NCBI RefSeq assembly: GCF_030295995.1
Contig: NZ_AP027365.1
Span: 3,194,066-3,258,065 of the forward strand
Direction of reading: 5' to 3'
Origin: Thalassotalea hakodatensis
GTDB taxonomy: Bacteria > Pseudomonadota > Gammaproteobacteria > Enterobacterales > Alteromonadaceae
Length of the DNA stretch: 64,000 nt
Under the pieces are notes generated by a model. That model did not search any database. It had not been told where the DNA came from and saw only the letters and a list, made by a program, of their open reading frames with translations. The position numbers and the translations under genes were made by a program. Positions 1-64,000 of this stretch are shown one piece after another; the stretch's first letter is position 1, and each line of letters opens with the position of its first letter.

Positions 1-1002
1 TGTGGGAGCAGATGGTATGAGTTGTTCATCAGGCTCTTGGTTGCCTAGTGTTGAATTAGACGATACCTGTTTCTCATCATTGAAGAATTTACCATTATTC
101 GCAAGCCACACACCTATCAATAGCGATAAAATCACAGTAACTGACATAATCGCAGCTTTAACTGAAAGCGATTGCCATAGTGAAGGCTTCACAGCTTCTC
201 CTAATGCTTCATGTGCCGCCTCTATCACTATTTTTTTATTAACAACAGCTTGATTGTCACTATAGGCCAACACCAACGCGCGATCACACAACAAGTTAAC
301 AACACGTGGAATGCCTTGTGATATTTTATGAATCGCTGCTATTGCACTTTTATTGAACAAGTTGCGAGTGCAATTTGCAACCGAAAGGCGATGTTGAATA
401 TAACTTGTCAACTCTTGTTGCGTTAGTGGCATTAAGTGATAACGAGCAGTAATACGCTGTGCAAGTTGACGTAAGTCTCTGCGTTGCAATAACTGCTGTA
501 GTTCTGGTTGACCAATTAAGATCACTTGAAGCAACTTTTTGGTATTCGTTTCAAGGTTAGTAAGTAAACGTAATTGCTCTAACACTTCCGCTTGTAAGTG
601 CTGCGCTTCATCAATAATAACTAATGTATTAATTCCCTGCTCATGATTGCTAATCAATTTTTGTTGGATTTTATCAGTAAGGTACTTTAACGTTGCGCCT
701 GTTTTTTTATAGCGTATTTTTAAATTATCACAAATCGTAGCAAGCAACTCTTCACATGAAAGCGTAGGATTTAAAATAAATGCGAGTTGTGTATTTTCTG
801 GTAGTTTTTCCATTACCGTTCGACTAATGGTAGTTTTACCCGTTCCAACTTCCCCTGTAAGTAAAACAAAGCCGCCGTTATCACCAAGACCATACGTTAA
901 ATGTGATAACGCCTCGCGGTGGCGATCACTTAAAAATAAATAAGCAGGATCTGGGGCAATAGTAAAAGGCGCTTCACTTAATCCAAAATAAGCCGTATAC
1001 AT
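1..1002 (-). CDS. ExeA/GspA-type AAA ATPase with membrane anchor (3' end beyond window)
   Basis: The minus-strand frame opens with ATG at 1002 and runs off the left edge, so only the first 334 codons are seen. The N-terminus (MYTAYFGLSEAPFTIAPDP) is typical of the ExeA/GspA/MshM family. A Walker A motif GEVGTGKTT lies near residue 50 and a Walker B LVIIDEAQ near 130. After the AAA domain (to about residue 270) a single membrane segment (IMSVTVILSLLIGVWL) precedes a presumed periplasmic part that is missing here. Family members energise or organise peptidoglycan-spanning assemblies of type II secretion or MSHA pili. No partner gene is visible, so the exact system is not assignable. It is divergent from cca, with about 140 bp between the starts. 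Confidence 0.85.
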   Translation of the reverse strand, partial: MYTAYFGLSEAPFTIAPDPAYLFLSDRHREALSHLTYGLGDNGGFVLLTGEVGTGKTTISRTVMEKLPENTQLAFILNPTLSCEELLATICDNLKIRYKKTGATLKYLTDKIQQKLISNHEQGINTLVIIDEAQHLQAEVLEQLRLLTNLETNTKKLLQVILIGQPELQQLLQRRDLRQLAQRITARYHLMPLTQQELTSYIQHRLSVANCTRNLFNKSAIAAIHKISQGIPRVVNLLCDRALVLAYSDNQAVVNKKIVIEAAHEALGEAVKPSLWQSLSVKAAIMSVTVILSLLIGVWLANNGKFFNDEKQVSSNSTLGNQEPDEQLIPSAPT

Positions 1003-1145
1003 AAAAATAATTTACTGGTGAAAAAGGCTAAAGCAAATTAACCCGTATCTTCAACGATGTCAAAGGCCCGCATATAAGAAAAAACAATGTTATGTTAGAA
1101 TGATTACCGTTAATGATCACTAAACCTTGTGCGATATTTCTTCTC

Positions 1146-2354
1146 ATGAAAAACAGTCAAAAAAAACTTCCTATTGAACATTACCTTGTGGGTGGTGCGG
1201 TGCGAGATCATTTACTTGGTCGTGAGATTAAAGAACGCGATTATGTGGTGGTAGGCACAACCGTTCAACAAATGTTATCACTTGGCTTTACGCAAGTCGG
1301 TAAAGATTTTCCTGTTTTTCTTCACCCAGAAACTAAAGAAGAATATGCTCTGGCACGTACTGAGAAAAAACAAGGACAAGGCTATAGAGGCTTTGTGTGT
1401 AATGCATCGCCAGAAGTAACTTTAGAGCAAGATCTATTGCGAAGAGATTTAACCGTTAATGCAATGGCAATGACCAGTGACGGTCATATAATAGATCCAT
1501 ACCATGGCCAGATAGACTTAAATAATAGAGTACTTCGCCACGTATCTGATGCTTTTATTGAAGACCCGCTAAGGGTGCTAAGAGTAGCTAGATTTGCCGC
1601 GCGATATCATTATTTAGGATTTAGTGTTGCACCGGAAACACTTGCTTTGATGACGAAAATTAGTCAATCAAACGAGTTAAATGCATTATCTGGTGAACGT
1701 ATTTGGCAAGAGTTTGCTAAGTCTTTATCGGAAAATAATCCTGATATTTTTATTAAAATATTAGCTCAATGTAAAGCACTTGATAAAATTTGGCCTAACT
1801 TAGCCGATGCCTATGCTGAATACCCTTATTTAGAGCCATTAACCCAATCTGTTAACGTCACGGATTCATTATCAATTAGATTTGCCTTATTAGCTCAACA
1901 GCTCCGATATACTAAAAATAAACTGCAATCACTTAACTCAATTGATTCTGAGCATGAAAATATTGCTAGTATTGAAGAAATAGCCAATAAGTTACGAATT
2001 CCAAACAACATTAAATGGCTTGCGACAAAATTGCTCGTTCATCAACAACACGTTGAACACGTACTTACTTTAGCTGACAAAAAAGTTTTATCATTACTCA
2101 ATGATTTAGATGTTTGGCGAAAGCCAGATGCTTTTGAAGATTTTCTCATTGCATGTCAGGCATCAAAGCACGATGGAAACTGCACTTTGCAAACACAGTT
2201 TTTAAGACACGTTGTATATGAATCAAGTAAAATTAACGCGCAAATGTATATTAAGCAAGGCGTTCAAGGTAAAGATATTCGTTTAGCGATGGATAAGGAA
2301 AAACTAGCTATTATTCAAAAATTACAAGCCCAACACATCAAAAATACTCAATAA
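1146..2354 (+). CDS. cca: CCA tRNA nucleotidyltransferase
   Basis: This enzyme adds or repairs the 3' CCA end of tRNAs. The class II nucleotidyltransferase signature LVGGAVRD is near residue 14, followed by the ERDYVVVG catalytic-carboxylate region, the RRDLTVNAMA motif and the EDPLRVLRVARFAARY block, all close to the E. coli enzyme. Length (402 aa) is normal. The E. coli C-terminal HD phosphohydrolase signature (CHDLGKG region) is not recognisable; the equivalent stretch reads LAQQLRYTKN. The hydrolase activity may therefore be lost. The start is uncertain: an upstream in-frame ATG at 1113 exists and neither has a clear ribosome site. I prefer 1146 because it leaves the usual short lead to LVGGAVRD. 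The 3' third of this gene is duplicated at 3408-3714. Confidence 0.93.
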   Translation: MKNSQKKLPIEHYLVGGAVRDHLLGREIKERDYVVVGTTVQQMLSLGFTQVGKDFPVFLHPETKEEYALARTEKKQGQGYRGFVCNASPEVTLEQDLLRRDLTVNAMAMTSDGHIIDPYHGQIDLNNRVLRHVSDAFIEDPLRVLRVARFAARYHYLGFSVAPETLALMTKISQSNELNALSGERIWQEFAKSLSENNPDIFIKILAQCKALDKIWPNLADAYAEYPYLEPLTQSVNVTDSLSIRFALLAQQLRYTKNKLQSLNSIDSEHENIASIEEIANKLRIPNNIKWLATKLLVHQQHVEHVLTLADKKVLSLLNDLDVWRKPDAFEDFLIACQASKHDGNCTLQTQFLRHVVYESSKINAQMYIKQGVQGKDIRLAMDKEKLAIIQKLQAQHIKNTQ

Positions 2355-2618
2355 TCAAATCCAATTTTTATTGTATTTTTATTAAATAATAGATTTAACC
2401 GACTAATAAACTTATCATTTTTAATTCACAACTTTTCTACAGGTAATAATCAAAAACATTCCTGTTAGACTTTCTAATATTCTTGCTTCAAGAACATATC
2501 TGTCGCATTAAGAAGCTACTTAGCGATTCTGCTATTCCTTCACCTGTAGGAGTGGAGAATAACAGGCTAATCCAACATGGAATTAGTAAATTTAAATGAA
2601 ACAAAAAGGAATTTAAAT
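2355..2618 (+). promoter_or_regulatory. Promoter region of the double-glycine peptide island
   Basis: This 264-bp region between cca and the first peptide contains no credible gene of its own. It is A+T rich and holds the palindrome TTCTTGCTTCAAGAA at 2480-2494. Close to the gene is an imperfect hairpin in which CTGCTATTCC (around 2529) can pair loosely with GGAGAATAACAG (around 2553). The whole stretch is copied at about 3715-3977. A good Shine-Dalgarno (AAAAAGGA, 2603-2610) precedes the ATG at 2619 and favours that start over the in-frame ATG at 2577. Confidence 0.5.
2480..2494. promoter_or_regulatory. 15-bp palindrome upstream of peptide gene 1 (candidate operator)
   Basis: TTCTTG-CTT-CAAGAA is a perfect inverted repeat about 125 bp upstream of the translated start. 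It is preserved exactly in the duplicated promoter at 3839-3853. A binding role is inferred; the duplication alone could explain conservation. No regulator gene is present in the island. Confidence 0.4.
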
Positions 2619-2798
2619 ATGCGTGAATTAAACGTAAATGAAACTGAAAATGTAAATGGTGGGGTTTTCATAAACCCTTTAACGATTGCTTTAGGCATTA
2701 GAGTAGCCAAAATTGCAGCACCTCATCTAAAAAGAGCGGGTATAGCTATTGGTTCTGCAATTGCAGCTGCTGCTGGCTTCGAGCATGGAAATTCATAA
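2619..2798 (+). CDS. Double-glycine leader peptide 1 (bacteriocin-like)
   Basis: A 59-aa product with the leader MRELNVNETENVNGG matching the class II bacteriocin leader pattern (charged M-R/K-E-L start, conserved E and V, GG before the cut). The predicted mature peptide of 44 residues is hydrophobic and amphipathic. It contains a GxxxG motif (GIAIG) in a small-residue-rich helix (AGIAIGSAIAAAAG). I chose the ATG at 2619 because AAAAAGGA sits at proper spacing and the leader has its usual length; an in-frame ATG at 2577 would add 14 residues. Its TAA overlaps the next ATG by one base, which suggests translational coupling. Antimicrobial or signalling function is inferred from the leader and not proven. 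Confidence 0.75.
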   Translation: MRELNVNETENVNGGVFINPLTIALGIRVAKIAAPHLKRAGIAIGSAIAAAAGFEHGNS

Positions 2799-2983
2799 TG
2801 AAGATCTTAAATGACTATCAAGTTAAACAGGTTAATGGTGGAGTCTTCATTAGTGCAATTATTGTAATCGGAGGCAGTTATTTAGGTGGCTATATTTATG
2901 GTCGCTTAACGAGGCCTACTCCTCCGCCAAAACCAATAGAGCCTTGTAGCCCTAATCCTACTACTGGAAAACAATGCGCATAA
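2798..2983 (+). CDS. Double-glycine leader peptide 2 (partner of peptide 1)
   Basis: A 61-aa product whose leader MKILNDYQVKQVNGG ends in GG. The first mature residues are VFI, as in peptide 1. The mature part (46 aa) begins with a hydrophobic glycine-zipper segment carrying GxxxG motifs (GSYLG, GYIYG). It then turns proline-rich and ends with two cysteines (in PCSPNP and KQCA) that could form a disulfide. The start codon overlaps the stop of peptide 1 by one base. Two adjacent, coupled GG-peptides with GxxxG motifs resemble two-peptide (class IIb) bacteriocins; that pairing is inference. Confidence 0.72.
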   Translation: MKILNDYQVKQVNGGVFISAIIVIGGSYLGGYIYGRLTRPTPPPKPIEPCSPNPTTGKQCA

Positions 2984-3035
2984 ATATAAATAGACGGCTA
3001 ATTATAGTCGTCTATTAGCTATCACGGAATACATT

Positions 3036-3347
3036 ATGAAGTCATCCACTTGCCCACATTGTCACAGAATGATTAAAAAGAATACTTTAAAGGAACTGAA
3101 AAACACGCCATCTATACTTTGTCCATATTGTATTAAACCTATTCGTATTAGTGAACGTCATATTGACTTTACCGTTTACTTTTTTTCGGCATTATCGGGT
3201 ATTGTAGGTTATGGTATTTATAAGTGGCCAATAGCAGAATTAGTTATATTCATTGCTATTTTTAGCGTGGTTTATGGTGTATTTTTTAAATCGAACATTG
3301 GTATATACTTCCCACTTGAAAAAGGAGAAGAAGAAGATGTTTTTTAA
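3036..3347 (+). CDS. Zinc-ribbon, two-helix membrane protein (possible immunity/accessory)
   Basis: A 103-aa protein I do not recognise. The N-terminus has two CPxC knuckles (CPHC at residues 6-9, CPYC near 39-42) forming a probable zinc ribbon. Two membrane segments follow (about residues 48-64 and 68-84), with a short acidic tail (EKGEEEDVF). It lies 52 bp after peptide 2 on the same strand and is probably co-transcribed. Small membrane proteins beside bacteriocin genes are often immunity factors; here that is only positional inference. Confidence 0.6.
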   Translation: MKSSTCPHCHRMIKKNTLKELKNTPSILCPYCIKPIRISERHIDFTVYFFSALSGIVGYGIYKWPIAELVIFIAIFSVVYGVFFKSNIGIYFPLEKGEEEDVF

Positions 3348-3407
3348 TGCTTTGCTTTCATCCTTTCTCAAAAATATCATTGTTCATTTTTAAAGTATAT
3401 TTGTAAG

Positions 3408-3714
3408 TTGTGAATTCCAAACACCATTAAATGGCTTGCGATCAAAGTGTATCGTCACAACAACACGTTGAACACTTACTTACTTTAGCTGACAAAAAAG
3501 TTTTATCATTACATGTCAGGCATCAAAGCACGATGGAAACTGCACTTTGCAAACACAGTTTTTAAGACACGTTGTATATGAACCAAGTAAAATTAACGCG
3601 CAAAAATATATTAAGCAAGGCGTTCAAGGTAAAGATATTCGTTTAGCGATGGATAAGGAAAAACTAGCCATTATTCAACAATTACAAGCCCAACACATCA
3701 AAAACACTCAATAA
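3408..3714 (+). pseudogene. Degenerate copy of the cca 3' end
   Basis: Nucleotides from about 3408 follow the cca coding sequence from about 1987. The copy has frameshifting indels, substitutions and an internal deletion of about 55-60 bp. Its last stretch, ending in the same TAA at 3712-3714, is nearly identical to the real gene. It has no start and cannot encode a working enzyme. It is the left part of the duplicated block that brought a second promoter and leader to peptide 3. Confidence 0.9.
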
Positions 3715-3838
3715 TCAAATCCAATTTTCATTGTATTTTTATTAAATAAACTCACTAACCCATTAATAATTAAAATAATTTCAATTCACAATGTTTCCAC
3801 AAGTAATAATCAAAAACATTACTGTTAGACTTCTAATA

Positions 3839-3853
3839 TTCTTGCTTCAAGAA
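3839..3853. promoter_or_regulatory. 15-bp palindrome upstream of peptide gene 3 (candidate operator)
   Basis: The same TTCTTG-CTT-CAAGAA inverted repeat as at 2480-2494, at a similar distance (about 125 bp) from the ATG at 3978. It is unmutated although the flanking DNA carries substitutions and indels. Confidence 0.4.
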
Positions 3854-3977
3854 CATATTTGTCGCATTAAGAAGCTACTTAGCAATTCTTCTATTCCTGC
3901 ATCTGTAGGGGTGGAGAATAACAGGCTAATTTAACATGGAATTAGTAAATTTAATTGAAACAAAAAGGAATTTAATT

Positions 3978-4250
3978 ATGCGTGAATTAAGCATGAATGA
4001 AATAGAAAAAGTAAAAGGCGGTGCATTATTTTTTGGTGCGGCTGTTGGTGCTATTGCTGGCGGAGCAAACGCTTATGCTGATGGCGGTGATTTAGGAGAT
4101 GTAGTAGCAGGTGCTTTTGTGGGAGGAGTTTCTGGTTTTTTTGGTGGAGCAGGAGGAATGCTATGGAATAATGGTGCTAGATTAGCGGGAAGCATCTCAG
4201 GTGGTGGTAGTATATTTTTTGCCTCACTCCCTTCGTTATCAAGAAGATAA
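3978..4250 (+). CDS. Double-glycine leader peptide 3 (glycine-rich)
   Basis: A 90-aa product with leader MRELSMNEIEKVKGG, close to that of peptide 1 and preceded by the same AAAAAGGA ribosome site. The predicted 75-residue mature part is very rich in Gly and Ala (GAAVGAIAGGANAYA, GAFVGGVSGFFGGAGG) with many GxxxG repeats, then a basic end (SLSRR). This composition suits a membrane-inserting bacteriocin. The core is unrelated to peptide 1 although promoter and leader are duplicated, so leader and core appear to have been recombined. An in-frame ATG at 3936 is less likely. Confidence 0.73.
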   Translation: MRELSMNEIEKVKGGALFFGAAVGAIAGGANAYADGGDLGDVVAGAFVGGVSGFFGGAGGMLWNNGARLAGSISGGGSIFFASLPSLSRR

Positions 4251-4313
4251 ACATAACACGCATACAATAGTTAGCTTGTATTTCTTGTATGCTATTTATC
4301 GGAGAAAGAGAAG

Positions 4314-4616
4314 ATGGTTAATTTTTTTGCTAAGTACTGCTCGTTATACACAACGTGGGATATAAATAGTATCGCCAAGTGGGAACATCAAAAACAAGCA
4401 GGCATAGTTAAATTTATATTAGTTGAAGGAGTTATAAAATGGGGGATATTTTCGGCATTGATTTTTCTCAGCATAACCCTTACAGGAAAAGAATTTGGTT
4501 CAAAAGAAGTAATTACAACATGTTTAATTTGGCTAGTTGCTTCAATAGTATATGGTTCTTCACTTTGGTACGGTACATCTGTAGCTTACAATGCACAACT
4601 TAAAACAAGGCGATAA
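4314..4616 (+). CDS. Small two-helix membrane protein (possible immunity)
   Basis: A 100-aa unrecognised protein. It has a soluble basic N-terminal half and two membrane segments (about residues 39-57 and 67-88), and ends in a basic tail (KTRR). AGAAAGAGAAG precedes the ATG as the ribosome site. It follows peptide 3 by 63 bp, the same arrangement as the zinc-ribbon protein after peptides 1 and 2. An immunity or accessory role for peptide 3 is plausible but unproven. Confidence 0.6.
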   Translation: MVNFFAKYCSLYTTWDINSIAKWEHQKQAGIVKFILVEGVIKWGIFSALIFLSITLTGKEFGSKEVITTCLIWLVASIVYGSSLWYGTSVAYNAQLKTRR

Positions 4617-4815
4617 ATTAATTAGTTCATATTTTGTTTTTTTAACTCATCATGCGCTAAAAGCTTAGACCTTAAGGAGAGATTTCTGCTTAATTTGAAG
4701 AATAGCTTTCTTTAGTAGCTTTATGATTTTTGCACTCACCATCAAATAGTTATGTACTAAAAGAATTAAAATCTTTAAAGATCGATATAAGCATGAATAA
4801 AAGTGTTAACGAATA

Positions 4816-5766
4816 ATGGATATTTCTATGTACAAAGTACGCTTTTTTTGGGGTAATGAAAAATATTTAGACAGTGAGAGTATTTTAACCGCTCTAAAAT
4901 ATCGTTTGATAAACCCCGTTACGCTTATTCAAAAAGAAGGTGTTTATCTTTTACCTGAAGAATGGAAAGAATTTAGTGCAACAAGTATTTACAGAAGAGA
5001 AACTTATATTGACAAAGCATTACTAGAAGTAAAATTTTTAGGCACCCTTTTTTTTCTTTACTTCTTTTACTTAGTTTTTTTTGATTTTGACTATGAAAAA
5101 ATTTCTTATGTGATCGCATTTGCATCAATCCTTTGTCTGATCCCTTTATATATTATTAAATTAGATCGAGAGGTTATTAAAAGCTTTCAAAAACAAAAAT
5201 CGAGTTTCATATCACGCTATAGAGCCATGACAATTATTGAAAGTAGTAGGGCATACCTCCCTCTGATCATATCCCCAATAATTATATACCTGCCAGCAAG
5301 CATTTTTTTTCAGGAGGAGAGCACTTTACCTAGCTTTCTCTATAATGTATTTAAACATAATAGCTTATTGCATTGGGCACTTAATTTTACCGGGTTGATT
5401 TGGTGTATAAAAATTATTGAAGGTCGGTTTTCAATACTCAATACCTTACTTATATTGATAACTATTTTTGCAATTACCTTTTGTTTATATAAATACATAC
5501 ATGTAAACCATGGAAATGGTTTATCTGGAATTTTATATGCCCTACTTCCATTTGTTGTTTTTATTTCTTATGAGGTGAGGTGCTTTACAAGACTAAAAGA
5601 GTATATAGGATCTTTTATTATTCTGACTAGCGCTAGCCTGTTAGTGTTATCTTACATAGATACAATTGGCCATCTCTTAGGTCTATTTTCAGGCATTGCA
5701 GTATTGAGTGTGCATCAAATTTTGTTAAAGAACGTTCAGAATAAAGCTCAACTACAGGCAAAATGA
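4816..5766 (+). CDS. Rhomboid-family intramembrane serine protease
   Basis: A 316-aa polytopic protein. The last 170 residues carry the rhomboid signature in order. HxxxN (H186, N190 in FKHNSLLHWALNF) matches the TM2 motif of GlpG. GLSG contains the catalytic Ser237. HxxGxxxG contains the partner His286. The N-terminal 60 residues are soluble and might be a GYF_2-like fold (ending EEWKEF, low certainty); membrane segments follow from about residue 70. Rhomboids cut substrates within or next to membrane helices at small residues. It sits among double-glycine peptides and may process or remove them; that role is inference. The ATG at 4828 is an alternative start. Confidence 0.78.
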   Translation: MDISMYKVRFFWGNEKYLDSESILTALKYRLINPVTLIQKEGVYLLPEEWKEFSATSIYRRETYIDKALLEVKFLGTLFFLYFFYLVFFDFDYEKISYVIAFASILCLIPLYIIKLDREVIKSFQKQKSSFISRYRAMTIIESSRAYLPLIISPIIIYLPASIFFQEESTLPSFLYNVFKHNSLLHWALNFTGLIWCIKIIEGRFSILNTLLILITIFAITFCLYKYIHVNHGNGLSGILYALLPFVVFISYEVRCFTRLKEYIGSFIILTSASLLVLSYIDTIGHLLGLFSGIAVLSVHQILLKNVQNKAQLQAK

Positions 5767-5831
5767 AATCGATCAATAACAAAGTAAATTTATACAAACA
5801 ACATTGACCTAAATTGTTACAGGCGAAAATA

Positions 5832-6002
5832 ATGAAATTTTACCAATATTTTGGCGTTACTTCCTTTTTTGGTTTTGGCATATTTATTTTTAATAGTTGG
5901 TATTCTGGACAGCTACAGATTGAGGTATTAAGTATTTTATTAATTTCAATTGCCATATCAGTTACCGCTAACATCTTACGGATTTATATTGATAAAACAT
6001 AG
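5832..6002 (+). CDS. Small two-helix membrane protein
   Basis: A 56-aa protein with two hydrophobic segments (about residues 9-25 and 33-50) and a basic C-terminus. I start it at the ATG at 5832; an upstream in-frame TTG at 5814 is less likely. It lies 65 bp after the rhomboid gene and 24 bp before peptide 4. No family is recognised. Size and position fit an immunity protein for peptides 4/5, by inference only. Confidence 0.5.
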   Translation: MKFYQYFGVTSFFGFGIFIFNSWYSGQLQIEVLSILLISIAISVTANILRIYIDKT

Positions 6003-6026
6003 TTGCTGGTTGTAAGAGGACTAAGC

Positions 6027-6155
6027 ATGAATGAATTAACTACTGTAAATGGTGGTGCGGCTCTCATTTTATGGACAATATTATTGCTTGGCCATGAAGC
6101 ACTAAACGAACTTGGCAGAGGTATTGGTGCTGGCGTTTACGATGCAACACATTAA
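6027..6155 (+). CDS. Double-glycine leader peptide 4
   Basis: A 42-aa ORF. TAAGAGGA at 6012-6019 is a good ribosome site for the ATG at 6027. The leader is unusually short (MNELTTVNGG) but keeps the E, V and NGG pattern. The mature 32 residues contain a hydrophobic start (AALILWTILLLG) and GRGIGAG, which holds two overlapping GxxxG motifs. It ends VYDATH, echoing YEITH at the end of peptide 5. It lies 10 bases before the GTG of peptide 5. Pairing with peptide 5 as a two-component bacteriocin is the simplest reading. Confidence 0.65.
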   Translation: MNELTTVNGGAALILWTILLLGHEALNELGRGIGAGVYDATH

Positions 6156-6165
6156 GGAGTCAATA

Positions 6166-6306
6166 GTGAAAAATTTAAATATAAATGAATTAAAAGCTGT
6201 AAGTGGTGGTGGCCTAATGAGAGAGATTGGTTATGAAATTGGCAGTGGGCTAGCCGGAGATTGGGGTAAAGAGCTGGGCGGCTGGTTATATGAGATAACT
6301 CATTAA
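6166..6306 (+). CDS. Double-glycine leader peptide 5
   Basis: A 46-aa product starting at GTG 6166, preceded by AAGGAG at 6154-6159, which overlaps the stop of peptide 4. The leader MKNLNINELKAVSGG is a standard double-glycine leader. The mature 31 residues (GLMREIGYEIGSGLAG and on) carry several GxxxG motifs (GYEIG, GKELG) and end WLYEITH. It is probably translated together with peptide 4. An upstream in-frame start at 6112 would only read through the peptide 4 region in another frame and is rejected. Confidence 0.7.
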   Translation: MKNLNINELKAVSGGGLMREIGYEIGSGLAGDWGKELGGWLYEITH

Positions 6307-6365
6307 AAAATGACCATGAAACCAGCGAATAACCCGCTGGTTTCAAACAACTCAAGGAGGAAAGC

Positions 6366-7247
6366 ATGTTACAAATATTAAAAAAAAGCCCCATAGCGAG
6401 AATTATTACACTACTCATTCTTTCACAACTCATGGCAGGGTTGATACTTATTCCTTTTTTTAGTCTAAATATTATTAATCCCAACGACTTTAATATTGAA
6501 GCTTTAGGCATTGAGTTAATGTCACTTATTTTTTTGCTACAAGCTGCGGCTAATTTATTTTTAATTTACCAATTGCAAAAGAACTATGATAAACAACCTT
6601 TTCTTCAGATTGGTTTTTCTCGTGAAAATTTATTAAAAAAAATTAGCTTTGGATTAGGCGGCGGCGTTATTTCCATAATAATTATTTACCTGATTTTGTT
6701 ATTTTCAGGTCTAATTGAAACATCTACTAATACTGTTAATTTATATCACTTTGCTTGGTACTTCGGACTTTTCTCAATTGTTGCTGTTAATGAAGAACTT
6801 CTCGTAAGAGGCTACATTTTAAAGAGCTTGTTAGGTTCACAACATAAATATATAGCGATAATAATTTCTGCTTTAATTTTTATGATACTTCACTCTGGAA
6901 ATAGTGATGTTTCGTTACTTAGTTTTATAAACCTATTGTTGGTAGGTATATTTTTAGGGCTGTATTATACCTATTTCAAAGATCTATGGTTTCCTATCGG
7001 TTTCCATTTCACATGGAACTTTATCCAAGGGCCAGTATTAGGCTTTCCTGTGAGCGGACTTCCAGTTGAAGGTTTGTTAATACAAAAATTCACAGGTAAT
7101 TCAGCCATAACTGGGGGAGAGTTTGGTTTAGAGGGGTCTTATCTTACTATGGCTCTTTTAGTACTTTTATGTCTAATCGTTTGGCGTATAAATCATCAAA
7201 CTGATGGTAAACATCACAAGGTTATTACCAAACAAAGTTTAATATAG
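6366..7247 (+). CDS. CPBP-family intramembrane glutamic protease
   Basis: A 293-aa protein with about eight membrane segments. It has the three CPBP (CAAX protease/bacteriocin-processing, Abi) motifs: EExxxR at E143-E144-R148 (NEELLVRG), FxxxH at F172-H176 and HxxxN at H214-N218. AAGGAGGAA precedes the ATG. It follows peptide 5 by 59 bp. In lactic acid bacteria, CPBP proteins (PlnI, SkkI and relatives) lie in bacteriocin operons and give self-immunity, which is the best precedent here. Leader processing or substrate destruction are other options. Confidence 0.82.
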   Translation: MLQILKKSPIARIITLLILSQLMAGLILIPFFSLNIINPNDFNIEALGIELMSLIFLLQAAANLFLIYQLQKNYDKQPFLQIGFSRENLLKKISFGLGGGVISIIIIYLILLFSGLIETSTNTVNLYHFAWYFGLFSIVAVNEELLVRGYILKSLLGSQHKYIAIIISALIFMILHSGNSDVSLLSFINLLLVGIFLGLYYTYFKDLWFPIGFHFTWNFIQGPVLGFPVSGLPVEGLLIQKFTGNSAITGGEFGLEGSYLTMALLVLLCLIVWRINHQTDGKHHKVITKQSLI

Positions 7248-7363
7248 GGTTGATGGATAAGCAGTATGAACTTCAAGAACAAGGTCCTGCCTGAGAAATT
7301 TCTGTTTTTAATATTTTAATAATTAAGGAATTCACCAATTTTAACATTGAATGGACTCACAAC

Positions 7364-8380
7364 ATGACTAGTATTATCACTCAAAAAAATAACACAATAC
7401 CTACCAAACATAGTGAACTATCACCAATTCAATATCTTAAATGGTTTGTCGTACTTATGATTGTTCCAGTTATATTAAGTCATATGATTTTTAATTTTCT
7501 GTTAGGAATTGAAACAACAGATCTTCGTTTAGCAAGTTTGAATACGGTATTTATGAATAATACCAATTCGCATAAATATTCGGTCATTCAGCGAGAATTA
7601 AATGCTTTAGAGGCACGGCGTTGATTGCAGAGAATGGTTATTCAGGAGAACGTGCTCCTGCGTTCTCTAATGAGCTACATCCTTGTAGCGTCCTTTTCAA
7701 AATCAACAACACAGGCTATGAAGCGTTTAAACTCGCCCTTTGGGAGCGTGTTAGAGGCGCGATAATTGCGCAAAACGTGTTTGATGTAGAACAACTATAC
7801 CTGCACACGTTTCGCTTATTCCCCCACCTCTGACATCGCTCTGAACTGACTTAATCTTTATGCGAATTGGTATAACATCTTAGTGGCGGTGTTATCAACC
7901 CCATTCATTCATCATGTCTATAAACTTGCTCCTAACATTCTCTGTGTACAAAGGGTCTCAACAAAACACATTGTTCGCATTATTATGTTTTGTACATTTA
8001 TCAGTATTTTTTTCACGTTTTGCTATCAATGGTTTGACATAGAACAGTCAGACTTTCTTGACAGGTTAAGCGACTCAGCTTTAACCTTATTATTAGGCTT
8101 TATTGTTATTTGTCTGATTGGCCCAGTATTAGAAGAGATTTTATATCGAGGAATACTATTTACTGGACTACAACGTACAGGAATGCATACTTCACTTGTA
8201 CTAATTATAACAACATCAATTTTTACCTTTATACATGTTCAATATGACGCTCAACAACTCGCCTTTATTTTTATTTACGGTTTATTGCTCGGGATCATTA
8301 GATACAAAACTAATAATATTCTTTTATGTATTGCAATTCACATGATACATAACGTTTACAATTTATTTTTTTATATATAG
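7364..8380 (+). pseudogene. CPBP intramembrane protease gene split by a MITE
   Basis: The first part (7364-7560) encodes a soluble start and one membrane helix. The second (7876-8380) holds EExxxR (EEILYR), FxxxH (FTFIH) and HxxxN (HMIHN), all three CPBP motifs. Between them lies a 312-bp inverted-repeat element flanked by TAA/TAA. Removing the element and one TAA joins the halves in frame as a 233-aa protein with no stop (702 bp = 234 codons). The current 5' ORF ends after 20 element-encoded residues (stop 7624). A GTG at 7883 could start a 165-aa remnant that still has all catalytic motifs, so partial function cannot be excluded. Confidence 0.85.
7561..7872. mobile_element. MITE family A, copy 1 (312 bp)
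   Basis: It has perfect terminal inverted repeats TACCAATTCGCATAA/TTATGCGAATTGGTA and a 3-bp TAA duplication (7558-7560 and 7873-7875). It has no transposase and only meaningless short ORFs. The second copy is at 21311-21574, inverted and with an internal deletion of about 50 bp. The TWA target choice resembles IS5-family (TNA) transposition; the helper transposase is not in the window. Confidence 0.88.
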
Positions 8381-8459
8381 CTATCCTGCTAGCAATGCAC
8401 TTTTAGGAAGCGCTTATTCACCATAAAACCACTTTCAAATGATTGATTATTTAAGATAA

Positions 8460-8485
8460 AAAACCACGTTAGAAAACGTGGTTTT
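8460..8485. terminator. Bidirectional intrinsic terminator
   Basis: A perfect stem AAAACCACGTT / AACGTGGTTTT with an AGAA loop lies between the plus-strand CPBP fragment and the minus-strand TonB receptor, which converge here. The A and T tracts on both sides suit termination in either direction. Confidence 0.85.
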
Positions 8486-8502
8486 ATCATTGAAATTATG
8501 GC

Positions 8503-11127
8503 TTAGAATTTATAAGTCGCTTTTACGTAATAGAATGCGCCGTTGTAATCAAACGGCCCGCTTTCAAAGTACATAGCCCCTGCATAGTCTTCGCTTAATT
8601 CATAGGGTAGTTCTTCTGCGTCTTGATCAAAGATATTATTTGCACCCGCAGATAATGTCCAAGAATCGCTGAAGAAATAACTCACTTCTGCATCAAAAGT
8701 AACAGCAGCATCAGCATCGGCACTTGCACCACCATCATCAGCATGAACAGCCCAGTATTCTCCGTAATAGTTACCACGAATAAACATCGACACATCATCC
8801 CAAGACTGTGACATCGTTAGCGTGCCACGATGCTCTGGAATGCCCTCTTCTAATCGACGTACTTTAACTTCACCAGTGGCATCAGAAAACCTATCGACTT
8901 CTGTTTCATTAAAGTTATACGCTAAAGCAAATGCGGTATCTCCTCCAAACAATTGCATCGAATAATTTGCAACTATATCAAGGCCATTCGTGGTAGTATC
9001 AAAGTCATTCGCAAAGAATGTAACGCTGGAAATTGATTTATCCTCAATACCAAGTTGATCTAACACCGCACGCGTAACTTCAAATTTATCTGTTTGCTGA
9101 ATACGATCTGTCACTTCTATTTGATAAATATCCGCAGTTAAGAAAAAGTCCCCCTGTTGATAAACTAAACCCGCAGCAAAACTTTTAGACTCTTCAGGTT
9201 CAAGTTCTTTACCCCCATAATACATTGATAACGGATTTGTCGGAGGAAACGTTGCCGATTGTACGAGTTCCCCTTCAACAAATGACGTTTGCGTATTTAC
9301 GACATTAGCTTGTCCCACGGTTGGTGCACGAAACCCTGTACTATGTGAACCACGAACGGATAAATTATCTGTCAATTGATATTGCGCGGTTATTTTATAA
9401 TTGGTTGTAGCACCAAAAGAATCAAAGTCTTCATATCTTAATGCAGCTCCTAATAAAAAATAATCTGTCATCTGGGCTTCGATATCTACGTATGCAGCAA
9501 AAGATCTACGCTCTTTTGTACCTTGAGATTCAGGACTAAAACCAGCAAAACCATGAGAACCAACACTAAACCCTTGCGATGCTAAAACACCACTATCCCA
9601 AGAGGCTCTCTCGCCGGACTTAATTTCAAAGCTTTCTTCACGCCACTCAACACCCATTGCAACGCTAGCATCATCCTCTAATCCCCAATCAAACGTTTTA
9701 TTGATATCGAAATTAAAGGTTTTTTCTAGCTGAACATAACTACCCGTTTTGAAAGAAAGATCACCCTGTTCTGGCCCCATTGAAGGGTTAACGGTATTAC
9801 GTAATGTATATTCTGATTCATTGCGCCCTACACCACCACTTAAATCAAAAAACCAGCCATCTAAAAAGCCTGATTTAAATTCACCGTCAACTCCCATTGT
9901 TAATGAAGTATCATTTATATCTCCAGTAAATTGTGGAGTGTAGCCACCAGGTAGTAATTGATTGAACGCCCAACAATTATCATTATTAGCAACTTGTTGA
10001 TAAGCAGAAGTATCAAGGATATTTGGTACACTGGTACCATTAACGTAATCAACCAATGTGACATCTATAGGACAGCCACTTATGCTATTACCGCTGCTGT
10101 CTAAACCTTGTAAGTCACCAACAAGCCATACTTTTCTTGTTGGATTACCATCACCATCACCATCAGGATCCCAAAAGAAATCATTAACGTCTTTACTAAA
10201 AACACCACCACGGTTTTGTGGGTTTCGGTAATAATACCCCCCCGTTGCAGTACGTTCAGAGTAGTTACCAAACATGTAAAATTGTTTATCATCTCCCAAA
10301 TCTAAACCAACATTAGCGAATACCGTTATATCATCATCAATTTCTGGATTACCCCATACCATCGCAGGATCATTAATATGAGTATTACCGGCTTCACTTA
10401 ACGCTAACGCATCATTACGCTGAACACTTCGACTAGTGGCATCAGCTGTTTTATATTGAAAGCTTAAATTCGCAAAACCGTATTTAGTAAATGGCAACCC
10501 GATATTGCCATCAACAGTCGTTGCGGCACCGTCACCTTCACCATACTCACCTCTACGAACAGATATCGACCCGCCGTCTGCATCATCTTTTAAAACAAAA
10601 TTCATCACACCTGCTATCGCGTCAGACCCATATTGAGCGGCTGCACCATCGCGCAATACCTCAACTTGTTTAAGTGCAATAGATGGGATAACAGAAATAT
10701 CTGGTCCTTGTGCGCCATCATTTACCCCACCACCTTGAAAAGCAATGACTGAGGCACGATGACGTCGCTTTCCGTTTACCAGAATTAACGTACTATCAGA
10801 GGAGAGCCCTCTTAGATTTATTGGCCTAATAAAAGATGCGGCATCGGATATAGGCTGTGCTCTTGCGGCAAACGAAGGCACCGCAGCTTGTAATTGATCA
10901 AGCATATCTGTTGATGCGTTTTTCCCAAGCTCGTCTGCACCAACAATATCGACGGGAACCGGCGACTGAGCGACAGAACGCGGTGCTGAACGAGTACCAA
11001 CCACAGCAATTCGCTCAACCTCTTTTTCAGCATTAGACGATTCGGTTTCTTCAGCAAATGAGGGGGATGTACCAAGTGCTATGCTAATAGCAAGTGCTAG
11101 CTTAGTAGCACGATTTAACTTAGACAT
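8503..11127 (-). CDS. TonB-dependent outer-membrane receptor
   Basis: An 874-aa protein with a cleavable signal peptide (about residues 1-25, ending SFAEE). A plug domain from about 45-185 has the ILVNGKRRHR segment and GAAAQYGSDAIAGVMNFVLK, and a long beta-barrel ends in an aromatic residue (ATYKF). GGAAGGAAATA is the ribosome site. It resembles the large receptors of marine Alteromonadales with an extended barrel for organic substrates. The substrate cannot be told from the sequence. The promoter is separated from older upstream DNA by a MITE at 11174-11442. The gene is not obviously in an operon with fumarylacetoacetase 966 bp upstream. Confidence 0.92.
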   Translation of the reverse strand: MSKLNRATKLALAISIALGTSPSFAEETESSNAEKEVERIAVVGTRSAPRSVAQSPVPVDIVGADELGKNASTDMLDQLQAAVPSFAARAQPISDAASFIRPINLRGLSSDSTLILVNGKRRHRASVIAFQGGGVNDGAQGPDISVIPSIALKQVEVLRDGAAAQYGSDAIAGVMNFVLKDDADGGSISVRRGEYGEGDGAATTVDGNIGLPFTKYGFANLSFQYKTADATSRSVQRNDALALSEAGNTHINDPAMVWGNPEIDDDITVFANVGLDLGDDKQFYMFGNYSERTATGGYYYRNPQNRGGVFSKDVNDFFWDPDGDGDGNPTRKVWLVGDLQGLDSSGNSISGCPIDVTLVDYVNGTSVPNILDTSAYQQVANNDNCWAFNQLLPGGYTPQFTGDINDTSLTMGVDGEFKSGFLDGWFFDLSGGVGRNESEYTLRNTVNPSMGPEQGDLSFKTGSYVQLEKTFNFDINKTFDWGLEDDASVAMGVEWREESFEIKSGERASWDSGVLASQGFSVGSHGFAGFSPESQGTKERRSFAAYVDIEAQMTDYFLLGAALRYEDFDSFGATTNYKITAQYQLTDNLSVRGSHSTGFRAPTVGQANVVNTQTSFVEGELVQSATFPPTNPLSMYYGGKELEPEESKSFAAGLVYQQGDFFLTADIYQIEVTDRIQQTDKFEVTRAVLDQLGIEDKSISSVTFFANDFDTTTNGLDIVANYSMQLFGGDTAFALAYNFNETEVDRFSDATGEVKVRRLEEGIPEHRGTLTMSQSWDDVSMFIRGNYYGEYWAVHADDGGASADADAAVTFDAEVSYFFSDSWTLSAGANNIFDQDAEELPYELSEDYAGAMYFESGPFDYNGAFYYVKATYKF

Positions 11128-11173
11128 ATTATTTCCTTCCTGGCGTTTTAGTGTATTTAATTTTTTAGTTATT

Positions 11174-11442
11174 TAGAGCGTGTTGATCTTTACTGTTTAA
11201 GTTTTTTTCAAATTAAACGCCTTCTGATCGCGGCACTTGGATTATTGCATAGTCATTCTATGGTTAATTCAAGTAACAAAGAGCAGGAGGCGTTTAGTTG
11301 AACCCTTCGGGCTGTATCTGTTTGGCATTTCTACTGTGTTAACGCTTGACTGGAGTAGAATAACTACACAGCGCAAGTGTTGCCTTGTATAAATACCAAA
11401 CAAATTGCGGCAAAAGTAAACATGAAAGATCAACACGCTCTA
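11174..11442. mobile_element. MITE family B, copy 1 (about 269 bp)
   Basis: Terminal inverted repeats TAGAGCGTGTTGATCTT / AAGATCAACACGCTCTA are flanked by TA on each side, as expected for TA-duplicating (IS630/Tc1-like) elements. It has no coding capacity. A same-length, nearly identical copy in the same orientation is at 61290-61558. It sits 46 bp upstream of the TonB receptor start and probably alters its promoter. Confidence 0.87.
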
Positions 11443-12093
11443 ATTATTTATTTTATAATTTTATCGATCTGACCTGATCGCTTAATCACGAATTCAGACC
11501 TCTATTGGGTATAAGCTACGATTTAGTGGTTTACAAGTTTGCAGTTTTTACTTAACGAAGTTTAAGAATTAGTAATAAGCGTCATGTATACAATATTAAA
11601 TAGCTATAAGTGACTCATTGAATTTAATAAAGCTTGTAGAAAGCTTTATAAAACAAAGGTTATTATTATCGACGATAAAGAGAGGTTTTAAGTTGATGAC
11701 GTAATTTCTACGATTAAAATTATAAAATATTGATATTAAAATACTGAATAAAATAGCAAAAAAGTCTTAAAAACACCCTAAGTAAATGTTTGATAGATCC
11801 ATAAATTAACCAAATTGATAAGTAAAAAATAATGCTTGAATCATATATATAGGCTAAAAAGTTCGAGATTGAATCAAACGTTATACTTAATATTTTACTG
11901 AGGGAGGTTACAGAAAAGTAATAGCAATCATTGTAAGTTATCGTGACGGTGAAACGTCGGTATATAGAGGCGAATATTGCAAAAACACGAATATAACACG
12001 AGCGTACATTGAACTTTTCAGTTATCTATTGCGCAAATATTGCTAACAATTATCATCAAAATTCAATGCACATTCGTGAGAGTTTTCAAATAA
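11443..12093. other. 651-bp region without a recognisable gene
   Basis: A+T-rich DNA between the MITE and fumarylacetoacetase. No ORF with a ribosome site or recognisable protein was found. One TGTATACA octamer (11585-11592) resembles the palindromes in the hydroxyproline locus, but a few such octamers are expected by chance. It probably contains the original upstream region of the TonB receptor. Confidence 0.5.
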
Positions 12094-13416
12094 CTATTCA
12101 GCAGGCAACACTAATGCTTCAACAGAACCAAAGCCAATTCTTACTGCTCCAGCTTTTTCACACCAACCTTTCATTACCACGTTGTCTCCATCCTCTAAGA
12201 AGGTACGAGTCTCACCATTTGGTAAGTTAATAGGCTCAGAACCTGCGTTTGATAATTCTAACAACGACCCTGCTTCATCTGGATTTGGCCCTGATTGCGT
12301 ACCAGAACCAAACATATCGCCAGCCCTCAAATTACAACCGTTAACCGTATGATGTGCCACCATTTGATTGACAGTCCAATAAGAGTCATTGAAGTTAGAT
12401 GTTGATAGTGGTGTAGCTTCTTGATTAGCTGCGCGCATTTTTTCAGTTTCAAGTAGCACTTGCAATTGAATGTTGTAAGCACCAGTTTCACGGTTTTCTG
12501 CTGATTCCAAGTAATCCATAGGTTGCGGATCATCTGAATCACGCGTCCAGGCACCTCTATATGGCATTAGCGCTTCAGAAGTGACTATCCAAGGAGATAT
12601 AGTTGAAGCGAAGCTTTTCGACAAAAATGGACCTAATGGCTGATATTCCCATCCTTGTATATCGCGCGCTGACCAATCATTAAATAGACATAAACCAAAT
12701 ACATGATCATCTGCCTTATTGATACTTATTGGCTCACCAAGATCATTACCTTTACCAACAAAAATACCCACTTCAAGCTCATAATCTAAGCGTTTACAAG
12801 GGCCAAAACTTGGCTCAGTTGCTGTTGGTGCTTTAGTTTGCCCTTTAGGTCGTTTAAAGCTGCTGCCTGAAATTTCAATCGAAGATGAGCGACCGTGATA
12901 ACCAATAGGGACCCATTTATAGTTAGGTAATAATGGATTATCTGGACGAAACTTTTTACCGACAGAGGTTGCATGGTGAATCGAAGTATAAAAGTCGGTA
13001 TAGTCGCCAATATTGCACGGTAATGCATATTCAACATCTGACATATCTACTAAGCAATTTTCCAGCACTTGTTGATGAGCAGAGCCTTCTGATAATGCAT
13101 CAGACAGTACTTTTCGTAGTTCACTCCATGCTTCTTTACCCATTGCCATAAAATCATTTAACTGCTCTTTTGCGCAAGCAGAAATAGCTTCCGCGGCTAA
13201 GCCAGTAAAAATCTTCGCTTCTTTAACTGCAGCTAAATCAACTACTTTATCGCCAATCGCTACACCACCTCGAAATGACTCCTCATTGCCTTTTCTACGA
13301 AAAATAGCAAAAGGTAAGTTTTGAATCGGAAAATCACATTTATCTTGGTTAGCAGAGCTTACCCAGCTTTTAAGTGATGGATTATGCGTCGCATTTAACT
13401 TGAGATTAGATGACAT
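12094..13416 (-). CDS. fahA: Fumarylacetoacetase
   Basis: A 440-aa protein that hydrolyses 4-fumarylacetoacetate to fumarate and acetoacetate, the last step of tyrosine/homogentisate breakdown. The N-terminal SH3-like part has FPIQNLPFAIFRRKG. The catalytic core shows DYTDFYTSIHHAT (about 138-150), YELEVGIFVG (metal-binding glutamates), FNDWSARDIQGWEY and GTQSGPNPDEAGSLLEL. Length fits the bacterial and animal enzyme (about 420-440). GGAG lies upstream of the ATG. Homogentisate dioxygenase and maleylacetoacetate isomerase, often adjacent, are not in the window. Confidence 0.95.
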   Translation of the reverse strand: MSSNLKLNATHNPSLKSWVSSANQDKCDFPIQNLPFAIFRRKGNEESFRGGVAIGDKVVDLAAVKEAKIFTGLAAEAISACAKEQLNDFMAMGKEAWSELRKVLSDALSEGSAHQQVLENCLVDMSDVEYALPCNIGDYTDFYTSIHHATSVGKKFRPDNPLLPNYKWVPIGYHGRSSSIEISGSSFKRPKGQTKAPTATEPSFGPCKRLDYELEVGIFVGKGNDLGEPISINKADDHVFGLCLFNDWSARDIQGWEYQPLGPFLSKSFASTISPWIVTSEALMPYRGAWTRDSDDPQPMDYLESAENRETGAYNIQLQVLLETEKMRAANQEATPLSTSNFNDSYWTVNQMVAHHTVNGCNLRAGDMFGSGTQSGPNPDEAGSLLELSNAGSEPINLPNGETRTFLEDGDNVVMKGWCEKAGAVRIGFGSVEALVLPAE

Positions 13417-13736
13417 TAAAACACTCCATAAGTCAGCATGTTACTAAGGCTGTTAATACATGCTATAAAATTTTTCTCATTATAACAGTGGCCGAAATAA
13501 ACGCTATGTCGTGGGTTGAACTGCAAGAGAATGTTTGTCACTGCTCTTTGCACATATATGTTTACACTACAGTATGATTATCAATACACTATGCATATGA
13601 ACCCGCCAAGTCATGTGTTTACATGAATCATGCAATAAACCATTGACTACCCTTTGATATATCTCCTTATTTTCTTAAGCAAAATATTTAAGGGTAGGCT
13701 ATACATTAAAATACCCTACATTAAAATATACTCGTT
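13417..13736. promoter_or_regulatory. Divergent promoter region, fahA / HD-GYP regulator
   Basis: 320 bp between two divergent starts, holding promoters for both genes. I see no RNA gene, strong repeat or recognisable operator. Confidence 0.4.
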
Positions 13737-15257
13737 ATGCCTTTATCTTTTTTGACACAAAAAGCAACCGTAGACTCATCTCCTTGGCGTGTTCTCATTG
13801 TTGATGATGAAGAAGATATTCATCAGATCACCAAAATGGCATTAAAACGCTTCGAATTAGATGGACGTAAACTTACTTTTTTACATGCATATTCTGCAGA
13901 AGAAGCAAAAAGCGTTTTATTAGAAGAACAAGATATTGCGCTGGTGTTTTTAGATGTGGTAATGGAAAGCGATGATGCTGGATTGTTACTAGCCAAATGG
14001 ATTCGCCAAGACCTCAATAATCAATTTTCCCGTATCGTTTTACGTACAGGGCAACCCGGACAAGCCCCAGAAGAAAAAGTCATCGTAGAATTTGATATTA
14101 ATGATTACAAAGAAAAAACAGAACTAGATCGTAAAAAACTATTCACAACTGTATTTACTGCACTGCGTGCTTACCGCGATATTATTGAAGTCGATAAAGC
14201 GCGAAAATATCAAGAACGGTACCGTTCAGGTTTAGAACGCGTTATTGATGCCACTGGAAATGTATTAGAGCAGCGCTCTCTTAGAGAATTTTTCAATGGT
14301 TTATTAGAGCAAATCATGTCGTTATTACAAATTAACCAACAAAGCATGCTGCTGCAAGTGAAAGGTTTAGGAGCAATTTACACTGAAAATGATTTTCAAG
14401 TGATTGCAGAGATATCTAATAACGATGAAAACATTGCTAAAAAACAAGCATTCGAATACCTAAATTTAGCAATCAAAGAAAAGCGAAGTATATTTAAAAA
14501 CAACGTGTTAGTTGGATATTTCCCCAGTAATAGCGAGAAAATAAGCTTACTGTATTTAAGCGGTATTGAGTCGCTATCAGATATTGACGCAAAACTCCTT
14601 GAAGTATTTTCAGGGAATATTAGCTTAGCGTTCGATAATTTATTACTCAATCGAGAGATTGTTGAAACCCAAGAAGAGCTTATTTACCGCTTAGGTGATG
14701 TTGTAGAATCTCGTTCCAATGAAGCAGGTAATCATATTCGCCGAATGGCTGAAGTATCTTATATGTTGGCGATCAAATCAGGTATGGATTTGTCTGAAGC
14801 TGAATTATTAAAACAGGCTGCTCCAATGCATGACATTGGTAAAATTTCCACACCAGACCGTATATTACTGAAACCAGGGAAATTAACTGATGATGAAATG
14901 GATGAAATGAAGCTACACCCTACTATAGGTGAAAGCATTCTTCATGGTTCTAAACGCCCCATATTACAAGCTGCGGCAATCATTGCGGCTCAACATCATG
15001 AAAAATTTGATGGTACAGGTTACCCTAGAGGGCTTGCTGGTGAAAATATCCACCTGTTTGCACGTATTGTTTCAGTTGCAGACGTATTCGATGCACTTAC
15101 CCATAAGCGTTGCTATAAAGATGCTTGGCCACTCGAAAAAGTACAATCTTTTTTGCGTGAAGCTGCTGGAACGCATCTTGATCCCAACATAGTTAACATT
15201 ATGTTAGAAAACATTACTTTGGCCGTGGAAATTAACCAAAAGTACCAAGATGATTAA
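13737..15257 (+). CDS. Response regulator with HD-GYP c-di-GMP phosphodiesterase domain
   Basis: A 506-aa protein. The receiver domain (about 17-140) has acidic D23/D24, phospho-acceptor D73, T104 and a conserved Lys near 125. A middle region (about 150-310) resembles DUF3369. The HD-GYP domain (about 315-480) has H365-D366 (MHDIGK), HHEKFDGTGYP at 420-430 and SVADVFDALT. All HD-GYP metal and substrate residues look intact, so it should hydrolyse cyclic di-GMP when activated. It converges with a GAF histidine kinase 40 bp away, a plausible cognate kinase by position only. Confidence 0.92.
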   Translation: MPLSFLTQKATVDSSPWRVLIVDDEEDIHQITKMALKRFELDGRKLTFLHAYSAEEAKSVLLEEQDIALVFLDVVMESDDAGLLLAKWIRQDLNNQFSRIVLRTGQPGQAPEEKVIVEFDINDYKEKTELDRKKLFTTVFTALRAYRDIIEVDKARKYQERYRSGLERVIDATGNVLEQRSLREFFNGLLEQIMSLLQINQQSMLLQVKGLGAIYTENDFQVIAEISNNDENIAKKQAFEYLNLAIKEKRSIFKNNVLVGYFPSNSEKISLLYLSGIESLSDIDAKLLEVFSGNISLAFDNLLLNREIVETQEELIYRLGDVVESRSNEAGNHIRRMAEVSYMLAIKSGMDLSEAELLKQAAPMHDIGKISTPDRILLKPGKLTDDEMDEMKLHPTIGESILHGSKRPILQAAAIIAAQHHEKFDGTGYPRGLAGENIHLFARIVSVADVFDALTHKRCYKDAWPLEKVQSFLREAAGTHLDPNIVNIMLENITLAVEINQKYQDD

Positions 15258-15297
15258 TTTAAAATCATAACAATACACATATAACCATAAAATTCAG

Positions 15298-16731
15298 TTA
15301 CTTACCAGATGAGTAAGGTAAACTAATTAAATAGGCTAAACCTTTACCTTCTTCACTTTTTACTTTTATTTTTCCTCCCAAAGATTGTACTAAATTATAA
15401 ATTAAATGTGTGCCTAAGCCACTCCCTCCTTGACCTCGCTTAGTGGTAAAAAAAGGTTCAAATAAACAAGACAATTGTTCGCCTGTTAACCCTTTACCAT
15501 TATCAGCATAATGAATATTTATCGCAGTTTTTTTACTTCGCACAATAATTTGTATGCGACCATGATCATGTTCTTCAAATCCATGAATAAGTGAATTTAA
15601 GATCAAATTACTCAAAATTTGTGATAATGCACCCGCATTAATGTTCATCGTTATCTGGTCAGGACATTCAACAATCACCTGATGATTGACTCGTTTTAAT
15701 TTAGGTTTTAATGATAGTAATATTTCATCAATATATGCCTTTAAATTAATATTACGCGTTTCGTTAGAGGATTGATCAACAGCAACCTGCTTAAAGCTTT
15801 TCACTAAAGCTGCGCCTCGTATTGTATTACTTTTTAGTATGGCTAAACCTTGTGCAAGCTCTGTAAAAAAATCTTGTAAGTCTTCTTCTGATAGCATTTG
15901 CTCTTCATAGCGGCTTTTAATGAAATTAAACTCCTCCTCCAAATGGCTAACGCCAGTAACACAAATACCTAACGGCGTATTAATTTCATGGGCAATTCCA
16001 GCAACTAAGCCCCCTAATGATGCCATTTTTTCTTTTTGCACCAATTCTTGCTGCGTAGTTTGTAAATGTTTAATAGTAATATTTAATTGCTTATTTTGTT
16101 GCTCAAGTAACCGGTGTTGCTCGGCAAGCCTCTGCTGTGCATCTCTACGCTGACTTTCATTCACATGGCTTTCAATCGCACTAGCAAGTTGATTTGCAAC
16201 AAAGTTTAATACCTTTAAGTCGTTGTCAGTATATTGATTACTGTCTTGATATGTTTGAGCAACAATAACACCATGTAGCGTTTCACCACTAAGCATCGGC
16301 GCACCAATCCAACTAGTAAATTCACCCGAACCTAAAACATCTTTTATCTCCCCTTTCTCGATTAAGGCTTCAATACTACTTTGGTTCAAAAGTTGGGGGA
16401 TTCTGGTTTTTATCACGTAAGAGGTTAACCCCTGTTCTAGCGGGATTATTTTTCCGGTTAGGTCTTTCTCGTCAACGTCTTTTTCATCCACAAAATAAAC
16501 AAGTTCAATATGCTGTTCTTCTTCATTTAAAAGCGCGATAAAAAAATTATTCGCCTCAATAACAGCATTGGTGATCTCGTGTACTTGCTGATACAAGCTT
16601 TGTAGTTCAAGATCATCATGAGAAATTGACGCAATTTTAAATAAAGCATGTTGCAACTTTTCACTATACGTTAGTGCGAGTAGTTCTTGTTCTAATTGTT
16701 GGTAACTTGGTTTAAGGTCTTGTTCACTCAA
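15298..16731 (-). CDS. GAF-domain histidine kinase
   Basis: A 477-aa soluble sensor kinase with no membrane segment. A GAF domain spans about 25-190. A coiled coil (about 190-235, Gln/Leu-rich) leads to the H-box in AGIAHEINTPLGI (His near 250). The ATPase domain has an N-box (LILNSLIHGFEEHD), DNGKG and RGQGGSGLG. It closely resembles the catalytic half of the kinase at 25300-26865 (same EKMASLG and HExNTPLGICVT wording). It probably signals a cytoplasmic ligand or redox state to the adjacent HD-GYP regulator; the pairing is inferred. Confidence 0.9.
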   Translation of the reverse strand: MSEQDLKPSYQQLEQELLALTYSEKLQHALFKIASISHDDLELQSLYQQVHEITNAVIEANNFFIALLNEEEQHIELVYFVDEKDVDEKDLTGKIIPLEQGLTSYVIKTRIPQLLNQSSIEALIEKGEIKDVLGSGEFTSWIGAPMLSGETLHGVIVAQTYQDSNQYTDNDLKVLNFVANQLASAIESHVNESQRRDAQQRLAEQHRLLEQQNKQLNITIKHLQTTQQELVQKEKMASLGGLVAGIAHEINTPLGICVTGVSHLEEEFNFIKSRYEEQMLSEEDLQDFFTELAQGLAILKSNTIRGAALVKSFKQVAVDQSSNETRNINLKAYIDEILLSLKPKLKRVNHQVIVECPDQITMNINAGALSQILSNLILNSLIHGFEEHDHGRIQIIVRSKKTAINIHYADNGKGLTGEQLSCLFEPFFTTKRGQGGSGLGTHLIYNLVQSLGGKIKVKSEEGKGLAYLISLPYSSGK

Positions 16732-16830
16732 TTAAACATTGCCCATTTCATATCTATGTCATTTAAGAATAGACGAAAAATCCACAAGCGGCTTTAGAAA
16801 CCATTTTACAAATAATAAGTGAACGTAGAA

Positions 16831-17136
16831 CTACAATTCAAAGTCACCAAAATCTATATTACTGCTGGTATCAAGTGACTTTTTACTAGGAGGATCAAAT
16901 AAGGAGGGCTGAGCTTCATCAGCAGTATGTGTTTTTTCTTTCGCTTTAAGTTTGCCATCTTTTCGCTTTTTACGTTGAATACAGCGTTTAATGACTTTTT
17001 GTTTATCATCCGAAGTTAAGTTTATCCATAACTGTCTTTCATCACGAGTACGCATACACCCTAAGCAATAGCCTTTGTCATCTGATTGACAAATACCAAT
17101 ACACGGGCTTGGAACATCAAAAAATTCTAATTGCAT
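16831..17136 (-). CDS. DUF1289 family small Fe-S-like protein
   Basis: A 101-aa protein with the DUF1289 signature near the N-terminus (SPCIGICQSDDKGYCLGCMRT). Its four cysteines (C12, C16, C24, C27) could bind a metal or iron-sulfur cluster. The middle is strongly basic (RKKRKDGKLKAKEK) and the end acidic. Biochemical function is not established. It stands alone between the GAF kinase and the SulP gene, all on the minus strand. Confidence 0.85.
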   Translation of the reverse strand: MQLEFFDVPSPCIGICQSDDKGYCLGCMRTRDERQLWINLTSDDKQKVIKRCIQRKKRKDGKLKAKEKTHTADEAQPSLFDPPSKKSLDTSSNIDFGDFEL

Positions 17137-17201
17137 ACATCACGCAGTTAAGGGTCTATAGATTAACTATAACCTATAGACCTATTAAACAAAACTTTCG
17201 C

Positions 17202-18758
17202 TTAAGCAAGCTTATCACTAGCAATATGATAGTCTGGATCTTCAATCACATTAACTTCTACCAAATCACCTGCTTTTTCTAACAACTCTAAGCATTCATT
17301 GCTTAAATGTTTCAAGTGCATTTTTTTACCTTGTGCAATATAACGCTCTGCAAGTGTATCTATCGCTTCAATGGCTGAATGATCTGCAACACGAGAGTTT
17401 TTAAACTCTACAATGACATCATCACTATCTTTTTCAATCTCAAACTGTTCCAAAAAGCTTGATACTGAACCGAAAAACAGTGGTCCGTTAACTTCGTAAA
17501 CGGTAGAGCCTTGATCATTTACAAAACGTTCAACAATAACATGTTTTGCATGTTCCCAAGCAAATACTAATGCTGAAACAATAACACCAACAACCACAGC
17601 TACAGCCAGGTCAGTGGCAACGGTAACCCCTGAAACTAACACAATGACAAATGCATCAGCTTTTGGTACTTTGCGCATAATACGAAAACTTGACCATTCA
17701 AAGGTACCAATCACCACAATAAACATAACCCCTACCAGCGCCGCCAGTGGTATTTGTTCGATTAGGTCTGATGCAAACAAGATAAAGCAAAGCAATCCAA
17801 GTGCAGCAGCAATGCCTGACGCACGACCACGGCCACCTGAATTCACATTAATCATTGATTGACCAATCATGGCACAACCACCCATACCACCAAAAAAGCC
17901 GTTAACGGTATTAGACATGCCTTGAGCAACACATTCTTTATTGCCGCGACCGCGAGTACCGGTTAACTCATCAATTAACGTTAACGTTAACAATGATTCG
18001 ATTAAGCCAATAGCAGCAAGCACTAACGCAAAAGGAAAAATAATGCGTAGTGTTTCAAAATTAAACGGGACTTGAGGAATAGCAAACGTTGGCAAGCCTC
18101 CAGCAATAGAAGCTGCTGGATCATTTGTCATATCACGTAAATAATCTACCACAGTACGAGCATCTAAATCTAAGCTTTGCGCTAATACTGTAACCACGAT
18201 AATCGCAACTAAGGAAGAAGGAACCGCTTTAGTTAATTTCGGTAAGAAATGTATAATACCCATGGTAAGTACGATTAAGCCAATCATGGTTGCTAATTGA
18301 TTGCCTTGCATCCATACGAAGATGCCGTCACTGTTAGCGACTTTAAATTGGCCTAACTGAGCTAAGAAAATAACGATAGCTAAACCGTTTACAAAACCCA
18401 ACATAACAGGATGTGGTACTAATCGTATGAACTTACCCAGCCTAAATATACCCGCGAGTATTTGTAAAATACCGGTTAACACCACACAGGCAAATAAATA
18501 CTCAACCCCGTGAAGCGCAACAAGGCTGACCATAACAACAGCCATTGCACCGGTAGCACCTGAAATCATACCTGGACGTCCGCCAAAAATTGACGTAATT
18601 AAGCCAACCATGAAGGCTGCATATAAACCGACTAATGGATCCACACCCGCAACAAATGCAAATGCTACTGCTTCTGGCACTAAAGCTAAGGCAACAGTTA
18701 AACCAGATAAGACATCATTTTTTAAATTGCCAACTTTGCTGGCTTTTAGTTCAAACAT
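17202..18758 (-). CDS. SulP-family inorganic anion transporter with STAS domain
   Basis: A 518-aa membrane protein with the SulP N-terminus ([19 protein letters not shown]), about 12-14 transmembrane segments and the conserved [15 protein letters not shown] loop. A short cytoplasmic STAS domain (about 410-515) contains [13 protein letters not shown]. Members move sulfate, bicarbonate, chloride or dicarboxylates, often coupled to Na+ or H+. Length and the immediate N-terminal core suit the BicA/marine SulP group, but the substrate is not certain. A hairpin (GGTCTATAG/CTATAGACC, 17153-17182) just downstream may terminate transcription. Confidence 0.9.
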
Positions 18759-18911
18759 GAGTTTCCCGTGTTTTGTAGGCTATGCCAAAAAATCGGCAGA
18801 TAAAATATTTAAGAGTCGCTTACTATCTATAAAGCTTAGAAGAAAAGTATGAAAACAAGATGATAAGCGTTAAAAAGCGCGGGAATACTATAGACTCGAA
18901 GGGAAAAAGTC

Positions 18912-18952
18912 AATAAATGCTGATTTTTTAACCGTCAAAATCAGCATTTATT
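18912..18952 (-). terminator. Terminator downstream of the GntR gene
   Basis: A perfect 16-bp stem AATAAATGCTGATTTT / AAAATCAGCATTTATT with a 9-base loop lies 24 bp after the GntR stop on the minus strand, in front of the SulP promoter region. Confidence 0.8.
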
Positions 18953-18975
18953 TTATTGATTTTAAATAGAAAATT

Positions 18976-19638
18976 TTAGCCATTTTCACGTTGCAATAAA
19001 AATTCTTTAATTTCATCACGCGAGCCTAAAATATGTTGTTTCATTAATACCATAGCTTTTTCAATATCGCCTGATTTACATAACGCAAGTAATTCGTTAT
19101 GTTCTGATTCTGCTTTGGAAATACCGCCCGCCCAAAGTAAATGCATGCGAATATAACGATCAGCATTTTTATTCAGCATATTCACAAGTTCTTGTGTTTG
19201 TGGTCGATTAGCGCCTGAATATAAACAGTTGTGATAGTCAGAGTTTAATTCACTCCAAGTATTTGCTGCATTCTCTTTACCAAGGGCTTTATCTAATTTA
19301 CCAAGTAGTTGCGTTGCATGTGCTAGTGTTTCGTCACTCAAGTTAGGAATTGAAGCAGCCAATAGATCACACTCTAGCATTGCCCGTAATTCGAATAGTT
19401 CATCTACTTGTTCAATGTTTAATTCTGTCGCAGTAGCGCCTTTGTGTGGCTCAAACGCAACGAGTCCTTCAGCCTCTAATTGCAATAAAGCTTCCCTGAC
19501 AGGAATTCGACTAACATTTAATTCTTCAGCTAACGCAGCCTGGCGTAATGGTTGGCCAGCCTTAATTTCACCATTAAGAATTTTTTCCCTTAAGGTCTCA
19601 ACAACCAATTGGGTACGTGTTTTGTAAACTATGCTCAT
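18976..19638 (-). CDS. GntR-family (FCD) transcriptional regulator of the hydroxyproline locus
   Basis: A 220-aa regulator. The winged helix-turn-helix (about 8-75) has LREKILNGEIKAGQPLRQAALAEELNVSRIPVREALLQLEAEGLV. An all-helical FCD ligand domain (about 85-205) follows, with the metal/ligand His positions (DYHNCLY, RMHLLW, EHNELL). I start at 19638 because TAGGAAAA precedes it; the longer frame from 19677 lacks a ribosome site. A TATAAT box (minus strand of 19668-19673) lies just upstream. It heads the hydroxyproline genes and likely binds the TTGTATACAA-type palindromes at 22880 and 27995; this is inference. Confidence 0.88.
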   Translation of the reverse strand: MSIVYKTRTQLVVETLREKILNGEIKAGQPLRQAALAEELNVSRIPVREALLQLEAEGLVAFEPHKGATATELNIEQVDELFELRAMLECDLLAASIPNLSDETLAHATQLLGKLDKALGKENAANTWSELNSDYHNCLYSGANRPQTQELVNMLNKNADRYIRMHLLWAGGISKAESEHNELLALCKSGDIEKAMVLMKQHILGSRDEIKEFLLQRENG

Positions 19639-19690
19639 AAACGTTTTCCTACTTAAGATGGTGCCCATTATAAGCATTTGTGCATTAAAA

Positions 19691-19719
19691 AAAAGGAGCT
19701 AATGAAATTAGCTCCTTTT
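19691..19719 (-). terminator. Intrinsic terminator after the dioxovalerate dehydrogenase gene
   Basis: A perfect 13-bp stem AAAAGGAGCTAAT / ATTAGCTCCTTTT with a 3-base loop, followed on the minus strand by a run of eight T. It separates the dehydrogenase from the GntR gene. Confidence 0.9.
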
Positions 19720-19734
19720 CTTTTCTAAATTTTG

Positions 19735-21258
19735 TTAATCTTTTAACTGTTCAGGCAATAATTCCTGCGGCATATTTTGATAACAAATCGGTCGTTGAAA
19801 GCGTTTTATCGCTTCACTACCAACAGAAGTCGCTCTAATATCTGTTGACGCTGGGAAGGGCCCACCGTGGTTCATGGATGCGCACACTTCCACACCTGTT
19901 GGCATTTGGTTATATATTAAACGCCCCACTTTATGTACAAGTAATGTAGCAAGAGATTGACTTTGCGCTAAATCATCATTTATGGCATGGATACTCGCGG
20001 TTAAGTTACCTTTCAATAAACGTGAAAATTCATACATTTCGTCAAGTGTTTTCACCCGTACTATTAATGCAGATGATCCGAAAACTTCTTCACTTAACAT
20101 TGCAGTATTTTTAAACGTAGCAAAATCTGTTTGAAATAAAGCCGCAGAGCAATGATGTTCGGCCCCTGTTTTACCTTGTGCAAGGAGCGAAACGTTAGGT
20201 AATTTTTGCCATTGTGCAACTGTGTTTTGATAGTTAGTAGCCATCGCAGGCGTTAGCATAATGCCAGCCTCTGTATTAGCAACGGCTTCGGCTGCTGCTG
20301 CTTCGAATGCCTGACTACCTTCGCCTTCAACATACACCCAAATTCCAGGACTAGTACAAAACTGCCCTTGTCCCATCATTAAAGAAGCAACAAGTGCTTG
20401 CGCCGTTAAAACAGCTTCTTCTTTCAATTTATTAGGCATAATAAATTGTGGATTGATACTGCCTAATTCACCATAGAAGGGAATTGGTTCTTCGCGTTCG
20501 TTAATTTGTTTTTGTAAGATCATACCTACACGTTCTGATCCAGTAAAACCTACCGCTTTCACTAATGGATGTGTTACCACTTGACTTGCTATCGCGTAAT
20601 TCTTCCCTTGCAGTAAAGAAAAAATACCTGGATGAAGTTGACACTTAGCAATAGCGCGACTAATTGCTAAAGCGACTAATTCAGCAGTTCCTGGATGTGC
20701 AGCATGTGCTTTCATGACCACTGGACAGCCGGCAGCCAATGCCGAAGCAGTGTCTCCACCTGCCGTTGAAAATGCTAAAGGAAAGTTACTTGCAGCAAAT
20801 ACACCAACAACCCCTAAAGGTAAATATCCTAAACGCGTATCAGGTTTAGGTAATGGTTGTCTATTATTATCAGCTAAATCGATCACACCTTGATACTCAC
20901 CTGACTCAAGTAAGTCCGCGAATAAGCCTAATTGACCTACGGTTCTACCTCGTTCACCTTGAATTCTCGCCGAGGGTAAACCTGTTTCAGCACACGCCAT
21001 GTCAACTAACTCATCACCGAGTGCTAAAATTTCGTCGCCTATTGTTCTTAAAAAGTTAGCGCGTTGTAATGCAGGTAATATATGGTAGCTTTCAAACGCT
21101 TGATTAGCCTGTTGAATTGCCGTTTCAACTTCTTGTTCTGTTGCATCAGCAAAGGTTGTTTGCATCGGCTTATTTTCAGCCGCATGAATGGCTGTAAAAC
21201 CGCCTAAAGTATCACCAGACCATTCTCCGGCAATTAAATTTTTTCCTGAAATAGACAT
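19735..21258 (-). CDS. 2,5-dioxovalerate (alpha-ketoglutarate semialdehyde) dehydrogenase
   Basis: A 507-aa aldehyde dehydrogenase of the NADP-linked ketoglutarate-semialdehyde type. It oxidises 2,5-dioxovalerate to 2-oxoglutarate, the last step of hydroxyproline, arabinate and glucarate breakdown. Family features are FAASNFPLAFSTAGGDTASALAAGCPVVMKAH, VGFTGSERVG, catalytic Glu in YGELGSINP and catalytic Cys in GQGQFCTSPG. Its place beside 4-hydroxyproline epimerase points to the hydroxyproline route. A MITE now lies just upstream (21311-21574), between it and the epimerase, and may uncouple or alter expression. Confidence 0.88.
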   Translation of the reverse strand: MSISGKNLIAGEWSGDTLGGFTAIHAAENKPMQTTFADATEQEVETAIQQANQAFESYHILPALQRANFLRTIGDEILALGDELVDMACAETGLPSARIQGERGRTVGQLGLFADLLESGEYQGVIDLADNNRQPLPKPDTRLGYLPLGVVGVFAASNFPLAFSTAGGDTASALAAGCPVVMKAHAAHPGTAELVALAISRAIAKCQLHPGIFSLLQGKNYAIASQVVTHPLVKAVGFTGSERVGMILQKQINEREEPIPFYGELGSINPQFIMPNKLKEEAVLTAQALVASLMMGQGQFCTSPGIWVYVEGEGSQAFEAAAAEAVANTEAGIMLTPAMATNYQNTVAQWQKLPNVSLLAQGKTGAEHHCSAALFQTDFATFKNTAMLSEEVFGSSALIVRVKTLDEMYEFSRLLKGNLTASIHAINDDLAQSQSLATLLVHKVGRLIYNQMPTGVEVCASMNHGGPFPASTDIRATSVGSEAIKRFQRPICYQNMPQELLPEQLKD

Positions 21259-21310
21259 TTTGCCTCACTTTCGTTTCGTTGTGATTACTTTATTTAAATC
21301 AATTATCTTA

Positions 21311-21574
21311 TACCAATTCGCATAAAGATTAAGTCAGTTCAGAGCGATGTCAGAGGTGGGAGAATAAGCGAAACGTGTGCAGGTATAGTTGTTCTACATC
21401 AAACACGTTTTGCGCAATTATCGCGCCTCTAACACGCTCCCAAAGGGCGAGTTTAAACGCTTCATAGCCTGTGTTGTTGATTTTGAAAAGGGAATAACCA
21501 TTCTCTGCAATCAACGCCGTGCCTCTAAAGCGATTAATTCTCGCTGAATGACCGAATATTTATGCGAATTGGTA
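21311..21574. mobile_element. MITE family A, copy 2 (264 bp)
   Basis: Same terminal repeats as the copy at 7561-7872 but inverted relative to it, and shortened by about 50 bp inside. Flanking duplications are TTA at 21308-21310 and 21575-21577. The right TTA is exactly the stop codon (TAA on the minus strand) of the epimerase gene. Confidence 0.88.
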
Positions 21575-22588
21575 TTATTTAACTGTAAAACCAAATGCGT
21601 AAGGATCATCATCATCAATGGTGATACAGTTTTTGCCAAATACTTTTGCCCAACCTTGAATGCTTGGTTTAATAGCGAGTATTTCTTCATTAGCAATATT
21701 AAGTGTGACGGTACCTTCAATACGCCCAACAAATTGACTCCCTATATAGCTTTCATGAGTAAAGCTATCTCCTACTTTAAGCAACCCTTTAGCAAATAAC
21801 TGCGCCATACGAGCACTTGTACCTGTACCGCATGGCGAACGATCAATTGCCTTATCGCCATAGAAAACAGCGTTCGCACCGTTTGAGCTTTCATGCTTTG
21901 GTGTACCAGTCCAAAGGACATGGCTAATACCGTTTACGGTTGGGTCTTCTGGGTGTTCACAAATTAATACCTCGCTGGCAATTTGACGTATAATTGGACT
22001 CCAACGCAATATATCTGCGGCACTCCAGTGTTCAATCCCGGGAAAGTTCTCTTGCGGTTCCACTATTACGTAATAATTGCCGCCATAAGAAACATCAACA
22101 ATTATTGTGCCTAGTTCAGGGATATCTAAAGCAATATTCTGATGGGCTAAATAAGCAGCAACATTGTAGATCTTTACAAATTCCACCTTATCGCCTTGCA
22201 TACCGTATTCAACATTGACTTGCCCTGCTGGTACATCAATGATCAATTTCCCAGGAGTTTTTGGTGTTAATAAACCCGCTTCTAGTGCCGTTGTGACAGT
22301 ACCAATAGTACCGTGACCACACATTGGTAAACATCCTGATGTTTCAATAAACAATATTGAAGCATCAGCATTATTACTACACGGGGGGTATAGAAAAGCA
22401 CCAGACATCATGTCATGACCACGGGGTTCAAACATCAACCCTCGCCTTATCCAATCATACTGAGCTAAAAAACTTTGTCGTTTTTCACTCATTGATTTGC
22501 CAAGTAATTCAGGGTGCCCGCTTGTGACTAAACGCACAGGGTTGCCGCAGGTGTGCGCATCAATACAAAAAAATGTGCCTTTGTTCAT
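21575..22588 (-). CDS. 4-hydroxyproline 2-epimerase (proline racemase family)
   Basis: A 337-aa enzyme of the proline racemase fold. Both catalytic cysteines are present: C90 in PMCGHG and C253 in DRSPCGTGTSAR. Two Cys mark racemases and epimerases, unlike the Thr-containing dehydratase next door. The locus indicates conversion of trans-4-hydroxy-L-proline to cis-4-hydroxy-D-proline; proline racemase is the alternative but less likely in this context. It is divergent from the dehydratase gene with a 356-bp shared regulatory region. The stop codon coincides with the MITE target duplication. Confidence 0.87.
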   Translation of the reverse strand: MNKGTFFCIDAHTCGNPVRLVTSGHPELLGKSMSEKRQSFLAQYDWIRRGLMFEPRGHDMMSGAFLYPPCSNNADASILFIETSGCLPMCGHGTIGTVTTALEAGLLTPKTPGKLIIDVPAGQVNVEYGMQGDKVEFVKIYNVAAYLAHQNIALDIPELGTIIVDVSYGGNYYVIVEPQENFPGIEHWSAADILRWSPIIRQIASEVLICEHPEDPTVNGISHVLWTGTPKHESSNGANAVFYGDKAIDRSPCGTGTSARMAQLFAKGLLKVGDSFTHESYIGSQFVGRIEGTVTLNIANEEILAIKPSIQGWAKVFGKNCITIDDDDPYAFGFTVK

Positions 22589-22944
22589 TTAAATCCTAAA
22601 ATTATTGACTAACATATAAGCGAGATAACTCTCGCTTATAACAATACTTCATCGGTAACAATTTTCACTACTGTAACCAAGGCGATAATACCGTCACCCA
22701 TCTTGGATAATAGAATCTACTATTGTTTTCGTTGCCGAAAAGGTTAATTGGAAAGTCTTCCCTATAATGTCTTGTGACTGCAGAGTAACCACCACGCCAA
22801 TTAATATTCGTCATCTATTTTTACTACATAATGAAAAGGAACTAGCTTTTGTTATTAATTGCTAGAATCAACATAGAATATTGTATACAATTATTTCATC
22901 GAGACAAGTATAATATATAAAATTTTTTAATTTGAGCGTGAAAA
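22589..22944. promoter_or_regulatory. Divergent promoter region of the hydroxyproline locus
   Basis: 356 bp without a gene. It holds the palindrome ATTGTATACAAT (22880-22891). Just downstream is a plausible -10 box TATAAT (22909-22914) for the plus-strand dehydratase, so a bound repressor would cover the -35 region. Confidence 0.5.
22880..22891. promoter_or_regulatory. Candidate GntR operator ATTGTATACAAT
   Basis: A perfect 12-bp palindrome that fits the TnGTnnnACnA-like pattern bound by FCD-type GntR proteins. It is placed over the likely -35 region of the dehydratase promoter and shared with the divergent epimerase. A related site lies at 27995-28004. Confidence 0.55.
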
Positions 22945-23973
22945 ATGCAGTTTAATCTTAATAAACTAACAGGTTATCAATCTGTAAAAACTATTGATAT
23001 GCACACAGAGGGAGAGCCGCTACGGATTATTTTAGCTGGATATCCAGAAATAATAGGCGATACCATTTTAGCTAAGCGTCAATATGTTACACGACATTTA
23101 GATCATCTACGTAAGTTTCTGATGTACGAACCAAGGGGTCACGCTGACATGTACGGCGCATTAATTACCACTCCTTGTACATCTAATGCAGATTTCGGAA
23201 TTTTATTCATGCATAATGAAGGTTACTCAAGTATGTGTGGTCATGGCATTCTCGCTGTTGTTTCTCTTGCTGTTGAAACCCAAGCAATCGAATTAAACAA
23301 TACTAAAGGTTATATTGGTATTGATACACCGGCTGGATTAATAAAAGCTTACGTCAATGAGCATAATAAAACTTCACAAATCAGCTTTGATAATGTACCC
23401 GCCTTTGTTGAATTAACTGAACAAGTCATTTATATAGAAGGCTTTGGTGACGTATCTTTTGATATTGCCTATGGTGGTGCATATTATGTGTTTGTTGATG
23501 CCGATAAAATAGCTGTTTCATGTTCTCCTGAAAACCAACAGCAGTTAATTAATCTAGGTCGCTTGATCAAAAATCTAGTCGCAAAACAGTACCCAGTTAA
23601 CCACCCTTTAGAACAAGATTTGAGTTTTATTTACGGTACTATTTTTTATTCCAGTAAAACAACAGATGCTCAATCCCATTCTAGACACGTCTGTATTTTT
23701 GCTGATGGAGAGGTTGATCGTTCCCCTACAGGTACTGGAGTTTCAGCAAGAGTTGCCTTACTACATCATCAACAAAGCGTTGAGTTAAACACACCTATTA
23801 TTATCGAAAGTATCGTTAGCAGTAATATGACGGTAATGGCGACTCAGCCACTTGACTACCATGGAGTTAATGCAGTAATTCCTCGCGTAAGTGGTCGCTC
23901 GTACATCACAGGAATTCACGAATTTCTACTAAATAAGCAAGATATTTTCCCGCAAGGCTTCTTATTAAGGTAG
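22945..23973 (+). CDS. trans-3-hydroxy-L-proline dehydratase
   Basis: A 342-aa member of the proline racemase family. The first catalytic Cys is kept (C98 in SMCGHG), but the second is Thr262 (DRSPTGTGVSAR). This Cys-to-Thr change is the known mark of trans-3-hydroxyproline dehydratases, which release water to give delta-1-pyrroline-2-carboxylate. The matching reductase is at 26998-27954. It is followed 4 bases later by the FAD dehydrogenase, so the two are likely one operon. Assignment rests on the diagnostic residue and context. Confidence 0.87.
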   Translation: MQFNLNKLTGYQSVKTIDMHTEGEPLRIILAGYPEIIGDTILAKRQYVTRHLDHLRKFLMYEPRGHADMYGALITTPCTSNADFGILFMHNEGYSSMCGHGILAVVSLAVETQAIELNNTKGYIGIDTPAGLIKAYVNEHNKTSQISFDNVPAFVELTEQVIYIEGFGDVSFDIAYGGAYYVFVDADKIAVSCSPENQQQLINLGRLIKNLVAKQYPVNHPLEQDLSFIYGTIFYSSKTTDAQSHSRHVCIFADGEVDRSPTGTGVSARVALLHHQQSVELNTPIIIESIVSSNMTVMATQPLDYHGVNAVIPRVSGRSYITGIHEFLLNKQDIFPQGFLLR

Positions 23974-23977
23974 AACT

Positions 23978-25237
23978 ATGACAGCAAGCAATGCTAAACA
24001 AGTCGCCATTATTGGCGCGGGCATCATCGGAATAAACAGCGCTATTGCATTACAGAAACGTGGCTACGAGGTAACCGTATTTGATCATCGCCCTGTTGGC
24101 GAAGGTTGTTCAAAAGCAAACGCTGGCCATTTTGCTACCGAACAAATATTCCCACTTGCCGAATTTAGTTTACTCAGGCAGTTACCTTATATGTTGTTAA
24201 ATCCGTTAGGACCTGTGGCTATATCCATGCGATATTTTCCTAAAGCAATTCCTTGGTTTTGCCAGTTTATCGGTAATATGCGTAAATCAAAACGTGAAGA
24301 AAGTACTAAAGCATTACGTTCATTAAATGAAAGAGCAATTGCTAGCTATCAATCATTACTAGAAGAAGCAAAAGCTAGCGACTTATTTATTAATCAAGGC
24401 AGCTTATTAGTTTTTGAAAACACGCCACTTGAGCAAATTAAGCAACAACAAAAGCGGTACATCGCACAGAATGTGAAGGTTGAGCTTTTAAATAAAACTC
24501 AATTAAAGCAACTTGAACCTAATATTTCAGATAACATATATCATGCCTTATATTTCACTGATGTTGCACATACTTGTAACCCTTTAGCGTTAACGCAAGC
24601 ACTGGCAAAATATGCACGTTCTATAGGTGTTAAACTGTATCAAGAAGAAGTAAGCGCGGTGAATCATTATGATGAAGGAATAAGCCTTGTCACGCCCCAT
24701 CAAACTCACTGTTTTGACAAGCTTGTACTAGCTACTGGTGCTTGGTCGAAAAAATTTACCGACGCATTAGGTTATCGTCTACCGTTAGAAAGTGAAAGAG
24801 GCTATAGCTTGGATTTACCAAAAAACACAGCACATACTTTTACCCGGCCTATTGCCTCTGCTGAACGAAGGTTCATTATAACTCCAATGCGAGATGGTTT
24901 ACGCTTGGCAGGTACAGCTGAATTTTCAGGTCTTGTTCAACCAATGAATGCCAAACGAGTAGAAATGCTCTATAACAATGCGAGTTACGTTATTAACGAT
25001 ATCGTCGAACGAAAAGCCGTTAGTGCAGAAGGGTGGGTAGGTTGTAGACCATCATTACCTGATTCATTACCTGTTATTGGCAAAGCGCCTAAGCACGAAA
25101 ATATTATTTTGGCTTTAGGTCATCAGCATTTAGGCCTTACGTTAGGCGCTATTACCGGAACATTAGTGGGTCAAATTATTGATAACGACAAAACTGAGGT
25201 TGATATTAGGCCATTTTGCATCAGTCGGTTTAATTAA
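23978..25237 (+). CDS. FAD-dependent D-amino-acid (D-hydroxyproline) dehydrogenase
   Basis: A 419-aa DadA-like flavoprotein. The N-terminal Rossmann motif is VAIIGAGIIGINSAIALQ. Other family features are a middle CNPLALTQALAKYA segment and a C-terminal flavin-binding part (GCRPSLPDSLPVIG, GHQHLGLTLG). It probably oxidises cis-4-hydroxy-D-proline made by the epimerase to delta-1-pyrroline-4-hydroxy-2-carboxylate, passing electrons to the respiratory chain. A general D-amino-acid dehydrogenase is the alternative. It is in an operon with the dehydratase, a 4-base gap apart. Confidence 0.85.
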   Translation: MTASNAKQVAIIGAGIIGINSAIALQKRGYEVTVFDHRPVGEGCSKANAGHFATEQIFPLAEFSLLRQLPYMLLNPLGPVAISMRYFPKAIPWFCQFIGNMRKSKREESTKALRSLNERAIASYQSLLEEAKASDLFINQGSLLVFENTPLEQIKQQQKRYIAQNVKVELLNKTQLKQLEPNISDNIYHALYFTDVAHTCNPLALTQALAKYARSIGVKLYQEEVSAVNHYDEGISLVTPHQTHCFDKLVLATGAWSKKFTDALGYRLPLESERGYSLDLPKNTAHTFTRPIASAERRFIITPMRDGLRLAGTAEFSGLVQPMNAKRVEMLYNNASYVINDIVERKAVSAEGWVGCRPSLPDSLPVIGKAPKHENIILALGHQHLGLTLGAITGTLVGQIIDNDKTEVDIRPFCISRFN

Positions 25238-25299
25238 CAAAAATAAGAGCTATTGATTGTTACGCATGTTTCAAGCTTAGCTTTTATCTTCAAATTCAT

Positions 25300-26865
25300 T
25301 TATGCGATGTGAGCTTTTTCGGCAATAGGTACTTTTACTTGAAAGCCACAGCCTTGCTCTGTAGATAAACAAGTAATTGTGCCCCCCAATTTTACGGTGA
25401 CTAAATTATACACAATGTTCATTCCTAAGCCTGAACCACCTTGCCCACGCTTGGTGGTAACAAACGGATCAAAAATGCGTTTGCGAATATCAGCAGACAG
25501 ACCTTTGCCATCATCACGGTAAAGTAAGGTTAAAAAGCCATTTTTATTAGTGAATTCGATCCAAATTTCACCTTTATCTCTGTCTTCAAAACCATGAATA
25601 TGAGAGTTTGTTAAAAAATTAGTTAATATTTGATTCCAGGCACTAGGGTAAGTTACAAGGTTTAATTGTTCATCAACTGATAAATTAATCGTATAGTGTT
25701 TGCGTTTAAATAACGTTTTAACGGTATTAACAACATCATTCACGTGCTGCGCTAAATTAATATTAATTTCAGGATCTGTGTGCTGTTCAACAGCTACAGA
25801 TTTAAAACCTCTGATTAATTCAACGGCTTTATTTAAACTACGCTCAATAATTTCTTGGTATTCTACCAACAAAGACAAGGTATTGGTTAATTGCGCTTTT
25901 GTTAAATTTTCACTTTCAACTGCGCTATTAAGTTCGATAACCTTTTCCTTTAATGCAGAAATAGACGTAACACAGATACCTAAAGGGGTGTTAACTTCAT
26001 GGGCAACCCCCGCAACAAGTTGGCCTAATGACGCCATTTTCTCTGATTGAACCAACTGATCTTTTGCTAATGTTAAATCGTCTAATGACTGCTGTAATTG
26101 CTGATTACTTGCTGCAAGTTTAGCAGTACGATCATACACCTTAATTTCTAACTCGCCATTTAACTTGATTAACGCATTTTCAGCTTCTTCAAGTTTCACA
26201 ATGTCATTTTTCAGCGCTATACGCATATTATTAATAGCGTCAGCTAAGTCATCAAGCTCGTCAGTGTGTTCATTTCTATGTTGTAATACCAATGGTGTGT
26301 CTAGGGTATCCGTACTAATTTTCTGGGAATAAGAAGTAATATGATAAATATGACGGGTAACCACCCAATGAACTATAAACATGATAAAGAACGCGACGAT
26401 AAAGGTTTTTATCGATTCAGACATCACAATAAAACCCGCTTGCTCTCGAATATTTAGATATATATCTTCGTAATCAGATACGATCTTTATCACCCCAAGA
26501 TCGTTCTCGCCATAAAAGATAGGATATTCAACCGTTTTCATCGCTTCAACTTGCGCATCGCCATGCTGATATACTTTGCCAAAACCCGTAGTTATCTCAA
26601 CAAATTTCACATTCGGTAAATTAACAATCCCCTGAATTTGTTGTTTCACAAGAGGCGCATTAAAATCCCATAGACTAGTAGATATTGATTTAATATAGCT
26701 AGATTCAATATTGTCCATTTGTTGATTCAAACGAACAATATCTTTTTGAAAAGCGGAGTACAGCTGTATAGAAATTGACACCAAAGACAATAATGAGCTG
26801 CATAATAGTATATAAATTAATACCCTACGACTTAATTTATTATTAAAAGAAACTGTCGAACTCAT
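25300..26865 (-). CDS. Membrane-bound sensor histidine kinase
   Basis: A 521-aa protein with one membrane helix at about 14-34, a periplasmic sensor of about 110 residues and a second helix near 150-170. A HAMP-like stretch (ELDDLADAINNMR) and a coiled coil lead to the H-box AGVAHEVNTPLGI and ATPase motifs (NFLTNSHIHGFEDRD, DDGKG, RGQGGSGLG). The kinase core is paralogous to that at 15298-16731. No response regulator is adjacent. It sits inside the hydroxyproline locus, converging with the FAD dehydrogenase, but no sequence feature links it to that pathway. Confidence 0.9.
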   Translation of the reverse strand: MSSTVSFNNKLSRRVLIYILLCSSLLSLVSISIQLYSAFQKDIVRLNQQMDNIESSYIKSISTSLWDFNAPLVKQQIQGIVNLPNVKFVEITTGFGKVYQHGDAQVEAMKTVEYPIFYGENDLGVIKIVSDYEDIYLNIREQAGFIVMSESIKTFIVAFFIMFIVHWVVTRHIYHITSYSQKISTDTLDTPLVLQHRNEHTDELDDLADAINNMRIALKNDIVKLEEAENALIKLNGELEIKVYDRTAKLAASNQQLQQSLDDLTLAKDQLVQSEKMASLGQLVAGVAHEVNTPLGICVTSISALKEKVIELNSAVESENLTKAQLTNTLSLLVEYQEIIERSLNKAVELIRGFKSVAVEQHTDPEININLAQHVNDVVNTVKTLFKRKHYTINLSVDEQLNLVTYPSAWNQILTNFLTNSHIHGFEDRDKGEIWIEFTNKNGFLTLLYRDDGKGLSADIRKRIFDPFVTTKRGQGGSGLGMNIVYNLVTVKLGGTITCLSTEQGCGFQVKVPIAEKAHIA

Positions 26866-26997
26866 TAAAAATTAGCTTATATCCATCAGCGATAGTCTAA
26901 TTAAAAGCAGCTAGATGACGAAAGTCAACAAATACTCCTTTATATTACAAACTGTTAACATTGTTAATTAACTTCGTTGATGCACTCGTCTCTAATA

Positions 26998-27954
26998 TCA
27001 TTTCGCTTTTACTGCATTTACATGCTCTGCAACTAATCTAGCCGCGGCTAAATCTTCTAGTGCATGGCCCACTGATTTAAAAAGCGTGATCTGTGATGCG
27101 CTGCGATTAACAGCTTGCTCCTTTTTGCATAGAGCAAATAAATCTGCGTGAATATCTGAAAGAGTTATAACACCTTCAGCGAGAGGGATCGCTAAATCGC
27201 CTGTTTCTCTGGTAGCACTTTCTGTGTTATCCACATATATCGATGCTTTTTTAACACATTCATCATCCATTTCGCGCATATCAGGACGGTAAGCGCCGAC
27301 CATATCTAAGTGTTGACCAGGAACCAGCCACTCACCTTTTATTAGCGGTGATTGGCTTAAGGTGGCGCACGAAATAATATCTGCACCGGCAATATTTTCT
27401 TCAATATCACTAACGGCCTGACAATCAATAGCTAAATGAGCGACCTTATCGCAAATTGATTGTGCTTTTTCTAGTGACCTACCCCAAACTTTCACCTGTT
27501 TAATTGGTCTTACTGATGCATGTGCCTCAATTAGCTGCGATGACAAAGTGCCAGTACCAATAACAAACAAGGTTTCACTGTCAATACGAGATAAATAACT
27601 TGAGGCTAACGCTGAGGCTGCAGCTGTACGTTTAGCTGTTATTGTAGGTGCATCCATAATAGCCATTAACTGACCATCATCAACATTGAATAATAAATAA
27701 CTACCCTGAATCGACGGTAGATTTTTTGTGGCATTTTCTGGCGCAACAGTCACGAGCTTAACACCGGCCACTTCTCCTGATTGCCATGCAGGCATAATCA
27801 ATAACGTTGTTTCTCTGCTAGCTTTTGGGTTTTCAATATCAAAATGTAAACGTGGCGGAACAATAACATCACTGGCAAATGCATACTCCAAAGCAGGAAC
27901 TAATTTAGGAAATGTAAGTGCTTCATTCACCTTACTTGCATCAATATTTAACAT
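26998..27954 (-). CDS. Delta-1-pyrroline-2-carboxylate reductase (ornithine cyclodeaminase/mu-crystallin family)
   Basis: A 318-aa NAD(P)H-linked enzyme of the OCD/mu-crystallin family. Seen are GVKLVTVAPENATKNLPSIQGSYLLF, the DAPTITAKRTAAASALASSYLSR substrate loop, the nucleotide motif VIGTGTLSSQL and GADIISCATLSQSPLIKG. Next to a trans-3-hydroxyproline dehydratase it is best read as the reductase turning delta-1-pyrroline-2-carboxylate into L-proline. I start at 27954 because AGAGG precedes that ATG; the longer frame from 27984 crosses the putative operator region. It is divergent from an aldehyde dehydrogenase. Confidence 0.85.
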   Translation of the reverse strand: MLNIDASKVNEALTFPKLVPALEYAFASDVIVPPRLHFDIENPKASRETTLLIMPAWQSGEVAGVKLVTVAPENATKNLPSIQGSYLLFNVDDGQLMAIMDAPTITAKRTAAASALASSYLSRIDSETLFVIGTGTLSSQLIEAHASVRPIKQVKVWGRSLEKAQSICDKVAHLAIDCQAVSDIEENIAGADIISCATLSQSPLIKGEWLVPGQHLDMVGAYRPDMREMDDECVKKASIYVDNTESATRETGDLAIPLAEGVITLSDIHADLFALCKKEQAVNRSASQITLFKSVGHALEDLAAARLVAEHVNAVKAK

Positions 27955-27994
27955 ACAAACCTCTATAACAAATAATCCGCCCAATTATTGCATA

Positions 27995-28004
27995 CTGTAT
28001 ACAT
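27995..28004. promoter_or_regulatory. Candidate GntR operator (CTGTATACAT)
   Basis: Shares the TGTATACA core with the palindrome at 22880-22891. It lies in the short divergent region between the pyrroline-carboxylate reductase and aldehyde dehydrogenase genes. Weaker symmetry than the first site. Confidence 0.42.
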
Positions 28005-28083
28005 TTAATAAATATATTCTTTTTCAGGCTTTATAAACTATGCTCTGTTTGAGAAACTAACTGAAAATTGTACGGAGGTGAGA

Positions 28084-29532
28084 ATGAAAGACTTGAAAAA
28101 CACCGAATTACTAAAACACGGCTCATTTATCAATGGTCAATGGCAAACATCTGATGATAATTTTCCGGTGATAAACCCAGCAACCAACGAAGTGATTTCT
28201 AAAGTAGCAGAGGCAACCGCAGAACAAGTAGAACAAGCGATTACTGCCGCTAATACGGCTCAATCTTTATGGCAAGCAAAAACAAGCTACGAACGAGCAG
28301 CTAAATTACAACGATGGGCTGCGTTGATCAATGAACATAAAGATGATCTTGCCCTGATCATGACACGTGAGCAAGGCAAAACACTGGCTGATGCCAGTGG
28401 TGAAATCGCTTATGGAAAAAGTTTTATCGACTGGTTTGCCGAAGAGGCCAAACGCGTATATGGCGATACCATCTCACAGCATGTTGATAACAAAATGATC
28501 AGTATTATTAAACAACCGGTTGGTGTAGTAGCAGCCATTACACCATGGAACTTCCCAACTGCAATGATCACCCGTAAAGCTGCAGCTGCATTAGCTGCTG
28601 GTTGTACTATTGTAATTAAACCTGCCTCAGAAACACCTTATAGCGCACTTGCATTAGCTGTACTCGCTAAACAAGCAGGTATACCAGACGGCGTATTTAA
28701 TATTATCGTTGGCAAAGATTCTCGAGCGATTGGTGAACAACTAACGCAGCACTCTTTAGTTAAAAAATTTACCTTTACTGGCTCAACAAAAGTTGGAAAA
28801 TTGCTGAACAAGCAATGTGCTGAATCAATTAAAAAAGTATCATTAGAACTAGGTGGCAACGCCCCTTTTATTGTCTATGATGATGCAGATATTTCGTTAG
28901 CTGTTAAAGCTTTAGTCGATGCTAAATTAAGAAATTGTGGCCAAACATGTATAAGCCCTAATAGAATTTATTTACACCGCCCTATTGCCGATGCCTTTAA
29001 AAAACAATTAGTTGCAAGTTTAGAGAAAATAACACAGGGTAACGGGGAAGCAGCAGAAAGTGATATAGCCTGTTTAATACATCAAGAAGCGGCAGAAAAT
29101 GTACATAAATTAGTTGAATCTGCTAAAGCTGATGGTGGCAAAATTTTATTAGGCGGCTTATCGCAATCTCCAGACTCAAGTTTTTATCCGATAACCGTGA
29201 TTGATAACGTCAATCACAGTAGTGATATTACTCAATGCGAAATATTTGGCCCAGTATTTTCCTTAATCACTTTTGATGAACCTGAGCAAGTAATTACACA
29301 AGCAAACGATACCGAGTTTGGTTTGGCCAGTTATGTATTTAGTCAAAATATCAACCGACTACAAGAAACAACTATGGCATTAGACTATGGCATGATTGGT
29401 GTTAATGATACCGCAATATCACACCCAATAGCGCCTTTTGGTGGTATAAAACACTCAGGCTTTGGCAAAGAAGGATCTAAATATGGCCTTGATGATTACT
29501 TAATCATTAAAGCGATCACCTATGGTTTTTAA
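28084..29532 (+). CDS. NAD(P)-dependent aldehyde dehydrogenase (succinate-semialdehyde dehydrogenase-like)
   Basis: A 482-aa aldehyde dehydrogenase. Landmarks are ITPWNFPTAMITRKAAAALAAGC, FTGSTKVGK, catalytic Glu in LELGGNAPF and catalytic Cys in CGQTCISPNR. The sequence style is that of GabD-type succinate or glutarate semialdehyde dehydrogenases. Here it may serve the hydroxyproline locus as a second ketoglutarate-semialdehyde dehydrogenase. An excellent GGAGG (28073-28077) supports the ATG at 28084 rather than the GTG at 28078. It is divergent from the reductase, sharing the TGTATACA site. Confidence 0.87.
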   Translation: MKDLKNTELLKHGSFINGQWQTSDDNFPVINPATNEVISKVAEATAEQVEQAITAANTAQSLWQAKTSYERAAKLQRWAALINEHKDDLALIMTREQGKTLADASGEIAYGKSFIDWFAEEAKRVYGDTISQHVDNKMISIIKQPVGVVAAITPWNFPTAMITRKAAAALAAGCTIVIKPASETPYSALALAVLAKQAGIPDGVFNIIVGKDSRAIGEQLTQHSLVKKFTFTGSTKVGKLLNKQCAESIKKVSLELGGNAPFIVYDDADISLAVKALVDAKLRNCGQTCISPNRIYLHRPIADAFKKQLVASLEKITQGNGEAAESDIACLIHQEAAENVHKLVESAKADGGKILLGGLSQSPDSSFYPITVIDNVNHSSDITQCEIFGPVFSLITFDEPEQVITQANDTEFGLASYVFSQNINRLQETTMALDYGMIGVNDTAISHPIAPFGGIKHSGFGKEGSKYGLDDYLIIKAITYGF

Positions 29533-29565
29533 CGCTTTAATTTAACCTCCAAATAGACATAAAAA

Positions 29566-29591
29566 AGTCGTTGACTTTAACAGCAACGACT
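29566..29591 (+). terminator. Hairpin after the aldehyde dehydrogenase / start of MATE leader
   Basis: Stem AGTCGTTG / CAACGACT with a 10-base loop, no T-run on the plus strand. It may end the dehydrogenase transcript. Alternatively it belongs to a larger foldable leader: GACTTT...CAACGAC here can instead pair with GTCGTTG...AAAGTC near 29810-29824. Confidence 0.5.
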
Positions 29592-29596
29592 GCCAT

Positions 29597-29759
29597 TCTA
29601 TGCGTCTATTCAAAAATCCTTGGAGAACAAGACAATGAACAATGTAATCGCTATCGCTTCAGCGGATATTGTAGTTTCAGGGATCTTTTTTGGTTGTTTC
29701 AACCTAGCATAATCTTTCGATTTTGATTTAAGTTACATCGCAACTCAAAGACGCATAGA
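29597..29759 (+). other. 11-bp inverted repeat enclosing a tiny ORF (structured leader?)
   Basis: TCTATGCGTCT (29597-29607) and AGACGCATAGA (29749-29759) are perfect reverse complements and could form a stem closing about 140 bases. The enclosed region contains a ribosome site and a 25-codon ORF. The arrangement suggests an RNA control region for the MATE exporter that follows. No known riboswitch class is recognised. Confidence 0.4.
29635..29712 (+). CDS. Possible 25-aa hydrophobic leader peptide
   Basis: ATG at 29635 with TTGGAGAAC seven bases upstream; 25 codons, TAA at 29710. The product is hydrophobic (IAIASADIVVSGIFFG in the middle) with one Cys. It lies between the arms of an inverted repeat and about 170 bp before the MATE gene. 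It could be a regulatory uORF or a tiny membrane protein; coding is not certain. Confidence 0.35.
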   Translation: MNNVIAIASADIVVSGIFFGCFNLA

Positions 29760-29883
29760 CCTCTTTATTACATGATAATCATTTGTTAGACAAACATTCG
29801 ATTTGTTGTCGTTGAGAAAGTCGATCCCATCTATTTATAGTCATCACTATTCATTCTTATTATGAATTAATTTTAGACGCTCA

Positions 29884-31344
29884 ATGAGAGCATGGAAAAG
29901 GTTTAACGTTTTGACCACAGAACATAATAATTTAACAACACCCCCAACAACAAAGAGAAAAGTAAGTATATTTGCACTTTTCAAACAAGCGTTAAAGGGA
30001 GGACACCAAGATTTAACTTCAGGTTCAATAGGTATTGCTGCATTTATTCTGGCAGTGCCTATGGTACTTGAAATGCTAATGGAGTCAGTATTTGCTATTA
30101 CTGACATATTTTTTGTTTCAGGTTTAGGCGCAGAAGCAGTTGCAGTAGTAGGTCTTACAGAAGCAGTGTTAACACTTTTATACGCCGTTGCTATTGGTTT
30201 GAGCATGGCAGTCACTGCAACAATCGCACGTAGATATGGTGAAAAAAATGTAGAACAAGCAAATGCTGTTGCAGGACAAACCCTTTGGATTGGTTTGGCC
30301 GTGGCGCTTATTGTTGGTTTCATCGGACTAAACTTCGCAGAAGATATTCTTATTTTGATGGGAGGTAATGATGCCATTGTTGCCGCAGGTAAGAGCTATA
30401 CCACTATAATGCTAACTGGCTCGATCACAATTTTGTATTTGTTCTTAATGAATGCGATTTTCCGTGGTGCTGGCGATGCATCAGTTGCCATGCGATCCTT
30501 ATGGTTAGCCAATGGCATAAACATTGTGTTAGATCCCTTGCTTATTTACGGTATTGGCCCATTCCCTGAAATGGGATTAACAGGCGCGGCTGTAGCAACA
30601 ACAATAGGGAGAGGCGTAGGCGTTTTATATCAATTAAACCACCTATTTGGCCTTGCCGGACGCATCCAAATAAGTATTAAGCACCTAATGGTAAAATTAA
30701 GTTTAATTAAACAATTACTTAGTCTGTCATTTTTCGGCGTTATTCAATTTTTAATTGCAACCGCAAGCTGGATTGCTTTAGTCAGAATAGTGTCAACTTA
30801 TGGTAGTGAAGCCACAGCAGGTTACACCATTGCGATCCGTATCTTTATGTTTGCAATTCTTCCTGCATGGGGGCTTAGTAATGCGGTAGCAACGTTAGTA
30901 GGCCAAAACCTCGGCGCTTCAAAGCCTGATCGTGCAGAAGCATCAGTGAAACGTATCGCTAAATATAATATTTACTATATGGTAGGTGTTGCTGCGATTT
31001 TCTTGTTGATCCCAAAACAAATTATTGGTTTATTTTCACAAGATCCATTGGTTGTTCAATACGGAGTTGACTGCTTGAGATTGATCAGTCTTGGTAACGG
31101 CTTCTTTGCACTTGGCATGATATTAGTACAAGCTTTTAACGGCGCAGGAGATACAAAAACTCCCACTAAAGTTAACTTACTATGCTATTGGTTAATTCAA
31201 ATTCCATTAGCCTATAGTTTAGCCAAGTTATTTGCTTTTGGACCAAATGGCGTTTTTATCTCTGTAACGCTAGCACAAGCCGTATTTGCCTATGTAGGTT
31301 GGCAGTTATTTAAAAAAGGTCAATGGAAACTAAAACTAGTTTAA
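29884..31344 (+). CDS. MATE-family multidrug/Na+ (H+) efflux transporter
   Basis: A 486-aa inner-membrane protein with about 12 membrane helices in two MATE halves. Features are FILAVPMVLEMLMESVFAITDIFFVSGLGAEAVAVVGLTEA in the first half and GWGLSNA-like LPAWGLSNAVATLVGQNLGA in the second. MATE proteins export cationic drugs or metabolites using ion gradients; the substrate is unknown. The start is uncertain: the ATG at 29884 has no ribosome site, whereas a TTG at 29911 has AAAAGG ahead of it. A strong terminator follows. A decayed copy of its 3' end lies at 32250-32640. Confidence 0.9.
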   Translation: MRAWKRFNVLTTEHNNLTTPPTTKRKVSIFALFKQALKGGHQDLTSGSIGIAAFILAVPMVLEMLMESVFAITDIFFVSGLGAEAVAVVGLTEAVLTLLYAVAIGLSMAVTATIARRYGEKNVEQANAVAGQTLWIGLAVALIVGFIGLNFAEDILILMGGNDAIVAAGKSYTTIMLTGSITILYLFLMNAIFRGAGDASVAMRSLWLANGINIVLDPLLIYGIGPFPEMGLTGAAVATTIGRGVGVLYQLNHLFGLAGRIQISIKHLMVKLSLIKQLLSLSFFGVIQFLIATASWIALVRIVSTYGSEATAGYTIAIRIFMFAILPAWGLSNAVATLVGQNLGASKPDRAEASVKRIAKYNIYYMVGVAAIFLLIPKQIIGLFSQDPLVVQYGVDCLRLISLGNGFFALGMILVQAFNGAGDTKTPTKVNLLCYWLIQIPLAYSLAKLFAFGPNGVFISVTLAQAVFAYVGWQLFKKGQWKLKLV

Positions 31345-31356
31345 ATTAACCAGAAA

Positions 31357-31391
31357 AAGCTGCCGTTAAGTGTCTAACTTAACGGCAGCTT
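31357..31391 (+). terminator. Strong intrinsic terminator of the MATE gene
   Basis: A perfect 15-bp stem AAGCTGCCGTTAAGT / ACTTAACGGCAGCTT with a 5-base loop, 13 bp after the stop codon and followed by TATATTT. Confidence 0.88.
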
Positions 31392-31557
31392 ATATTTAAA
31401 TAAATCGTATTATTTGAAATACTCGTACTGGTTGGGAATTACAAATACAAGGTAAATACAGAGTAACCTCAACCTGTATAAGACATATCAATAAATCAAA
31501 TTTAACAACTAAAATCCGTTTTTATAAATTTGAAGTTAAATTTTTATCTTATTTCAA

Positions 31558-31601
31558 AATATGTTGAAGAAACGATAGCCCCCTACACTCTTCAACATAT
31601 T
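31558..31601 (-). terminator. Hairpin downstream of the EF-hand gene
   Basis: A 13-bp perfect stem AATATGTTGAAGA / TCTTCAACATATT with an 18-base C-rich loop. It lies 67 bp past the EF-hand stop on the minus strand, with a short T stretch after it there. Probably its terminator. Confidence 0.55.
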
Positions 31602-31667
31602 AAGTGTTAGTAAAAAATATTAACTAATGGTATGTATTCCTTATACAAAGCCGAGGTTAAAAATATA

Positions 31668-31889
31668 TTATTCACCTGAAAAGCTTGCAAACTCTTCTTT
31701 GCTTAATTCACCATCAGCATTAGTGTCTAATTGATTAAATTGTTCAGCTAGTGCAGCATCTTTACTCGCTTCCTCTGCACTGATAACACCATTACCATCA
31801 ATATCATATTCGTCAAAGTCTGAACCAGCATAGGCATTAATAGAAGCTAACATCATTGCAGTTGATAAGATCATCGCTAAATTTTTCAT
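31668..31889 (-). CDS. Secreted EF-hand calcium-binding protein
   Basis: A 73-aa protein with a signal peptide (about residues 1-22, MKNLAMILSTAMMLASINAYA). Two consecutive EF-hand loops have complete ligand positions: DIDGNGVISAEE and DTNADGELSKEE. It should bind Ca2+ in the periplasm or outside. Partner and role are unknown. It is monocistronic, between the MATE terminator and a gene-poor region. Confidence 0.88.
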   Translation of the reverse strand: MKNLAMILSTAMMLASINAYAGSDFDEYDIDGNGVISAEEASKDAALAEQFNQLDTNADGELSKEEFASFSGE

Positions 31890-32095
31890 AATTTTTTCCT
31901 CTAACTAATTGCTTAAATAATTAAGTAAATTTTCTTTAGCACCTAGATAAGGCAAATAATTTTGTGCTTGCCATTATTTTTCAGTGCTTCGATTAGAATA
32001 TAACAACTTTGGTGCCAAGATTTTAAAAACAAATTAAATCAACGACTTAAAACAAACAGCAATAATAATCTATAAAAAAGTACGTAAAACAGCTT

Positions 32096-32125
32096 AAAAA
32101 GTGTTGCCTTTAGGTAACACTTTTT
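32096..32125. terminator. Orphan terminator-like hairpin
   Basis: AAAAAGTGTTGCC / GGTAACACTTTTT with one wobble pair and a T-run on the plus strand, in a 780-bp region without an intact gene. It could end a small RNA or be a relic. Confidence 0.4.
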
Positions 32126-32249
32126 AAGACTTTAAATAAAAATATAACAATTTCAATTATTTAAAGTGTTGTTCATTGGAGACATATTAAAAATTATTGA
32201 TTTATTTTCATAATATCCATTGGTGTCTCAATACAATGTTAATTGTTTA

Positions 32250-32650
32250 AGGTTAATAAGCAGTGGTAACAGCTTCCTCACTCTTGGCATGGTATTAGTG
32301 CAAGCGCGGTACAGGTGATACTAGTGTCAGTTGATCTTTCGCATTTATTTTAGCGGCAGTTTATGGGTATTTAGGCAAGGCATTGAATTTATGTGTGGTT
32401 ATTCCTCATGAAAAAAGTAATGACGAAAAAGCTGCCTTTTGGGTTTAACTAAATTTAATCTCGAAAGAACAACCGACCCTAAAGTAAACTTCTTATTTTA
32501 CTGGCTAATTCAAACTCCATTAGCTTCTAATTTAGTCAGGTTGTTTGTATTCAAGCCAAAAGTCGTTTTTAATTCTGTTACCTTAGCACATGCTGTATTT
32601 ACCTATGTAGACTAGACATTATATAAAAAGGCCAATTGTAAAAGGCCTTA
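32250..32650 (+). pseudogene. Decayed copy of the MATE transporter 3' end
   Basis: The DNA at about 32250-32315 matches the MATE coding region around 31085-31155 (LGMxLVQA). About 32461-32640 matches its last part: the frame reads KVNFLFYWLIQTPLA, then SVTLAHAVFTYV, with stops. A roughly 145-bp unrelated insert lies between the two. It has no start and several stops and frameshifts. It marks an old duplication or homologue of the MATE gene 1.1 kb away. Confidence 0.8.
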
Positions 32651-32676
32651 GTTGTCAAAAAAGCTCGGAAGGTTAT

Positions 32677-34632
32677 TTAACCGATATGATTCGATATAAA
32701 TTTGTCTAGCGCTTTAAGAATAATGATTTTGCTTTGGTTTTGTTTCAAATGATGACCTTCCATTTTTAACTTAATAAACTCCACTTTTTTATTTGCGTCT
32801 TCCATCGCTTCCACCATAATTTCAGATTGTTCTATAGGTACAACCATATCGTCAGTACCATGTATTAGCAGCACTGGTACATTTATATTTGCTGCATGTT
32901 TTGCAGGTGAAATCGCATCAAGTTCTTCTTTTTCAATATTATTATTAACAGTTACCTCTTGCCAATACGCCAATATAGAACTATCACGACCATGATTATC
33001 CTCTTCTTGTTCCAACATCTCTGCAATATCAGAAACACCATTTATAGATACCGCGCATTGATAAACATCAGGTGTGAACGCAGCGCCTGCTAATGCGGCA
33101 TAGCCACCATAACTAATACCCACTATACAAACCCGATTACTGTCTATTTCACCCATATTAATCAATGCTGTGACAGAGTCGGTAAGATCATCTTGCATAC
33201 TCTTACCCCACTGACCTCTACCAAGAAGCGTATGTTCAGCACCAAAACCTGTTGAACCTCTAAATTGAGGCTGGATAACTAAATATCCTCTATTAGCAAA
33301 ATACTGAGCTAACCAATAAAAGGTTTTCTTATCATAGGATTCAGGGCCGCCATGTGGCAGTACTATCGCTGGTAATTTGCTTTTATCACCTTCAGCAATT
33401 GTAGGTAACGTTAGCAACGTTGGTATAATCACACCATCTCGAGTTTTAAATTTAAAATCAATGACCGTGTGAACATCTTCCCAAGTGATGTCTTTCCATA
33501 ACCTTGCAACATGGGCGAGTTTTTTGTTGTTATATGACAAAAAATCACCCGCCAAGCCATCCCACTCAGCAAAAACAATAACTTTGTCTCTATTTGGGGT
33601 GACACTTGTTAATGTTAAATTGCTGTTTGGCAATTCATCTTTTATCTCGGCAAACTGCTTTTCAAGTTTTTCATCGAAAAAAGTATAGCTTGGGGTAAAC
33701 CCAGAGTATTCAATACCATATACTTGCTGATTTATATCAGTTAATACGTGTTCAATATCTTTATTCTTTTTACCAAAGCTTGCAGGTGAAATGACGCCAC
33801 TATCCAAGTTTAAGGTAAAAACATCTTGATCAGAACCCGTTTGATTTAGGGTCATAATAAGGTGTTTATTGTCAGGCATAACGCCCGATATGCCATGAGT
33901 AATGTAAGGTGTTTTATCACTAAATATTACCTTCCAATCATCATTGTGTAGTACTTCTACAGTATGTATATTATTTTCTTGGTCAAAGCGTTCTCTTGCA
34001 AGTAAGTTATTATCTTGATCTAAAAAGTAATCTATCACATTTGAGCCGCCCTCAATATGCACTCTAGGCGTTTTATAGGGCTTATCTAAATTAACCTTCA
34101 TGATGCTATTTTTTGGCACCGCGTTTTTACTTCGCTGAGCATAGGCAGTCATGTACGCAAACTTATAATCCTTTGACACTCCAATGATATTTCCCAATTC
34201 AGTTTGCCCGTCATAAATTCCTTTACCTGGATTCAGTAATTGGCTAACTTTATTTTTATCTATGTCATATAAATAAGCTGTACTAATATCATAACGTCCT
34301 ATAAAGCCACGTATTTTAGAACGCTTTTCCATAATCAAGATAAGTTGCGTTTCACTGATGAAATATGCATTTTTCGGATCAATTCCTGAAACATCAAAGC
34401 CACGAACCACTTTTTTAGTCGTAAGATCAACAACAACAAATAAATCTCTATTTTGCTCTGTCAGACGATACGCTAACAACTTACCGCTTGGCGAAATTCT
34501 GACGAGTGATTTATTAGGCGACTGACTATATGTCTCAATTGAAATAAGAGGATCGGAGGTTTTAGCATGTACACTAAAAGTAAATATAAAGAATAAAATA
34601 AAAAAATTGATAGACGAAAAAAACAACTGCAT
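32677..34632 (-). CDS. Prolyl-oligopeptidase family (S9) secreted peptidase
   Basis: A 651-aa protein with a signal peptide (to about residue 23, VHAK). An N-terminal beta-propeller-like half (about 30-390) precedes an alpha/beta hydrolase domain. The catalytic triad is visible: Ser507 in GISYGGY, Asp595 in HGTDDMV and His627 in EGHH. Such S9 enzymes cut short peptides in the periplasm. It lies downstream of the cytochrome block on the same strand, separated by a hairpin at 34698-34739, so it is probably a separate unit. Confidence 0.92.
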   Translation of the reverse strand: MQLFFSSINFFILFFIFTFSVHAKTSDPLISIETYSQSPNKSLVRISPSGKLLAYRLTEQNRDLFVVVDLTTKKVVRGFDVSGIDPKNAYFISETQLILIMEKRSKIRGFIGRYDISTAYLYDIDKNKVSQLLNPGKGIYDGQTELGNIIGVSKDYKFAYMTAYAQRSKNAVPKNSIMKVNLDKPYKTPRVHIEGGSNVIDYFLDQDNNLLARERFDQENNIHTVEVLHNDDWKVIFSDKTPYITHGISGVMPDNKHLIMTLNQTGSDQDVFTLNLDSGVISPASFGKKNKDIEHVLTDINQQVYGIEYSGFTPSYTFFDEKLEKQFAEIKDELPNSNLTLTSVTPNRDKVIVFAEWDGLAGDFLSYNNKKLAHVARLWKDITWEDVHTVIDFKFKTRDGVIIPTLLTLPTIAEGDKSKLPAIVLPHGGPESYDKKTFYWLAQYFANRGYLVIQPQFRGSTGFGAEHTLLGRGQWGKSMQDDLTDSVTALINMGEIDSNRVCIVGISYGGYAALAGAAFTPDVYQCAVSINGVSDIAEMLEQEEDNHGRDSSILAYWQEVTVNNNIEKEELDAISPAKHAANINVPVLLIHGTDDMVVPIEQSEIMVEAMEDANKKVEFIKLKMEGHHLKQNQSKIIILKALDKFISNHIG

Positions 34633-34697
34633 AGGTTAAATTCCTTTTTATATGCATGCTAAAACACAAAGGTACAAGCTAAGTTAACACTTGGAAA

Positions 34698-34739
34698 GCG
34701 ATATAAATAAAAGATGTAAACAATCTTTATTTATATCGC
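34698..34739 (-). terminator. Hairpin terminator of the cytochrome operon
   Basis: A long stem GCGATATAAATAAA(A)GAT / ATCTTTATTTATATCGC with one bulge. It lies directly after the beta-helix/cytochrome gene on the minus strand. Confidence 0.65.
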
Positions 34740-34747
34740 ATTAAATC

Positions 34748-36265
34748 CTATTTGTTTACACTTAGCAAATACTTAGCCACGGCTAAACGTGTCGCTTCAT
34801 CAAGGTAATCTTGCGGTGGCATTTCTGGATAGTCGTCACGTTTTTTCGTTGGTTTGGCAATCCAATCAGCTAAGCCTTGTGGATTGTCCATATAAAGTGC
34901 TTGAATAATTTGAACTGGTGGCCCAATCATGCGTCCAGTGTAAGTGTGACAACCCGCACAAATCCCCATATATACAACTTTACCTCGCTCTGACGGATCT
35001 ATTTCACGCGCAGGTACTGGTTCATCAAGAATATAACTGTCAACATTTGCAGTATTAGTAAAACTACATTCTTGCCAGTTTTTAACCCCAACCGTAACGT
35101 AACGATGGCGATTGATAATGCAGCTATCTCTACTCACACCTACCCGAACAATATCAGGATTACCTTGTTTAAACTCTGTCAACATTAAGGCTTTAGCTTC
35201 ATCGATGGTATCGTAGCCGTTATTATCCATTACATTATCTAATATCATTACTTTATCAGGCGCAGGATCAGACTCAGGATCTATCGTAGTGTTTGGCGCA
35301 TTCTGATGATCAGTTATGATGATGCCAGCGGTTTTATTACCAGATATAATGTTACCTTCTACAATAACTTCATCTGCAGCCATGATCAAAATACCAGTAC
35401 CTGCAGGGATCCCCGCAACTGTAGAGCCCGGTGCGCCAAAGTTAGCCGTATTATTATTGACGATGAAGTTATGACGAATAATGACGTCAAAAGTCGTTTT
35501 TATCGGTAAACCTGGAGTGATAAAAGCAAGTATCCCTCCCGTATTGTTATGTACGTAGTTATTTTCAACTATTGCATGACGTGAATTTTCTATTTCAATT
35601 CCTGCAACACTATCAAATACCTCATTATGCGCGACATGAATATTATCACTCATGCCAACATAAATAGCGGCATCTTCAATACCAGAAATTATATTATGCT
35701 CTACAATACCGTTCTTACCTAGCTGCGGGAATATGCCATATACACCAGTATCAACAATAATGTTATTTCTGATCTCAAAATTGTTACCCGCTTGCCCCAT
35801 AATAGCGTTGCCTTTATATTTTGTAATCAATAAATTCTCAACAACAACATTATTCCCAGAATACAAAATTGCATCGTTAAGCGTCCCTTGACCGTCTAGG
35901 GTTGCCCGCTTTCCTTGATCTATTACACCAACAATGCGTATATCGTCTTTGTCGATATAAACCGTTTCATGGTATGTACCAGGCATTATTTGAATGGTAT
36001 CACCCGGATTTGCCGCTTTTACTGCATCCATGATTAAATCACCAGGATTAATCACATGTGTGACACCTTCTGCTGTTCGGGCTGCAACAGCGCTTTTGTT
36101 GGCATTTTTTACCGATGTATCAGTTGATTTATCATAACCACCTGAATAGCTAGCACCACCACTACTGCTTGTGATCGTAGGTGATTGTTGACTACTGCCA
36201 AAATACATACCGCCGGCAAACGCGCCGACCACTAATATAGCGCCTAAGATTTTACCTGAGCTCAT
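34748..36265 (-). CDS. NosD-like parallel beta-helix protein fused to cytochrome c
   Basis: A 505-aa exported protein. It has an N-terminal membrane anchor (ILGAILVVGAFAGGMYFG) and a Ser/Gly linker. A right-handed parallel beta-helix of NosD/pectate-lyase type (about 70-370) has repeated N-N-I/V turns. A C-terminal mono-heme cytochrome c follows: CAGCH near residue 436 and Met ligand in YPEMPPQ near 482. The chosen ATG is one base after the upstream stop, with GGGGAA as ribosome site; an ATG at 36277 overlaps the upstream gene. The fusion suggests binding of a polymer or metal centre coupled to electron transfer. The substrate is unknown. Confidence 0.85.
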   Translation of the reverse strand: MSSGKILGAILVVGAFAGGMYFGSSQQSPTITSSSGGASYSGGYDKSTDTSVKNANKSAVAARTAEGVTHVINPGDLIMDAVKAANPGDTIQIMPGTYHETVYIDKDDIRIVGVIDQGKRATLDGQGTLNDAILYSGNNVVVENLLITKYKGNAIMGQAGNNFEIRNNIIVDTGVYGIFPQLGKNGIVEHNIISGIEDAAIYVGMSDNIHVAHNEVFDSVAGIEIENSRHAIVENNYVHNNTGGILAFITPGLPIKTTFDVIIRHNFIVNNNTANFGAPGSTVAGIPAGTGILIMAADEVIVEGNIISGNKTAGIIITDHQNAPNTTIDPESDPAPDKVMILDNVMDNNGYDTIDEAKALMLTEFKQGNPDIVRVGVSRDSCIINRHRYVTVGVKNWQECSFTNTANVDSYILDEPVPAREIDPSERGKVVYMGICAGCHTYTGRMIGPPVQIIQALYMDNPQGLADWIAKPTKKRDDYPEMPPQDYLDEATRLAVAKYLLSVNK

Positions 36266-36266
36266 A

Positions 36267-37499
36267 TTATTCCCCATTACCTGTTGCTGAACTATTGTTG
36301 TTATGTTTTGTAATACTTAATTGATATTCCTGATCTATGACTGGCAAGCCTGAAGGCACAAATGCTGGTATTGTTGGTGTTAAACTTTCATCAGTGAGTG
36401 TGCCTAAAAATTCAACGATCAATTGAATTTCTTCTTTTGTTAGGTTTGGCTCCCATATATGCCAATGTAATTGCAACGATTCGTTTTTAGGTACTGCATG
36501 CCCACGCCCCTTTGTGTAGAACTCAACAGAATCAAACAAATTATCAAAGCCGCCCGAATGCATATAAGGCGCGGTTTTAGTAATATTTCTTAACGTTGGA
36601 ACCTTAAAGCCGCCCCGTAATTTTTTCGCATTGAACGTTTTTTCAGCACCCACATCAAAAGGCATACCTTCTGGCTCAGGAGTGCCTATCACTGCAACTT
36701 GATTATTAGTAAACAAAGGTGGTTGGTGGCACTCAGCACATCTAGCGACAAAGGAACGAAAAACATTCATACCCGCTATTTCTCTATCCGTTAACACATA
36801 GTGTGCGCCATGTGCATATCTGTCGTAACGGCTATTAAGTGAAATTAATGATGATTGAAATGCGGTTAACACTCGCGTTATTTGTGTTAGCGTAATCATA
36901 TTTGATTGTGGGAAAACACGTTTGAATAATTCCCGATACAATTTATTTGCATTCACATCTTGTAATAATTTAGTGGGGTTATTACCCATTTCTTTTGGAT
37001 CAAATAATGGCCCTATCGCTTGTTCTTCAAGTGTCGTTGCACGCGCGTCCCAAAAAAATTTGTCCAGAAAAGCAACATTCCATAACGTGGGGGCCGAACG
37101 CACTACTTTTTCACCCGTCACACCAATACTACGATCACGTTGATCGCTAAAGCCTTTATCGGGTTGATGGCAACTGGCGCAAGACAAAGAACCATCTTTT
37201 GAAAGCAGTGGATCAAAAAACAAATATCGGCCTAAGTCTATTTCTGCGGGTGTAAAACCATCACGGTGTTTAGGTAAAGCGGTTTGTGTGCCACCAACAC
37301 CTCGTCCCTGCACAGAGTTATAAAATTGATACAGATTAACCAGTCGGCAAGTACCATCAGCTGACTTTTCGAAACTCGGTGGACAATCTGACTTCAATAT
37401 AAAGTCAGTTTTTTTACCCATTACTTGTAAACTCACGTTCATGAACAAAAAACTAATTATGAACGAAAGCGTATGTATTACACAACGTTGGTTCATCAT
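36267..37499 (-). CDS. Di-heme cytochrome c peroxidase / MauG-family protein
   Basis: A 410-aa exported protein with a signal sequence (to about 28). Two heme-binding motifs are present: CASCHQPDKGFSD around residue 107 and CAECHQPPLF around 255. The CcpA/MauG domain wording RSAPTLWNVAFLDKFFWDARATTLEEQAIGPL is typical. It reduces peroxide or oxidises a protein or organic substrate; which one is not clear. It is 2 bases from the upstream c4-like gene and 1 base from the downstream fusion gene, so a tight operon. The MauG-type function is attractive because the neighbour is an unusual electron carrier. Confidence 0.9.
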   Translation of the reverse strand: MMNQRCVIHTLSFIISFLFMNVSLQVMGKKTDFILKSDCPPSFEKSADGTCRLVNLYQFYNSVQGRGVGGTQTALPKHRDGFTPAEIDLGRYLFFDPLLSKDGSLSCASCHQPDKGFSDQRDRSIGVTGEKVVRSAPTLWNVAFLDKFFWDARATTLEEQAIGPLFDPKEMGNNPTKLLQDVNANKLYRELFKRVFPQSNMITLTQITRVLTAFQSSLISLNSRYDRYAHGAHYVLTDREIAGMNVFRSFVARCAECHQPPLFTNNQVAVIGTPEPEGMPFDVGAEKTFNAKKLRGGFKVPTLRNITKTAPYMHSGGFDNLFDSVEFYTKGRGHAVPKNESLQLHWHIWEPNLTKEEIQLIVEFLGTLTDESLTPTIPAFVPSGLPVIDQEYQLSITKHNNNSSATGNGE

Positions 37500-37501
37500 G
37501 G

Positions 37502-38131
37502 TTATTGCTGACTAATAAAGAACAAAATATCATTCAGCTCTTTTTCATTGACTGTTTTTGCCATCATAGCCATTTGGCGACCCAGCTTGTCATCAGCATG
37601 AGTACCGCGAACGTCTGAACTAAAGTTACGCATTTGTTTTGATAGATATGAACTATGTTGCCCTGCTAACTTGGGGGCATTAAACGATTTATTACCTTGT
37701 GCTTGTCCGCCATGACATGCCCCACATTTTGCATGATAATATCGGCTGCCATTTTTTAAATCGCCTGATAATTTTGATACCGCTTTTACTTGAGGTAAGT
37801 TAGCAATATAGTACGCTAATGCAGGAACGTCCTTGTTCAAATCTAGCTGTTTACTGATCATCACCATTTGCTGACCAGACACGTCTTCTGGATGCTGGCC
37901 ACGCTTTCCTGACGCATAATTATTTAGTTGCCGAGTAATATAACTTTCAGACAAGCCGGCAATGGCTGGCGATGAAAGTGCAGTATTACCTTGGCCATTA
38001 TCACCATGACAAGCAATACATTGCAGATAAGTAGCGGGAGCTTCATCTGCTGTTGATGTTGGAACAATTGCTGTTGAAAGTAGCCCTAAACTTAACACTT
38101 TAAAAAAAGATAACACGCGCATCCAACCCAA
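37502..38131 (-). CDS. Di-heme cytochrome c (c4-like)
   Basis: A 209-aa periplasmic cytochrome with a signal peptide (about 1-28) and two similar halves. Each has a heme site (CIACHGDNGQGN near 37, CGACHGGQAQGN near 135) and a distal Met region (GQQMVMISK, GRQMAMMAK). Cytochromes c4 shuttle electrons between the bc1 complex and terminal reductases. Here it is the first gene of the operon with the MauG-like protein and the beta-helix/cytochrome fusion, so it probably exchanges electrons with them. Confidence 0.9.
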   Translation of the reverse strand: MGWMRVLSFFKVLSLGLLSTAIVPTSTADEAPATYLQCIACHGDNGQGNTALSSPAIAGLSESYITRQLNNYASGKRGQHPEDVSGQQMVMISKQLDLNKDVPALAYYIANLPQVKAVSKLSGDLKNGSRYYHAKCGACHGGQAQGNKSFNAPKLAGQHSSYLSKQMRNFSSDVRGTHADDKLGRQMAMMAKTVNEKELNDILFFISQQ

Positions 38132-38283
38132 TAGTCATTAATAATTGTCTTTACTATAGGGATGAAGGGCTATGGAGTCTGACGAAATATGAAAAAAAGC
38201 TGAGTGATTCTAAAATGGGTACACGAAATATTAAAAAACCATCGTAACAAACTGTAATTTAATGTATTTTATTTTAGTGTATT

Positions 38284-39339
38284 TTACGTTGGTTCATTAT
38301 TTAATACGTATTTTTTACGATATTCAGTTGGTGTCATGCCATGTTTTATCTTAAAAGCTTTGTTAAATGAGCTTAAACTTCTAAAGCCACTTTCCAACGC
38401 TAGGGTTAAAACTGGCGTTGTTTTAAAGTCGTTTTGAGTGAGTTGCTCACTCACCTCTGCAATGCGATAGTAGTTCAAAAAATCATTAAAATTACGATAA
38501 CACAATTCACCGTTGATCAAATTTCTGAGTTTATATTCATGTATTGATAAATGCTTCGATAAACCCGCTATGGTTAAACCATCTTGTCGGTATAATTTAT
38601 CTTGTTCCATTGATTGGAGAATTTTTTGAATCTCCTTAGATTCTACCGACACCTTTCTCTGTATACTTACCGGCTTTTCGGGGATATCAAAGAGACTGGC
38701 GCTTTTTAACTGGAAAAGAACATAATTAACAGCGGTTGTTAACATAGCAAGCAATAACCCTTTAAAATACGCTAGCCCTTGCCACTCAATCTGTAATAAC
38801 TGCTCTAAAATGATCACCATAATGATATAAAAGCCAGCTGCCGTAATAACACCGCCACGAATATATCGTCGGTCTTGTACTAAGTCGTTTCGCCATTGAA
38901 CGGCAGAAATGAATAATGCATGACCAATGAGTACAAGTTCTAACAGTAAAGCACCATATTTTATTAAACCATGAATCGCTTCATATTGGCTTAATGAAAC
39001 AGCAAAGAGTAACTCAAAAAGCTTAGCGGTTAACGGTACTGCAAGTGTTAAGGATGCAACTACATATTGCCAAGGTTTGATAAATTTTTGCTCGCCAAAA
39101 ACACTAATGCTAACCAACCAAAAAACCCCCGGCAGCGCATTGCCTCCCATATGCCCTAGCCACCATAGCAAGGTATTATTTTCAACTGAAGCATAGACAG
39201 TACTTAACAAGTAACCGCTGCCGCAGAACATCAGTAAGATAAAGAGTTTAATCGGTGTGCTGCGATGACAAGTAGCAGATAATAACAATGCACACATAAG
39301 CATTTGTGTTAGCGCAACATGAAAAAAAAATGTGGTCAT
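38284..39339 (-). CDS. AraC-family regulator with membrane-spanning sensor half
   Basis: A 351-aa protein. The first 215 residues have about seven hydrophobic helices, and the C-terminal 120 form an AraC DNA-binding domain (LSIHEYKLRNLINGELCYRNFNDFLNYYRI, then LALESGFRSLSSFNKAFKIKHGMTPTEYRKKY). Such membrane AraC proteins sense an external or membrane signal directly. It sits between the cytochrome operon and a TonB receptor on the same strand, and likely controls one or both. The ATG at 39339 opens directly into the first helix. Confidence 0.88.
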   Translation of the reverse strand: MTTFFFHVALTQMLMCALLLSATCHRSTPIKLFILLMFCGSGYLLSTVYASVENNTLLWWLGHMGGNALPGVFWLVSISVFGEQKFIKPWQYVVASLTLAVPLTAKLFELLFAVSLSQYEAIHGLIKYGALLLELVLIGHALFISAVQWRNDLVQDRRYIRGGVITAAGFYIIMVIILEQLLQIEWQGLAYFKGLLLAMLTTAVNYVLFQLKSASLFDIPEKPVSIQRKVSVESKEIQKILQSMEQDKLYRQDGLTIAGLSKHLSIHEYKLRNLINGELCYRNFNDFLNYYRIAEVSEQLTQNDFKTTPVLTLALESGFRSLSSFNKAFKIKHGMTPTEYRKKYVLNNEPT

Positions 39340-39418
39340 GGAAGATTGTCTATTTGTTTTTCTACAGTCTAATCAGTAATTAACTGAATGAAAAGCTTTG
39401 TTATTTAAATACTAAAAA

Positions 39419-39441
39419 GCCGCATAGACAAACTATGCGGC
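39419..39441 (-). terminator. Terminator of the second TonB receptor gene
   Basis: Stem GCCGCATAG / CTATGCGGC with a 5-base loop, followed on the minus strand by TTTTT. It lies 26 bp after the receptor stop. Confidence 0.88.
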
Positions 39442-39466
39442 GATAAAAAACGTGTTATTTAGTTGG

Positions 39467-42076
39467 TTAAAATGAGTATTTAAAATCAACACCTGCCTCT
39501 AAACCGCGGTTAATTCGCCCCTGAGGTGTGCCAAGTACATCAGCAGTTAAACCACCGATACTTAACATGTAACGATTATCAAGCAAGTTTTTCCCCCATA
39601 AACCAACTTCATAAGTATCACTTGCATCAGACCAAGAAACTCGGGCATTGAGGAGCTCTTCATCTTCAAAATATTCATCAACAGCTAACTTATAACTTTC
39701 AAGACCGGCAATATCTTTGTTGTTGTTCTCTCTAAAGACATAATCAACATGAAGATTCGTATGGCCAGTGCCTAAGTCAGGCATCCAGTTAAAGGTAAAA
39801 GTATAGTTTTTTGCCGCTTTTGATGATGTTTTAGTCGCAGCTACTAATTCTCCTTCACCATTATAAAAATCAGGTGAAGCATTTTCAGTAGAGCGAATTT
39901 CTGTCACCATGCCAAACTGCACAGAATCAGACATTTTCCATCGAAGATCTGCTTCAAAGCCTTTTATTTTTCTATCTTCGTTAATAATGGTCGGTATCGC
40001 TTGAGTACTTCCAGGCGCTTTTGAATCTATAGAACGTTGTAAGTTATCAAGTTCTAAATAGTAAGCACTTAAATTAGCAATAAAACTTCCGCCTAATACC
40101 GCTTTGTAGCCCACTTCCATATTCGTCGTATCTTCGGGTGCAAACGCAGACGAGCTCGGCGCTAATGAGTCAAAGCCACCGGATTTATAGCCAGTAGAAT
40201 ACGAAGCAAAAATCATTTGATCATCATCTAACTGATAACTTGTCACCAAACGACCCGTCACTTTGTCCCATTCGTCAGATGCAGCAAGGTCTACCTTTGG
40301 AAAAACTAAATTTCCTACGCCAGGGCGAACCGCGTTAAAGCTATTTTGTGGAATTAGCCATGTGAAGTCTTTCTTATCTTTTGAATACCGTAAACCAGCG
40401 ATAATACTCCACTTGTCATTAATTTTATAATCAACATCAGCAAACACACCCCAATTTGTGAAATCACCCGTATTATTTACGGTTTCTTCCCAAAATTGTC
40501 CTCCCAACCCTGGGCCAAATATTTCAGGAAAACCTAATTGCATCGCTACAATGTCATAGGTTACATCGCCGGTTAGCGCAACAACTTCAGGTGTTAACGG
40601 CATGCCCGCCATACCAATAGCAGCCATAATATCATCAGCAAAACCTAAAGCATTTAACGCACCTGACCATTCATTTGTATTCCAAATATGGCTCATTGGA
40701 AAGCCTGAAAGTGCATATAAACTATCAACTGCACCGGCAAATGTAACTCCAGGGCCAAATGCAGCTTCCGCATGTGCGTCGGTATTACCGCCAATCATCG
40801 AAACAAGTTCTTCAGCTACGCCGCCTTTAATAAAAGTATTTACCTCTCCAGTTACTAGACGTGCCGCAGTATCTGTTGTCATGTTCAGCTCTGTAGTCTG
40901 GTGTACTTTTTCTTTTGAATAAGAAAAACCCGCAACTGCATTAATGTTATCGGATATATAATTGACTTGTAATTCATTATAAAAAATGTCTGAGTCTTCA
41001 TTGTTTGAGGTATCAAAATATCGGGTATTATCGCCTGTACCATCTTCATCTTGGCGGTTTTCAGTTTCCCAGTCACGAAATGCCATGACATATTTCATCG
41101 ACCAATGCTGGTCAAATTCATGCATTAGCTTTGCGGTTACACCGTACATGTCACGCGCTTCTATTCCGTTACGTACGTCATTCTCTGCTTTTGATGAAAA
41201 CGGAGTTTTCCCTTGATTATAAGCATATTCACTGACACCTACAGCCATAGGAGGGCCTTGTTCTAAATCATCCCAATCGTAAGCAATTTGAAAACTAGTA
41301 ACAGATGATATATCCCACAATAATGACACACGCGCTGCACGATGGTTTTGCTCACCGAGATCCCATATTTTATGATTATCATTCCAATCGGGTTTAGCAA
41401 CATTTTTCACCATGCCATCTTGTGAAACATCTAAAATATTGGCACGTAAATATATACTGTCACTAAGGGTGATATTAGCCATACCTTCAAATTTTTGTAA
41501 GTTATCGGTACCTAAGGTTGCTTTTACAAAGCCCTCGTTTTCATCTCTTGGTGATTTAGGCACCATATTCACCACACCCATCGCTGCATTTCTACCGAAC
41601 AACGTTCCTTGTGGGCCTTTTAATACTTCAATACGCTCCATATCAGAAAACAGTACATTCTGTGCCGCCCTCGGCATATACACATCATCATAAAATGTAG
41701 CAGTAGAAGGATCACCACCAACACTAATATTCGGACTTGAAATGCCGCGCATGGTAATACCTGCTTGCGTCATATTGCTATCGGAAAAATCAAATCCTGG
41801 AATAAATTTATCTACCTCTGATAAAAGAACTGAGCCAGACTCTTTAATGAGTTTTTCACTTATCGTGCCCACTGTTACAGGTACTTTTAAGATGTTTTGT
41901 ACTCTTTTTTGCGCATTTACCGTTACCACTTCAATATCACTGGTGTCGGCTTTTTCTTGCTGTGCAAAACCTGCTGTTGTAATAAAGAATGTGGAAGCTA
42001 CTGCGGTTGCAATTAAGCTTCTACTCGTTTTGATTCTATTATTACTATTTTTTGCGGCTCGATTAAGTTGGCCCAT
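39467..42076 (-). CDS. TonB-dependent outer-membrane receptor
   Basis: An 869-aa receptor with a long signal peptide (about 1-38, ending GFAQQ). It has a TonB-box-like IEVVTVNAQKR, a plug domain (GITMRGISSPN, DMERIEVLKGPQGTLFGRNAAMGVVNMV) and a barrel ending in Phe (DFKYSF). The style is that of receptors for hydrophobic or complex organic substrates in Alteromonadales and Sphingomonadales. It sits upstream of a membrane AraC regulator and a periplasmic redox operon, which may act on what it imports. It is monocistronic by its own terminator. Confidence 0.92.
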   Translation of the reverse strand: MGQLNRAAKNSNNRIKTSRSLIATAVASTFFITTAGFAQQEKADTSDIEVVTVNAQKRVQNILKVPVTVGTISEKLIKESGSVLLSEVDKFIPGFDFSDSNMTQAGITMRGISSPNISVGGDPSTATFYDDVYMPRAAQNVLFSDMERIEVLKGPQGTLFGRNAAMGVVNMVPKSPRDENEGFVKATLGTDNLQKFEGMANITLSDSIYLRANILDVSQDGMVKNVAKPDWNDNHKIWDLGEQNHRAARVSLLWDISSVTSFQIAYDWDDLEQGPPMAVGVSEYAYNQGKTPFSSKAENDVRNGIEARDMYGVTAKLMHEFDQHWSMKYVMAFRDWETENRQDEDGTGDNTRYFDTSNNEDSDIFYNELQVNYISDNINAVAGFSYSKEKVHQTTELNMTTDTAARLVTGEVNTFIKGGVAEELVSMIGGNTDAHAEAAFGPGVTFAGAVDSLYALSGFPMSHIWNTNEWSGALNALGFADDIMAAIGMAGMPLTPEVVALTGDVTYDIVAMQLGFPEIFGPGLGGQFWEETVNNTGDFTNWGVFADVDYKINDKWSIIAGLRYSKDKKDFTWLIPQNSFNAVRPGVGNLVFPKVDLAASDEWDKVTGRLVTSYQLDDDQMIFASYSTGYKSGGFDSLAPSSSAFAPEDTTNMEVGYKAVLGGSFIANLSAYYLELDNLQRSIDSKAPGSTQAIPTIINEDRKIKGFEADLRWKMSDSVQFGMVTEIRSTENASPDFYNGEGELVAATKTSSKAAKNYTFTFNWMPDLGTGHTNLHVDYVFRENNNKDIAGLESYKLAVDEYFEDEELLNARVSWSDASDTYEVGLWGKNLLDNRYMLSIGGLTADVLGTPQGRINRGLEAGVDFKYSF

Positions 42077-42406
42077 GTTGTTGCTCTCCCCTTTGTTACC
42101 ATTTATTGGTAATTTTCATCAACATCATTTGTTGTCATTTTTTTTATTGTCTCTTTGACTATATGGCCACAATCATTCAAAAGCTTATCAAAAGATAAAA
42201 AACACTGACGAATAATTAAAAACGCCTGAGTCATTCTTTAAAATAACGCGTTTAAGTGAGCCTTGTTAATATTGCAGTTAAAATACCCTACAAAAATTGC
42301 TATTAACTTTTACGCAATCTTTTTTTACATTGATGTCCGATTATCGCGAGAAAATCCTTTATGATGCGATATGCTTATTCGAAAGATTTTATAAGGCTTA
42401 AACATT
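42077..42406. promoter_or_regulatory. Divergent region between TonB receptor and ada-alkA
   Basis: 330 bp without a gene. It must hold promoters for both flanking genes. No clear operator, repeat or RNA is seen. Confidence 0.4.
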
Positions 42407-43834
42407 TTGGCGCTAGATATTCATACCTGTGAACAGGCTCGGTTAAGCAGAGATGCTAGGTTTGATGGCAAGTTTTATACTGCCGTACTAACCACAGGTA
42501 TTTTTTGTCGGCCTATTTGCCCAGCAAGGCCCCCAAAACCAGAAAATGTGAAATATTACCTCAGCGCTGAACAAGCTCAACAGCAAGGCTTTACACCTTG
42601 CAAACGCTGTTTTCCTGAATTAGCCCCTAGTCATGCACTTCCTAGCCATTTAAATAAATTACTCATTACCTTTGACTATCACGAAGATAATTTAACCTCA
42701 TTAGCAGAAAAATTTAACATTAGCACGCGACAATTACACCGATTATTCAAACAACATTTAGGTATATCACCTAGTGAATACTTTCAACATCAACGCTTGT
42801 TATTAGCAAGAAAATTGATAAAAACAACACAGTTATCGCTAAGTGATATAGGCTTTGCTAGTGGGTTTAAAAGCATACGTCGTTTTAATGAAGCAATAAA
42901 ACAGCAATATGGTTGTACCCCAAACTCATTGCGACAACGAATAGAAACACCGTCAACTAAAAGCATTGAAATTTTATTACCTTATCGTCCGCCATTTGAT
43001 TGGTCATTAATGCTCTCTTTTTTTCAACAGAGGCAGGTAATAGGTATGGAACATGTTACAAGCAGTATTTACGCAAGAAATATTACCATCGACCAATGCA
43101 CCGGCTGGCTCAAAGTTTCGCACCATAAACACAAGCATGCGCTCACTTTACAAGTATCATTGTCTGATTATCGTTACCTAAACGAAGTCATTCAGCGCGT
43201 ACGTAAAATGTTTGATTTAGATGCTGATATGACTTTGATCCACGATGCATTAATTAAAACGCCTGTACTTGCTAAAATGGTTGCAATGTCACCGGGTCTC
43301 CGCCTGCCTGGATGTTGGGATATTTTAGAGTTTTCAATTCGAGCCATTTTAGGGCAACAAGTATCAGTAAAAGCAGCCACTACGTTAGCCATGAGAATTG
43401 TTAAACAATACGGTGATTACAATACAGAATTAGCCGAAGAAATTGCATACAGCTTTCCTTCTCTTACCGTGTTAAAGCATGCAGATTTTAACGATATAGG
43501 ATTAACCCAATCACGTAAAAACACGTTGTATACTTGGCTACAGTTTTTTGAAAACAACAAAGAAGTCTTTAATACCTATCAATCTATTGAAACACTAGAA
43601 AAGCAACTATGCACGTTAAAAGGGATTGGACCTTGGACCGTTAATTATATTGCCATGCGTGGCTTAAGTGATCCAGATGCATTTCCTAGTGCTGATTTAG
43701 GTATTATCAAGGCATTAACTCACCAACAACAAAAACCCAGTAATAAGGCAATATTAGCAATTGCAGAGTCATGGCGACCTTGGCGTGCCTATGCCGCTAT
43801 ATACCTATGGCATTCTTTGGCTAAAAAGGATTAA
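42407..43834 (+). CDS. Ada-AraC-AlkA fusion: alkylation sensor and 3-methyladenine DNA glycosylase
   Basis: A 475-aa three-part protein. The N-terminal Ada-type zinc domain has four cysteines C34, C38, C65 and C68 (CRPICPARPP, CKRC), one of which accepts methyl groups from phosphotriesters. An AraC helix-turn-helix spans about 80-185. The AlkA glycosylase (about 190-475) has the HhH-GPD element LKGIGPWTVNYIAMRG and a catalytic Asp in FPSADLG. It repairs alkylated bases and activates its own regulon. The start is TTG at 42407; no ATG fits, and the residues after it match the family N-terminus. It is followed 5 bases later by ogt. Confidence 0.92.
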   Translation: MALDIHTCEQARLSRDARFDGKFYTAVLTTGIFCRPICPARPPKPENVKYYLSAEQAQQQGFTPCKRCFPELAPSHALPSHLNKLLITFDYHEDNLTSLAEKFNISTRQLHRLFKQHLGISPSEYFQHQRLLLARKLIKTTQLSLSDIGFASGFKSIRRFNEAIKQQYGCTPNSLRQRIETPSTKSIEILLPYRPPFDWSLMLSFFQQRQVIGMEHVTSSIYARNITIDQCTGWLKVSHHKHKHALTLQVSLSDYRYLNEVIQRVRKMFDLDADMTLIHDALIKTPVLAKMVAMSPGLRLPGCWDILEFSIRAILGQQVSVKAATTLAMRIVKQYGDYNTELAEEIAYSFPSLTVLKHADFNDIGLTQSRKNTLYTWLQFFENNKEVFNTYQSIETLEKQLCTLKGIGPWTVNYIAMRGLSDPDAFPSADLGIIKALTHQQQKPSNKAILAIAESWRPWRAYAAIYLWHSLAKKD

Positions 43835-43839
43835 TCGAT

Positions 43840-44310
43840 ATGTACTATACAAGAACACAATCACCATTAGGTGAAATTCTGCTTACCGCATCAACACAGG
43901 GGTTAACGGGTTTGTACTTTACAGAAGGAAATGCAGCTTCAATTGATATCGGTACCCATGAAGAAAATACCGACCATTTTGAGCAATCACTGACACAACT
44001 CAGAGAATATTTTTCAGGCGAAAGAAAAACTTTTGATTTAACACTTGCACCAAATGGTACCAACTTTCAACAACAAGTATGGCAAACACTTTGCACTATA
44101 CCCTGCGGTGAAACAAAATCTTATCGTTGGCTAGCAGAACAAATACAAAACCCCAAAGCTGTGCGCGCTGTGGGAGGTGCTAATGGAAAAAACCCCATTG
44201 CGCTCATTATTCCTTGTCATCGCGTTATTGGTAGCAATGGTTCATTAACCGGGTATGCCGGTGGTTTATCATTGAAAGAAAAGTTACTTAAATTTGAGGG
44301 TGCTATTTAA
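43840..44310 (+). CDS. ogt: Methylated-DNA-protein-cysteine methyltransferase
   Basis: A 156-aa suicide repair protein taking alkyl groups from O6-alkylguanine. The acceptor is Cys126 in IIPCHRVIG. The helix-turn-helix region FQQQVWQTLCTIPCGETKSYRWLAEQI and AVRAVGGANGKNPI are canonical. It is co-transcribed with the Ada-AlkA gene, making a small adaptive-response operon. Confidence 0.95.
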   Translation: MYYTRTQSPLGEILLTASTQGLTGLYFTEGNAASIDIGTHEENTDHFEQSLTQLREYFSGERKTFDLTLAPNGTNFQQQVWQTLCTIPCGETKSYRWLAEQIQNPKAVRAVGGANGKNPIALIIPCHRVIGSNGSLTGYAGGLSLKEKLLKFEGAI

Positions 44311-44360
44311 CTAAAAATGATTTACCTTAACGCCATGAATTAGCAGTACCTGATTTTTTG

Positions 44361-44744
44361 ATGGAATTAATCGTAATTATTGCCGTGTTAGCAATTAGCT
44401 GGATGGCCTGGCAACTATGGCGTGCAAAACAATTCAACGCCTTTAAGCGCGTTATATTCTCTGAATTCAAACCGCTTGTTTTGGCGCACATTGAACAGCA
44501 ATTAACCGAGCAACGCTCAAGCCTTTATCCAAATAATGCTATTCATATTCAAGCTGCTCAAGAGTATTGGATCAAATACGCCAGCCGTATTTTACAGTAT
44601 GCACTCACTGAAGAATTAATTACGGAGCAACAATTGAAAAAGCAAGGGTGGTATCGCTTCTGTCAGCACTTATTTCATATAGAAGCTTGTCACATGCATG
44701 TTTATCAATCATGTTCCGAACCACCAAACACCGAGACAAATTAA
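44361..44744 (+). CDS. Membrane-anchored hypothetical protein
   Basis: A 127-aa protein with one N-terminal membrane helix (IVIIAVLAISWMAWQLW) and a soluble, Gln- and His-rich cytoplasmic part. The family is not recognised. The ATG at 44361 is preferred over the TTG one codon earlier. It follows ogt by 50 bp on the same strand and may share its transcript. Confidence 0.65.
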   Translation: MELIVIIAVLAISWMAWQLWRAKQFNAFKRVIFSEFKPLVLAHIEQQLTEQRSSLYPNNAIHIQAAQEYWIKYASRILQYALTEELITEQQLKKQGWYRFCQHLFHIEACHMHVYQSCSEPPNTETN

Positions 44745-44807
44745 TGACACTCTTAGCTGATGTATAGCGGCACTCAATAACTGCCGCTTTATTATAATCA
44801 GATAAAA

Positions 44808-45530
44808 TTAAGTTCGCTCGAACTGTAAATCCCATACGCCATGACCTAAACGATGTCCTCGTTGTTCAAACTTTGTTAACGGACGATTGTCAGGACGGGG
44901 GATATAATCATCTGTTGCAGATAAATTCTTATAACCAGGTGACGATTGCATATCTTCTAACATACATTCTGCATAGTTTTCCCAATCAGTTGCCATATGA
45001 AAAACGCCACCAATTTTAAGTTTCTGGCGAATTGTTTCAACAAACTCAGGAGAGACAATACGTCTTTTATGATGCTTTTTCTTATGCCAAGGATCAGGGA
45101 AAAATAGCTGAACCGTTGACAGCGATTCATCAGGAATACAGTCGGCTAGAATTTCAATTGCATCATGTTGGTACACTCTTAAGTTTGTTACCTCTTGCTC
45201 TTTCGCAAGCGCAATACATGCACCAACCCCCGGACGATGAACTTCTACACCAATGAAGTTTAACGACGGCGCATTTTTTGCCATTTCAACTAATGAAGTG
45301 CCCATGCCAAAGCCAATTTCTAAAACAACAGGATTGTTATTACCAAACACAGTTTCAAAAGATAATAAACCGTCTTCATAATTTAAGCCCATCTCTTGCC
45401 AGTACAATTCTAGCGCCGCTGCTTGGCCTTTTGTTAAACGCCCTTCACGCTTTACAAAACTACGTACTTTGCGAATATATTTACCTTCTTGTTCGGCTTG
45501 TTCAACAGTCTTATGGGTTCTTTCTGTCAT
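44808..45530 (-). CDS. trmB: tRNA (guanine-N7)-methyltransferase
   Basis: A 240-aa S-adenosylmethionine enzyme that methylates G46 of tRNA. The SAM-binding motif is [16 protein letters not shown], followed by [13 protein letters not shown], and the family hallmark is [19 protein letters not shown]. The C-terminal [22 protein letters not shown] is also standard. In E. coli it adjoins mutY and yggL; here a chemoreceptor and a porin gene have come between. Confidence 0.96.
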
Positions 45531-45688
45531 AACGAATTTTCTTTGGTCACGCTAAAATTAAGGGCGCATATTATCTACGTTTATCCATTTAAACACAAAT
45601 AGCTTTATTTTATTTTACCACTGAAGGTGAAATTTTCTTTTTTTCGGCAATACTTAAAGAATAACAATAACTTCTTAGAGTTTTTACA

Positions 45689-47638
45689 ATGAACACCTCT
45701 CATTGGCTACGTAACGTATCTATTAGACGATTGCTTATTGCTGTGATAACCCTATCATTGATCACCTTGTCACTACTGAGCATTTCATTAAACAATTATA
45801 TTTTTAGTCACCTTTTTCAAGAAAATATTGAACAGGATTTATTACCCAATCAACTTGCAAAAGTTAAATACAGAATTAGAGAGCAATTAAGTACACCTTT
45901 AACGCTATCGAAATCAATCAGTCAAAACCGGTTTATGCTCGATTGGGCCCTTAATGGCGAATCAGAAGAACAACAACAAAACGTTATTGATTATTTATCA
46001 CATTTACAAAAAGAAAATAACGCATTAACTGTTTTTTGGGTGTCTAACATCAGTCAAAATTATTACACTCATCAAGGTATTTCTCGACAAGTAAGCCGCC
46101 AAGATGACCCATGGTTTTATCAATTCTTACAAAGTGATGCACCTTTTGAAGTTTCATTTGATGTGGAAAAAGGCACAACAAAACTAACCGCATTTATAAA
46201 TTACCGTGTTAACTACCAAGGGAAAAACATTGCCATTGCTGGTTTAGGTTACGGTGTTGATGAAATAAGTGCTGCCATTTTATCCAATAAAATTGGTAAA
46301 AGTGGTTATGTTTTCGTCACCGATAATCAAGGTAATGTCATTATTCATCCAAAATTATCATCGTTGTCACAACGTAATCTAAGTCGTTTTGATGGCTTTA
46401 ATAACAAAGCAAGTAAGTTACTAAACAACAATGACAATTATGTTTTTGATACCGTTGAGCATCAAGGTGAAGAATATTACGTTGCAAGTGTTGGACTATC
46501 AGAGCTCAATTGGAAAATTGTTGCTATGCTGCCGCGGTCTGAGCCATTATCAAAAGTACACTCAGCATTAACAAAAACGGCCCTGCTAAATCTTATTATT
46601 GTCGCTGTTTTTATCTTTCTCATGGTACTACTTGCTAAAAGGCTCACCAAGCCGATCGTTGAAATTAGTCAGCGACTTCTAGAAATGGCAGGAAAAGGCG
46701 GTGACTTAACACAAAAACTTGATGATGAACGTGGTGATGAGCTTGGCCAACTCGCAAAAGGGTTTAACGCAATATTAAGCAAAGTGCGTGAAATCATGAT
46801 AGAAATTAAACACACCGAACGTATTATGACCTCTTCATTTAATCAATTAAATGAAATGGCAAACAATGTTAACCAATTAGTCATTAATCAACAATCTGAA
46901 TCAGACTCAGTTGCTACCGCAACCAATGAAATGAGCCATAGTATTCAGGAAGTCAGTGAACTTGCGACCAACACGGCAACCAAAACCGAAGGCTCTGAGC
47001 AACAAATAAATTTTTCTAACCATCAAATTGAAGATACCAGCCAAGTGATGCTCAAGTTACAAAAAAGTAATCTGAGTACCCAAGAAAAAATCACCCAATT
47101 AGCCGATCAAACACAAATGATAAGCTCTGTGGTTGATACCATTAGTAGTATATCTGAACAGACAAACTTACTTGCGTTAAATGCAGCTATTGAAGCTGCA
47201 CGCGCAGGTGAACAAGGTCGAGGTTTTGCCGTTGTTGCCGATGAAGTACGAACACTTGCGGGTAGAACGCAAAGCTCAACACAAGAAATAAACGATGTTA
47301 TCCAGCGATTACAACATCAAGCTAATGAAACTGTAACGGCTATGAAAGCTAATACTTCGTTAGTTAGTGAAGGTTTAGAGAAAACCAACGAGGCCAAAAA
47401 AGTACTCGGCGAGGTTGTAATTGATATCAATGAAATAACGGCAATGAACACGCAAGTTGCTACCGCAACGCAAGAACAATCAAGCGTTATTAATGAACTT
47501 AATGAAAATGTTACTAGAATCGCCGATATGGCAACAGAAATCTCAAGCTTATCCAATACAACAGCAGATATCATTAATGAATTAGATCATCAAAAGCGTC
47601 AGCTTGAGCAATTAGTTGCTCAATTTAAAACCGAATAG
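45689..47638 (+). CDS. Methyl-accepting chemotaxis protein with dCache sensor
   Basis: A 649-aa receptor. It has a membrane helix near 12-32 and a periplasmic double-Cache-like sensor (about 40-290, [16 protein letters not shown]). A second helix lies near 297-317, then HAMP ([21 protein letters not shown]). The signalling tip is [35 protein letters not shown]. The ligand is likely a small organic molecule but unknown. It is followed 9 bases later by an outer-membrane porin gene, perhaps a channel for the same compound. Confidence 0.94.
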
Positions 47639-47647
47639 GAATGAAGT

Positions 47648-48355
47648 ATGAAGCAACTCTTTACATTTACCCATAACTTAATCAAATCAACTGTTCTTTT
47701 TGCTGTATTAACTTCCGCGCAATCCAGTGCGGATACTCTATGGTCAGATTACAGCGTAACCTTACTTAAGGGTAATAATTATGAAGTTGGCGATAACGAC
47801 CGTACCGTGTTTACGTTTGAGCATGCTGCTGGTTACAGTTGGGGCGATAGTTTTCTATTTGTCGATAGATTACATTCAAATAATGGCGACCGTGAAACCT
47901 ATATAGAAATATCACCACGGTTTCAAATATCTTCCTACCACAACACGCTCTTTGAAAATATCTATATAGCAACTACTGCCGAAGTTGGAGATGGTTTCAC
48001 TAATTATCTAGTTGGCGTTGGCACCAACCTTAAGGTACCTAATTTTTTATTTTTTAAAACTAACATTTACCATAAAAATAACGATTTAGGTGATAATGCG
48101 GTACAAACAACCCTGAGCTGGGCCGTACCAATTGGCCCTTTGATGTACGATGGTTTTTTAGATTATGTTACCGCTACCGATGACGCCAATGCACAAATGA
48201 ATTTTACCTCACAGCTAAAGTATGACTTAGCGCCAGCACTAAACATTAAATCTAAACTCTACGTAGGCATTGAATATGTACACTGGGATAATAAGTTTGG
48301 CATTAAAGGTGTTGACGAGCGAAATGTTAATTTACTTGTAAAATATCACTTCTAA
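47648..48355 (+). CDS. Tsx/OmpK-like outer-membrane channel
   Basis: A 235-aa protein with a signal peptide (to about 28, SSADT) and an alternating beta pattern ending in HF. It carries family segments such as DTLWSDYSVTLLKGNNYEVGDNDRTVFTFEHA and YVGIEYVHWDNKFGI, as in nucleoside-channel Tsx and OmpK. The substrate is probably nucleosides or other small solutes. It is probably co-transcribed with the chemoreceptor. Confidence 0.85.
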   Translation: MKQLFTFTHNLIKSTVLFAVLTSAQSSADTLWSDYSVTLLKGNNYEVGDNDRTVFTFEHAAGYSWGDSFLFVDRLHSNNGDRETYIEISPRFQISSYHNTLFENIYIATTAEVGDGFTNYLVGVGTNLKVPNFLFFKTNIYHKNNDLGDNAVQTTLSWAVPIGPLMYDGFLDYVTATDDANAQMNFTSQLKYDLAPALNIKSKLYVGIEYVHWDNKFGIKGVDERNVNLLVKYHF

Positions 48356-48382
48356 CACTCACTCATCAATTTGGTGGGTGTT
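48354..48382. terminator. Terminator between convergent porin and yggL genes
   Basis: Stem AACACTCAC / GTGGGTGTT with one wobble pair and an 11-base loop, starting at the stop codon of the porin gene. Confidence 0.55.
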
Positions 48383-48387
48383 GCGTA

Positions 48388-48726
48388 CTATTCAGCCCAC
48401 CAAACATCGTATAACTCACTTACAGAAACGGAAACCGCGCCATTTTCTTTAAGCCATTTTTCAACGGCTTCTCTATCGGCGTCTGTACAGCTACCAAGCT
48501 TTTCTGTACACACTAAACCGTGCCAAATGGTATCACCTTCACCACCAAAACCTAGGTTATTTGGCTGAATTACTTCTACGAAGAATTTATCAAGAAAGTT
48601 ATCAACGCCTTCTGAATCAGTGTCTTCAGGTAATTTCCACGCCACATCAAAACCAAACTCTTTGAATTCGTCAACGCGAAGTTTTTTTCTCAACCTTCTT
48701 GAGCGGTTTTTTGCTTGAAATTTCAT
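48388..48726 (-). CDS. yggL: YggL family 50S ribosome-associated protein
   Basis: A 112-aa protein of the DUF469/YggL family. It has the basic N-terminus MKFQAKNRSRRLRKKLRVDEF, then FGFDVAWKLPED and NNLGFGGEGDTIWHGLV. It is linked to the 50S subunit in E. coli. The start at 48726 has AAGGAA upstream, so the 10 extra codons of the longer frame are not used. It is divergent from mutY. Confidence 0.92.
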   Translation of the reverse strand: MKFQAKNRSRRLRKKLRVDEFKEFGFDVAWKLPEDTDSEGVDNFLDKFFVEVIQPNNLGFGGEGDTIWHGLVCTEKLGSCTDADREAVEKWLKENGAVSVSVSELYDVWWAE

Positions 48727-48865
48727 AATATTCCTTAATACGTATTTTGCCGCCAAATATAGTGGCTGAGTAGTAAAATGTCTACCGAAGTTGATAAATA
48801 GTCATTCGAGCATCATGCATAAAATTGCTGGCATTAACAGTAAATTTCGCTACACTGACGCTCCT

Positions 48866-49960
48866 ATGACACAAAGCATTAGTATTTCATCAAAATCAGC
48901 AACAGGTTTCAGTGAAGCCGTTGTTAACTGGTATCATCAGCAAGGTAGAAAACATTTGCCTTGGCAGCAGAACAAAACGCCGTATAGGGTTTGGATTTCT
49001 GAGATCATGCTACAACAAACGCAAGTTGCAACTGTTATTCCCTATTATCAGCGTTTTATGGAAAGTTTTCCTAATATCACTGCCTTAGCGAATGCAGAGC
49101 AAGATCTCGTTCTACATCATTGGACTGGCTTAGGTTATTATGCTCGCGCAAGAAACCTGCATAAAGCAGCGCAAATCATGCGAGATGAATACCACGGTGA
49201 ATTTCCACAAATTATCGAACAAGTAGTAGCACTGCCAGGCATTGGTCGCTCCACGGCTGGAGCAATATTAAGTTTAGCATTAAAGCAGCACCACCCGATA
49301 CTTGATGGAAACGTTAAACGTGTGCTATCACGTCATTACATGGTTGAAGGTTACAATGGCCAAAGTAAATACGAAAAAACACTATGGCCGATTGCCGAAA
49401 CGTTAACGCCAGCAAAACAGGTTGATGCTTTTAACCAAGCAATGATGGACTTGGGCGCAACCCTTTGCACCCGCTCTAAACCAGATTGTACCAACTGCCC
49501 AATCACAACGACTTGTTTAGCCAACGCTAGTAACGAACAACAGCATTTCCCACAAAAAAAACCTAAAAAGAAAGTACCTGAAAAATCTGTCATTATGCTA
49601 ATTTTAAAGCAAGGTGATAACGTACTGATGATAAAACGCCCTCCCAGCGGAATTTGGGGCGGTTTATATGGTTTTCCAGAAACAACAACGATAGAAAATA
49701 TTGATAACGACTTAGTAAACTTAGGCATAAAAGATGTTGAACAACGCACACTTACTGCTTTTCGTCATACGTTTAGTCATTTTCATTTAGATATCACGCC
49801 AATTTTAATCGAGTGCCACCCTGAACAGCGTGAATTACGTATTTCGGAAAGGGAATCTCATTTATGGTACAACATAGCAAGTCGTGACACCGTAGGTTTA
49901 GCTGCTGCTAGTTGTAAAATACTTGATGAAGTTCGTGAACTATACCATGCTTTAACCTAA
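48866..49960 (+). CDS. mutY: A/G-specific adenine DNA glycosylase
   Basis: A 364-aa base-excision enzyme removing adenine opposite 8-oxoguanine. It shows the conserved [24 protein letters not shown] and the helix-hairpin-helix [13 protein letters not shown] with catalytic Asp in [12 protein letters not shown]. The [4Fe-4S] loop C-x6-C-x2-C-x5-C is intact ([17 protein letters not shown]), and a C-terminal NUDIX-like domain follows. The start is uncertain: in-frame ATGs at 48791 and 48815 also exist, none with a strong ribosome site. I chose 48866 to match usual length. In relatives it is followed directly by yggX, here displaced to 59015. Confidence 0.94.
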
Positions 49961-50048
49961 GCTAATTTTTACTAACGCTTTGTTTACAGCACGTTAAATA
50001 GCGATTAAATTAATCTTTCAGCTCGGAGTGTATACAGGCACTACTAAC

Positions 50049-50453
50049 ATGTTAAAAATAAAAGCGATTGATCACATTGTTCTACGTACTAACAAACTTG
50101 ATGAAATGTTAAATTTTTATTGTCAGGTACTTGGATGTCATATAGAACGCGAAACCGAAGATAGCTTAGGATTAACGCAGTTACGTGCAGGCAATGCATT
50201 AATTGATATCGTTACTATTGATAGTGAGTTGGGACAAATGGGTGGAGCAGCTCCATCTGATAGCGGCATTAACGTTGACCATTTTTGCTTACAACTTGAA
50301 TTGATCAGCGAACAAGATATAGCACAACACCTTAAAAATCATCATATACCTTTTAATGGCTTTGAACGCCGTTACGGCGCACAGGGTTATGGCCAATCTG
50401 TATATATTAAAGATCCACAAGGTAATACGGTTGAGCTTCGCTCTACTCAATAA
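50049..50453 (+). CDS. VOC-fold (glyoxalase/bleomycin resistance-like) protein
   Basis: A 134-aa single vicinal-oxygen-chelate domain with beginning IDHIVLRTNKLDEMLNFYCQVLGC. It has metal-binding candidates His (IDHIV), His in VDHFC and Glu in NTVELRS near the C-terminus. It may be a metal-dependent isomerase, dioxygenase or binding protein. The substrate is unknown. The ATG at 50049 is preferred; a GTG at 50028 is possible. Confidence 0.85.
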   Translation: MLKIKAIDHIVLRTNKLDEMLNFYCQVLGCHIERETEDSLGLTQLRAGNALIDIVTIDSELGQMGGAAPSDSGINVDHFCLQLELISEQDIAQHLKNHHIPFNGFERRYGAQGYGQSVYIKDPQGNTVELRSTQ

Positions 50454-50553
50454 CAATTTTGAATAACAATGACTTATTATCCTTAAAGTTTTTCTGTTTA
50501 CAATTTCAAATCCACTGTTAAATGAACAAGATTATTGGTGACTCACATTTACT

Positions 50554-51849
50554 TTACCTTGGAATAACCACTGATACCGCAAGGCCTCCACCAATACGGT
50601 TATGCAAAGAAATTTTACCATCGTGTGCTTCTACAATTTCTCGGCAAAGCGCTAGCCCTAAACCAGTTCCAGACTGTTTAGTAGAATAAAAGGGGATCAA
50701 AGCATTGGTTAATACTTGTTCTGACATACCTGCGCCACGATCTTTAACTTCAAATATTGCTTGTTGACTTGTCACCGTTATTTCTAAAGATACTTGCGAC
50801 AGCGCAGAGCCTGACTCTTGTGCGTTTTTAATCAAGTTGATCATCACTTGTTCTAACTGGCTTGGATCAAACATGATTTCAACATTGGCAATTTTTTCTG
50901 GCACATTAAACTCCAGCTGTGTGCGAAGCTGTGCAACAAAGGCATTAATATTGATGGCTTCAAGCCGAGGCGTAGGAAGTTTTGCAAACTTTGCATAGCC
51001 ACTAATGAAGCTATTTAAGTGATCAATGCGTTCTTTAATCGTTTCAAAAATTAGGGGTAACTTATTATCTTGATATTTCTTCGCAATCAATTGGCCTGAG
51101 TGCGTAACAGAAGAAATAGGCGCTAATGAATTATTAAGTTCATGGCTGATCACTCTGATCACTTTTTTCCATACTGCAACTTCCTGTCGATTTAATTCGC
51201 GTGTCATTTGTTTTAATAAAAATAACTGATGCTTTTTATTGTTTAGCAAAAAGTCGCCTCGCGATAAATGCCAGGTTTCGCTATTGTCTTGTTCTTCAAT
51301 GACAAATAAACCATCTTGATGTTCAGTTATCGCTTGGCATAACGTTTCAGGCCAGTGTTTCATTAACTGTGTTAATTGTTCACCCTCCATGCGCTTACCT
51401 TGATTCAAAAAATGACGCGTCTCACTGTTTGAATAAACAAAATAATCATCATCATCAACCAAAAACATCATAATAGGAGAGCTTTCTATTACTTTATCTA
51501 ACAACAACTCTCGTTGATAAATACTTTGCTTTTCTGCACGCAATTTATCTGCAACATCATTATACAAGTAACATAATTGGCTTAGTTCATCACTACCTGT
51601 AATAGCTAAACTATTCGAAAATTCATTATCTTTAAAATTCAACAACCCTGCTTCTAATGCCACAAGTTTGTTTTCAATAAAGGTGAAAAAATATTGCACG
51701 ATAGCGATAACAAAAACACTACTAAACGCTAAAATTAATAACAGTAATAGCCAATCATGCGTTGATAAAAATAAGAATAAAAGACTATTAGATAGCCAAG
51801 TAGCGCCTAACGCCGTTATTAATAACCGCCCTTTTAAGGTATTAACCAT
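50554..51849 (-). CDS. NtrY-like membrane histidine kinase
   Basis: A 431-aa kinase with two N-terminal membrane helices (about 10-27 and 33-53), a HAMP-like linker and a PAS region (about 110-200). The H-box is VISHELNNSLAPISS, with ATPase motifs NLIKNAQES, DRGAGM and GTGLGLALCREI. It overlaps the upstream regulator gene by one base (shared at 51849), so kinase and regulator are translated together. They likely control the ABC export operon at 54118-58674. Confidence 0.92.
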   Translation of the reverse strand: MVNTLKGRLLITALGATWLSNSLLFLFLSTHDWLLLLLILAFSSVFVIAIVQYFFTFIENKLVALEAGLLNFKDNEFSNSLAITGSDELSQLCYLYNDVADKLRAEKQSIYQRELLLDKVIESSPIMMFLVDDDDYFVYSNSETRHFLNQGKRMEGEQLTQLMKHWPETLCQAITEHQDGLFVIEEQDNSETWHLSRGDFLLNNKKHQLFLLKQMTRELNRQEVAVWKKVIRVISHELNNSLAPISSVTHSGQLIAKKYQDNKLPLIFETIKERIDHLNSFISGYAKFAKLPTPRLEAININAFVAQLRTQLEFNVPEKIANVEIMFDPSQLEQVMINLIKNAQESGSALSQVSLEITVTSQQAIFEVKDRGAGMSEQVLTNALIPFYSTKQSGTGLGLALCREIVEAHDGKISLHNRIGGGLAVSVVIPR

Positions 51850-53183
51850 TACTTATTAATCCCAAACTTTTCCATTCGACGGTAAAAAGCCTGTCGACTT
51901 AATCCTAGCGACTTAGCCGCGCGACTGATAACACCCTGGTTATCCATAATCGCTTGTTCAACCATGTGTTGAGTGATGACATCTTCTGTTTGATGTGATG
52001 ATTGCATGACATCGTTATTTAGACCAAAATCTTCTGGCTGCCACTCTGATGATTTAGACAACAACATGGCTCGCTGACAGGCATTTTCAAGCTCACGTAC
52101 ATTTCCAGGCCAAGGGTGTGCTTCAAGTACATGCGCGGTTATTTTAGGCATCGCTTTACTATTCTGGGTAAAGTGCTCCACTAAAGGAAGAATATCGTCA
52201 GTACGTTGATTTAATACTGGTAGTTCAAGACCAATGACATTGAGGCGATAAAATAAATCTTCACGAAAAGTACCTTGTTTAATGTCGTGAGCAAGATTTG
52301 CATTTGTTGCACTCACAACCCTGACATCAACTTTTATCGTTTCATGGCTACCTAAACGTTCAAACTCGCCAGTTTGTAATACACGCAATAACTTAATTTG
52401 CCCTGAAAGCGATAAATTACCTATTTCATCTAAAAAGAGTGTGCCGCCATCGGCAGCTTCGAAGCGCCCTATACGACGCTTGTTGGCGCCCGTATAGGCA
52501 CCAGCTTCGGCACCAAATAATTCAGCTTCCATCAAATCAATTGGCAACGCACCAACATTAACTTTAATAAAAGGCTTTGCCGCGCGAAAGGAGTTTGCAT
52601 GAATGATATCAGCAATTTTTTCTTTGCCTGCACCGTTTGGACCAGTAATTAAGACACTAACGTCTGATTTAGCAACCTGAACACTCATATCCACTAAACG
52701 TTGCATATTGGTACTTTTAAAAATTAAGCCACATAAATTAGCCTCACTTAAATGCGTTTCGCGCTCTCTATTTTGATTGATCAGCGTTTGAGACGTCTGT
52801 CTCACTTCATATAACTCTATTAAATTATTGATGGTGATGAGTAACTTTTCATCATCCCACGGTTTTGCAAGATAGTCTGCTGCCCCATGCTTAACAAGCT
52901 CTATTGCTGTCGTTAAGTCTGTCCATGCGGTAAGCAAAATGATCGGTAAATCAGGCAGCATTTCACGCATTTGATAAAAAGCCTGTTTACCTTCCTCACC
53001 ACTGGTGGTGTCTTGCGTAAAGTTCATATCAAGAATAACCAGTGCAATACGCTGATAGTTAAGTATCGGCATCGCCTCAGCAGGACAACTGGCCGTAACC
53101 ACTTGATAATCATGTAACTCTAATAAAATGCTTAATGCATTACAGACCGATGGATTATCATCGACTACTAATATTTTTTCCAT
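51849..53183 (-). CDS. Sigma-54-dependent NtrC-family response regulator
   Basis: A 444-aa activator. The receiver (1-120) has a phospho-acceptor D52. The AAA+ domain has a variant Walker A (GPNGAGKEK), a sigma-54 loop reading GAYTGA instead of the usual GAFTGA, and GGTLFLDEIG. The Fis-type helix-turn-helix is at the end (AAKSLGLSRQAFYRRMEKFG). It most likely binds the CGGACAC repeats at 58779-58834 and drives the sigma-54 promoter at 58709-58724. The Phe-to-Tyr change in the loop is a natural variant and need not abolish activity. Confidence 0.93.
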   Translation of the reverse strand: MEKILVVDDNPSVCNALSILLELHDYQVVTASCPAEAMPILNYQRIALVILDMNFTQDTTSGEEGKQAFYQMREMLPDLPIILLTAWTDLTTAIELVKHGAADYLAKPWDDEKLLITINNLIELYEVRQTSQTLINQNRERETHLSEANLCGLIFKSTNMQRLVDMSVQVAKSDVSVLITGPNGAGKEKIADIIHANSFRAAKPFIKVNVGALPIDLMEAELFGAEAGAYTGANKRRIGRFEAADGGTLFLDEIGNLSLSGQIKLLRVLQTGEFERLGSHETIKVDVRVVSATNANLAHDIKQGTFREDLFYRLNVIGLELPVLNQRTDDILPLVEHFTQNSKAMPKITAHVLEAHPWPGNVRELENACQRAMLLSKSSEWQPEDFGLNNDVMQSSHQTEDVITQHMVEQAIMDNQGVISRAAKSLGLSRQAFYRRMEKFGINK

Positions 53184-53260
53184 AAATCAGCTTGTTACCT
53201 TAACTTAACTGATATCACCACAAAGGGTATCAGCCTATCAAACTCAATGATTGAAATGAA

Positions 53261-54055
53261 TCAATTTGCTGCAATTATTGATGATATCCATGGTTGATAA
53301 CTTGATACCCTCACTTGATATGACTTATGGCCATATAACCCAGCTTGAAAATCACTCAAAGGGCCGTCCACATAATCCCATGAAAACATACCTACTAACC
53401 ACTCACGACCATCTTTTTTGATAATTACAGGTCCACCGCTATCTCCAGAACCATCAATTCCCTCTAACGGTAACGCTTTTTCAGGTTGGTCAAATGCTAT
53501 CGCTAACCAGTAAGGTGTTACTTCCTCAATTTTATTTTCGAGTTTACGTAGCACTTTATCACGCTTGGTCTCGAAAACTGCACCGCCAATGCCATCTCCT
53601 GTAGCGCCTTTTCCGTAACCAATAACGCGCTTACCTAATTCATCTGACTTAGTATAAATAGATAACGGACTGACACTATCAACTGATGTTGATAGCTTTA
53701 CCAAGGCAATATCACGATTAGCAAACTGAAAATCCATTGTGGCTTTCGTACCTTTATCCAAGGTGGACGACTCAAGCTTTCGATAATCTTTATGGATGAA
53801 AACTGATTCAATTACATACTCTTTGCCCGCAATATCAATCGTTTTACCTTGATAATCATAGAAAATCACATGTGCTACCGTTAAAACCCAGTTTGGGGCA
53901 ATTAAAACCCCTTGACCTTCATGTGGCATATTGACCAAATATTGTGGTGGTTTCTTAACAACATAATCATCTGCACTTTTGTCATGCCTAATAACTACCG
54001 CGAAACTTGTAGAACAAAAAACAAGTAAGATAAACAGACACCATATTTTTTTCAT
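53261..54055 (-). CDS. Secreted trypsin-like (S1) serine protease
   Basis: A 264-aa protein with a signal peptide (to about 19). The catalytic triad is His62 (LTVAHV), Asp115 (NRDIALVKL) and Ser206 (GSGDSGGPV). It acts in the periplasm or outside. A terminator (54075-54100) separates it from the ABC operon, and 77 bp separate it from the regulator gene downstream. It may be an insertion into an otherwise standard adaptor-ABC-regulator-kinase cassette. Confidence 0.92.
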   Translation of the reverse strand: MKKIWCLFILLVFCSTSFAVVIRHDKSADDYVVKKPPQYLVNMPHEGQGVLIAPNWVLTVAHVIFYDYQGKTIDIAGKEYVIESVFIHKDYRKLESSTLDKGTKATMDFQFANRDIALVKLSTSVDSVSPLSIYTKSDELGKRVIGYGKGATGDGIGGAVFETKRDKVLRKLENKIEEVTPYWLAIAFDQPEKALPLEGIDGSGDSGGPVIIKKDGREWLVGMFSWDYVDGPLSDFQAGLYGHKSYQVRVSSYQPWISSIIAAN

Positions 54056-54074
54056 TACACTTTCCTTATAATAA

Positions 54075-54100
54075 AAGCATTAGCAATTATGCTAATGCTT
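54075..54100 (-). terminator. Terminator of the ABC export operon
   Basis: A perfect 11-bp stem AAGCATTAGCA / TGCTAATGCTT with a 4-base loop, followed on the minus strand by TTATTATAAGG. It lies 18 bp after the last permease gene. Confidence 0.85.
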
Positions 54101-54117
54101 CCTTTTAAACAACATCA

Positions 54118-55323
54118 CTAGACTGATCGGGTGGCGATAGCTGGTGAAATTTTTGAGGCCTTTAAGGCAGGTATAAATACCGCAATTTCAATGACCACAA
54201 TAATCCCTACTAACGTTGCACCAATATAATTAAAAGATAATGCTTCAGAAGAAAAGTAGGTCATCAAGTAGTTATTGAGCACTAGCGCCAAAATAATACC
54301 TAAGACAATCCCTAAGCCAGCAATCAATGCACTTTCCGTCATAAAGTAACCTTGAATATCTGCACGACTTGCCCCTAGCGCCCGGCGTGTACCTATTTGT
54401 TTTTGACGACGATTTACATTAAAAATGGTCATGCCGGCAATACCAAGCGCCGTGATAAAAATAAGTACTGCAATGATAACCATCAACATATTCGTCATCA
54501 GCTTATCACGTTGATAACTAGTCGCTTTCATGTCGGCGATTGTAGAGGCTGGATTAATCACGCGACGATTTTCTAGCTTTAATAGAATATCTTGCACATT
54601 TTTAATCATAGTATCAGCTTCACCAGGTTCGACACGAATAGCAAAACGGATAAATTGCTCATCATAAATTGCAGGCAATAACACTGTTTTTTCTACTAAC
54701 GGTGAATGTACCCATGGCCCCTGCATTTTATCCATAATACCAATAATTTGAAAAGGTAAGTCGATACTGTAAATATATTTTCCTAGCGCATCACCGTCTG
54801 GAAACAATTCATCTGCTAATGCTTGTGTGATAATGGCAACTTTAGGTGCATTAGCACCGCTATCGCGAATGACCATTTCATCAGGTCGGAAGCTTCTGCC
54901 TTTAGTGATTTGTTGATCAAACAATTGAGTAATATTGGAATTACCAGCAAAAACACCAGCACCAGACGTTAACGCACCTTCCATTTCAGGCTGATTTCTA
55001 AAACCCCAAGAATCGCCACTGCCAGAAAGTGGTAGTTGATTTATGCCAGTAGCCTCAATAACGTAAGGCAATTCCATGATTTTTTGCTGATCTACTTGTA
55101 ATTGTTTGGTGATATCTACATTTTCATCATAGAAATACATTGATAATCCAACAATTTCAGCTTCAGGAATACCACTATTTCGCTGCATATCATCAATACG
55201 CTCTTTAATAATGAAAGCCGCATTGCTGACGATTGCTAACGTTAGGGCAATTTGCATAATAATCAAAACAACACTGCTTTTGTTTCGCATCATGGCATTA
55301 AAAATGGGAGAAATATGTAACAT
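54118..55323 (-). CDS. MacB/FtsX-type ABC transporter permease (second)
   Basis: A 401-aa inner-membrane protein. It has one N-terminal helix, a large periplasmic MacB-PCD domain (about 45-265) and three C-terminal helices with the FtsX block (QIGTRRALGASRADIQGYFMTESALIAGLG). It pairs with the preceding permease and ATPase to form a mechanotransmission-type exporter. Substrate unknown. The gene is 10 bp downstream of the first permease. Confidence 0.92.
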   Translation of the reverse strand: MLHISPIFNAMMRNKSSVVLIIMQIALTLAIVSNAAFIIKERIDDMQRNSGIPEAEIVGLSMYFYDENVDITKQLQVDQQKIMELPYVIEATGINQLPLSGSGDSWGFRNQPEMEGALTSGAGVFAGNSNITQLFDQQITKGRSFRPDEMVIRDSGANAPKVAIITQALADELFPDGDALGKYIYSIDLPFQIIGIMDKMQGPWVHSPLVEKTVLLPAIYDEQFIRFAIRVEPGEADTMIKNVQDILLKLENRRVINPASTIADMKATSYQRDKLMTNMLMVIIAVLIFITALGIAGMTIFNVNRRQKQIGTRRALGASRADIQGYFMTESALIAGLGIVLGIILALVLNNYLMTYFSSEALSFNYIGATLVGIIVVIEIAVFIPALKASKISPAIATRSV

Positions 55324-55333
55324 AATGCAGCTC

Positions 55334-56647
55334 CTATTGAGTTTTTAAATAAATAGAGGGAAGCGTAGTACACACTCGCCATGCGGGGTAAATCCCTGCC
55401 AATACTGTAGCGCTCACCGCTATGATGGGGGCCGCTAAAAACATGGTGATATCCATCGTGGCAACGAAGTCAAAGCCATCAAAATTATTTTTCAATAATG
55501 ACAAACCAAAATACGCAAATGCTAATCCAAGTAACCCACCAAGCAGTCCAAGTAGACCAACTTCAACTAAGTGTTGAGCAAATACTTGCCCACGGCTAGC
55601 ACCTAGTGCTCTACGAACGCCTACATGAGGAGCATTCCGTAAGAATTTAGCCAGTAATAAACCGATACTATTCACTAAACATACCACTAAAAACATAAAG
55701 CTCACCGCAACCAACACGTATGAGTCGTCACCAACAACATTGTTATAATCAAGCCATTGCTGAACATTGCGTATTAGCCCTTTTGCATCGTCACGTTCAA
55801 ACCTTGCTAACTTTTGTTGTTGGCTAACATACCCTGATAGAAACTGTGAAAATGTGTCTTGATCTTTTTTCGTTGGCAGTTCTGCCCAGTATTGTGTCCA
55901 TAAGATTTCAGAGTTGAGCTTTTCTTGGTAATTATTAACACGTTCTTCTTTCCAACCATTATTATTTCCCCAAGACTGTAACTCGTAAACGCTGGATAAA
56001 ACGAAGGGAATAAACAGCTGTTCAGTGCTTTGAAACGCGCCATTGTTAACGTCATAAAACTTTGGTTTGGGTTGCCAAGACTCTGTAATGCCAACAATTT
56101 GATAAGTCGTTGCATTTAAGAAAATTTCTTTCCCGGTATTATCACCACCACCAAATAGCTTGTCATTTAACTCTTCACTGATCACCACTTGGAAGGTTGG
56201 ATTTTCATCAACAGTTTTACTCCATGGACCGCCATAAAGAAAATTAACGTCAAACATTGAAAAGAAATGACGGGTAGTAACACGGCTTGAACGCAAAACA
56301 GGGGCAAACTCAGGGTCAAGCGTACGCACAGAAAAACCCGTTTTATACATGGGTGTGTGTTTTAATTCAGGTAAAGCCCGCATTAAATTAGCTGCATCTT
56401 GATAAGTCAATTGTTGAGGTACATTATCTGTGGTGTTCCACGTAGAACTGCTACCCGTTGATTGCAACTGAACCGCAAATAATTGATCTGATTTTTCACT
56501 GATCGGGTTATTGCCCGTCATGTGATTTAACGTTAATGCTGTCATTGAAATTCCGATACCACAGGCTATTGCTAATACCATTAACAGCGTAGTACCTATC
56601 GTGCTTTTTAAGCTTTTTATCGCAAGTTGAATGTAATAACTAAACAT
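55334..56647 (-). CDS. MacB/FtsX-type ABC transporter permease (first)
   Basis: A 437-aa permease with the same layout as its neighbour: a helix near 18-38, a periplasmic domain (about 50-310) and three C-terminal helices with VGVRRALGASRGQVFAQHLVEVGLLGLLGG. The two are diverged and presumably form a heterodimer. It is 17 bp after the ATPase gene. Confidence 0.92.
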   Translation of the reverse strand: MFSYYIQLAIKSLKSTIGTTLLMVLAIACGIGISMTALTLNHMTGNNPISEKSDQLFAVQLQSTGSSSTWNTTDNVPQQLTYQDAANLMRALPELKHTPMYKTGFSVRTLDPEFAPVLRSSRVTTRHFFSMFDVNFLYGGPWSKTVDENPTFQVVISEELNDKLFGGGDNTGKEIFLNATTYQIVGITESWQPKPKFYDVNNGAFQSTEQLFIPFVLSSVYELQSWGNNNGWKEERVNNYQEKLNSEILWTQYWAELPTKKDQDTFSQFLSGYVSQQQKLARFERDDAKGLIRNVQQWLDYNNVVGDDSYVLVAVSFMFLVVCLVNSIGLLLAKFLRNAPHVGVRRALGASRGQVFAQHLVEVGLLGLLGGLLGLAFAYFGLSLLKNNFDGFDFVATMDITMFLAAPIIAVSATVLAGIYPAWRVCTTLPSIYLKTQ

Positions 56648-56664
56648 GCTGTTTCCTTAGCCTT

Positions 56665-57378
56665 TTAGGCGATTGCTTCCTGATCTTTTGCGGTTGCGCC
56701 ACCTTGGTACATGGTAAAGTCACAAAGTTGCCCATCAACGATCTGAATATTACGCTCTGCTCTACGGGCAAGTTCAGCATCGTGTGTTACCATGACGATA
56801 GTAGTGCCTTGTTTGTTTATTTTTTCTAATAGTTCCATCACTTGTTTTGCCATTAAACTGTCAAGGTTACCGGTTGGCTCATCCGCTAATAAAAACTTAG
56901 GCTCACCTGCTAATGCTCTTGCAATGGCAACCCGTTGCTGCTGCCCACCCGATAACTGTGACGGTAAATGTTTCATTCGCGATGCCAACCCAACAAGTTC
57001 AAGCGCATGCTCAATTTTTTCTTTTCGCTCTTTAGTACTGAATCCGCGATACCGTAATGGCACATCAACATTTTCAAATAGGTTTAAATCAGGAATAAGA
57101 TTAAACCCTTGAAAGATAAAGCCAATTTTTTCATTTCTTAAACGTGAAAGTTCTTTATCACTTAACCCAACAATACTTTGACCATCAAGTTGGTAATCAC
57201 CTGATGAAATATTTTCTAATAAACCAGCAATATTTAAAAAAGTGGTTTTACCTGAGCCTGAAGGCCCAGTGACTGCAATAAATTCTCCCTCTTTTACTGT
57301 TAAGTTAAAATCACGTAGCGCGTGGGTTTGCACTAATTCCGTTTGATACACTTTATTAATATCTGACATTACTAACAT
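56665..57378 (-). CDS. MacB/LolD-type ABC transporter ATP-binding protein
   Basis: A 237-aa ATPase with Walker A GPSGSGKTT, the Q-loop FIFQGFNLIPDL, signature LSGGQQQRVAIARAL, Walker B FLLADEPTGNLDS and H-loop MVTHDAE. I start at 57378 because GGAG lies six bases ahead of that ATG; a preceding in-frame ATG at 57390 lacks a ribosome site. It drives the two following permeases. Confidence 0.94.
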   Translation of the reverse strand: MLVMSDINKVYQTELVQTHALRDFNLTVKEGEFIAVTGPSGSGKTTFLNIAGLLENISSGDYQLDGQSIVGLSDKELSRLRNEKIGFIFQGFNLIPDLNLFENVDVPLRYRGFSTKERKEKIEHALELVGLASRMKHLPSQLSGGQQQRVAIARALAGEPKFLLADEPTGNLDSLMAKQVMELLEKINKQGTTIVMVTHDAELARRAERNIQIVDGQLCDFTMYQGGATAKDQEAIA

Positions 57379-57411
57379 ACTGTTCTCCATAGTTTTTTAT
57401 TTTTAATCGGA

Positions 57412-58674
57412 TTAATAAAGCAATACACGCGCTTTATCATCAAAGAGTTCTAGGCTTGAAATGACTAAGGTGTCACCTTCTTTTGCCCCTTTTACAATTT
57501 CGATATGGCTCATACTTGTTGCACCACTTTCAATCGCAATTCGTTCGGCAGAATCATCACGCACCAAGTAAGCTAACTTGCCTGCTCCACTTTGATAAAA
57601 CTGACCTCTACGCACCATTAATACATTGTCTTTTTGCTCCAAGATAATACGAGCACTCACACGTTGGTTTTGTCTTAACCCTGCACCTTGTGTTTTATCC
57701 ATACGCACTCTTGCCGTCACTTGATTGCCAATTACCTCGGGTGAAATTGACGCTAACTGGCCGTATAATGTTTTACCTGCCATGCTCACCTCTACTGTCA
57801 TACCTAAGCCAAGCTCATCAGCATATGCTTCTGGTACTTGCAACTCAGCTTCATAGGCAGATAAATCAACGATCATCATCAAAGAATCGTTATTATTGAC
57901 TTTGGCTTTTTGCTCAACTAACCAGTTACCAACAATACCACTCACCGGCGACATGATATCGAGCTCATCAACCTTTCTTTGTAACTCCGTTAAGCGTTGC
58001 TGCTCGGCTTTAAGTTCTAATGCTTTGTTTTCAACTTCGAACGCTAATGTATCAATGGCCAGTGTTGCTTCTTGTTCTGCATGCTGGGTACGTAAACGTG
58101 ATTTTGAAAGCTCATCTTGTGCTTGTTCAAAATCAATTTGACTAATAATATTACGCTCAATAGATTGATTAGCGCGACGAGCTTCACGCTCTGCTGCTGC
58201 AAGATCAACCTTGGCTAATTCAAGTTTTTGCTGATACTCAAGTTGTTTTCTGCGCGAAGCTAACTTTTCACGGTTTAATGCTGAACTTAAGCGCTGAACC
58301 AAGGTTTTTTGCTGTCCAAGGGTTGCCATCAGTTGTGGGCTATCTATTTCTGCCACTTTTTGTCCAAGTTCAACCATATCTCCAGGTTTCACTTTCAACG
58401 TAACTAACCCTTGCTCTGGGCTATAAACGATTGGGGCATTTGCTGCGACAATTTTTCCTGAAGCAACGATATCTCTTAATAAGTCGCCACGTTCTACTAT
58501 CGCTAATTTTAATTGGTCACGCGCAATGCTTTTATCTGCGCTTAACCAAGAAGATGTCGCTTGCCAAGCAACGAACAAAATCGCGCCTATGATCGCAATA
58601 TATGCAAATTTCTTTACTTTGTTTGAGTTTTTTGAAACGACTTGCGTATCTTGTTGGCTAGTATCCCTGATCAT
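57412..58674 (-). CDS. HlyD/RND-type periplasmic adaptor of the ABC exporter
   Basis: A 420-aa membrane-fusion protein. It has a cytoplasmic start, one helix (FAYIAIIGAILFVAWQAT), a split lipoyl domain (GDLLRDIVASGKI, MSPVSGIVGNWLVEQ), a long coiled coil (about 115-225) and beta-barrel/membrane-proximal domains. It would link the ABC permeases to an outer-membrane channel such as TolC. It is the first gene of the operon, downstream of the sigma-54 promoter and repeat cluster. Confidence 0.93.
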   Translation of the reverse strand: MIRDTSQQDTQVVSKNSNKVKKFAYIAIIGAILFVAWQATSSWLSADKSIARDQLKLAIVERGDLLRDIVASGKIVAANAPIVYSPEQGLVTLKVKPGDMVELGQKVAEIDSPQLMATLGQQKTLVQRLSSALNREKLASRRKQLEYQQKLELAKVDLAAAEREARRANQSIERNIISQIDFEQAQDELSKSRLRTQHAEQEATLAIDTLAFEVENKALELKAEQQRLTELQRKVDELDIMSPVSGIVGNWLVEQKAKVNNNDSLMMIVDLSAYEAELQVPEAYADELGLGMTVEVSMAGKTLYGQLASISPEVIGNQVTARVRMDKTQGAGLRQNQRVSARIILEQKDNVLMVRRGQFYQSGAGKLAYLVRDDSAERIAIESGATSMSHIEIVKGAKEGDTLVISSLELFDDKARVLLY

Positions 58675-58708
58675 TAATTTTCCTCATCTGTCAGTGCTGA
58701 CTTGATAA

Positions 58709-58724
58709 AGCAGACAACGTACCA
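58709..58724 (-). promoter_or_regulatory. Sigma-54 promoter of the ABC export operon
   Basis: On the minus strand TGGTACGTTGTCTGCT has GG and GC exactly ten bases apart and matches the TGGYAC-N5-TTGCW consensus at all but one key position. It lies 35 bp upstream of the adaptor start. A sigma-54-dependent regulator is encoded in the same cluster. Confidence 0.75.
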
Positions 58725-58778
58725 TCATGACAACTCATTGTTTTTAAATAACTTTAAATAAACCACCCTGTATAAAAA

Positions 58779-58834
58779 GTGTCCGCGGACACCTAAGTTA
58801 CGGACACTTAACGAATGTACGGACAACCGGACAC
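58779..58834. promoter_or_regulatory. Upstream activator sites: CGGACAC repeat cluster
   Basis: A perfect 14-bp palindrome GTGTCCGCGGACAC (58779-58792) is followed by further half-sites CGGACAC (58801-58807), CGGACAA (58820-58826) and CGGACAC (58828-58834). The cluster is 55-125 bp upstream of the sigma-54 promoter, the usual place for enhancer sites. Probable target of the NtrC-like regulator. Confidence 0.72.
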
Positions 58835-59014
58835 TGAATTTCTTGGGACGTTAAAACAGCATATTATTCAGCGCTTGTTTATTTACTCAATTTCTAAAGT
58901 CAGGCGCTCTAGCGAGCGATATTACTTAGCTGTACCTTTGTAAAAAGCCAAGAAAATTTAAGCCAGTCACGTTATAATGCGCGCAAATTCAATGCACTTT
59001 GATAGAGAACAATT

Positions 59015-59287
59015 ATGAGTAGAATGGTTTTTTGCCAAAAGTTACAAAAAGAAGCGCCAGGTTTAGCCTTTCAATTGTACCCAGGAGACGTTGGTAAACG
59101 TATTTTCGAAAACATCAGTCAAGAAGCATGGACAGATTGGCAAAAAAAACAAACGATGCTGATTAATGAACATAAAATGAATATGATGAACCCTGATGAT
59201 CGCACGGTGCTAGAAAAGTCGATGGTCGATTTTTTATTCAACAATATCGAACCAAATATCGAAGGCTACACGCCAGAGCAAAAATAA
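59015..59287 (+). CDS. yggX: Fe(2+)-trafficking protein YggX
   Basis: A 90-aa protein with the family start [17 protein letters not shown] (single conserved Cys7), then [14 protein letters not shown] and [15 protein letters not shown]. It supports iron-sulfur cluster protection and iron handling under oxidative stress. In many gammaproteobacteria it directly follows mutY; here about 9 kb intervene. Confidence 0.96.
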
Positions 59288-59300
59288 ACGCCGCTTTAAA

Positions 59301-59340
59301 TTATAGCTAATATGATTAATTCAATTATCATTAGCTATAA
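59301..59340 (+). terminator. Terminator after yggX
   Basis: A hairpin of TTATAGCTAAT(A)TGAT and ATCATTAGCTATAA with one bulge, 14 bp after the yggX stop. A+T rich, so of moderate strength. Confidence 0.6.
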
Positions 59341-59417
59341 TATCAACCGATATTCGCTTCAAATGGCAACAATACGAAGAAAAAAACACCAAACAAACAT
59401 TTTTTGAAAAAAAAGGG

Positions 59418-59446
59418 TTGACGCAAGAAACGAAAAACAGTTTAAT
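59418..59446 (+). promoter_or_regulatory. Promoter of the tRNA operon
   Basis: TTGACG (59418-59423), a 17-base spacer and TTTAAT (59441-59446), then a GC-rich discriminator (ACGCCCCGTC). This is the layout of growth-rate and stringently controlled stable-RNA promoters. It lies about 65 bp before tRNA-Phe. Confidence 0.7.
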
Positions 59447-59511
59447 ACGCCCCGTCTTCAAGGCGAAGCCAAAAAGACAAGTACAAAGATAGTATTTAGT
59501 ATTATCAATGT

Positions 59512-59587
59512 GCCTCGATAGCTCAGTCGGTAGAGCAGAGGATTGAAAATCCTCGTGTCCCTGGTTCGATTCCGGGTCGAGGCACCA
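59512..59587 (+). tRNA. tRNA-Phe (anticodon GAA)
   Basis: 76 nt with encoded CCA. The acceptor stem GCCTCGA/TCGAGGC is perfect. The anticodon arm GAGGA-TTGAAAA-TCCTC and the T arm with GGTTCGATTCC are standard. Confidence 0.97.
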
Positions 59588-59683
59588 TCATTTAGAATGA
59601 GTGTTATGTTAATCAACAAACATTGATTCGGTGCCAAGGTAAATCATTCAATAGAATAGTTTTATCGCACACAGCCTTTGTGT

Positions 59684-59759
<76 letters not shown>

Positions 59760-59769
59760 TTCATTGAGA

Positions 59770-59807
59770 CCCTTATGTAGCTTGTTATGAGCAACATAGG
59801 GGTTTTC
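59770..59807 (+). terminator. Terminator of the tRNA operon
   Basis: Stem CCCTTATGT / ACATAGGGG with wobble pairing and an inner GCT/AGC extension, followed by TTTTC. It starts 11 bp after tRNA-Thr. Confidence 0.72.
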
Positions 59808-59927
59808 TTGTTTCTGGAGGTTTATAATCTCATATGGGAACAAAATATAATTTCTACGGCTCTAGCTTCTTTCAATTTGTATTGCTTAAATCTGGCTTAT
59901 CAATAAGCCTCAATTAAAGGCGGCAAT

Positions 59928-60161
59928 ATGACTTTATCTGTAAATGTTTTCACAAATCAGTATCTTTTTGAACTTGAACCCAAAGAAAAGGAATACATAG
60001 TATCCGAGGTAGCATGTAAAGGCTTTTCAGTAAGAATATTTCCTTCTAGCATTAAAACCTTTATCTATCGAAACAGAACTAATAATGTAAGTAATAAGGT
60101 AGCTATTGCTAGAGTTGGAAGTATTTCAATAAACGATGCAAGATACAAGATGAGTTATTAG
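59928..60161 (+). pseudogene. Integrase N-terminal remnant (arm-binding domain only)
   Basis: A 77-codon ORF whose product resembles the N-terminal DNA-binding domain (DUF4102 type) of tRNA-targeting phage/island tyrosine integrases. The pattern is LEPKEKEYIVSEVACKGFSV, then RIFPSSIKTFIYR and GSISINDARYK, where intact enzymes read LGxYPxxSLxxAR. Full integrases are about 400 aa, so the catalytic part is gone. It lies 168 bp from tRNA-Thr, a common attachment site. It may still be translated, but not as a recombinase. Confidence 0.65.
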
Positions 60162-60362
60162 ATTGACCCCAGAGATTAACCTGATTTGTTAGAGGTGTTA
60201 CTTGTTTCAAAAATGCACCTACATTACTATGCAATTATTCAATAAATGGTACCGTTACAGATCAGTTAAAAAAAGATAACTCATCACCTATCACGAGGGT
60301 ATCTATCAATGCCTAATTATGTAAAATAGCCCCTTCTGTAAAATTCAACGAAAGCTTACTGA

Positions 60363-61292
60363 ATGAATAAAGATTTATCGAATTTACGCGAAAAATTGCA
60401 AACACTACTCTTAGCACAACATGATAGTAGTTCTCGTGGTAATGTCGCTGATTATATCCCTGCTTTAGCAGAGGTAGATCCGAACTTAATGGGTGCAGCT
60501 ATTGCGACAATTGATGGGGACTTTGTTGGTGTAGGTGATTACCAACATGCCTTTTCAATTCAAAGCATTTCAAAGGTGTTTGGTTTAGTCATGGCGATGA
60601 ACCGCGTAGGCGATTCATTATGGCAACGTGTAAATATGGAGCCTTCTGGACAACCGTTTAATTCAATTATTCAACTTGAATGGGAAAAAGGCATACCTCG
60701 AAATCCGGTTATTAATGCTGGCGCTATTTTAATTTCAGATGTTTTAGTGAGCCATTATTCAGCAAGTAAACTCGCTTTTGTCAGTTTTTTACGCACCATA
60801 GCCAACGACGAAGATATTCATATTGATCATGATGTGTTTCAATCAGAGCTCACTCACGGTAATCGCAATGCGGCGTTAGCATATTTGATGAAAAGTTTTA
60901 ATAATATTGAAGCTGAAGTGCCTGATGTATTAGAACATTATTTTACACAATGTTCAGTTACAATGAATTGCCAACAATTAGCACAAAGCTTATTATTTTT
61001 AGCCAATAAAGGTATAAACCCATTAACCAATACACCTGTATGCACACGAAAAGAAGCGCATAGAGTTAATGCTATTTTATCAACGAGTGGAATGTACGAT
61101 CAATCTGGTGAATTTGCTTTTTCCGTTGGTTTACCGGCGAAAAGCGGCGTAGGAGGTGGAATTGTCGCAATTGTGCCTAATTTCGGTGTTATTTGTGCAT
61201 GGAGCCCACCATTAAATAGTTTTGGCAATTCCGTTGTCGGTATGAACTTTATCGCAGGACTTGCCGAAGAATTAGGATTATCCATTTACTAG
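60363..61292 (+). CDS. glsA: Glutaminase
   Basis: A 309-aa enzyme converting L-glutamine to glutamate and ammonia. It has the beta-lactamase-like fold. The catalytic S-x-x-K is in FSIQSISKVFGL; also seen are NPVINAGAI, HGNRNAALA, TSGMYD and the end KSGVGGGIVAIVP. The length is standard (about 305-310). Its TAG stop (61290-61292) is also the first base triplet of MITE family B, so the element inserted exactly at the gene end. Confidence 0.95.
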   Translation: MNKDLSNLREKLQTLLLAQHDSSSRGNVADYIPALAEVDPNLMGAAIATIDGDFVGVGDYQHAFSIQSISKVFGLVMAMNRVGDSLWQRVNMEPSGQPFNSIIQLEWEKGIPRNPVINAGAILISDVLVSHYSASKLAFVSFLRTIANDEDIHIDHDVFQSELTHGNRNAALAYLMKSFNNIEAEVPDVLEHYFTQCSVTMNCQQLAQSLLFLANKGINPLTNTPVCTRKEAHRVNAILSTSGMYDQSGEFAFSVGLPAKSGVGGGIVAIVPNFGVICAWSPPLNSFGNSVVGMNFIAGLAEELGLSIY

Positions 61293-61558
61293 AGCGTGTT
61301 GATCTTTGCTGTTTAAGTTTTGTTCAAATTAAACGCCTTCTGATCGCGGCACTTGGATTATTGCATAGTCATTCAATGGTTAATTCAAGTAACAAAGAGT
61401 AGGAGGCGTTTAGTTGAACTCTTCGGGCTGTATCTGTTTGGCATTTCTACTGTGTTAACGCTTGACTGGAGTAGAATAACTACACAGCGCAAGTGTTGCC
61501 TTGTATAAATACCAAACAAATTGCGGCAAAAGTAAACATGAAAGATCAACACGCTCTA
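61290..61558. mobile_element. MITE family B, copy 2 (about 269 bp)
   Basis: Nearly identical to 11174-11442 in length, orientation and sequence, with the same terminal repeats and TA flanks. No coding capacity. The first TAG supplies the stop codon of glsA. Confidence 0.87.
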
Positions 61559-61860
61559 ATATTAAAAAAAAAAACAGATTTAAGCGTATTTACCGCGCTC
61601 CCTCCTTAATTTGTTTGTTTTTCTAAATATATGTTAGTTGTATATTACTTATTCATGCTTTATACTGCGCCAGCAGATTAGTATTCCCTCTCACATATAA
61701 TCTGACTATTCCTATTGTAATGTCTTTCCTAGCTCCAGATAGCCATCTTTAGAAAACTAAGTAATTGCTTATCGAATTTTTCGATTGATTTCACGCTATT
61801 GTTTCGATGCAGCAATATTTTATATATTGGCAATATTGCCTTCTATTTTCGAGATTTTAT
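61559..61860. other. 302-bp region without a recognisable gene
   Basis: A+T-rich stretch after the MITE starting with a run of A. Nothing convincing was found apart from an in-frame extension (from 61807) of the next small ORF. Confidence 0.4.
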
Positions 61861-62025
61861 ATGTCTTATAATTATAACGGACAACAGATCCAGATAATGC
61901 AACCTGTGCATTCAATTTCTGTTAACAAAAACCGAGCAGTGGTAAACCACAAAAGTGGCTCAAGTGTCATTAGCTTTGCAAACTCTATTGATTTTAAAGC
62001 TTTTCTTATTTGGCTTGCTCAATAG
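61861..62025 (+). CDS. Small hypothetical protein
   Basis: A 54-aa product (starting MSYNYNGQQIQIMQPVHS) of soluble, beta-like character. No family is recognised. The ATG at 61861 is more likely than 61807, although its ribosome site (CGAGA) is weak. It is followed 68 bp later by another unknown gene. Confidence 0.45.
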   Translation: MSYNYNGQQIQIMQPVHSISVNKNRAVVNHKSGSSVISFANSIDFKAFLIWLAQ

Positions 62026-62093
62026 TAATTTTCGAAAGCTAAATTTGTTCATTCTTGCTCAACTTAACACTAAACCTATATTGAGATTTTATC

Positions 62094-62546
62094 ATGTACA
62101 CCCTCAACGATCTTGAACGCATTAATCAAGTGCTTGTTCCGCTAAAAGAAACAGCAGACAGAGAGCGTCAAGCTATTTGGGGGTTAACAGGCTATATCGA
62201 TACGCCACACATAGACGCCTACAATAAAGTTTGTGTTGAAAAAGCACGAATACTAAAAACATTAAAAGAACAAAACTTATTGCCTTATTCAAATGTTGAA
62301 GTGATCAGTAAGGTGCTAATGGTTAAATTTAAAACAGCCAAAAGTGCTCAAGTGTGTGAATATAACGATGAACAATATCAGTGCCGTTTTGCCCCATTAA
62401 AACTAAGTAAGTCAGGAAAAATAGTACGAAAGTGGGCAAAATACTGGTTGAAACTATTACCCAACGGCAGTATTGATGTGCCATGGCAAAATGAAGTCAA
62501 AGAAATTTGGCCTGAATATTTTATTATTAGGACTATGGAAGGATAA
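62094..62546 (+). CDS. Hypothetical soluble protein
   Basis: A 150-aa protein. It has an N-terminal helical half (about 1-65, charged) and a C-terminal half with many Lys and Trp (KIVRKWAKYWLKLLPNGSIDVPW). No signal peptide or membrane segment, and no recognised family. It converges with the EAL regulator. Confidence 0.65.
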   Translation: MYTLNDLERINQVLVPLKETADRERQAIWGLTGYIDTPHIDAYNKVCVEKARILKTLKEQNLLPYSNVEVISKVLMVKFKTAKSAQVCEYNDEQYQCRFAPLKLSKSGKIVRKWAKYWLKLLPNGSIDVPWQNEVKEIWPEYFIIRTMEG

Positions 62547-62611
62547 ATACCAATCTTATCCATCAACCAGATACTGGATGGAATTAACGCTACGATAAAT
62601 TTATCGTAATT

Positions 62612-63826
62612 TTAAGACGATAATTCACGTTGAATGGCTTTACGATGTTCACCTAATTCATGTTTAATCCAATCAATCAAATCGCTAGGCGCCATAGGTT
62701 TCGCAAAATAATAACCTTGCACTAAATCGACATCTAACTGATAAATAAACTTATAATCATCTAAGTATTCCACACCTTCAGCGACCGTTGTTAGTTGTAA
62801 ATCTTTGCTTAATGCAACCGTACTCTTCAAAATAGCTTGTTGGTGTGGGTTAGTAGATACATTATCAACAAGAATTCTATCCAGCTTTAACTCTGTCGAA
62901 GGAACTCTTGACAGTTGCTGAGCATTTGCGAACCCTGTACCATAGTCATCAATTGCCAAATTAAACCCTTTAAGCCTTAGTGTTGCAAGCGTTTGAATAG
63001 CTTTTGACACTTCACCTGATAGCGCATTTTCAGTCACTTCTAATACCACATCTTTAGGGGCAATATTATAGCGTTGAACTTGATTAAAAATTCTCTCTGC
63101 TAGATGTTGATCCGCTAGAGATAACGGAGATAAATTTAAAGATAAATGAAAATTCAATCCACGTTCTTGCCACTGCTTTTTTTCGTGTAATGCAATATCA
63201 AATAAATATTCAGTTAATTGAGAAATCACACCAAAACGTTCTGCTGCATCTATAAATTGAACCGGTGAAATCATGCCTCGCTCCGGATGAGGCCACCGAG
63301 ATAAAGCCTCAACACCTTTTAATAATAACCCTTTAACCGTTAGTTTTGGCTGGTAATAAAGTGTGATTTCACGATTAACCATAGCTCGAAGCAAGTCTTC
63401 TTTGGTTAATTCTTCATTGACTATTTTCTTACTTACTTTTACAAAGTCATTGGTCATTCGGTTCAAACTAATGGCTAGATCTTCTTCTTTCATCGGTTTT
63501 TGAAAAGTACCCACAACTGATAAGCCGTCGCTTTCAGCCATAGTACCAATGCTTAGTATTAACGAAGGATCTTTTGAGCTTAAAATAATCACCGCGCCGA
63601 CTAATTTACGTTCAGCTATTTGACTAACTAATTCAACCCCGTCCATCACTGGCATTTCTAAATCTATAAATACAAGATCAAATTGATTGGCTGTCAACAT
63701 ATCTAGTGCAACTTGACCATTCTCCGCACTTTCGATATTAATCACTCCTTGCTGACGACACAACTCAATAACATGGTTGCGTTGTACTTTACTATCGTCA
63801 ACGACAAGTACTTTTGTTTTATTCAT
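62612..63826 (-). CDS. Response regulator with EAL c-di-GMP phosphodiesterase domain
   Basis: A 404-aa protein. The receiver has D10/D11, phospho-acceptor D55 and K110. The EAL domain (about 150-395) has the signature E173-A174-L175, N in NLSPLSL, E in LEVTENAL, the DDYGTG loop (DDFGTG variant) and EGVE. All metal-binding residues appear present, so it should hydrolyse cyclic di-GMP (VieA-like). The cheB-like gene ends 31 bp upstream on the same strand, so the two may be one chemotaxis/c-di-GMP operon. Confidence 0.93.
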   Translation of the reverse strand: MNKTKVLVVDDSKVQRNHVIELCRQQGVINIESAENGQVALDMLTANQFDLVFIDLEMPVMDGVELVSQIAERKLVGAVIILSSKDPSLILSIGTMAESDGLSVVGTFQKPMKEEDLAISLNRMTNDFVKVSKKIVNEELTKEDLLRAMVNREITLYYQPKLTVKGLLLKGVEALSRWPHPERGMISPVQFIDAAERFGVISQLTEYLFDIALHEKKQWQERGLNFHLSLNLSPLSLADQHLAERIFNQVQRYNIAPKDVVLEVTENALSGEVSKAIQTLATLRLKGFNLAIDDYGTGFANAQQLSRVPSTELKLDRILVDNVSTNPHQQAILKSTVALSKDLQLTTVAEGVEYLDDYKFIYQLDVDLVQGYYFAKPMAPSDLIDWIKHELGEHRKAIQRELSS

Positions 63827-63856
63827 CTACTTACCTTATAAGCCTTGTTTTTCAGA

Positions 63857-64000
63857 TTAATTTATAAATTTAACCATATCATCTAAATCAACTATCTCTT
63901 TTGCAGCATTTAATTTGATTGCTTCTTTAGGCATGCCAAACACCACAGAAGACTTTTCATTCTGGGCAACAGTTTTACTACCCGACACCTTCATGGCTAA
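63857..64000 (-). CDS. C-terminal end of a CheB-like protein-glutamate methylesterase (5' end beyond window)
   Basis: The last 47 codons of a minus-strand gene running in from the right edge. The frame ends with [21 protein letters not shown], the conserved C-terminal part of CheB, which removes methyl groups from chemoreceptors. The stop is at 63857-63859. The identification rests on this short motif. Confidence 0.7.

Follow-up and report, generated by a model that had tools for sequence, protein, structure and literature searches.

A divergent rhomboid in a class II microcin-like locus of Thalassotalea hakodatensis is a putative self-immunity protease

The window analysed here, 64,000 nucleotides of the Thalassotalea hakodatensis contig NZ_AP027365.1, contains an open reading frame for a divergent rhomboid that retains all of its catalytic residues and is predicted to be an intramembrane protease. 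It lies among short genes for double-glycine peptides, and rhomboids of the same layout in other bacteria are repeatedly found next to genes of that kind, a link that is real and recurrent. We propose, by analogy with bacteriocin immunity proteases of another class and at a probability of roughly 0.48, that the window rhomboid is a component of a class II bacteriocin/microcin module and a putative self-immunity protease, one whose task is probably to shield the producer against its own peptide, not to remove the peptide leader. For the window gene itself, the proposal draws on architecture, catalytic residues and locus. A wider and somewhat more tentative proposal is that such proteins constitute an undescribed immunity family in Gammaproteobacteria and Burkholderiales, in which rhomboid serine proteases would cut the cognate Gly/Ala-rich class II microcin in the membrane and of which the window gene would be a divergent member.

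The rhomboid of the window

The first-pass annotation had identified a rhomboid at positions 4816–5766 with H186 and N190, S237 in GLSG, and H286 as its catalytic set. These assignments hold exactly as claimed: the residues occur in the conserved order, with H286 in the sequence HLLGLFSG, and together with H181, G235, G289 and G293 they form invariant columns in a 10-protein alignment with relatives. The equivalent residues of E. coli GlpG (H150, N154, S201 and H254) carry numbers that are lower by 36 in the case of H150, N154 and S201 and by 32 in that of H254. In a Pfam search the protein matched only PF01694 (Rhomboid), at 26.0 bits as a protein and 28.8 bits in the genome search, both above the cut-off of 22.6, and no PF02517 (CPBP/Abi) domain was found. 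Of the three rhomboids in the host genome, which include GlpG and a rhombosortase-like protein, it has the weakest PF01694 score. The similarity is not due to chance, because none of 500 shuffles of the window protein equalled its score against a rhomboid-family HMM and because a GlpG profile matches its core (hhalign, E = 5.9e-7). The likelier start codon is the ATG at 4828 (MYKVRFF...), since a degenerate copy in the congener Thalassotalea sp. 1_MG-2023 (G004) retains this ATG and lacks that at 4816.

The predicted protein comprises a soluble N-terminus (residues ~1–65), two extra transmembrane segments (69–87 and 96–114) and a six-TM core that carries the catalytic residues. By hydropathy there are eight transmembrane segments, two more than in GlpG. 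The first begins near residue 69, so the earlier estimate of about 60 soluble residues ahead of the membrane part was correct. The core is what the protein shares with GlpG and other housekeeping rhomboids; it differs from them in its two additional segments, its different soluble N-terminus, its setting in a peptide locus, and the absence from the alignment of the conserved WR motif of the L1 loop.

AlphaFold2 without an alignment gave an unusable model of the window protein (pLDDT 53), while a 10-sequence alignment yielded a moderate one (pLDDT 62, pTM 0.55), with the core blocks mostly at 53–88. When this model was compared with the PDB by VIA-align, the 21 best rows were all GlpG, with Z-scores of 10.1–11.6 over model residues 153–312, and the next unrelated chain scored 8.3, below every GlpG row. 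Foldseek also ranked GlpG first, but with no match at E ≤ 0.001. The core of the window protein is accordingly modelled, at moderate confidence, with the six-TM rhomboid fold. The N-terminal part is resolved only at low confidence, as a β-β-α-β-β arrangement of which the PDB comparison barely covers residues 1–55. In the Pfam search no profile matched this part, for which the GYF-like domain suggested earlier is conceivable.

A cassette array of double-glycine peptide genes

The features of the locus are listed in Table 1. Five short open reading frames carry leaders of the MRELxxxExxxVxGG type, which follow the consensus in peptides 1–3 and are shorter in peptide 4; peptide 5 passes the NCBIfam bacteriocin-leader model. 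In each, the GG closes an N-terminal leader of 10–15 residues and a hydrophobic stretch follows. Judged by their sequences, the peptides are ordinary class II double-glycine (microcin/bacteriocin-like) precursors, with predicted antibacterial activity. Peptide 5 is likely the two-peptide partner of peptide 4, and the intact CPBP gene that follows is the putative immunity gene of this pair. The 103-aa CxxC protein may be an accessory or immunity gene for peptides 1 and 2, and the 100-aa two-TM protein is a candidate immunity protein. Peptide 3, the 100-aa gene and the rhomboid follow one another on the same strand and in the same array; by eye, no peptide remnant was recognisable just 5′ of the rhomboid, between 4617 and 4815. 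A PADLOC search gave no match for an anti-phage defence reading of the locus.

Table 1. Features of the peptide locus (positions in the window).
Feature	Position	Strand	Evidence and remarks
Double-glycine peptide 1 (MRELNVNETENVNGG-...)	2619..2798	+	ORF and leader
Double-glycine peptide 2	2798..2983	+	TIGR03949 (class IIb model) 21.1 bits, just under cut-off 21.5
103-aa CxxC membrane protein	3036..3347	+	Weak TIGR04104 match; one TM segment
Duplicated cca 3′ tail and intergenic/leader region, border of rhomboid module	3404..4021	+	Direct repeats
Double-glycine peptide 3, glycine-rich	3978..4250	+	ORF and leader; alternative upstream start 3936
100-aa two-TM membrane protein, directly 3′ of peptide 3	4314..4616	+	ORF, TM prediction
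Rhomboid protease ORF	4816..5766	+	316 aa; 312 aa from likelier start 4828
56-aa membrane protein, 3′ of rhomboid	5832..6002	+	ORF, one TM segment
Double-glycine peptide 4	6003..6155	+	Conserved in L027, L029, L152; ATG at 6027 also possible
Double-glycine peptide 5	6166..6306	+	TIGR01847 18.7 bits vs cut-off 15.7; weak lactococcin G-alpha match
CPBP (CAAX/Abi-type) intramembrane protease	6366..7247	+	PF02517 66 bits
Second CPBP protease gene, split by MITE-like insert ~7558-7875	7364..8380	+	PF02517 74.6 bits, 3′ part

The host genome encodes one C39-peptidase ABC exporter with an HlyD protein, near 3.92 Mb and outside the window, and this is the probable exporter of the window peptides. The region (L012 7993-12706) lies downstream of fusA and holds the HlyD gene, genes for two small membrane proteins, the C39 ABC exporter gene, and also two short open reading frames with GG-type leaders.

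The first-pass annotation had taken the GG and the hydrophobic helix behind it for a new substrate geometry, cut at the N-terminal GG by a rhombosortase-like enzyme. The peptides are real and do have a GG ahead of a hydrophobic stretch, but this GG ends a standard class II leader (TIGR01847). Since a GG followed by a helix is the ordinary geometry of class II precursors, no new rhomboid chemistry is needed, and an exporter with a C39 peptidase is present in the genome and adjoins the rhomboid in three relatives. As for the enzyme, the window protein resembles the rhombosortases of GlyGly-CTERM systems (PMC3237569, PMC6219818) in being a divergent, small-group rhomboid, and rhombosortase is its best NCBIfam match. 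That match is sub-threshold, at 23.2 bits against an equivalog cut-off of 84 for TIGR03902, and the window protein has an N-terminal domain and two TM helices that rhombosortases lack. Rhombosortase substrates carry their GG in a C-terminal tripartite tail (GG, TM helix and basic tail), unlike the window peptides. A separate rhombosortase-like gene lies elsewhere in the genome, and a profile of such proteins gave no significant match to the window protein. Cleavage of the peptides by a rhombosortase-like enzyme is therefore barely credible.

The locus is organised as a cassette array that turns over where cca ends. Copies of the cca 3′ tail with the promoter/leader region occur within 1988–2662 and 3404–4021 and are about 91% identical over two long blocks; further cca-tail copies border other double-glycine peptides in a genome of the same species (G001) and in G004. 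Across strains, the tail and promoter/leader region border different peptide modules (the window, L152, L026 and L029). Peptides 4 and 5 with the CPBP protease form a block that is kept in the locus-bearing congeners (L027, L029, L152). An intact copy of the window rhomboid is absent from G001, G002, G003 and G004. The degenerate copy in G004 consists of the 100-aa gene and the first rhomboid codons, at 83% DNA identity to window positions 4253–4867, followed by a frameshift and the end of the contig; the 100-aa gene is kept there although peptide 3 is lost. The peptide array of G004 (L026 2407-2976) also contains a C39 ABC exporter gene reduced to an N-terminal piece of 189 aa. The element that interrupts the second CPBP gene (window 7558–7875) is MITE-like, ~316 bp long with 27-nt terminal inverted repeats, and is present, complete or in part, dozens of times throughout the genome and also in congeners; in L029 the CPBP gene is uninterrupted.

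Rhomboids linked to double-glycine peptides

No full-length homologue of the window protein was found in the genus, family, order, class, plasmid, phage, viral and genome collections. Direct searches returned generic rhomboid cores only, with family-level matches mostly to GlpG. Besides its degenerate copy of the window gene, the congener G004 encodes a second rhomboid with the size and layout of the window protein; its gene (L035) begins 51 nt after that of a double-glycine peptide. Apart from the noticing of this first case, peptides played no part in seeding the family search, for which this rhomboid was the query. Against the genomes of the family, the query found twelve further places, ten of which matched over most of their length. 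In the GTDB collection, Alteromonas confluentis and Alteromonas sp. C1M14 were among the matches, and Massilia sp. CF038 and three metagenome-assembled genomes were added. In all, we obtained 15 non-redundant rhomboid loci of this architecture, from Alteromonadales, other Gammaproteobacteria and the Burkholderiales genus Massilia. No full-length match to the peptide-linked rhomboids was found in the plasmid and viral collections.

A double-glycine (GG or GA) peptide gene lies directly upstream of the rhomboid at 12 of the 15 loci, with a spacing that ranges from a 2-nt overlap to 232 nt and is no more than ~70 nt at 11 of the 15. No such peptide precedes any of 63 other rhomboids, and only 1 of 3000 Markov-shuffled upstream regions contained one. 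The difference (12/15 versus 0/63) corresponds to a Fisher p of ~1e-11, a significance inflated by relatedness. Many of the controls are actinobacterial, but the linkage reaches across several Alteromonadales genera, further Gammaproteobacteria and Burkholderiales. The earlier claim of a rhomboid with an additional soluble N-terminal domain inside a peptide locus is upheld, and the link between such rhomboids and GG peptides recurs. The proteins are ~320–350 aa long, with a soluble N-terminus, two TM segments and the rhomboid core. Every intact member keeps the catalytic Ser, His and Asn, many pairs being at ~14–25% identity to the reference sequence; in one member (L055) a stop interrupts the reading frame. 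The mature peptides of the linked loci consist of 35–55% Gly/Ala/Ser. Over 12 pairs, the more similar two mature peptides are, the more similar their rhomboids tend to be (Mantel r = 0.69 for pairwise identities, matched by 0 of 10000 permutations), a correlation that would also arise from joint inheritance of the module.

L135 and L136 are compact operons of hlyD, peptide, rhomboid and C39 ABC exporter, with no other gene between, and L074 has the same order. The rhomboid occurs without a recognisable peptide at L044 and L048, and the region upstream of it at L047 holds only a peptide-like remnant with no leader in frame. At L140 (7166-8125) and L141 (6971-8005), family rhomboids stand alone among unrelated genes, as orphan immunity genes would. 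In another genus, a small CxxC membrane protein similar in layout to that of the window (L051 3486-3770) is encoded 3′ of a peptide-linked rhomboid. Rhomboids from metagenome-assembled genomes of Carboxylicivirga (L061 7857-8984) and Akkermansiaceae (L071 4697-5860) have a similar soluble N-terminus and extra TM segments and no adjoining double-glycine peptide; the layout thus also occurs outside bacteriocin loci.

The window protein has the layout of the family, with 316 aa and eight TM segments. The family HMM gave it 14 bits, more than all 500 shuffles and less than every other rhomboid tested, including GlpG and rhombosortase-like controls. In hhalign the family profile aligned with residues 17–296 (E = 6.6e-5), with the signal coming from the core; there the GlpG profile scores better (E = 5.9e-7), and the N-terminal part by itself was not significant against the family HMM. 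Assignment of the window protein to the peptide-linked family by sequence, at 14 bits and with GlpG the better profile, consequently failed. The protein is tied to the family by architecture and context, and descent from it is plausible.

It is also conceivable, though rather improbable, that the window rhomboid is a hitchhiker or a general membrane-quality protease that has no tie to a peptide and reached its position by cassette shuffling at the cca tail. The locus is a recombining array, the gene is missing from G001, no peptide lies directly upstream, and sequence does not place the protein in the peptide-linked family. What argues for a tie is that rhomboids with this layout are strongly and repeatedly linked to double-glycine peptides in different genera and orders, together with the joint retention of the 100-aa gene and the rhomboid start in G004.

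Putative role of the rhomboid in immunity

Class II microcin systems consist of a precursor, an immunity protein, a C39 exporter, HlyD and TolC, and it is the exporter, through its C39 peptidase domain, that takes off the double-glycine leader (PMC9746304). In the mcbABCI operon of Moraxella catarrhalis, the gene next after that of the peptide is the immunity gene (PMC2761928). The loci described here resemble such operons in their double-glycine precursor, C39 ABC exporter, HlyD and a gene in the immunity position behind the peptide; in L135 and L136 the rhomboid occupies this slot, as it is the only gene besides those for the peptide and its export. They differ in that microcin operons have a small protein of 51–216 aa in this position, whereas here it is a rhomboid of ~320 aa with catalytic residues. 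That size, larger than all verified microcin immunity proteins (PMC9746304), counts against an immunity role, as does the order in the window, where the rhomboid follows the 100-aa immunity candidate and not a peptide.

A parallel in role may be found in the CPBP/Abi proteases SkkI, PlnI and PlnL, which are reported to confer bacteriocin immunity and for which a proteolytic mode of action has been proposed (PMC8538875). Like these, the window protein is a multipass intramembrane protease, by prediction, encoded beside double-glycine bacteriocins, and two CPBP genes occur in the window; as it has a serine rhomboid fold, the analogy is in role only. By this analogy, the putative rhomboid immunity proteins would be the serine-protease counterpart of the CPBP/Abi immunity proteases, and the presence of CPBP proteases twice in the same locus would favour an immunity function. 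Against it speaks a CaaX protease encoded near the cdz genes, which was needed for neither killing nor immunity (PMC5380434). A rhomboid protease gene is listed once, with no function given, in the caseicin operons of Lacticaseibacillus (PMC12634818). The likeness is by description only, and those operons are Gram-positive, class IIa and equipped with a separate immunity gene.

The retention of the catalytic residues, the persistence of the rhomboid without an intact peptide (L044, L047, L048) and its divergence alongside the peptide make self-immunity the most likely function. We envisage that the C39 ABC exporter would cut the precursor after GG, as is known for its family, and that the hydrophobic peptide, rich in small residues, would leave the cell through this exporter, HlyD and TolC. 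Peptide inserting from outside into the inner membrane of the producer would be met there by the rhomboid, and recognition could be aided by its soluble N-terminal domain together with the two additional TM helices. The S237/H286 dyad would then cut the Gly/Ala-rich helix, and the pore or receptor complex would be destroyed.

The main rival to immunity, unlikely as it appears, is a role in maturation or export, in which the rhomboid would make a second cut in the peptide, perhaps at the membrane once the GG leader is gone, or release it from the membrane and would be needed for production, not protection. The position of the rhomboid gene between those for peptide and exporter suits this role, and intramembrane proteases of peptide loci can serve production, as deletion of one of them, SilX, abolished bacteriocin activity and left immunity unaffected (PMC9298176). 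A leader protease is, however, already supplied by the C39 domain, and L135 and L136 have no other immunity gene. The rhomboid also persists where the peptide is missing or broken, which counts against a maturase, as such an enzyme would not need keeping.

Protection could alternatively be non-proteolytic, or the rhomboid a receptor, with its fold binding the peptide or hiding the peptide's target. Plain membrane proteins are common among immunity proteins, sensitivity to Smb is influenced by the CAAX protein LsrS independently of its active site (PMC9298176), and the window protein lacks the conserved WR motif. We consider this distinctly unlikely, as a pseudoprotease would not be expected to keep Ser, His and Asn invariant among intact members at 14–25% identity. 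Immunity by proteolysis remains our preferred reading.

A search of the open-access literature gave no study of a rhomboid at work in a microcin or bacteriocin system, and neither bacteriocins nor microcins come up in a 2025 review of rhomboids (PMC12615303). As a published microcin search pipeline sets an upper limit of 250 aa for immunity proteins (PMC9746304), rhomboids in that role would escape it.

Where a peptide gene adjoins the rhomboid, it names a candidate substrate for that enzyme, in small two-gene modules. Most bacterial rhomboids, to our knowledge, are without a known physiological substrate. If the immunity reading is true, these proteins would be a new class of immunity proteins and, within the literature searched, the first serine intramembrane proteases in this role.
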